Shown one piece after another: positions 1 through 24,328 of a stretch of 24,328 bases of DNA (the first letter of the stretch is position 1; the number at the start of each line of letters is the position of its first letter). Made by a program: the position numbers and the translations under genes. The stretch spans positions 1-24,328 of the IMG/VR virus record IMGVR_UViG_3300032235_000817, one strand, 5' to 3'. Source of the DNA: a virus. A model generated the notes under the pieces. That model searched no databases. It was given only the letters and a program-made list of their open reading frames with translations, and was not told where the DNA came from.

Positions 1-54
1 CGTGCCAACCTTAACCTGGGGGTCAAAGTTGACACTAGCGTTTACCGGAACGTT

Positions 55-201
55 TCATGCCAAATTCTCCATTTTATAAAACTTTTGATTCTCTTGCTTA
101 CGCAAGGATTTGTGAGGCTTACGATGTGAGCCTGCACGTCTAAATAATGCCGCGGCAACAAAATGATTGCGCTCACGCGGCAACTTTTGCATACGCTTCA
201 T
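55..201 (-). CDS. small basic protein, 48 aa, unknown function
   Basis: A short leftward ORF starting MKRMQKLPRERNHF and ending KFYKMENLA. It is rich in Lys and Arg, with no Cys and no membrane segment. The start is supported by AGGAG six bases before the ATG and by a consensus promoter (TTGACA, 17 bp, TATAAT) at 228-256. Its stop overlaps another ATG (GCATGA), so translation may be coupled to something further left, but only a 7-codon ORF follows there. A highly basic small phage protein could bind nucleic acid, but no family is recognised. It is real as a gene mainly because promoter, RBS and ORF line up. Confidence 0.6.
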   Translation of the reverse strand: MKRMQKLPRERNHFVAAALFRRAGSHRKPHKSLRKQENQKFYKMENLA

Positions 202-227
202 TGCTTGCTCCTACTAACTAAAAACAC

Positions 228-256
228 ATTATACAATAAATTGGATTTATTGTCAA
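228..256 (-). promoter_or_regulatory. sigma70-type promoter upstream of the 48-aa ORF
   Basis: Read leftward: -35 TTGACA (251-256), a 17-bp spacer and -10 TATAAT (228-233). It lies in the gap between the radical SAM gene and the small ORF at 55-201. Confidence 0.8.
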
Positions 257-279
257 TGCCCTTTCAGATTCCAAATGCA

Positions 280-1923
280 TTAGTTTTTGTTGATTACTCG
301 ATTTCTCCATCTAAAGCTAATTTGCTTTTTTTCTGGAAAATATGTGCCCAAGACAACCAACCCATACTTGTCAATCAATGGTTTGATTTCTTCAAATTGT
401 TGTTTAGCTGAAAGTAAACTTTTGGTTTTTAGTTTTTCAAACATAGATTCAAAATTTTTGATATCACTGAGTTTCTTAATATTTGACAGATCAATAAGAG
501 AACTCTGTAGAATATGAATGGCCATTATTTCGTCAAACGTCATCGTAGAAGTAGAAAAAATATAATTACCTTCTTTGGCTCCATGTAAAACACCATGTCC
601 GTTAACAATTTCTTGATAGATATCTTCGAGACGATCAACTGAATTTATAGTGTGATATTTGTCTACAGTGTAGCCCTTGATCCATTTTATTTTGTGTAAT
701 CGTTGATAAAACGGGTCAGCTCCTGGGCTGTTGGGTAGAATCATCCAATGATTCATAAAAAAATTCTGAATACCAGTTTCCATAATTATGCGTTTGATTG
801 TGTCGGTCAAACTGTCATATGATTGACCAGCAACTCCAACCATTAGCTCGGCCAATATCAGATTATGAAATTTTGGATCAAGATTTTTTTGAAGTTTATC
901 GATTAAAGATTTATGTTCATCCCAAGACAAACTGGGTCTTTCCATTTTGTCAAGCACATCTTTGTTGATATCTTGAAGACTGATCTTTATTAAGTTGTTC
1001 AGTTTTTCTGCACTGGTTTTCAGTAGCTCGTAAGTGTTTTCTTTTCGAAGTTTTGGAGTGTTGGTTACCAAAAATTTAAAATTTCTATTGGGGTCATGCA
1101 AACTCATTGCATAGCGGAAAATTTCTATATCCTCGTCCCATTGACCAAAATTAGCATCGCTTTCCCTTATGGCCACATCCTGTTGATGCCAAAAATTAAT
1201 TTCTTCTTGCCAATTTAATGATCTTCGTTTGACCTTTTTGGACAAATTTTGACTCCAGTCACAAAAACTACAATTGTACATGCAACCTCTAGCGAATTCC
1301 ACAGCAAAAAGCATTTCATTGCGTGGAACGCCTTTGTTTTCTAAATCCTTAATGTGATCTATCACAAACTGTTGTTGATTCAATATTGGACTAGTAGTGA
1401 AGTACAATTTATCTACTAACTGTTCATATGGATAAAGTGTATATGAATTGGCGTTTTCCACAATGTTGACCCAATTTGACTTGTCTGTCGACAAACCACT
1501 TTCAAAGTCAATTATCTGTTGAAATGCCCGTTCTCCATCTCCGTATACCACGTAGTCAATATAAGGATGTTGTGAAAAAAAGTTTTTATCTTTGTGTGCT
1601 GTAATCTGTGGGCCACCTACAACAATTCGAATGTTAGGGTAACGTTCTTTGATAGTTTTGCAAATGTTATATTGCAGTGTTTCGTTCCATATGAATACAC
1701 TCAATGACAAAATGTCGGGCAAATTCTTTTCTATGTTGGCAATTATAGTATCAAAATCATCTAGTACAAACAAGTCGGCCATCTGCCATTCAACATTGGT
1801 GTTTTTTCCGTGCAGATCATAAAAGTGTTTGAGATAAAAATAAGACGGATTTATACCGAATCTCATTCGATTTATTTCCACTTCAACGGTAGGCGGATAG
1901 TTAGCTAAAAATTTAATTTTCAT
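280..1923 (-). CDS. B12-binding domain radical SAM protein
   Basis: 547 aa. The N-terminal half has a cobalamin-binding-like fold pattern (residues ~45-140, with ILSLSVFIWN, VVGGPQ and YGDGE), as in B12-binding radical SAM enzymes. The radical SAM cluster motif follows: RGCMYNCSFC, with C214, C218 and C221 as the CxxxCxxC ligands for a 4Fe-4S cluster. These enzymes bind S-adenosylmethionine and carry out radical methylations or rearrangements; the substrate cannot be told here. ATG at 1923 is the first Met after a promoter at 1959-1987; an AGGA lies about 15 bases upstream, so the RBS is poor. The gene sits alone at the left end of the tRNA region, so a role in RNA or protein modification is possible but is inference. 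The family assignment is firm; the function is open. Confidence 0.85.
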   Translation of the reverse strand: MKIKFLANYPPTVEVEINRMRFGINPSYFYLKHFYDLHGKNTNVEWQMADLFVLDDFDTIIANIEKNLPDILSLSVFIWNETLQYNICKTIKERYPNIRIVVGGPQITAHKDKNFFSQHPYIDYVVYGDGERAFQQIIDFESGLSTDKSNWVNIVENANSYTLYPYEQLVDKLYFTTSPILNQQQFVIDHIKDLENKGVPRNEMLFAVEFARGCMYNCSFCDWSQNLSKKVKRRSLNWQEEINFWHQQDVAIRESDANFGQWDEDIEIFRYAMSLHDPNRNFKFLVTNTPKLRKENTYELLKTSAEKLNNLIKISLQDINKDVLDKMERPSLSWDEHKSLIDKLQKNLDPKFHNLILAELMVGVAGQSYDSLTDTIKRIIMETGIQNFFMNHWMILPNSPGADPFYQRLHKIKWIKGYTVDKYHTINSVDRLEDIYQEIVNGHGVLHGAKEGNYIFSTSTMTFDEIMAIHILQSSLIDLSNIKKLSDIKNFESMFEKLKTKSLLSAKQQFEEIKPLIDKYGLVVLGTYFPEKKQISFRWRNRVINKN

Positions 1924-1958
1924 ACGCTTTATTAATTGTTCCTGTTAACTAAAAATAT

Positions 1959-1987
1959 ATTATACAACAAGCTTTATTTATTGTTGA
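1959..1987 (-). promoter_or_regulatory. sigma70-type promoter for the radical SAM gene
   Basis: Read leftward: -35 TCAACA (1982-1987), a 17-bp spacer and -10 TATAAT (1959-1964). The -35 is weaker than in the other promoters, but spacing and -10 are ideal. Confidence 0.6.
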
Positions 1988-2012
1988 TGTTTTTTCAAAT
2001 TGAAAAAGCATA

Positions 2013-2111
2013 TGGTGCCCCTGGCAGGAGTCGAACCTGCACACGCTGGCTTATCTGGCCGGTGCTTTGGGAAGGTATAAGCTTCCGTCTTTACCATTAA
2101 GCTACAGGGGC
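2013..2111 (-). tRNA. interrupted tRNA, probably Ile (GAU), with 24-nt insertion in the D stem
   Basis: Acceptor GCCCCTG pairs perfectly with CAGGGGC. A73 and CCA are encoded, and the T arm is perfect (GCAGG/CCTGC). The gene is 99 nt. Removing 24 nt (2065-2088) leaves a canonical 75-nt tRNA with D stem GCT/AGC, a 17-nt anticodon arm and a 5-nt variable loop. The anticodon loop then reads CAGATAA, giving GAU (Ile), but position 33 is A instead of the near-invariant U and the anticodon stem has one C-A mismatch. Read without removing the insert, the first hairpin would give a UAU loop followed by an impossible 29-nt variable region. Amino acid identity is uncertain. Confidence 0.7.
2065..2088 (-). 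other. 24-nt hairpin insertion inside a tRNA gene
   Basis: The insert contains the hairpin GGAAG-CTTATAC-CTTCC and is bounded by a 4-bp direct repeat (CTTT on the + strand at 2065-2068 and 2089-2092). It interrupts the 3' strand of the D stem. The repeat resembles a small target duplication, but could also be chance or slippage. Confidence 0.65.
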
Positions 2112-2130
2112 AAAAAAACTTAAATACTGT

Positions 2131-2313
2131 ATGGCAAACCAAAAAGACATAGATCTTCTTTTTAACTTTATAAAGTCAATGCCTGATAAGAGAAGAAATA
2201 ATCAAGCAGCTTATCAGCTGGGTTATCTAATAGGTTTTATTGTGCGTTTAATGGCTGAAGATTCAATGATCAGAAGCAGAATCATACACAGAATAAACAC
2301 TACTAAAAAATAA
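2131..2313 (+). CDS. small protein, 60 aa, unknown function
   Basis: A rightward ORF between two leftward tRNA genes, ending one base before tRNA-Trp. The protein (MANQKDIDLLFNFIKS...) is amphipathic with a hydrophobic stretch at residues ~30-41 (YLIGFIVRLM) and a basic C-terminus. Composition looks protein-like. No Shine-Dalgarno is visible and its strand is opposite to everything around it, so it may be untranslated. I recognise no family. Confidence 0.45.
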   Translation: MANQKDIDLLFNFIKSMPDKRRNNQAAYQLGYLIGFIVRLMAEDSMIRSRIIHRINTTKK

Positions 2314-2314
2314 T

Positions 2315-2388
2315 TGGCGTACCCCCAAGGACTCGAACCTTGACGAACAGTTTTGGAGACTGTGATGCTGCCATTACATTAGGGATAC
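2315..2388 (-). tRNA. tRNA-Trp (CCA)
   Basis: Acceptor GTATCCC pairs with GGGGTAC. Anticodon arm ACAGT-CTCCAAA-ACTGT gives CCA. Discriminator G and 3' CCA are encoded. Confidence 0.93.
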
Positions 2389-2393
2389 ATATT

Positions 2394-2485
2394 TGGTGGA
2401 AGCGGTGAGATTCGAACTCACGGAACCATTTCTGATCCTTTAGTTTTCAAGACTAACGCAATAAGCCGGACTCTGCCACACTTCC
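2394..2485 (-). tRNA. tRNA-Ser (UGA)
   Basis: Class II tRNA with a long variable arm. Anticodon arm TTAGT-CTTGAAA-ACTAA gives UGA. CCA is encoded. Confidence 0.93.
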
Positions 2486-2493
2486 GAAAAACT

Positions 2494-2567
2494 TGGAGCG
2501 GGTACCGAGAATCGAACTCGGAAATAATCCTTGGCAAGGATTCAGGTTACCTTTACATCATACCCGC
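2494..2567 (-). tRNA. tRNA-Gly (GCC)
   Basis: Acceptor GCGGGTA/TACCCGC. Anticodon arm AATCC-TTGCCAA-GGATT gives GCC. CCA is encoded. Confidence 0.93.
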
Positions 2568-2575
2568 ATTAAAAA

Positions 2576-2651
2576 TGGTGCTCCCGATCTGAATCGAACA
2601 GATTATCTCCGGGTTACAAATCCGGCGCATCGCCAGCAATGCTTCAGGAGC
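2576..2651 (-). tRNA. tRNA-Thr (UGU)
   Basis: Acceptor GCTCCTG pairs with CGGGAGC through one G-U. Anticodon loop TTTGTAA gives UGU; the last stem pair is an A-C mismatch. CCA is encoded. Confidence 0.9.
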
Positions 2652-2657
2652 ATAAAT

Positions 2658-3125
2658 TTACTTATCTACTAGAATCAACCTGTTGACTTCTTTTTGAATT
2701 TTACTATGACTGACTGATAAAAATATTCCGGGACTACGCTGTCCTCGTCCGGAATCATCAAAATAATTATCAAATTTAATATTGTATTTTTTAAAATCAA
2801 CATCAGTGGTTCTAAAAGCGCCAATAGTTAAAACGTATTCAGGTTTTCTAATAGAAGAATCTTTTAATAATTTACTAATGGTCTCGGCACCTTTGCTAAA
2901 ACCATATAACTGATATGTTACGGCAGTGTTGTTTATAAACAAAACTGCATCTTTGGATTGATACCATCCAAATACTTTATGACAATATCCTAAATGATTT
3001 GCATATTGCTCTAATGCAGGCTGATCGAATACATCATTCTGACCACGAAAGGCCACAACATATCCAACACAAGCATTAACAGAACTAGCATATAATAAAA
3101 TTATTGTAGTTAAAAATCGTATCAT
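2658..3125 (-). CDS. exported GxSxG protein, possible alpha/beta-hydrolase-like
   Basis: 155 aa. Residues 1-18 form a signal-peptide-like segment (MIRF, then a hydrophobic run ending SSVNA) before Cys19. The mature part contains YGFSKGAET (~residues 73-81), a GxSxG nucleophile-elbow pattern, preceded by a hydrophobic strand. At 155 aa it is short for an alpha/beta hydrolase, and I see no convincing Asp/His partners beyond DSGRG and SHSK near the C-terminus. An enzyme acting in the periplasm or on the envelope is plausible but is inference. It lies between tRNA-Thr and tRNA-Ser(GCU) and runs with them, without an obvious promoter of its own. The ATG is the only start that keeps the signal peptide intact. 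Confidence 0.7.
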   Translation of the reverse strand: MIRFLTTIILLYASSVNACVGYVVAFRGQNDVFDQPALEQYANHLGYCHKVFGWYQSKDAVLFINNTAVTYQLYGFSKGAETISKLLKDSSIRKPEYVLTIGAFRTTDVDFKKYNIKFDNYFDDSGRGQRSPGIFLSVSHSKIQKEVNRLILVDK

Positions 3126-3132
3126 AATTAAT

Positions 3133-3227
3133 TGGTGGTGAGTGTGGGATTCGAACCCACGGACCTGGTTTTTGCCAAGTCTCTTTCTTAGCAGGAAAGT
3201 GATTTAAGCCAACTCATCCAACTCACC
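3133..3227 (-). tRNA. tRNA-Ser (GCU)
   Basis: Class II. Acceptor GGTGAGT/ACTCACC. Anticodon arm CTTTC-CTGCTAA-GAAAG gives GCU. T arm GTGGG/CCCAC. CCA is encoded. Confidence 0.93.
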
Positions 3228-3349
3228 ATAAAACATATTGAATTTGTAAGTAGTAGCGTCCCTCATATCGCTACCATTTTCCCTTGTAATAAAGCCGGCA
3301 GGGTCAAGATACGTCACTTGGAATACTTGTCCAGTCTGTGCGCCGCCTT

Positions 3350-3420
3350 GCACCCCGATCTTCCGATCGGTCGGGCATCGAACCCGCGACCTTCTACTAT
3401 ATCGGTAGTTCGAACATACC
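3350..3420 (-). pseudogene. tRNA-like fragment with GNRA-type hairpin
   Basis: The leftward sequence contains a T-arm-like piece (CGGG-TTCGATG-CCCG) followed by the perfect hairpin CCGATC-GGAA-GATCGG at 3355-3370. No matching 5' acceptor strand is found and there is no CCA. It may be a decayed tRNA 3' half. The rest of the gap from 3228 to 3459 holds no gene I can support. Confidence 0.3.
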
Positions 3421-3459
3421 TTTATAGCGTGACTTTCTCTTGCTGACACTTACAAAACT

Positions 3460-3535
3460 TGGTACCGTAAGCTGGACTCGAACCAGCAACACAAGAATTT
3501 TCAGTCCTCTGCTCTACCATTGGAGCTATTACGGC
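3460..3535 (-). tRNA. tRNA-Phe (GAA)
   Basis: Acceptor GCCGTAA/TTACGGT. Anticodon loop CTGAAAA gives GAA. T arm GCTGG/CCAGC. CCA is encoded. Confidence 0.93.
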
Positions 3536-3543
3536 AATAAACT

Positions 3544-3618
3544 TGGCGGTCCCAAGGGGTAACGATCCCCTTCTTCGAGCGTGACAGGCTCGTGTGCGTC
3601 CATGAACACTTTGAGACC
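3544..3618 (-). tRNA. tRNA-Asp (GUC)
   Basis: Acceptor GGTCTCA/TGGGACC. Anticodon arm CGAGC-CTGTCAC-GCTCG gives GUC, with G73 and CCA. The T loop reads ATCGTTA instead of the usual TTCGAAT type. Confidence 0.88.
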
Positions 3619-3622
3619 AAAA

Positions 3623-3702
3623 ACTATATTGAAACACACTGACGGGAGCTACCCTCAAGACAGACCTCGCTACTCTGTCAATACAATATGCTTCAATATA
3701 GT
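3623..3702 (-). ncRNA. long-stem RNA element, copy 1
   Basis: Leftward RNA of 80 nt. Its ends, ACTATATTGAAGCATATT and AGTGTGTTTCAATATAGT, pair over 18 bp, including G-U wobbles that only work in the leftward transcript. The loop holds two small hairpins (GACAG/CTGTC and GGG/CCC). It abuts the aberrant tRNA at 3703. Arms are shared with copies at 3844-3926 and 4083-4181. Confidence 0.7.
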
Positions 3703-3797
3703 GACCCTTTGTGGGCAGGATTCGAACCTGCATGTGGCGTCTATTTCCACCGGCCCCATAACGGGCCTACGTCTACCAAATTCCATCACCACGGGTC
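3703..3797 (-). tRNA. aberrant Leu-like tRNA or tRNA pseudogene
   Basis: It has a Leu-type D arm (GGAATTTGGTAGACG), a class II variable arm (GTGG/CCAC) and a perfect T arm (GCAGG-TTCGAAT-CCTGC). The terminal helix is odd: GACCC/GGGTC plus GTGG/CCAC with a 3-nt AAA bulge on the 3' side. No CCA is encoded. The best anticodon stem (AGGCC/GGGCC) gives loop CGTTATG, with G33 instead of U33 and nominal anticodon UUA. That would read UAA stop codons if functional, but the loop is so abnormal that I favour decay. Confidence 0.45.
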
Positions 3798-3843
3798 ATC
3801 GGAGTCATGACTTCCGACTACAGTAACGGTTAATTACTCCACT
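3798..3843 (-). other. hairpin-rich spacer
   Basis: Two perfect hairpins on the leftward strand, AGTAA/TTACT and TCGGA/TCCGA. The second has a loop containing TCAT, reminiscent of a Met anticodon arm, but no T arm or acceptor follows. Confidence 0.35.
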
Positions 3844-3926
3844 ACCATATTGAAACACACTAGCCGCTCTGTTACCACCATATGCCTATGGCTTGTATCC
3901 ATTCATCAAATATGCTTCAATATAGT
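3844..3926 (-). ncRNA. long-stem RNA element, copy 2
   Basis: 83 nt, with the same 18-bp arms as copy 1 apart from one change (ATAGT to ATGGT) that keeps pairing as a wobble in RNA. The loop sequence is unrelated to copy 1. Confidence 0.7.
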
Positions 3927-4082
3927 GTCACTCTCCTGACCACATTTAACGGATGGGGTAGAGCCTTGAGTGACTGTCATAGACAGACTTTATTCCTGGT
4001 TGCAACCATAAGTTATGGTAGCTCCTTACTTCGATACGCTCTGGACGTATCGGTCTGGTGGAGTTAACCACGGAGTTAAACT
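3927..4082 (-). other. non-coding hairpin-rich stretch
   Basis: No credible ORF. Leftward-strand inverted repeats include CGATACG/CGTATCG around a 7-nt loop, CCATAA/TTATGG, CTGTC/GACAG, and GTCACTC/GAGTGAC closing about 35 nt. These could be decayed tRNA arms or parts of a structured RNA. None completes a cloverleaf. Confidence 0.4.
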
Positions 4083-4181
4083 ACCATATTGAAACACACT
4101 CCCTTACCCCTATGATGTTATCGTTGGACAACAGGTTTCTCTCCTGCTTTTCTATGATGGATGAATATGCTTCAATATAGT
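4083..4181 (-). ncRNA. long-stem RNA element, copy 3
   Basis: 99 nt, with the same arms as copy 2. The loop contains CAGG-AGAGAAA-CCTG. Arms are conserved while loops differ in length and sequence, so the stem is the constrained part. Confidence 0.7.
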
Positions 4182-4506
4182 GAAGGAATACGCGGCGTTA
4201 TATAGCTTGCACCGAATTACCAATGCCCGCATCTAACTTCTGTCCTTCCACAGCATCACCGCCAACAATGCTTTTCATACCCTACTGGACCGACTTACTT
4301 TCGCATCGTCACTTGTGCTGCCAGCCTTACCGAGTGGACCTATGCACTTGTGAAGCCCATGCATCCACATGGGTCGGTTTCCATCTACTATCTTACTTGT
4401 CATTGTTTTAGTATTTCTGGCGAGTACTTTTTACACGGCTTCCGGCCTTCCGTGATGTTACGGCTGTAAACTTACCTGCAGGACGCGAGTACAGCTATCT
4501 TACATT
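4182..4506. other. 325-nt stretch without a recognisable gene
   Basis: No ORF on either strand looks coding. On the leftward strand there are hairpins CCCATG/CATGGG and CACGG/CCGTG, and the string GTAAGATAG occurs twice. It is probably transcribed as part of the tRNA precursor. I cannot assign it to tmRNA, RNase P RNA or an intron class. Confidence 0.35.
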
Positions 4507-4634
4507 CGGCGTGTGTTACGGGATTCGAACCCGCATTCTGAAGTTATTCCACCGCTACCGCACTTTTCAGTGTTGTGTTTCCACTGTAGACTTATATGGC
4601 CCTCTGTCTTGTCCGTTGGTTAGACGAAACACAC
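4507..4634 (-). tRNA. aberrant 128-nt tRNA-like gene
   Basis: Acceptor strands GTGTGTT and AACACAC pair perfectly. The D arm (GTCT/AGAC, loop with GG) and T arm (GCGGG-TTCGAAT-CCCGT) are good. Discriminator G is followed by CCG, not CCA. Between the D and T arms lie about 71 nt instead of 23 to 38. The best anticodon arm is GGGC-CATATAA-GTCT (nominal UAU, A33), leaving a ~50-nt variable region with a CAGTG/CACTG hairpin. Either it carries an insertion or it is a decaying class II tRNA. The anticodon cannot be assigned safely. Confidence 0.45.
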
Positions 4635-4641
4635 ATAAACT

Positions 4642-4728
4642 TGGTGGGGACTGATGGTAACGCTCCACGTGCCTTGACTTCACTACCTTTAGGAACGGAT
4701 TTACAGTCCGCCGTAGTGGGCAATCCCC
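4642..4728 (-). tRNA. tRNA-Tyr (GUA)
   Basis: Class II. Acceptor GGGGATT/AGTCCCC. Anticodon loop CTGTAAA gives GUA. CCA is encoded. The T loop is AGCGTTA, lacking the usual TTC. Confidence 0.88.
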
Positions 4729-4735
4729 TAAAAAT

Positions 4736-4810
4736 TGGCGCCGCGGACGGGAATCGAACCCGCCTTAGTTGGATAGACAATCCAGTGCCCTCCCAGAGGA
4801 CTACCACGGC
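4736..4810 (-). tRNA. second tRNA-Asp-like (GUC)
   Basis: Acceptor GCCGTGG/CCGCGGC. Anticodon arm CTGGA-TTGTCTA-TCCAA gives GUC, with G73 and CCA. Position 37 is T rather than a purine and the top stem pair is mismatched, so identity is less certain than for the Asp tRNA at 3544-3618. Confidence 0.8.
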
Positions 4811-4816
4811 AAATCT

Positions 4817-4891
4817 TGGTACACGATACGAGAATCGAACTCGTCTTTCCGCCTTGAAAGGGCAGCGTCCTAACCGATAGACGAATCGTGC
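4817..4891 (-). tRNA. tRNA-Glu (UUC)
   Basis: Acceptor GCACGAT/ATCGTGT. Anticodon arm CTGCC-CTTTCAA-GGCGG gives UUC. CCA is encoded. Confidence 0.93.
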
Positions 4892-4897
4892 AATGTT

Positions 4898-4984
4898 TGG
4901 TGCGACTGACCGGACTCGAACCGGTACGCCATTAAAGACGACAGATTTTAAGTCTGTTGCGGCTACCAATTACGCCACAGTCGC
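4898..4984 (-). tRNA. tRNA-Leu (UAA), copy 1
   Basis: Class II. Acceptor GCGACTG/CAGTCGC. Anticodon arm ACAGA-CTTAAAA-TCTGT gives UAA. CCA is encoded. First tRNA downstream of the tandem promoters at 5121-5306. Confidence 0.93.
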
Positions 4985-4989
4985 ATATT

Positions 4990-5050
4990 CATTATATGTA
5001 AACACATCACTCATTTCCTTCGTCGCTCGGCAATGTGTTTACATATAATG
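4990..5050 (-). ncRNA. long-stem RNA element, type D
   Basis: 61 nt with a perfect 18-bp inverted repeat: CATTATATGTAAACACAT and its complement at 5033-5050. The loop is 25 nt. Immediately 5' of it on the leftward strand is the hairpin ACCGCT-GTGA-AGCGGT. It lies between the tandem promoters and tRNA-Leu. Confidence 0.7.
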
Positions 5051-5066
5051 ACCGCTTCACAGCGGT
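5051..5066 (-). ncRNA. 6-bp hairpin with GNRA tetraloop (GTGA)
   Basis: ACCGCT-GTGA-AGCGGT on the leftward strand, abutting the long-stem element at 4990-5050. No T tract follows, so it is not a terminator. Confidence 0.55.
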
Positions 5067-5120
5067 TTATATGTTGGATAAATTTTTAAAGAACGTTTGT
5101 TAATTTCTTAACATGTGTCT

Positions 5121-5149
5121 ATTATAGCAAACAATTGAATTATTGTCGA
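5121..5149 (-). promoter_or_regulatory. tRNA-array promoter, proximal
   Basis: Read leftward: -35 TCGACA (5144-5149), a 17-bp spacer and -10 TATAAT (5121-5126). It shares flanking sequence (TTTAAA upstream, AGACAC after the -10) with the distal copy at 5278-5306, suggesting duplication. Confidence 0.8.
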
Positions 5150-5277
5150 CCACTTTAAACACTTATTTAGGTTACGCTTGAGGCGAAGCAAGTCGTCCAC
5201 TGTTGCGTTCTTTTTTGGCGCTACCCGCGAGTTTCACGCGGCGTCACTAAACAACAATGTTTCCTAACTAAGTGTCT
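5150..5277. other. spacer between tandem promoters
   Basis: 128 bp with no credible ORF. It contains one hairpin on the leftward strand, CCGCG-TGAAACT-CGCGG, within the leader of the distal promoter. Confidence 0.4.
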
Positions 5278-5306
5278 ATTATAGCAAAAAACCGAATTAT
5301 TGTCAA
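5278..5306 (-). promoter_or_regulatory. tRNA-array promoter, distal
   Basis: Perfect consensus read leftward: TTGACA (5301-5306), 17 bp, TATAAT (5278-5283). It drives the leftward tRNA array starting at tRNA-Leu 4984. Confidence 0.88.
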
Positions 5307-5353
5307 AGACCCTTTAAACACAAGGGTTATTGTAATACTTCGGTTTTAAAAAT

Positions 5354-5381
5354 TGGAGCACCGAGCAGGATTTGAATCTTA
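5354..5381 (-). pseudogene. 3' end of a split tRNA
   Basis: The leftward sequence ends CCTGC-TCGGTGC-T-CCA, the 3' acceptor strand and CCA of a tRNA, preceded by T loop TTCAAAT. The 5' T-stem strand no longer pairs and coincides with the stop codon of the HNH gene. TCGGTGC is exactly complementary to GCACCGA of the 5' tRNA half at 6122-6157. Confidence 0.6.
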
Positions 5382-6002
5382 CCAAGTGCGTATTCTTTTT
5401 AATAAATCTTCAATTGTAATAGAGCTTTTTTCTCTTTTACTTTGATTTTGTCTATGAGGCATTATTCTACAGTTAGCGGGATGTTTAATAACATCCGGAT
5501 CGATGCCTAATTCAAACCCCTCTCTAACACTTAGCATGTGGTCTCTAGAAACTCCATTTAGATTGTTGCCTTTATTAGAAGGACTATACCATCCACATTG
5601 TTCAACTAATGTTAAATCAAATTTATCTGGATAATCTTCAAACTTAAAATTAAAATTGCAACGCTGTCTATATAATAAGAATGATTCTTTATTTCGCTCT
5701 GTATAGTTTACCCAACAGTTTGATGTACAGAATTTTCTGTTATCACTTGGACTACAGTGCATAATACTATTACAATCTAAACAATATCTTATCATTTTAT
5801 CTTTACGATTAAAATTGTTTGCTTGTTCGATATTTTTCTTATGCTGGTCTGATAGTTTTCTATTAGATAGCTTGGCAGATACTTTATTGTTTATTTCTGA
5901 TCTCTTACCCTTAGTCGCAAAACTTCGAGAACATTTAATTCCGCAAAATCTTCCGGAACCGTATATTCCATTATGTTCTTTATTACAATTTTCACAAAAC
6001 AT
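5379..6002 (-). CDS. HNH homing endonuclease with zinc ribbons
   Basis: 207 aa from the ATG at 6002 (MFCENCNKEHNG). An upstream in-frame start at 6089 lies inside tRNA-Cys and is rejected; AAGG sits six bases before 6002. N-terminal zinc-ribbon-like pairs are CENC/FCGIKC and CLDC/FCTSNC. The C-terminal nuclease motif is DHMLSVREGFELG, then HPANCRIMPHRQNQSK, an HNH pattern of the kind seen in phage homing endonucleases. It lies between tRNA-Cys and a tRNA 3' fragment whose 5' half is on the other side of tRNA-Cys, so the module appears to have split a tRNA gene. Its stop codon is inside the tRNA remnant. Confidence 0.85.
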   Translation of the reverse strand: MFCENCNKEHNGIYGSGRFCGIKCSRSFATKGKRSEINNKVSAKLSNRKLSDQHKKNIEQANNFNRKDKMIRYCLDCNSIMHCSPSDNRKFCTSNCWVNYTERNKESFLLYRQRCNFNFKFEDYPDKFDLTLVEQCGWYSPSNKGNNLNGVSRDHMLSVREGFELGIDPDVIKHPANCRIMPHRQNQSKREKSSITIEDLLKRIRTW

Positions 6003-6044
6003 TTGAACCTTCGCTTTATATATATTTAGCGTAAGTTCATAATA

Positions 6045-6121
6045 TGGAGTGGGTAACAGGAGTCGAACCTGCATAATTCGGATTTGCAATCCGAGGCCTA
6101 ACCATTCAGCTACATACCCAC
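6045..6121 (-). tRNA. tRNA-Cys (GCA)
   Basis: Acceptor GTGGGTA/TACCCAC. Anticodon arm TCGGA-TTGCAAA-TCCGA gives GCA. Discriminator T and CCA are encoded. It lies inside the interval that separates the two halves of another tRNA. Confidence 0.93.
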
Positions 6122-6157
6122 ATATTTTATTGCGTTGGGCCGCTCCGCCATCGGTGC
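6122..6157 (-). pseudogene. 5' half of a split tRNA
   Basis: The leftward sequence begins with acceptor strand GCACCGA, then TG and a class II-like D arm (GCG-GAGCGGCCCAA-CGC). It then runs into AT-rich sequence and tRNA-Cys without an anticodon arm. The acceptor pairs 7/7 with the 3' half at 5354-5381. Confidence 0.6.
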
Positions 6158-6169
6158 ATTAAAAATAAC

Positions 6170-6230
6170 AGGATAGCTTTTGTCGCTAGACAACCAAAAA
6201 GTTTAGCTTGAAGTTTGCTGTAACTATCCT
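6170..6230 (-). ncRNA. short tRNA-like closed structure
   Basis: A 7-bp closing stem AGGATAG/CTATCCT encloses 47 nt with two internal hairpins (AGC/GCT and TTGTC-TAGC-GACAA). The 7-bp stem mimics an acceptor, but there is no T loop consensus, no anticodon arm and no CCA. It may be a tRNA remnant or a processing hairpin. Confidence 0.35.
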
Positions 6231-6235
6231 AAAAC

Positions 6236-6310
6236 TGGTGGACCGTAAGAGAATCGAACTCTTACCTGAGACGTGCAAAGCCCCCGTGCTCCCATTATCA
6301 CTAACAGCCC
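6236..6310 (-). tRNA. tRNA-Ala (UGC)
   Basis: Acceptor GGGCTGT/ACGGTCC. Anticodon loop TTTGCAC gives UGC. T arm TAAGA-type with TTCGATT. CCA is encoded. Confidence 0.9.
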
Positions 6311-6319
6311 ATTAAAACT

Positions 6320-6393
6320 TGGTCTCGGTAGCAGGAATCGAACTTGCGCTTCAACGTCCCAAACGTCGGGTGATACCATTTCACTATACCGAG
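6320..6393 (-). tRNA. tRNA-Pro (UGG)
   Basis: Acceptor CTCGGTA/TACCGAG. Anticodon arm CGACG-TTTGGGA-CGTTG gives UGG. CCA is encoded. Confidence 0.92.
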
Positions 6394-6399
6394 AAAAAC

Positions 6400-6474
6400 T
6401 GGTGCGTCCTGAAGGTGTCGAACCTCCGACCCTCTCGGTGTAAACGAGATGCTCTACCGCTGAGCTAAGAACGC
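6400..6474 (-). tRNA. tRNA-Val (UAC)
   Basis: Acceptor GCGTTCT/AGGACGC. Anticodon arm TCTCG-TTTACAC-CGAGA gives UAC. CCA is encoded. Confidence 0.93.
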
Positions 6475-6480
6475 AAATTG

Positions 6481-6556
6481 TGGTAGCGGAGGGTGGATTC
6501 GAACCACCGACCTCAAGGTTATGAGCCTTGCCAGATACCTCTTCTAACACTCCGCA
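6481..6556 (-). tRNA. tRNA-Met (CAU), initiator-like
   Basis: Anticodon arm CAAGG-CTCATAA-CCTTG gives CAU. Acceptor bases 2-7 pair (GCGGAG/CTCCGC), while position 1 and 72 are U and U, an unpaired end like the 1:72 mismatch of bacterial initiator tRNA. The 3' half also resembles tRNA-fMet. However, the anticodon stem lacks the three consecutive G-C pairs. CCA is encoded. Confidence 0.85.
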
Positions 6557-6558
6557 TC

Positions 6559-6633
6559 AATTTTATAAGCATACAACCTTTTCACAAACAGAGCCTGTCT
6601 TATCGGCAGGGTGTGTTATACACTTATAAAATT
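6559..6633 (-). ncRNA. long-stem RNA element, type E
   Basis: 75 nt. Ends AATTTTATAAGTGTATAAC and GTTGTATGCTTATAAAATT pair over 19 bp, 16 Watson-Crick and three G-U wobbles in the leftward RNA. The loop holds CCTG-CCGATAAGA-CAGG. It lies just upstream of tRNA-Met. Confidence 0.65.
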
Positions 6634-6838
6634 GTTCAGCTACTTGCACCACACAAGCCCTAAACTGAGCCGTTACTCTGTCCATAACATTTATTCTTTT
6701 GGATAGGTGTTATACCTCACCCTAGATAGTTTTCGGTAACCCATGTAAGCGGGACCGTAAGGTCAAGTTCTAGTGTACCCCCTGGTCTATCGTTACAGGG
6801 ACGCTCTTTTATTTACGGTAAAGAGTAAACCGGGTTAT
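6634..6838. other. non-coding stretch downstream of the omega-like gene
   Basis: No ORF looks coding. Several short inverted repeats on the leftward strand (TCAG/CTGA with CTTG/CAAG inside, CCCTG/CAGGG, GACC/GGTC) suggest structured RNA leading into element E. No terminator is visible after the gene ending at 6839. Confidence 0.35.
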
Positions 6839-7063
6839 TTAATTAACTTTTTTCAAGTATTCTCGCCCAACACGACCTTCTTGAACATCTAATAGAGCCG
6901 AGATGTTTGGATGCCTGTGCTGTAATTGATTACTAGATTTGTTGCGTCTAGAAATCTCGCGACTCCTTGCACTGGCTACTAAAACCAAATCAAATCTGCT
7001 ACCTATGTTCTCTACACATTTATCAGTGTCGATCAACGAACTACGAGATACTGAATTTTTCAT
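6839..7063 (-). CDS. rpoZ-like: RNA polymerase omega subunit-like protein
   Basis: 74 aa. The core SRFDLVLVASARSREI (~residues 22-37) matches the conserved omega segment (NRFDLVLVAARRAR in bacteria), and HPNISALLDVQEGRVG corresponds to the later ALREI-EG region. In bacteria omega helps fold beta-prime and assemble the holoenzyme. A phage copy could join or replace the host subunit; that is inference. The protein is shorter than the ~90-aa E. coli version and lacks the acidic C-terminal tail. AAAGGT precedes the ATG by five bases. It lies 13 bp downstream of a 49-aa ORF, probably co-transcribed. Homology rests on motif reading only. Confidence 0.72.
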   Translation of the reverse strand: MKNSVSRSSLIDTDKCVENIGSRFDLVLVASARSREISRRNKSSNQLQHRHPNISALLDVQEGRVGREYLKKVN

Positions 7064-7076
7064 TATTACCTTTTAT

Positions 7077-7226
7077 TTAACTTGGAATCATATGAGGAAT
7101 ATAAGGCACTGCTCTAGGACCGTGGCGTTGTTGTAGAAGCTTCATGGCTTCCTGTGCATTTTCTGCACCTACACGATCTTTGAACTCTCGTCCGTTTATT
7201 CTAATTGTTGCTTCAAATAATTTCAT
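7077..7226 (-). CDS. small protein, 49 aa, upstream of the omega-like gene
   Basis: MKLFEATIRINGREFKDRV...PYIPHMIPS. It begins with a beta-strand-like segment (FEATIRING) followed by a helix (AENAQEAMKLLQQRHG), resembling short phage proteins with a single beta-beta-alpha unit. No family is recognised. No good RBS is seen; the sequence before the ATG is a tRNA remnant. Spacing to the omega-like gene (13 bp) suggests an operon. Confidence 0.6.
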   Translation of the reverse strand: MKLFEATIRINGREFKDRVGAENAQEAMKLLQQRHGPRAVPYIPHMIPS

Positions 7227-7237
7227 GTTCTATGAAG

Positions 7238-7260
7238 CGGGTTCGATTCTCCTACCCCGC
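7238..7260 (+). pseudogene. reverse-oriented tRNA-Gly 3' fragment
   Basis: On the + strand the sequence reads GGTTCGATTCTCCTACCCCGC, the T loop and 3' acceptor strand of the tRNA-Gly found on the other strand at 8172-8245, but without CCA. The flank to the right (CATATAAA...) matches the DNA upstream of the 5' end of that tRNA. It looks like a recombination joint through the complementary acceptor strands. Confidence 0.5.
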
Positions 7261-7295
7261 ATATAAATCTATTTACATCTATTTACACTTTAACT

Positions 7296-7355
7296 TAGTG
7301 CCCCAGAAGAAACTCGAACTTCGCAAGAGCGCTACTAAATTATGCTAGCCCGAGT
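7296..7355 (-). pseudogene. decayed copy of tRNA-Leu (UAG)
   Basis: The 3' part matches tRNA-Leu at 8271-8347 (GTTCGAGT, CTGGGGCA), with CCA changed to CTA. The 5' part is replaced by unrelated sequence and has no partner acceptor strand. Together with 7238-7295 it forms a degraded duplicate of the Gly-Leu pair at 8172-8347. Confidence 0.55.
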
Positions 7356-7383
7356 TTAAATTTTTTTACATACTCCTGATGTA

Positions 7384-8163
7384 TCAGCGAATCCAAGTTG
7401 AAGCATACCTGTACCTTTGATTGGGATGAAACATCATGTATTCACGAGTATAAGCCCGATTCCAACCCATATGTTGCATGGCCAAATCAATCCAAGCCTG
7501 ATTTGGGCGACCAACCAACATGGTTTTTGCTCCGGCTGCGTCAAACCCCGACACACTGTCAGCACAGTTGTCTACATGAAAAGTCATCAGTGGCTCTGTG
7601 CTGTCTTTGATCGCAGCATCTACCATAGTGTCAATGATCACTGTGCTGGCTGTACTACCAGTAATGGCTTGTAAAATTTCACAGTGGTTGTTCATGTGAT
7701 ACAAGATACCACTGAATAACACAGTGTGATGTTGGTTACAGAGATCTTGAACCAGTTTAGGGTTGTGAACATCACTTAACACAAATGAAACATTGTGGTG
7801 TTGAGATATTTCACACAATTCTTGGGCCAGTGCCAGTTCATTGGGACGAATATTTGTGCCTGTGACTTGAGATGCACCAAGATGAGATGCAAACATACTC
7901 ATGTAGCCTAAATGGCACCCAAAGTCTACCACAGAGTAGTTGTTGATATGTGACACATTGTCTAACAAAATTGTCTTGAATCGCACAGCATCCTGCACTG
8001 GATAGTCCCATTGGTCCCAAGGCTGCCAGTTTTTATACTGCACGTCAGGATTAAAAAATTTATTGTAGACAAATTCATAATACTTTTTATCGGGCAGTTG
8101 ATTCACAATGTGCCGATATTCAGTCAGTGATATCTGGTATTGTTGTAAAGCTTCTTGGTTCAT
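7384..8163 (-). CDS. SAM-dependent methyltransferase
   Basis: 259 aa, class I Rossmann methyltransferase. Motif I is VVDFGCHLGYMSMFA (~residues 78-92), which binds S-adenosylmethionine. TGTNIRPNELALAQ follows as motif II, SDVHN near 130 as motif III and VLFSGILYHMNN (~148-159) as motif IV. The VLYH-like motif resembles the tRNA uridine-34 modification family (CmoB type) and its many relatives, so a tRNA substrate is possible in this tRNA-rich context, but this is inference. Base composition looks somewhat more GC-rich than its neighbours, which fits acquisition. It is bracketed by the intact Gly/Leu tRNA pair on its 5' side and the decayed pair on its 3' side. Confidence 0.82.
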   Translation of the reverse strand: MNQEALQQYQISLTEYRHIVNQLPDKKYYEFVYNKFFNPDVQYKNWQPWDQWDYPVQDAVRFKTILLDNVSHINNYSVVDFGCHLGYMSMFASHLGASQVTGTNIRPNELALAQELCEISQHHNVSFVLSDVHNPKLVQDLCNQHHTVLFSGILYHMNNHCEILQAITGSTASTVIIDTMVDAAIKDSTEPLMTFHVDNCADSVSGFDAAGAKTMLVGRPNQAWIDLAMQHMGWNRAYTREYMMFHPNQRYRYASTWIR

Positions 8164-8171
8164 TTAAAATC

Positions 8172-8245
8172 TGGAGCGGGGTAGGAGAATCGAACTCCTC
8201 GCTTTAGCTTGGAAGGCTAAGGTATTACCACTATACGAACCCCGC
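8172..8245 (-). tRNA. tRNA-Gly (UCC)
   Basis: Acceptor GCGGGGT/ACCCCGC. Anticodon arm TTAGC-CTTCCAA-GCTAA gives UCC. CCA is encoded. Lies 8 bp upstream of the methyltransferase start. Confidence 0.93.
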
Positions 8246-8270
8246 ATATAAACCTATTTATATTATAACT

Positions 8271-8347
8271 TGGTGCCCCAGAGGAGACTCGAACTCCTAA
8301 AATTTGGCTTCTAAGACCAACACGTATACCAATTCCGTCACCGGGGC
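8271..8347 (-). tRNA. tRNA-Leu (UAG) with short variable loop
   Basis: Acceptor GCCCCGG/CTGGGGC. Anticodon arm TTGGT-CTTAGAA-GCCAA gives UAG. T arm AGGAG/CTCCT. CCA is encoded. The variable loop is only 5 nt, whereas bacterial Leu tRNAs normally have a long variable arm. Confidence 0.88.
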
Positions 8348-8355
8348 ATTAAATC

Positions 8356-8430
8356 TGGCTCCTCAGACTGGGATCGAACCAATGACCGATCGGTTAACAG
8401 CCGATTGCTCTACCGCTGAGCTACTGAGGA
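8356..8430 (-). tRNA. tRNA-Asn (GUU)
   Basis: Acceptor TCCTCAG/CTGAGGA. Anticodon arm ATCGG-CTGTTAA-CCGAT gives GUU. G73 and CCA are encoded. Confidence 0.93.
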
Positions 8431-8440
8431 ATATAACTAT

Positions 8441-8620
8441 TTACTCTTGTCCACTATCCTTAGATCTTTTCTGTGAATTTCTAGATTGCATTTCACCGCT
8501 GACCTGTGCATCAATCATTGCTCGTTTAAATCCATTACGATCTTCTTGTGACCGAAATCGACCTGTTGCCAACATTGTTTTCACAGTTTTATTAAGCTTG
8601 AACGTCGAAGTTGTTTTCAT
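8441..8620 (-). CDS. small basic protein, 59 aa, unknown function
   Basis: MKTTSTFKLNKTVKTML...SKDSGQE. The start at 8620 is chosen over an in-frame ATG at 8671 because the promoter at 8643-8671 places transcription start between them and AGGA lies eight bases before the 8620 ATG. The middle (FRSQEDRNGFKRAMIDAQ) looks helical and the tail is polar. It belongs to no family I recognise. Downstream is tRNA-Asn, so the same transcript may feed the tRNA group 8172-8430. Confidence 0.65.
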   Translation of the reverse strand: MKTTSTFKLNKTVKTMLATGRFRSQEDRNGFKRAMIDAQVSGEMQSRNSQKRSKDSGQE

Positions 8621-8642
8621 ATTTATTTTCCTAACTTTTGCA

Positions 8643-8671
8643 AGTATACATTCGATACATATACTTGTCAA
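8643..8671 (-). promoter_or_regulatory. sigma70-type promoter for the 59-aa ORF
   Basis: Read leftward: TTGACA (8666-8671), a 17-bp spacer and TATACT (8643-8648), followed by AGGA and the ATG at 8620. Confidence 0.82.
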
Positions 8672-8740
8672 TGCCTTATGGTTGTCAAAATCTAGTTTGA
8701 CGCAGGCTCGTCAAGGGAGACACTGCTATTTTCATCCAAA
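8672..8740. other. short intergenic stretch
   Basis: Nothing clear beyond a small inverted repeat GACG/CGTC around 8700-8713. Confidence 0.3.
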
Positions 8741-8820
8741 GGTATTCTAAAATATACTGGAGAACCACCATGCTTCTCCGTATTACGGGAGATATGTCTC
8801 TCAGTATATTTTAGAATACC
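8741..8820 (-). ncRNA. long-stem RNA element, type F
   Basis: 80 nt closed by a perfect 19-bp inverted repeat, GGTATTCTAAAATATACTG and its complement at 8802-8820. The loop contains GGAGAA/TTCTCC and smaller hairpins. Two perfect hairpins lie directly 5' on the leftward strand. Confidence 0.7.
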
Positions 8821-8835
8821 CTGCGTTTCCGCAGG
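8820..8835 (-). ncRNA. 6-bp hairpin with GAAA tetraloop
   Basis: CCTGCG-GAAA-CGCAGG on the leftward strand, abutting element F with one shared base, matching the arrangement beside element D at 5051-5066. Confidence 0.55.
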
Positions 8836-8839
8836 ATAT

Positions 8840-8859
8840 GTCAGGGTCGATACCCTGAC
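8840..8859 (-). ncRNA. 8-bp hairpin
   Basis: GTCAGGGT-ATCG-ACCCTGAC, perfect, upstream of element F on the leftward strand. No T tract follows, so it is not a terminator. Confidence 0.5.
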
Positions 8860-8972
8860 CTGATTCTTACTCCCCACGTTATCGCCATGGGTTTCATGCT
8901 TCAGTACGCCCGTTTGCCAGTGTTTATAGTGCCTAGCGTGGACCTCGTTTCCACCTTTTTACACTGTTAAAA
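8860..8972. other. non-coding leader-like stretch upstream of element F
   Basis: No ORF. Inverted repeats include GTGG/CCAC at ~8939-8954 and a longer-range CAGTG/CACTG. It could be the 3' untranslated region of the 53-aa ORF. Confidence 0.3.
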
Positions 8973-9134
8973 TTATGCGTAAGTTTGACTATTAACTCGT
9001 TTGCGAGTTTCAAAGTTTAGCCTAGCACGTTCTAACTTATCCCGAATCAACTTGTTACGTTGTTCGGGTGTTAGAGTATACTCTGTCGTAAACCTTACCT
9101 CACGCATACGTCGTTTCAAATCTATCTTCCTCAT
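8973..9134 (-). CDS. small basic protein, 53 aa, unknown function
   Basis: MRKIDLKRRMREVRF...RVNSQTYA, rich in Arg and Lys and probably helical (TPEQRNKLIRDKLERARL). A strong RBS (AAAGGAG, three bases before ATG) supports the start. It lies just after a terminator at 9152-9181, so it depends on readthrough or on an unrecognised promoter. A small RNA- or DNA-binding role is possible from charge alone; no family is recognised. Confidence 0.6.
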   Translation of the reverse strand: MRKIDLKRRMREVRFTTEYTLTPEQRNKLIRDKLERARLNFETRKRVNSQTYA

Positions 9135-9151
9135 AATCTCCTTTATATAAA

Positions 9152-9181
9152 CAAAAACCCCAGGGTTTTTAATCCTGGGGT
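9152..9181 (-). terminator. rho-independent terminator after the 46-aa ORF
   Basis: The leftward strand has CCCCAGG, a short A-rich loop and CCTGGGG followed by TTTTTG. It comes about 28 bp after the stop codon of the 46-aa ORF. Confidence 0.75.
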
Positions 9182-9208
9182 CCTTTGGAGTTTTTGTAGT
9201 GTTGTTTT

Positions 9209-9349
9209 TTACGCTACAAGATCCTCCTGGACCCCGGTTACCTCTGGTGTACGATCATTACCTAGGCTAATCGCAGACCAATAGGTGGGCATAAAGCCTG
9301 CCTGTTTGGCTCTGCAATGTATCTGCGATAATGATGCGAATGTGTTCAT
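9209..9349 (-). CDS. small protein, 46 aa, in its own transcription unit
   Basis: MNTFASLSQIHCRAKQAGFMPTYW...EDLVA. A consensus promoter (9360-9388) lies only 10 bp upstream, so the mRNA leader is a few bases long and there is no clear RBS. A terminator follows at 9152-9181. Promoter, ORF and terminator together make a monocistronic unit. Compact, independently expressed early phage genes are often host-takeover proteins, but the function is unknown and this is inference. Confidence 0.6.
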   Translation of the reverse strand: MNTFASLSQIHCRAKQAGFMPTYWSAISLGNDRTPEVTGVQEDLVA

Positions 9350-9359
9350 AACAGTCTCT

Positions 9360-9388
9360 ATTGTAATTTATTTAGTCTTTGTTGTCAA
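9360..9388 (-). promoter_or_regulatory. sigma70-type promoter for the 46-aa ORF
   Basis: Read leftward: TTGACA (9383-9388), a 17-bp spacer and TACAAT (9360-9365). Confidence 0.78.
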
Positions 9389-9444
9389 TTACTTTTGATT
9401 AATTTAAAATTATTTATACTTTTGTTTTAAATTAATTTCGAAAT

Positions 9445-9529
9445 TGGTGCTCCGACCCGGAATCGAACCGGGAAGCCGTTAAGCGGCAGATTTTAAGTCT
9501 GCTATGTTTACCTATTTCATCATCGGAGC
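9445..9529 (-). tRNA. tRNA-Leu (UAA), copy 2
   Basis: Acceptor GCTCCGA/TCGGAGC. Anticodon arm GCAGA-CTTAAAA-TCTGC gives UAA. Moderate variable arm; CCA is encoded. It differs in most stems from copy 1 at 4898-4984. Confidence 0.93.
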
Positions 9530-9538
9530 AATATCTTT

Positions 9539-9567
9539 ATTATACAGCCTTAATAATTTCTTGTCAA
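9539..9567 (-). promoter_or_regulatory. sigma70-type promoter for tRNA-Leu copy 2
   Basis: Perfect consensus read leftward: TTGACA (9562-9567), 17 bp, TATAAT (9539-9544). It overlaps the last codons of the 81-aa ORF and starts transcription close to the tRNA 5' end. Confidence 0.87.
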
Positions 9568-9795
9568 TGCCATATGACTCATCCATTGCAAAAAAGCATT
9601 GTACACTGTTTCTGCTTCTTTGTCATCTACTGGTACTTTTTCACCTCGTACATAAAATCCATCTTTTGCTACACGAAGCATTTCTACGCTGCCGCCATTT
9701 AGCACAATACTGTTTGGGGGTGTATCCTCTCGAATTGAAAGCATTGAGTCAGGCCTGTCAGGCACTGCACCGTATAGTGGATCACTGATTCCCAT
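9550..9795 (-). CDS. small protein, 81 aa, unknown function
   Basis: MGISDPLYGAVPDRPDSML...FLQWMSHMALTRNY. The central part (VEMLRVAKDGFYVRGEKVPVDDKEAETVYNAFLQWM) reads as beta strands followed by a helix and looks like a conserved small phage protein, but I cannot name a family. No strong RBS is visible. It lies between tRNA-Met and tRNA-Leu, both in the same direction, with the promoter for tRNA-Leu inside its 3' end. Confidence 0.65.
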   Translation of the reverse strand: MGISDPLYGAVPDRPDSMLSIREDTPPNSIVLNGGSVEMLRVAKDGFYVRGEKVPVDDKEAETVYNAFLQWMSHMALTRNY

Positions 9796-9824
9796 AAGTT
9801 GTTTACAGATTTATTTTTAAAATT

Positions 9825-9899
9825 TGGTGCGACCTGCTGGATTCGAACCAGCCCCTTAAGAATTATGAGTTCTCGGCACTACCTCTATGCTAAAGTCGC
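9825..9899 (-). tRNA. tRNA-Met (CAU), elongator-like
   Basis: Acceptor GCGACTT/AGGTCGC, fully paired. Anticodon arm GAGAA-CTCATAA-TTCTT gives CAU. CCA is encoded. It could also be an Ile tRNA with a modified C34; the sequence alone does not decide. Confidence 0.9.
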
Positions 9900-9907
9900 G
9901 TGTGTGT

Positions 9908-9936
9908 ATTATATGTTATTTCTTTTTTATCGTCAA
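9908..9936 (-). promoter_or_regulatory. sigma70-type promoter for tRNA-Met
   Basis: Read leftward: TTGACG (9931-9936), a 17-bp spacer and TATAAT (9908-9913), just upstream of tRNA-Met. Confidence 0.82.
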
Positions 9937-9965
9937 CACTAAATCGGATTTTTTAAACTCGCTAA

Positions 9966-11249
9966 TTATCTGCGAGCTCTTGGTGCAGAAACAGGCTTTT
10001 CTTGATTGGCACCTTGTGGACGCAGACCAGTTACACCGTGTGTGGAACCAGAAACTGTTTCAGGTTCTTTATATTTGGACTGCTTGGTACCTTTGTCATT
10101 GGACGGAGTTAAATCTACATCACTTAAATCAGACGATGATCCGTTGCCGGCTACCATTTCACCTGATGTATCAACAATTTCAATTTGAGGATACGGCAAA
10201 CGGATATCGGCTACACTAGTTGGATAAATTGTACCTGCATGTAATCTCATACCTGCTTTGGCCAAATCATCTGCATCTTTGAAGAAAATTGACATAATAG
10301 GCTCTGATCCTAAACTGATATAGAGTACACCTTCGTCAATTTTCTTCTTCATATAGTAATTAAAATTGGTCTTAGCATATTCTTGTTTAGCTTTGTTGAT
10401 GTTACCGGATTCGATCGAATCGGTTATGGGTTTTACATTTTCTCCATAAAACACCAAACCGATAACATCGTTGACCATTTTAATAAACTCTGCTGCCTCC
10501 GCTTTCATGTCTGGGTTAGTTTTTAAAACTTCGTAGAAATTTACGATACCCTCTAAGTTTGCACCACTTTTAGCCAGTGAAGGATGGTATTGTCTGATAA
10601 AGTCGTTTAATCGACGTGCTGCTTGTTCGAAGCCTGGGCCTGGGCGCACTTCCTGGTCTGTAAAGCGGCCTGCGCCACCGTCTGTAGTTTTTACTTCGAT
10701 GTGTCGATTGCCTATTAATAAATCGCCCTTATCAGGTTTGGTAATGCTTTTACTTAACACACTTAACCCAAATTCGCCTTTGCCTTGTCCCAGTGCTGCA
10801 ATACGCATTAGTTCATTTACAAGTTCTTTGATAGCAGGGTTAGAGTCATATTTGTTAATAATTTGGCTAAAATTCTTTTTTCCGCCACTCAATAACACAT
10901 CACGCTTAACTAACTTGTCAGCACGCCACAAGTTGAATAACTCATCGCGGTCTTTGGGATCCATATCCATACTTAATATGTAGCGAGCTAGTTCTTTTTG
11001 TGCAGCGTGTACGGTTGGATCATCGATACTTTGCAATTCTCCGTTAATAATACCCATTCTACCGCCGGCGTTAACATGTCGCAACAGATCCTCAATTTCC
11101 CTAAGTGCTTTAATTGTGGCATCGTCGGGCGGCAATTCTTTAATTTTATGACTAATGGCCGTTTTTAGTTTAGATAAAGAATCTTCGTCGGGTCCTTGCT
11201 CAATTGCTTCGAGTATATTAATAAGTTTGCGGATGTCGTTCATGATCAT
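9966..11249 (-). CDS. PD-(D/E)XK nuclease-like phage protein
   Basis: 427 aa. The middle part has GKGEFGLSVLSKSITKPDKGDLLIGNRHIEVKTTDGGAGRFTD (~residues 153-195). The D...EVK spacing (GDLLIGNRHIEVK) fits the metal-binding core of restriction-type PD-(D/E)XK nucleases, and the upstream Glu could be the third ligand. The N-terminus (~1-120) is helical. The last ~70 residues are a low-complexity, Ser/Pro/Thr-rich basic tail. The protein could act on phage or host DNA, or be a virion component. ATG codons at 11249 and 11243 both lack an RBS, so the start is uncertain by two codons. The nuclease reading is from motif spacing only. Confidence 0.7.
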   Translation of the reverse strand: MIMNDIRKLINILEAIEQGPDEDSLSKLKTAISHKIKELPPDDATIKALREIEDLLRHVNAGGRMGIINGELQSIDDPTVHAAQKELARYILSMDMDPKDRDELFNLWRADKLVKRDVLLSGGKKNFSQIINKYDSNPAIKELVNELMRIAALGQGKGEFGLSVLSKSITKPDKGDLLIGNRHIEVKTTDGGAGRFTDQEVRPGPGFEQAARRLNDFIRQYHPSLAKSGANLEGIVNFYEVLKTNPDMKAEAAEFIKMVNDVIGLVFYGENVKPITDSIESGNINKAKQEYAKTNFNYYMKKKIDEGVLYISLGSEPIMSIFFKDADDLAKAGMRLHAGTIYPTSVADIRLPYPQIEIVDTSGEMVAGNGSSSDLSDVDLTPSNDKGTKQSKYKEPETVSGSTHGVTGLRPQGANQEKPVSAPRARR

Positions 11250-11294
11250 ATATTTATTTTAAAACTTAATAATAGATAATTTGCTTCGATGCAT

Positions 11295-11302
11295 TATAAA
11301 TA
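11295..11302 (+). promoter_or_regulatory. T4-late-type promoter box
   Basis: TATAAATA on the + strand, identical to the T4 late promoter -10 consensus, 43 bp before the first rightward mini-ORF. It is followed by two tandem copies of TAGTAGAAACACT (11304-11316 and 11319-11331). Confidence 0.6.
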
Positions 11303-11345
11303 CTAGTAGAAACACTAATAGTAGAAACACTGAAAGGAATTCAAA

Positions 11346-11504
11346 ATGAACTTTTTAAAATGGATCAATAGTTTTTTTAAAGAAGTGTCTTACCAAGAGA
11401 ATATAGAAGCTTATGTTTTAAGTAAACACCCTAAAAGTGCAGCTGAAATAGAACTTTGGATTAGACATTATAACCATCACTCTGCTGGGAGAAATTTTAT
11501 ATGA
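11346..11504 (+). CDS. small protein, 52 aa, unknown function
   Basis: MNFLKWINSFFKEVSYQENIEAYVLSKHPKSAAEIELWIRHYNHH... AAGGA lies eight bases before the ATG, and a late-type box lies upstream. The pattern of two helices with an AYVLSKHPKSAAEIELW core recalls small proteins of T4-like aquatic phages, but I cannot name one. Its stop overlaps the next start (ATGA), the classic arrangement for translational coupling. Confidence 0.7.
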   Translation: MNFLKWINSFFKEVSYQENIEAYVLSKHPKSAAEIELWIRHYNHHSAGRNFI

Positions 11505-11605
11505 AAATTACAATTAAATTCTGGAATTTTTTAGTTGGCTGGGCCGAAGTGATTGCCGAAAGCAGGAAAAATGCAATCAAACGAGGGTACCATGGATACT
11601 ACTAA
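11501..11605 (+). CDS. mini-protein, 34 aa
   Basis: MKITIKFWNFLVGWAEVIAESRKNAIKRGYHGYY: a hydrophobic helix (FWNFLVGWAEVIA) and a basic, Tyr-rich tail. Its start overlaps the stop of the 52-aa ORF by 4 bp and its end overlaps the next ORF by 14 bp. Such a peptide could associate with membrane; no family is recognised. Confidence 0.55.
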   Translation: MKITIKFWNFLVGWAEVIAESRKNAIKRGYHGYY

Positions 11606-11669
11606 TTGGCTCCCAATGACGGACGAAGATTGGGAGTGGGTAAACTACGGCAAACTACCTAAGAAATAA
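11592..11669 (+). CDS. mini-protein, 25 aa
   Basis: MDTTNWLPMTDEDWEWVNYGKLPKK, acidic and Trp-rich. It starts inside the 34-aa ORF (GAGGG upstream serves as RBS) and ends one base before the stop of the convergent nucleotidyltransferase gene. The tight overlap supports translation, but length alone gives little power. Confidence 0.45.
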   Translation: MDTTNWLPMTDEDWEWVNYGKLPKK

Positions 11670-11670
11670 G

Positions 11671-12432
11671 TTATCGTCGTTCGATATCTTCTTCAATACA
11701 ATTTTCACCGTATTGGATTTCAATAAGTTTTAGTGGCTGATTAGTTTCATTGCATAACATATGCCATTCGTTAGTATCAATGAATGTACTTTGATGCACT
11801 TTTAAACTACATTTTAAATCATGATCTGTGCTAGAGTCCAGAGTATATACTGTGGCTTCACCCTCGGCTACAAACCAAAATTCAGCCCGTTTTTCATGCC
11901 GTTGCATACTTAAACAAGTTTTAGGCGTAACTGTAAGTTCTTTAAGTTTTGTACCTGGACCGCAGGTGTGCAGAATCCTATAATAGCCCCATGCACGAGA
12001 TGTTTTAGGCGCTTTCCATTCTTCTAAAATCCAACTCGAAGAATTGCGTTTGTTTTCACCGCCTACACTGAATACAAATTCTAAATTGTCGTCTTGATAA
12101 GACATTTCAGGAATATTGTCTTTGGTTCGGTCCCCACCATTAGCAAAAATAATTTTTGCATCAGGGTATGCTTCTCTTACACGTTTAATTGCATCTATGC
12201 CAGAACCATCATCGTCGTAAAACTCATAGACAAAATCTACCATTTTAAGATTGTCGACTATAGTTGCACGTTCTGCCCAAGGCATAAATGCTCGGCCTTT
12301 TTTACGTTCTAACCAAGCATCACTGTTAACACCTACTATTAGTAGATCTCCTAATTTTTTGGCTTCTTCAAAATAAGCAATGTGGCCGCTGTGAATTGGA
12401 TCAAATCCGCCTGTTACTAGTACAATTTTCAT
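11671..12432 (-). CDS. nucleotidyltransferase-cupin fusion
   Basis: 253 aa in two parts. Residues 1-130 form a cytidylyltransferase-type Rossmann domain: VTGGFDPIHSGHIAYF with the HxGH nucleotide-binding motif (HSGH at 14-17), then VGVNSD and a Lys/Arg-rich loop (WLERKKGR), as in heptose-phosphate (RfaE/HldE C-domain), glycerol-phosphate and ethanolamine-phosphate nucleotidyltransferases. Residues ~145-253 form a cupin barrel (HEKRAEFWFVAEGEATVY) like the sugar-phosphate isomerase cupins. The pair suggests activation of a sugar or polyol phosphate for surface glycan or phage glycosylation; the substrate is unknown. It is the last gene of the uvsX-uvsY operon, 8 bp downstream of uvsY. Confidence 0.82.
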   Translation of the reverse strand: MKIVLVTGGFDPIHSGHIAYFEEAKKLGDLLIVGVNSDAWLERKKGRAFMPWAERATIVDNLKMVDFVYEFYDDDGSGIDAIKRVREAYPDAKIIFANGGDRTKDNIPEMSYQDDNLEFVFSVGGENKRNSSSWILEEWKAPKTSRAWGYYRILHTCGPGTKLKELTVTPKTCLSMQRHEKRAEFWFVAEGEATVYTLDSSTDHDLKCSLKVHQSTFIDTNEWHMLCNETNQPLKLIEIQYGENCIEEDIERR

Positions 12433-12440
12433 ACAATTAC

Positions 12441-12893
12441 TTATAAAGTAATATCTTCCATGCCAGCAGTTCTGAGTCTGCTAACATGGCCTAACATAAA
12501 GTTCTTACTTTCCAGACCTTTCATTAGACCCAGCCACTTATTTCGAACCAGCGCAACTTCATTAATGATTGTTTCAAAATCAATTACCTCATCTTCGCCG
12601 TCCACGTATTTTTCAGCGTCCCTGCTAGTTAATGCTCGAGGATAATTTTCTAAATATTTTTGAAAATGTTTTTTTCTAATTTTTCTTAATTGTAGATTAA
12701 GATACTGTAGCACTGCTTCGATTTCTTGTAGCTGATTAAATCTCTGTTCTGTAATACCAGGCAATGAAGAAACATTTTTTTCTAAATTACCTTTAATATT
12801 ACATTCAAATTTGGCCTGTATCAACTCGTCTTCATAATAATTTATGAAGGCGGGAATATTTCCCATGTCAGATACTACTTTATTATACCACAT
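12441..12893 (-). CDS. uvsY: UvsY-like recombination mediator
   Basis: 150 aa, close to the 137 aa of T4 UvsY. It is helical, with a Lys/Arg-rich stretch (LQLRKIRKKHFQKYLENYPRAL) and a C-terminal helical part (LVRNKWLGLMKGLESKNFMLGHVSRLRTAGME) that parallels the end of T4 UvsY. UvsY loads UvsX recombinase onto gp32-coated single-stranded DNA. Its position in one operon with uvsX and gp32 supports the call more than sequence identity, which is low. Its ATG overlaps the previous gene by one base. Confidence 0.78.
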   Translation of the reverse strand: MWYNKVVSDMGNIPAFINYYEDELIQAKFECNIKGNLEKNVSSLPGITEQRFNQLQEIEAVLQYLNLQLRKIRKKHFQKYLENYPRALTSRDAEKYVDGEDEVIDFETIINEVALVRNKWLGLMKGLESKNFMLGHVSRLRTAGMEDITL

Positions 12894-13123
12894 TATTCTT
12901 CGTAGTCGTCTTGATCTTCTTCATCTAATGTATTTCCAGCATACTCGTCGTAGCTACGTTTGGTATAACTATCGATACCACTGAACTCCTTAAGTTCTAT
13001 ATCGCCTAGTAAATCAACCAATATGCTCATTAAATTATCGCTGGCTTCTTGCCTATCCTTTTGGGGAATGTATTGTTTAAGTGTTGAATAAACTTCACCT
13101 AATAATTCTGTGTCAATTGTCAT
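12893..13123 (-). CDS. small acidic protein between uvsX and uvsY
   Basis: 76 aa. The N-terminal half is helical (LGEVYSTLKQYIPQKDRQEASDNLMSILVDLLGDIE) and the tail is very acidic and Tyr-rich (DEYAGNTLDEEDQDDYEE). It overlaps uvsX by 4 bp and uvsY by 1 bp, so translation is probably coupled. It may modulate the recombination proteins, but only position suggests this. Confidence 0.75.
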   Translation of the reverse strand: MTIDTELLGEVYSTLKQYIPQKDRQEASDNLMSILVDLLGDIELKEFSGIDSYTKRSYDEYAGNTLDEEDQDDYEE

Positions 13124-14187
13124 TCTTCAATTTCCTGTTCGTTTGCAACAGACAATTTTTGATGAGGATTCTTAATATAATCTGCCATCACGTTGTCTAA
13201 ACTATTATTTTCGTTTCGCTCCCATGCTTTACGAAATTGTTTAATAACTGTACCGTCTGCTAGAGTATATTTAAGGCTGTTACCTTCTTTGGATAATAAA
13301 CCTTTTCCCTCGAACATATCAACTAAACCACTGTAAGGGTTCATTCCAGTTTCATAGGGAATCTTAACCTGAACACTTTCAAAGGGTTTGGCATAGCGAG
13401 TTTTCATAATCTTGCAGCTAGCACGAATACCCTTAACTTCGCTGATCTTGTTGCCATCTTCGTCCTCTTTGAGTTTGAGTTTACGCATAGCAACAACAAT
13501 TGAGCTTGCGTAAATAAATCCCTGGCCACCTGAGATTTTGTCATCTGGGTCAAACATGTCCTGGCTTGCGTAGGTGTGGTTTGTGGCCACTAATCCTAAG
13601 TTTAAATCACCAAACATGTTTACACAATTACGCACTAATGCTGTTAGAGCCTTGGGCTTGCGTCCCATGTCACCTTTCAAGTCACCTGCATCAAATTGGT
13701 TAACATCAGTGGGAGTTAACAACATACCTAATGAGTCTAGCACGAACAATACTTTGGGACGTTGATCTTCTGGTAATACTTTGTACTCTTTAACAAATTC
13801 ACTAATCATCTTAGCCACGTCATCAATCATGGCCATATTGAGTTTAAGTAATTTGTCTTCGGACGTATCAACACCCAATGCATGTAGCCATGCTTCATCC
13901 AGTGCATTTTCAGTGTCAATTAAGATAACATAAATGCCTTGTTGTTGAGCATTTTTAACAAGATTGCCCGAACAAATAAAACTCTTGCCTGCTCCAGATT
14001 CTCCCGCAAATACTGTGACCTTACCCATAGGGATTCCTTTATTAAAATCCCCGCTGATAAGATAATTCAGTGCATAGTTGTTGGTAGAGATCCATGTGTC
14101 TGGATCTCTGAATCCTACACTAATACCGTCGATGCTTTTAGTGATGCTTTTTCTAAATTTTGATAAATCAAATGGTTTATTTGCCAT
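13120..14187 (-). CDS. uvsX: UvsX RecA-like recombinase
   Basis: 355 aa. The RecA/UvsX core is clear: Walker A GESGAGKS at residues 62-69, Walker B KVLFVLDSLG at ~145-153 with D151, then ATNHTYASQDMFDP and SGGQGFIYASS as in the DNA-binding loop region. It forms filaments on single-stranded DNA and catalyses strand exchange for recombination-dependent replication and repair. T4 UvsX is 391 aa, so this one is slightly short. It sits 2 bp downstream of an unknown gene and is in line with gp32 and uvsY. Confidence 0.95.
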   Translation of the reverse strand: MANKPFDLSKFRKSITKSIDGISVGFRDPDTWISTNNYALNYLISGDFNKGIPMGKVTVFAGESGAGKSFICSGNLVKNAQQQGIYVILIDTENALDEAWLHALGVDTSEDKLLKLNMAMIDDVAKMISEFVKEYKVLPEDQRPKVLFVLDSLGMLLTPTDVNQFDAGDLKGDMGRKPKALTALVRNCVNMFGDLNLGLVATNHTYASQDMFDPDDKISGGQGFIYASSIVVAMRKLKLKEDEDGNKISEVKGIRASCKIMKTRYAKPFESVQVKIPYETGMNPYSGLVDMFEGKGLLSKEGNSLKYTLADGTVIKQFRKAWERNENNSLDNVMADYIKNPHQKLSVANEQEIEE

Positions 14188-14189
14188 AA

Positions 14190-15008
14190 TTAGTCCTTAA
14201 TTAAAATATTTTTTATATGTTTGTGTTCTTGAATTTTACTGTAAACATCGGCCGGGTTGTCAACCGAGCCCAAAGGAATACGACCATGCCCCAATGTTTT
14301 GTCGTAGGGATCGAATTTATTCGATCTAATCCACTCTACATATTTTAAATCTTTAAAAAAATCAATTTCACTTAACATAAGAGATGCTTCTCCGCTGTAA
14401 TAGTGTAAATTTTTAAAATTTGAATATTCGATTGATAAATTATCTTCGTACAAATCTAAAAATTCTTTTCCAAGTTCGACATAATGTAAACATAATGTGC
14501 CGGGTAGAAATTTAAAATCAAAATATTCGTAGTCTGATTTTTCCAAAGGAAGTCGTCGATATTGATCTTTATTAAAACTCAAATAAAGACTGGGAATCAC
14601 TTTTTGTTTTTTTTCAATTCTATGAACAAAATAATTTAGATTGCGTATAGCTTCTTTGAGCTCTGGGTTTGCAATACTAAACAGTTTGGTGGGTTTACCA
14701 AACTCTCCGCTTAACTGTTCAAATTTTAAATGCAAGTAATTGAAATATTCTTGTGGTTGAGAAACAAAATCTGTACGAATTTCAATAAAATTTTTCAAAT
14801 ACTTATTAATAGTGACACAAGCATTTCTTAAAATTTGCTCAGATTCACTTAAAGTTAGTAAACCCGAAAACGCTTCTTGTTGATTGATATTACAATTGTC
14901 TAGGCACCACCGAAATTCATTCAGCCATTTACGGACAAAATCGTTGTCGTTGAGTGAGATGTCAAAAGACGCCTCGCCCGAGGCGCCTAGTACAACCGTA
15001 AGTTTCAT
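14190..15008 (-). CDS. conserved phage protein, unknown function, in the gp32-uvsX operon
   Basis: 272 aa starting MKLTVVLGASGEASFDISLND, then long helices rich in aromatic residues. The C-terminal part has LPGTLCLHYVELGKEFLDLYEDN and GHGRIPLGSV. No catalytic motif is recognised. Its start overlaps the gp32 stop by one base and its end is 2 bp from uvsX, so it is translated with both. A role in replication or recombination is suggested only by this position. Confidence 0.8.
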   Translation of the reverse strand: MKLTVVLGASGEASFDISLNDNDFVRKWLNEFRWCLDNCNINQQEAFSGLLTLSESEQILRNACVTINKYLKNFIEIRTDFVSQPQEYFNYLHLKFEQLSGEFGKPTKLFSIANPELKEAIRNLNYFVHRIEKKQKVIPSLYLSFNKDQYRRLPLEKSDYEYFDFKFLPGTLCLHYVELGKEFLDLYEDNLSIEYSNFKNLHYYSGEASLMLSEIDFFKDLKYVEWIRSNKFDPYDKTLGHGRIPLGSVDNPADVYSKIQEHKHIKNILIKD

Positions 15009-16003
15009 TACTTTTGACGATTACGAATCATTGCCAAAATATCTTCTGCACGTTGACTAGCAGGTTTAGCTGCCGCAACTGGTGCGGTGACTTCTGGTTC
15101 GTCTACTTCAAAAGGGGGATCATCTTGTGTTGCCGCAGGTGCCGGACGAGCTACAGCCACAGGTTTTGCAACGGGCGTATGGTCGTCATCAGACTTGTTG
15201 CTACTAGCAGTACTAGCCATTCCAGCTGGCTTGTAATAAGCACTCCATTTGTCTGCATCAAATGGTTCACCATTTACACTGGCTTCGAACATTTCTTTGA
15301 TAATTTTTAGTTCGGCGTCGCTGGGCTTTTTAGGCAAAAAGTCTGCCAGATTATACAGTCCAAATTTTTCCACTGCTTCAAGTTCAGCTTGAGTTAGGGC
15401 ACTCTCTTTACGAGCCCAAGTACTGGTGTTGTAATCGGCGTAACCGCCTTTACTGGTTTTCTTGATATTAAAATCTAGCCCGCCTTCGTAGTCAGTGGGA
15501 AGATTTTCCAATTCTGGATCCATAAGTGCATTTTTTACCAGATTAAAAATCTGAGGGCTAATAATAAAACGACGGATCGGATTATCAGTTGGCTTGTCAT
15601 CACTCAGTGGATTGTCGCGAACAAAACCTTGGAATAGATAAGATTTTTTCTTCCAGTATTTACGACCCATTTCCTCGAGACTCTTGTCTTTAAACCAAGT
15701 ACGTACTTCTGCCAAGACTGGACATGCTTCGCCCCACATTTCAACGCAAGGGACTTGCACAAATGTTGGCTTGCTATCTACTTGACCTTTGATGCCTGCA
15801 AAAGGCAGTTTAATCATTAGTCGTTCGACCCAGAAAAAAGTGTTTTTGGTATTTGCGTCTGGAAGGAATCGTACACGAGCTGTAGTACCTTCTGGGATGT
15901 TCCAATGGGCGTAAATGCCATTGTCACCGCCTGATTGGCCGCCTTGGCCTTTGCTTTCCTGTGCTTGAAGTTTTGCACGAATTTCTGCTAAAGATGTTGC
16001 CAT
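15008..16003 (-). CDS. gp32: gp32-like single-stranded DNA-binding protein
   Basis: 331 aa, close to T4 gp32 (301 aa). An N-terminal basic/Gln-rich segment (LAEIRAKLQAQESKG) fits the cooperativity domain. The core has RVRFLPDANTKNTFFWVERLM and PCVEMWGEACPVLAEVRTWF; only C86 and C94 remain of the T4 zinc ligands, so zinc binding may be lost or changed. The tail is acidic and Ala/Pro-rich (DDPPFEVDEPEV), as expected for protein-protein contacts, and ends in a short basic helix. TAGGAG lies seven bases before the ATG, behind a promoter at 16066-16095. Confidence 0.9.
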   Translation of the reverse strand: MATSLAEIRAKLQAQESKGQGGQSGGDNGIYAHWNIPEGTTARVRFLPDANTKNTFFWVERLMIKLPFAGIKGQVDSKPTFVQVPCVEMWGEACPVLAEVRTWFKDKSLEEMGRKYWKKKSYLFQGFVRDNPLSDDKPTDNPIRRFIISPQIFNLVKNALMDPELENLPTDYEGGLDFNIKKTSKGGYADYNTSTWARKESALTQAELEAVEKFGLYNLADFLPKKPSDAELKIIKEMFEASVNGEPFDADKWSAYYKPAGMASTASSNKSDDDHTPVAKPVAVARPAPAATQDDPPFEVDEPEVTAPVAAAKPASQRAEDILAMIRNRQK

Positions 16004-16046
16004 AATGTTTCTCCTATAAATTTAAGATGGTCTTTGTTGTGCCTAG

Positions 16047-16072
16047 ATATACACTGCACCGTTGCAGTATAT
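16047..16072. promoter_or_regulatory. inverted repeat over the gp32 promoter -10
   Basis: ATATACACTGCA and TGCAGTATAT flank a 4-bp centre; the two arms differ by a 2-base insertion. The repeat overlaps the -10 element, so it could be an operator. No matching repressor is known in the window. Confidence 0.4.
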
Positions 16073-16095
16073 AACATTTGTATTTAGTCTGTCAA
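16066..16095 (-). promoter_or_regulatory. sigma70-type promoter for gp32
   Basis: Read leftward: TTGACA (16090-16095), an 18-bp spacer and TATACT (16066-16071). It lies about 60 bp before the gp32 ATG, leaving an untranslated leader of roughly 55 bases. Confidence 0.72.
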
Positions 16096-16159
16096 GACAA
16101 AAGATTAAAAATTTGTTTAGCACTCGTCAAGTATAACGACGCTAGTAGAAAAAATCAAA

Positions 16160-17623
16160 TTATTTGGTAATGCCAGCTAGCTGTTTGAGAAAACTTGTTT
16201 CTAGTTCTTCCATTACGCCGTTGCTATAGCTACCAATTTCTCTATCAGCAGTGGTACTTCCATAGCTGCCGTATCCGTAATCGTAAACTCCCATACGTGG
16301 AAATTCGAAATGTGGATCCCATGCTGCTATAATATCTTTGGCTCGTTCTAGTTCTTCCCGACTTTCGAAATAGTATACCCCGTCACTAAATCTAAATTCG
16401 AATCCATGCTCTTGAAAAAGTTGAGCTAATCGTTGATCTTCTGCATCACCGTCCATAACGTTACCATCTGAATCCTCTGCCCCTAAACTGTTGGCAAAAG
16501 GACTTTTTGTATTAATAGGTTCTTCGTTGTCTTCTTCCACGTCTAGCTTTAAGCTAGCGTGTTTCTTATTTTGATTATCTATAGTATTACCGATATTTTC
16601 AATTATACCATTAGCCCACGATTCGAATTCATCCGATACTGCATTTTTTCTTTGCATATATGCTCGTCGAACCACAGGCAGTGCATCCATTAATCTATCA
16701 TCAAATACTTTGCGAACAAATCGTTCACGAAGTTCGTCAATGTCGAATTGGTCTTCATCCATTACTTCTGGTTGCCACAATGATTTATATTGGTCATACC
16801 CTCGCTGACTTCGTATAGTAAACAAATCTCGATGTAATTTACCATAATGATCAATGGCACTTTCTACCATTTGAGACGTTTCAATGTCTTCGAAGGTTCT
16901 GCCTCGCATATTTCGAACAAACAATTTCAAAGACGACATTTCTTTAATAATTTTAGTTATATGTTGTCCAAAATCGTCGTGTATTGCGCCATTATTTTTT
17001 ACGTGACGAGCATAGGCTCTTGCGCCATTAAATGTAGTGCCTTCGGGCAGTCTAAATCGTTCACCCAAAGAATTCTCGATGTAGAATGCCTGTATATTTC
17101 GGCTTCTTGCACCGGGACGAGTTTCGTCTACAATTGGCTTGCTGTGTCTGGCTATAATTTTTACATTGTCGTAAAGTTCATAACTGCTGCGACTTGTTCC
17201 GTATTGCTTACTTTCTGTTACACGGATATCGTCTTTGTTCAATATTTCTGCATTTTTGTTAGCATGTTTCAAATCTCGCAAATTTAATCCACTTTTGGCA
17301 ATATCTCTGATGTCAAAAGTTAACAAATTTCTTTTAGCAAAAAGTCTTAAATTTTTTAAAAAAGCATACCATACTTTTTTTTCTTCTGGAGACATGCTTT
17401 TATCAATCTCTTTATCAAAATAAACTTTGAGATTATTGTCATCCACTAGACTGATTGTTATGTTTCCAAACTCTTTACCATCTTTAATATAATCGAAATT
17501 AAAAAATCTAGCCAATGAAGGGTCTAGCGTGGCTTTGGCGTTTTCGTCTCCGATGTTAACAGAGTCAAATCGACTGCGAATCTTGTCAAATAAATTTTCA
17601 GCTACTTTATCAATTTCAATCAT
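16160..17623 (-). CDS. conserved T4-like phage protein, unknown function
   Basis: 487 aa. The N-terminus MIEIDKVAENLFDKIRSRFDSVNIGDENAKATLDPSLARFFNFDY... is followed by a beta-rich part (GNITISLVDDNNLKVYF). A central helical region has many Arg residues, then an acidic linker (DVEEDNEEP, EDSDGNVMDGDAEDQ), and a C-terminal part is rich in Gly/Tyr (VYDYGYGSYGS). No enzyme motif is seen. Its place between gp17 and gp32 suggests a virion or packaging-linked role, which is inference. The ATG is 8 bp downstream of a CATAAATA late-type box. Confidence 0.8.
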   Translation of the reverse strand: MIEIDKVAENLFDKIRSRFDSVNIGDENAKATLDPSLARFFNFDYIKDGKEFGNITISLVDDNNLKVYFDKEIDKSMSPEEKKVWYAFLKNLRLFAKRNLLTFDIRDIAKSGLNLRDLKHANKNAEILNKDDIRVTESKQYGTSRSSYELYDNVKIIARHSKPIVDETRPGARSRNIQAFYIENSLGERFRLPEGTTFNGARAYARHVKNNGAIHDDFGQHITKIIKEMSSLKLFVRNMRGRTFEDIETSQMVESAIDHYGKLHRDLFTIRSQRGYDQYKSLWQPEVMDEDQFDIDELRERFVRKVFDDRLMDALPVVRRAYMQRKNAVSDEFESWANGIIENIGNTIDNQNKKHASLKLDVEEDNEEPINTKSPFANSLGAEDSDGNVMDGDAEDQRLAQLFQEHGFEFRFSDGVYYFESREELERAKDIIAAWDPHFEFPRMGVYDYGYGSYGSTTADREIGSYSNGVMEELETSFLKQLAGITK

Positions 17624-17630
17624 GGTATTA

Positions 17631-17638
17631 TATTTATG
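17631..17638 (-). promoter_or_regulatory. possible late-type box
   Basis: CATAAATA on the leftward strand, one base from the T4 late consensus, but only 7 bp from the ATG at 17623, so transcription would start at the start codon. Weak. Confidence 0.25.
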
Positions 17639-17649
17639 CTAAACGGTTA

Positions 17650-19215
17650 TCAAATCATTATGAAGGGCATGGGCATTATTATGTCGTCTCGATCATCTTT
17701 TAATTTTTCGTCTAAGTTTGGGTCGAATTCTCTTAAGAACACTGCCATCCTAACAGCAAGAATCAACGACATAACCAAATCATCTGTTTCTCCAAGTTTT
17801 GCTGCATACCCACTGCCCGATGCAATAAAAGTTTTTAATTCACTTACAAGGGCTTTACTGGCAACATGTAATTTTCTAGTTTCAATTAAATTCTTTAACT
17901 TCGCACAAGCAGATAATTTTGATTTATTAGTAGTAGTAAAACCTTTTCGATATACTCTACTAGATCCCGGTTTTTTGGGTTCACTTAAAAACATACCTTT
18001 AATATTTTCTTCGCCGAATTCACTTATAGCCACTAAAGCTGCTTCGCCTAATGTATTATTTTCAACACTGTAATAAACATCATTGTTAGATTTTGTAGAT
18101 TCGACTAAAGTTTTTGTAATCTCAGATAAAATTTTAATTTGAGTTTGGACTGGCGTTTTATTATGTTGCCATTCTGCTATTTGTTTCATACTAGGTAACT
18201 CTAGTACTTGAATTGCTGCTGGGTCGCCACCTGTGCCTAAACTAGGGTCTAGTGCAACAATATATACATTTCCTTGCTCGGGCTTTTTATACCAGCGCAC
18301 TTGACCTTGTTTTATTAAAGGATCAATACCAGCCATTTCTGTTAGAAAAATAGGATTAATTAGTGTCTCATCATATATGATGAATTCACATTCCATTTCT
18401 CTACGAAAACGTTCTTCTCCTAGTTGAGCTCGCATCTCAGTGGCCCATGCATCGTCCCTATCTGGATGCTCTTGCCATTTGCTTCTATACGATCTGAACC
18501 CGTTAACACCTAGTTCAGTTTCATTACCATATTCATCAATGCACTTGTTTGCTTGCCGCCAAATCTGTGCAAATTGATCTTCGTCACTGTTAGGTGTGCT
18601 TGTGATAATACATTTACCACCAGTGGCCAAAGTAGGACTAATAGAAGTCCAAAACTCACTTGCAATGGTTGGCCGAACGAATGCAAACTCGTCGCAGTAT
18701 AACAATGATATAGACATACCACGACCTGTGTTTTCTGTAGTAGTGGCGCTGACTATGCGAGATCCATTATCAAAATCTATACTTCCCTTGTTGTAACTGG
18801 TAACTCCGGCGCGAATAAAATCAGGTACACTTTCGTATGCATAACGAATACGTTGCATAATTTCCTGAGATCCGGTGTATTTGTGAGCTGCTACCAAAAT
18901 TGTACTGTCAGGCACAAACATTGCGTACCAAAGTAAGTACCCTGCTGCCGTTGTGGACTTTCCTGTTTGGCGCGGCATAAGACTTATGCTGTACCTATAA
19001 TTATGGTAAGTGTCTACTAGCCTACGCTGATACTCAAAAGGCTTATAAAGCATACGGCCCCTGGTAGGGTGCTGAATATAGAAATAATTGTCAAGAAAAT
19101 ATTGCGGGCCTGTTACAGGATCTGCACACTTGATAACTTCTCGAAGTTGTTGTTCAGTGTAGCTTTCCTGCATATTTGGCTTTTTTATCAGCACATTTTC
19201 TAAAGGTTTTGCCAT
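17650..19215 (-). CDS. gp17: terminase large subunit gp17
   Basis: 521 aa. The N-terminal ATPase has Walker A MPRQTGKST (~80-88), Walker B LLYCDEF (171-177, with D175 and E176) and the coupling motif TSTPN (205-209). The C-terminal RNase H-like nuclease has D323 in VALDPSLGTGGDPA, E384 in SVENNTLGEA and D478/D479 in GETDDLVMS. It is the motor that cuts concatemeric DNA and pumps it into proheads. T4 gp17 is 610 aa; this copy is shorter, like those of aquatic T4-like phages. The HNH gene upstream is divergent. Confidence 0.96.
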   Translation of the reverse strand: MAKPLENVLIKKPNMQESYTEQQLREVIKCADPVTGPQYFLDNYFYIQHPTRGRMLYKPFEYQRRLVDTYHNYRYSISLMPRQTGKSTTAAGYLLWYAMFVPDSTILVAAHKYTGSQEIMQRIRYAYESVPDFIRAGVTSYNKGSIDFDNGSRIVSATTTENTGRGMSISLLYCDEFAFVRPTIASEFWTSISPTLATGGKCIITSTPNSDEDQFAQIWRQANKCIDEYGNETELGVNGFRSYRSKWQEHPDRDDAWATEMRAQLGEERFRREMECEFIIYDETLINPIFLTEMAGIDPLIKQGQVRWYKKPEQGNVYIVALDPSLGTGGDPAAIQVLELPSMKQIAEWQHNKTPVQTQIKILSEITKTLVESTKSNNDVYYSVENNTLGEAALVAISEFGEENIKGMFLSEPKKPGSSRVYRKGFTTTNKSKLSACAKLKNLIETRKLHVASKALVSELKTFIASGSGYAAKLGETDDLVMSLILAVRMAVFLREFDPNLDEKLKDDRDDIIMPMPFIMI

Positions 19216-19253
19216 ATTCCGGTTGCTCTAAATAAGTAAATATTACATAATAG

Positions 19254-19261
19254 TATTTATT
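19254..19261 (-). promoter_or_regulatory. possible late promoter for gp17
   Basis: AATAAATA on the leftward strand, one base from TATAAATA, 38 bp before the gp17 ATG, a spacing that fits a T4-type late promoter. Confidence 0.45.
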
Positions 19262-19284
19262 GAATTAACCAGTGAGATTTCAAA

Positions 19285-19809
19285 ATGTCTGATGTGCTGC
19301 TGCTGAACAGCGATTACAATCCAATTTCAGTTTTACCTCTAAGTGTTATCGGTTGGCAACATGCTGTCAAACTATATTTCTTGGATCGCATCACTGTGGT
19401 TGAAGAATACGAAGACTGGGTAATTCGTAGTGAAAATTTCAGTATGAATGTGCCTTGTGTTGCTGTTACCAAAGAATATTTTCACTTTAAAAAGTCGGCC
19501 AAGTTTTCACGTAGTAACATGTTTCTACGCGACATGTACCAATGTCAGTACTGTGGTGAAGTTTTCGAACATAAAGAACTTACACTAGACCACGTGATCC
19601 CACGTGCTCAAGGAGGAAAAACTACTTGGGAAAACAGTGTAACGGCTTGTAAAGATTGTAACCATAAAAAAGGCCACAAGCTGATTAAGCCACTTCGGAT
19701 GCCGTATAAGCCAGATCACTTCCAACTAATTAAAAAGTGGAGGGAACGACCTGTACAGGTCCGACATGAGAGTTGGTATCAATATTTGGGCATTAAGCCA
19801 AAGTCTTAG
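19285..19809 (+). CDS. HNH endonuclease, divergent from gp17
   Basis: 174 aa. The HNH core is complete: CQYCGEVF (first zinc Cys pair), [32 protein letters not shown] (catalytic DH, then the N and second Cys pair). The N-terminal half ([45 protein letters not shown]) matches a widespread bacterial and phage HNH family that lacks long intein or intron features. Such stand-alone HNH proteins next to terminase genes can assist DNA packaging or act in homing. The TGA-less end overlaps the convergent GIY-YIG gene by 4 bp. No RBS is seen directly before the ATG. Confidence 0.9.
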
Positions 19810-20435
19810 ATGGGCTTGTAACGACAATTATTACCGTGCCATCTGCGGTAGTTTCCTAAAATGGTAACTTTACCGCAGTATTCGCATTCGGTCTTTCCTG
19901 CCTCCATTGCTTTCAAATAGTTTTCTCGTTCTTCATTGGCAGGAGTCCTGCCTTTAAGGGCAGCTGACAAATTTTCACTATGGGCAGCACTCCGGGCCTT
20001 ACCTTTTAGTGCTTTTGAAATTTTTTGTTTATGCTCCGATGTAAATGGTGCTAAATGTTTTCCCAAATTAATATCTCTTAATTTTTGCTTAGTACTTTCC
20101 GAAAGTGGCTTTTTCTTTAGCCCTTTCAATCGTTTAGACTTTATTTCTTTTTGCTCTGGTGTATAAACATAACCAACAACACCGTCACCACCGTCTGTTT
20201 GATTGCGTAAAATACCAGTACATAAATCTTTTCTACCGTACCACTTAATAAGTCTGCGCTCTAAAGCCAACGCACCAACATTAGTCAAATTCGATTCGAT
20301 GATAATTATTCTATCTTTTGTCGGTTTACCTATTTCTCCCCTGCTTTTAGTAAATGCGCGGTCTCCTGTGCCCTTACCAATATAATACGGAGTGCCATCT
20401 TTTCTTAGATAGGCGTAGACATAATAAGTATTCAT
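19806..20435 (-). CDS. GIY-YIG homing endonuclease
   Basis: 209 aa from the ATG at 20435; a GTG five codons upstream (20450) is possible but has no RBS either. The GIY-YIG core is [25 protein letters not shown] near the N-terminus, with the catalytic Arg and Glu in the following helices. Then come three NUMOD3-like DNA-binding repeats ([45 protein letters not shown]) and a C-terminal zinc finger ([21 protein letters not shown]). These proteins nick or cut DNA lacking the gene and promote its spread. It overlaps the HNH gene convergently. It is stand-alone, with no interrupted host gene around it. Confidence 0.92.
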
Positions 20436-20467
20436 ACACTTATTTATCACCGGTTAGGTAAAACTAA

Positions 20468-20677
20468 TTAGATAGGAGTTTCTTTTGTAAGATACGGGAG
20501 AGAAAACCAAAGTTTGAACCAAGCATCAGTGCCCGGTTTGATGTCGTTTTTACGCATCAGCTGGGCTTTTTCATTTCCGGTAACGCTGATGTTACTTCCG
20601 GGATACCCTTCGTATGTACTCCATTTAGGACGGTTGCTGATCCCAGCCAGCATTTTAAGTTCTTGGAGTTCGTCCAT
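20468..20677 (-). CDS. small phage protein, 69 aa, unknown function
   Basis: MDELQELKMLAGISNRPKWSTYEGYPGSNISVTGNEKAQLMRKNDIKPGTDAWFKLWFSLPYLTKETPI. The opening helix ELKMLAGI recurs in other proteins of this phage (QLAGITK ending the 16160-17623 product), suggesting a shared short interaction motif. TGNEKAQLMRKNDIKPGTDAWFKLWFSLPY looks conserved-type, but I cannot name a family. Its start overlaps the next upstream gene's stop by one base. Confidence 0.75.
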   Translation of the reverse strand: MDELQELKMLAGISNRPKWSTYEGYPGSNISVTGNEKAQLMRKNDIKPGTDAWFKLWFSLPYLTKETPI

Positions 20678-21060
20678 TACACACCAAATCTGTTACGTTT
20701 TGGCTTGGCTATAGGACTGTGTTTATTTGTACTATCTAGTTCTCGACTTTTCAGATCGCCATTATTTAAATCTTGGTAATGACTGCCCACTGCATCAAAT
20801 GCATGTACTAACATCCTTTGTTCTTCTGGGGTATACGGAAAAGCTAAATTATTTCTGCCTGCCCAAGATTCTGAATCAACTGTGGGTGCCAGTGGGTCGA
20901 TTCCGTCGGCTGCGGCCACAGCCATCATAACACGATTTAACTCATATACTCTGTCAGCAAACTTCTCATCTCGAAATTTGTCGAGACCAACTGTTGCTTG
21001 TTGGAGTCGCGAAGGAAGTTTTCCCTCTTTGTCTTCTAAGATTATATCTTTTATTTTCAT
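20677..21060 (-). CDS. phage protein, 127 aa, unknown function
   Basis: Begins MKIKDIILEDKEGKLPSRLQQATVGLDKFRDEKF, followed by helices (FADRVYELNRVMMAVAAADG) and PYTPEEQRMLVHAFDAVG, with a basic tail (PKRNRFGV). The MKIKDIILE start resembles that of the next gene upstream (MKIRDIVNE), a leader shared by several proteins of this module. No family is recognised. It is packed one base from the gene at 21061. Confidence 0.78.
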   Translation of the reverse strand: MKIKDIILEDKEGKLPSRLQQATVGLDKFRDEKFADRVYELNRVMMAVAAADGIDPLAPTVDSESWAGRNNLAFPYTPEEQRMLVHAFDAVGSHYQDLNNGDLKSRELDSTNKHSPIAKPKRNRFGV

Positions 21061-21744
21061 TTACCAAGCCCTGCAAGACCAATAACGTGCTTTCCATCTC
21101 GGACCTGGGTTAGCGCAATTATGTCTTGCCCTAAAACTTTTACGACGTTTAGGATTCGATTTTTTAATTTTCATCTTTTTATCGCCAAAGTTTACCTTAA
21201 CAACATTCCCTTTCGGACCGCGAACATATACCTTAGATTTTTTAACATCACCTTGCATGGGCTTACCCAATGATACTTCCCGGCCTTGATATTTGGCTTC
21301 TTGCATTTCGCCTGTGCCGTAATCATCTGCTAGTTGTCCTGCCATGATGTCAATGATTTGTTCAAAGTCGTCGTCTGGGTGTAATCGATTATCTATAGAA
21401 ATGTTATCGTACATATCTTGTAATTTTTCAGATACATATTTCTGAACTGCATCCTGAGGATTATTCATAACATCATAGATATCCATAGTACCGTTTGCTA
21501 AATTTTGAAATATAGTGTCAACTTCAGCCATTCTGCCTTCTGTTACGTCATTATATTGCCCAACAGATTCCAGTAACGCACCACTAACATTTAGCAATAC
21601 CAGTGTTTTTGCATCAGCTTCTACTATAACGCCGTCATGCATGAACCCAACAATACCAGTTTCGATAACTATGTTACCTAATTCGATATCAAAGCTATCT
21701 CCTAGGCTAATACTGTTTTCATTGACGATGTCGCGTATTTTCAT
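21061..21744 (-). CDS. phage structural-type protein, 227 aa
   Basis: Starts MKIRDIVNENSISLGDSFDIELGN. The first half has a beta-barrel-like segment (IVIETGIVGFMHDGVIVEADAKTLVLL) and acidic helices. The C-terminal ~60 residues are strongly basic with GPKGNVVKVNFGDKKMKIKK, then SFRARHNCANPGPRWKARYWSCRAW, a Cys/Trp/Arg-rich tail also seen in aquatic T4-like phage virion proteins. A head-associated role fits its neighbours, but there is no direct evidence. It overlaps the 662-aa gene by 4 bp. Confidence 0.78.
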   Translation of the reverse strand: MKIRDIVNENSISLGDSFDIELGNIVIETGIVGFMHDGVIVEADAKTLVLLNVSGALLESVGQYNDVTEGRMAEVDTIFQNLANGTMDIYDVMNNPQDAVQKYVSEKLQDMYDNISIDNRLHPDDDFEQIIDIMAGQLADDYGTGEMQEAKYQGREVSLGKPMQGDVKKSKVYVRGPKGNVVKVNFGDKKMKIKKSNPKRRKSFRARHNCANPGPRWKARYWSCRAW

Positions 21745-23729
21745 TTTTTCACCTTAATATTTTCGTATTCTTTAATCAGTTTCAAACTCATGCTTTCTTT
21801 CATGGCATGAGGATTGTCGCCAAATTGATATCCGTTCGGTGTCATTTTCTTTTCTCTACCAGCAACGTCACCATCGCCACCTTTTGTCTGTACTTGTACA
21901 GGCATTACATGTTCATCTGGTGTAGTGTTTGCATGATAATGTTCGTCTTTGGCTTCTTTAGTAGCTATAGGATCTTTTTCCCCAGGAGGAGCAGGCATCA
22001 TTGAACCTAATTTTTTGGCTTGATCTACACTAGTAGCAGTGCTTGGATTTGGAACTACTTTTAAATTTTCTTCGACTTCTTCTTCGTCGTCATTACTAAC
22101 AACCATTACACCTTTTGGTTGTTCTTGAGACATTTCGCCGTTGCCCATGCCTGCTAGTTTTAACATTTGCATTAGTTCGGCAGCTGAATCGCCATCGGCA
22201 GTAATAGTGACACTTTTAGTGCCATCACTGCTCATATTAGTACTGACATTCATTCGACCTTCTTGTTCATGTTGGCCCATCATGCCGTTGCCCATTGAGC
22301 TCATACCGCATTCATCTAGTTGTGTGTCTTCTAATACTTTAATACCAGCAATGCGAAGCATTTGTAATAGCTCTTCGCCTTCTTTAACGGGATAAGTTTT
22401 TCCACCTACTTTAATAGTTTCACCAGGCTGAACTCCGTCTGCTTTGGCTTTAGCAACTGCTCCGCTAAATGCGTTACCTTCTTCCATATCAGCTTCGTCT
22501 ACTGGAACTGGAACTGGTACTCCTTTTTCACCTGGCTTAGGTGGTGTACTAGTCCATACTCCACCTTTAATAGACCCCATTGGAGGTTCTGATTTAGATG
22601 GTGCTGGCTTTGACGGCGTTTTAGGAGCAGGAGATGCGCTTCCCCCGTCTATGTTTTGCGGAACTGGTACGTTGGGTTGTCCTTTTTTTGGAGGATTACT
22701 TGTCCATACTCCACCTTGAATACTACCTTCAATAATATCGCTGAATGTTTCAACAATCATTTTATTAATAGTAGTGGAATCTTTTGACGCACTTTCAAAA
22801 GCACTTTTTTTAGGACGACCTCGACCACGCTTTACTTGTTGCCCGTCACCGTCTGTATCTGTTTCGCCGGTCTTTTTATCGTAACGACGTGTATGTTTTA
22901 CTCCTGTGGCGGTTTTTTCAATTTCACCTTTAGCGCCTTGACGTTTTTCGCCTGTCTTCATGTCATGACTTCGATTCGCCACTGCTTTAAGCATGTCGTC
23001 CCACCCCTCAATGATTTGTTCTTTGGTAAAGCCTGCTTTAATCATTGAACGAATGGTTTCCTCTAATTTGCCTTTATTATGTGCTTTCCAAGCGGCACCG
23101 TATGCTTTTGCTTTTTCTGTGTCAGTTACTTTACCGTCTTTGGCATATCCCTTTTTGATATGTTTAACCATACGCTCTGCTTTAGCTCCTGGTGGTGCAA
23201 CTTCTTGAACTTTCTTAGACTTAGCATCTTTGGCAGCTTTTTTCATTGGCTCATCTTTGTTGCCATCTTTATCTAAATCGATATAGTCTGGTTTAGCAGC
23301 TTCGTCCATTTTATCGTGCTTGGCACGGATCTTTGCCATTGTTTCTTTGCTGGCGCCTTCACGGCCTGCTTTGCGTAATGCATCCATGCCTTCTTTACCA
23401 TACTTCTTATTACCTAAGTATGCTTGTAATCCACTTTCTTCGACTTCACCTTCACCTAGTTTTTTACCAGCAGCGGCAGCTTTTTGAAATTTTTCTTTAC
23501 CATACTTTTTACGACCGATACTGGCGGCAACTGCTTCAGGATTATCAGCTCCGCCTTTTTTAACAGCAGCCACAGTCTTTTTAAATCCCATGTACTTTTC
23601 TGACAGTACTTGATCCATGCTTTCTTGTAACTGTGTCTTGGCCTGAGGCTGTGTTTGAGTAGCAGGCGTTACGGGCTCTTGAGCCACTTTGTTAAAATTG
23701 CTTAGAATGTTATAAATGTTGTTGCTCAT
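21741..23729 (-). CDS. large low-complexity structural protein, 662 aa
   Basis: Highly charged and repetitive. It contains Lys/Ala-rich repeats (KKYGKEKFQKAAAAGKK, NKKYGKEGMDALRKAGREG), EF-hand-like Asp loops (DLDKDGNKDE and DTDGDG), an AT-hook (KRGRGRPKK), two GGVWTSxPPK repeats with a PVP end, and two related helices (LLQMLRIAGIKVLE, LMQMLKLAGMGNGE). No enzyme domain is seen. Such an internal, basic, probably disordered protein could be packaged with DNA or serve in prohead assembly; this is inference. GGAAAA lies before the ATG. It lies directly after the partial gene at the right edge. Confidence 0.75.
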   Translation of the reverse strand: MSNNIYNILSNFNKVAQEPVTPATQTQPQAKTQLQESMDQVLSEKYMGFKKTVAAVKKGGADNPEAVAASIGRKKYGKEKFQKAAAAGKKLGEGEVEESGLQAYLGNKKYGKEGMDALRKAGREGASKETMAKIRAKHDKMDEAAKPDYIDLDKDGNKDEPMKKAAKDAKSKKVQEVAPPGAKAERMVKHIKKGYAKDGKVTDTEKAKAYGAAWKAHNKGKLEETIRSMIKAGFTKEQIIEGWDDMLKAVANRSHDMKTGEKRQGAKGEIEKTATGVKHTRRYDKKTGETDTDGDGQQVKRGRGRPKKSAFESASKDSTTINKMIVETFSDIIEGSIQGGVWTSNPPKKGQPNVPVPQNIDGGSASPAPKTPSKPAPSKSEPPMGSIKGGVWTSTPPKPGEKGVPVPVPVDEADMEEGNAFSGAVAKAKADGVQPGETIKVGGKTYPVKEGEELLQMLRIAGIKVLEDTQLDECGMSSMGNGMMGQHEQEGRMNVSTNMSSDGTKSVTITADGDSAAELMQMLKLAGMGNGEMSQEQPKGVMVVSNDDEEEVEENLKVVPNPSTATSVDQAKKLGSMMPAPPGEKDPIATKEAKDEHYHANTTPDEHVMPVQVQTKGGDGDVAGREKKMTPNGYQFGDNPHAMKESMSLKLIKEYENIKVKK

Positions 23730-23731
23730 GA

Positions 23732-24328
23732 TTATTTTCCGTTTCCTGCTTTCATACCACGTGGGTTGATTATTTTGTTTTTATGTGTACCAATCGGACT
23801 TGCACTGCCTTGCGGTAATTCGTTGGTTGTTTTTGCTGCTGACGATTTGCCTCCAGCCACTTCAGGGTACTCGTACTTGCGAGTTTCTTCTAATTCTTTA
23901 ATTAAATTGGGGATTCTTGCATTTCCTACTAAATCTGACTCTACTTTTTCAGCCACCATGTCAGGCTGTAATAGTACCGATTCACCCGGCTGTGAAGATT
24001 TATTGCTCTGTTCTAATCCCTGCAATGCAGCTTCATACGGGCTATTTGTGGGATTAACTTTAATACAGGCTAGATTAATTCCTGCTCGCTCTGCAATCAA
24101 TGTTCTGACTTGTTCGTCGTTACATGGGTAATTTAAAGAAATTTCCATGACACTAACTTCAACGGGTCCCATATTGGGAAATTCTGGAGTTTCTTGTATA
24201 GGTAATCTCTTTGGTTTACTAATAGAATCTAATTTGTAAGCTTCTAAAACAGTTTTAATTTTGGAGATCAGATCGTCTGGTAGCTCGCAGGCTAATCTAA
24301 TTCTAAAATCATATGTTTTATGACTTTC
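23732..24328 (-). CDS. conserved T4-like phage structural protein, partial
   Basis: The open frame continues from the right edge; the visible 198 residues begin ESHKTYDFRIRLACELPDDLISKIKTVLEAYKLDSISKPKRLPIQETPEFPN before the first internal Met (24172), so the true start is outside the window. EFPNMGPVEVSVMEISLNYPCNDEQVRTLIAERAGI is a compact alpha/beta part, repeated in type by the N-terminal segment. The tail is Ser/Pro/Lys-rich. Similar proteins lie next to head genes in aquatic T4-like phages, but I cannot give it a T4 gene number. Confidence 0.72.
   Translation of the reverse strand, partial: ESHKTYDFRIRLACELPDDLISKIKTVLEAYKLDSISKPKRLPIQETPEFPNMGPVEVSVMEISLNYPCNDEQVRTLIAERAGINLACIKVNPTNSPYEAALQGLEQSNKSSQPGESVLLQPDMVAEKVESDLVGNARIPNLIKELEETRKYEYPEVAGGKSSAAKTTNELPQGSASPIGTHKNKIINPRGMKAGNGK

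Follow-up and report, generated by a model that had tools for sequence, protein, structure and literature searches.

The locus examined here raises the question of which of two anticodon-like hairpins in a single tRNA reads the codon, and what the other is for. The window (the whole 24,328-nt stretch of DNA that was analyzed, from IMG/VR virus record IMGVR_UViG_3300032235_000817) carries a run of 20-odd tRNA genes, at one end of which sits a 99-nt gene, encoded CCA included (GCCCCUGUAGCUUAAUGGUAAAGACGGAAGCUUAUACCUUCCCAAAGCACCGGCCAGAUAAGCCAGCGUGUGCAGGUUCGACUCCUGCCAGGGGCACCA; 2013–2111, minus strand, as for all parts of the gene given below). A sequence-only reading had taken it for a tRNA gene interrupted in the D stem by a 24-nt hairpin, which it regarded as a mobile hairpin, a removable insert or, preferably, a step in decay. 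Our data suggest instead that this hairpin is the decoding arm of a two-armed isoleucine tRNA.

Anatomy of the gene

The tRNA gene itself is real: over its full 99 nt it scored 52.2 bits against the Rfam tRNA family (RF00005; Infernal, cut-off 29, model positions 1–71), and more than 100 relatives share its layout. In the Rfam alignment the supposed insert is the anticodon arm, while the arm previously read as the anticodon arm is an insertion in the variable region. The free-energy fold agrees, reproducing the acceptor stem and the anticodon, second and T arms, and the fold of the full gene is better than those of shuffled sequences (z −2.1). The 24-nt hairpin and the direct 4-bp repeat that flanks it (AAAG in the gene, CTTT on the plus strand) are both present as described, but the hairpin lies outside the D stem and forms an entire anticodon arm, bordered by the D arm (GCUU-AAUGGUA-AAGA, 2088–2102, invariant in the window's subfamily) and a second hairpin.

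The core of the former insert (2065–2088) is the anticodon arm proper, GGAAG-CUUAUAC-CUUCC (2070–2086), with a 5-bp stem, a 7-nt loop, U33, A37 and the anticodon UAU (2077–2079), which would read the isoleucine codon AUA. The second hairpin, CCGGC CAGAUAA GCCAG (2046–2062), occupies the variable-arm position. Its stem holds one C.A mismatch, and its loop, CAGAUAA (2051–2057), contains the triplet GAU (2053–2055) and the A33 that had been correctly noted. A UAU arm combined with a V-position hairpin of loop YNGAUNA defines the two-armed family described below. The V region of 29 nt is that of a class II tRNA, for which a long variable arm has at least 10 nt, and the outer pairs GCA/UGU may close the gap between the second hairpin and the T stem. 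The T arm (GCAGG UUCGACU CCUGC, 2024–2040), the acceptor stem (5′ strand at 2105–2111, pairing with 2017–2023) and the discriminator A73 with the encoded CCA (2013–2016) complete the molecule.

ARAGORN called no tRNA in the full 99 nt. Excision of 2065–2088 leaves 75 nt with an intact encoded CCA and, as the sequence-only reading had reported, perfect acceptor (7 bp) and T (5 bp) stems, and this remainder was called as tRNA-Ile(GAU). The two-armed layout accounts for such genes being missed or misread by annotation tools. No Rfam intron family, group I or other, matched in the window gene, and an intron-containing or disrupted tRNA gene was also rejected, because every relative in the family has the hairpin and the hairpin is the Rfam anticodon arm.

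Covariation and arm geometry

Among the 18 closest relatives, 99.4% of cells in the five-helix structure were paired, and 13 pairs were changed on both sides, versus 5.9 ± 1.2 in shuffles. The acceptor stem had changes on both sides at 4 of its 7 pairs and the UAU stem at 4 of 5 (98.9% of cells paired), while both variable pairs of the GAU stem (50–66 and 51–65) covaried. The UAU arm thus shows every feature of a decoding arm: a covarying 5-bp stem, a 7-nt loop, U33 and A37.

In 41 well-formed clusters of the family, the extra hairpin has 4 bp and 7 nt, and the 3′ linker between it and the T stem is exactly 5 or 6 nt in all 41. The same distance is mostly 1–3 nt in the tRNAs for leucine, serine and tyrosine from those loci, such that the two-armed tRNAs lack the short 3′ linker that places a class II arm close to the T stem. 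Since the variable loop of class I tRNA-Ile(GAU) is 4–5 nt, the second hairpin, measured from the T arm, sits where the anticodon arm of a class I tRNA would be.

Relatives and the pairing of UAU with GAU

Scanning IMG/VR with a pattern made of the D-arm consensus, a UAU loop, a long gap and a T arm matched at least 105 contigs, and every gene extracted shares the layout of the window gene. A looser pattern, which left the V-region sequence unconstrained and was run on viral and bacterial contigs (many of the carrier contigs being metagenomic), gave counts that are lower bounds: at least 192 distinct genes in 56 clusters passed cloverleaf checks. Among the matches listed, 187 of 192 distinct genes and 51 of 56 clusters have GAU in the V region, the expectation from shuffled V regions being about 67 of 192; the remaining five clusters look unrelated or badly formed. 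In the same loci, GAU occurs anywhere in the V arms of only 32/190 (17%) Leu, 46/221 (21%) Ser and 5/72 (7%) Tyr tRNAs.

In these UAU-first sets the search pattern itself demanded the UAU loop, which was free only in the V-first set, a reverse scan with CAGATTAG plus a T arm and the anticodon left free. That scan found new loci, and 36 of the 37 fitted tRNAs carry the anticodon UAU, all 36 with U33; the remaining one is not clearly a tRNA. The GAU and UAU arms therefore occur together almost without exception, in more than 150 distinct relatives from phages and bacterial genomes, and the extra arm is restricted to the UAU tRNA, being absent from other tRNAs in the same arrays.

In the loops of the 50 GAU clusters, where GAU itself is found in 50/50 as a result of anchoring the tally on it, the first position is Y in 50/50, position 33 is A in 43/50 and U in 1/50, and GAU is followed by U or A (U being the more frequent at position 37) and then by A in 39. 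This near-invariant Y-N-G-A-U-N-A is the anticodon-loop pattern of tRNA-Ile(GAU) minus U33. A73 is present in 51/56 clusters, and U12-A23 is the commonest pair at its position (36/51).

The sequence-only reading had proposed that homologous tRNAs in related phages would reveal the uninserted form, and that relatives carrying the same insert within a normal variable-arm fold would speak against an insertion. No uninserted form was found. The hairpin is in every relative found, and the related phages carry it in a fold whose extra length forms a variable-type arm, which is largely the second situation. Neither decay nor recent insertion of a mobile hairpin has any appreciable probability left: the AAAG repeat around the hairpin could be taken as the trace of such an insertion, but it is confined to the window's subfamily, while the same architecture with covarying stems, U33 and UAU recurs in at least 192 distinct genes of phages and bacteria.

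In genomes of the Nevskia, Solimonas and Hydrocarboniphaga type (L231, L253, L291, L292, L331 and L332), a further stem-loop or longer insertion lies 5′ of the GAU arm, giving V regions of 32–42 nt and a six-armed molecule.

A tRNA-Ile(GAU) frame and its origin

When the UAU arm was excised from the 51 cluster representatives, ARAGORN called tRNA-Ile(GAU) in 35 and any tRNA in 40, whereas the same excision from 300 ordinary class II tRNAs left a callable tRNA in 17. The most fitting description of these molecules is thus a tRNA-Ile(GAU) frame that carries a UAU anticodon arm in addition. One part of the tRNA-plus-insert reading survives in this result, since removing the hairpin does leave a tRNA-Ile(GAU) frame, but the hairpin would be the decoding arm. 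Recovery of that frame from the window gene and from 35/51 representatives makes the ancient gain of an anticodon arm, by insertion or duplication, a credible origin for the family; the GAU arm having lost U33, the decoding arm would now be the former insert.

The layout implied by the sequence-only reading, in which the GAU arm decodes, the UAU arm is a passenger and the product is a decoding tRNA-Ile(GAU), draws on the same ARAGORN calls and on the AAGC that follows the UAU arm (45–48), which could replace the 3′ strand of the D stem. We regard it as improbable, given that U33 is almost absent from the GAU arm and is kept everywhere in the UAU arm, whose stem also retains all 5 bp. Only the window's subfamily has the alternative D stem, for which reason a general conformational switch through AAGC was also rejected as a mechanism of the family.

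Carriers, AUA usage and TilS

The window belongs to a large myovirus-like phage, with a terminase large subunit 57% identical to those of PA5oct-type Pseudomonas jumbo phages and T4-type genes such as a UvsX-like recombinase and a single-strand DNA binding protein. In its main reading frames, AUA makes up 74 of 339 isoleucine codons. A BLASTN comparison of the window tRNA with cultured phages yielded no homologue; the one match, of 41 nt on the 3′ side, was to a tRNA-Arg. Cultured carriers were reached through the sequence of a relative: Acinetobacter phage vB_AbaS_qsb1 and the Vibrio phages henriette 12B8, Achelous and their relatives, in which the gene is annotated merely as tRNA-Ile. In Achelous it adjoins a normal tRNA-Ile(GAU).

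In alignments to T5, the AUA codons of Achelous stand opposite Ile in 40%, Val in 18% and Leu in 13% of cases, a profile that resembles those of AUU and AUC and differs from that of CUN. Judged from these alignments, AUA very probably still means isoleucine, and reassignment of AUA in the carriers was rejected on the same evidence. The bacterial carriers include roseobacters, Nevskiales-type genera, Acidobacteria, Planctomycetes and others, with the gene either alone or in dense tRNA arrays. TilS was present in 28/28 cellular carriers tested, so the two-armed tRNA would be accessory there, with no need for a lysidine replacement, and a role in replacing TilS in these cells is contradicted. In Ruegeria (L258 4192-7415), the only tRNA at the locus is this one, accompanied by small unknown proteins and an AAA ATPase, and no prophage is obvious.

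Phages also commonly carry class I UAU tRNAs that lack a GAU arm (at least 104 distinct, on viral contigs L394–L513). Many of these tRNAs have U1-A72 or the discriminator C73, which suggests, from sequence, more than one amino-acid identity among them.

Other features of the tRNA region

Several neighboring features of the window are unusual in their own right. At 3705–3797 (minus strand) lies a tRNA whose anticodon loop has 6 nt (GGCCC GUUAUG GGGCC) and which bears a Leu-like extra arm, reported by ARAGORN as tRNA-??? with a two-base anticodon, which could be a frameshift, suppressor or otherwise odd decoding tRNA. Two tRNA-like stretches at 4507–4730 (minus strand) have perfect 7-bp acceptor-type ends (GGGGAUU...AGUCCCC ACCA and GUGUGUU...AACACAC) and were detected by neither ARAGORN nor Rfam; the second is about 130 nt long and has a normal T arm, and could thus contain a genuine internal insertion. 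An element with inverted-repeat ends, AATATGCTTCAATATAGTG ... ACTACCATATTGAAACACACT, is present in three copies of about 90–110 nt each between tRNA genes (3620–3708, 3841–3932 and 4080–4187) and matched no Rfam family. Two gene-poor stretches of the tRNA region, 8700–8990 and 4230–4480 (minus strand), look like structured RNAs, the former with a perfect 19-bp inverted repeat (8741–8759/8802–8820), although neither matched Rfam.

A proposed division of function

AUA reading is a textbook case of modification-dependent decoding, through lysidine or agmatidine, and a UAU anticodon is poorly accepted by most bacterial isoleucyl-tRNA synthetases (IleRSs). U12-A23 is an isoleucine determinant. So are A73 and t6A37, and bacterial IleRS depends on the anticodon and on lysidine (PMC9976931). 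On balance, we favor a functional tRNA-Ile(UAU) built from a tRNA-Ile(GAU) frame and one extra anticodon arm, with GAU serving IleRS and UAU serving AUA. In the proposed mechanism, the UAU arm would decode AUA on the ribosome, while the GAU arm, presented to the host IleRS as an identity element, would permit charging of a tRNA whose own anticodon is a poor substrate, and would be kept from decoding by its lack of U33. The lysidine step that TilS performs on the host tRNA-Ile2(CAU) would be bypassed, and the phage would gain a reader of AUA independent of host modification. We conjecture that the GAU arm may reach the anticodon-binding domain of IleRS through alternative stacking, in which it takes the anticodon-arm position.

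The confidence we place in these parts differs. The anatomy of the two-armed tRNA and the existence of the family seem to us practically certain. For the GAU arm as an IleRS determinant, the sequence evidence leaves us evenly divided: the triplet is identical to the anticodon that IleRS reads, the frame is that of a tRNA-Ile with A73 and U12-A23, and IleRS depends on the anticodon and lysidine, all of which led to the proposal, but the frequent U at position 37 of the GAU loop makes t6A37 impossible there, the abundance of phage class I UAU tRNAs shows that the arm is not always required, and the coexistence of TilS in every cellular carrier tested also counts against it. A natural two-anticodon tRNA in the full sense, identified to IleRS by one arm and reading the codon with the other, with no need of lysidine, is therefore put forward tentatively, at slightly less than even expectation.

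Alternatively, the tRNA could be a class II-like tRNA-Ile(UAU) whose arm is kept as an antideterminant for MetRS, a site for a U34-modifying enzyme or a structural element, the likeness to GAU being incidental. The missing U33, the often missing A37, a stem of 4 bp rather than 5 and the presence of TilS in cellular carriers are in keeping with this explanation, which we consider unlikely but deserving of weight. The conserved Y, G, A, U and A of the loop nevertheless match the tRNA-Ile(GAU) anticodon loop, the stems that close the loops resemble each other (CGA-CUGAUAA-UCG in genuine tRNA-Ile(GAU) arms against CGA-CAGAUAA-UCG for the second arm), and excision of the UAU arm restores the frame. 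A long arm might also invite charging by LeuRS, so that AUA would be partly read as leucine, for which there is in vitro precedent in the nematode nev-tRNA-Ile(UAU) (PMC4300185) and with which A73 is compatible. The isoleucine-like alignment of Achelous AUA codons and an arm positioned unlike that of tRNA-Leu (3′ linker of 5–6 versus 1–2 nt) make such misacylation improbable. Phage tRNAs can evade tRNA-cleaving defenses, and large tRNA arrays in the carriers would suit a second arm that acts as a decoy for, or withstands, host anticodon nucleases or phage-defense ribonucleases, but the restriction of the arm to the UAU tRNA argues against it, no nuclease with such a target was identified, and a decoy function appears correspondingly improbable.

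If the division between the GAU and UAU arms is correct, synthetase identity and codon reading would be separable onto two hairpins of one tRNA, and phages and mobile tRNA arrays would gain an AUA-decoding tRNA that needs no lysidine. The two-armed tRNA is a directly testable system and a possible scaffold for orthogonal tRNAs.

Comparison with known systems

The two-armed isoleucine tRNA family is widespread and apparently undescribed: no description of a second, GAU-bearing arm was found in the open-licence papers searched, and UAU is listed as a lost anticodon in prokaryotes and phages (PMC8007984). Class I bacterial tRNA-Ile(UAU), as in Lactobacillus, Mycoplasma and Bifidobacterium (PMC8450103; references cited in PMC9976931) and found in 17 bacterial genomes in one survey as tRNA-Ile3(UAU) (PMC8450103), likewise uses UAU for AUA without lysidine, but has no extra arm. 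tRNA-Ile(GAU) shares the frame left after UAU-arm excision, A73, U12-A23 and a similar hairpin, from which the two-armed tRNA differs by its added UAU arm and by a GAU arm with a 4-bp stem and no U33.

Among long-armed tRNAs, the bacterial class II tRNAs for Leu, Ser and Tyr also fit the Rfam tRNA model with a long arm between the anticodon and T arms, whereas the two-armed tRNA has an isoleucine anticodon, a conserved 7-nt GAU loop and a longer 3′ linker. Allo-tRNAs are long-armed and bacterial, with UAU among their common anticodons, but have 8/4 or 9/3 acceptor/T stems and are taken to be SerRS substrates (PMC7609411), while the two-armed tRNA is 7/5 with A73, as is the window gene. The nematode nev-tRNA-Ile(UAU) also combines a variable arm with UAU and would decode AUA, yet it is eukaryotic, independent and leucine-charged in vitro (PMC4300185). 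The anticodon-mimic hairpins in mRNAs of aminoacyl-tRNA synthetases (thrS and others; PMC9976931) offer a parallel to the proposed role of the GAU arm, since there too a hairpin outside an anticodon arm imitates an anticodon and binds a synthetase, but those hairpins regulate an mRNA, whereas in the two-armed tRNA the hairpin would act as an identity element within the tRNA itself.
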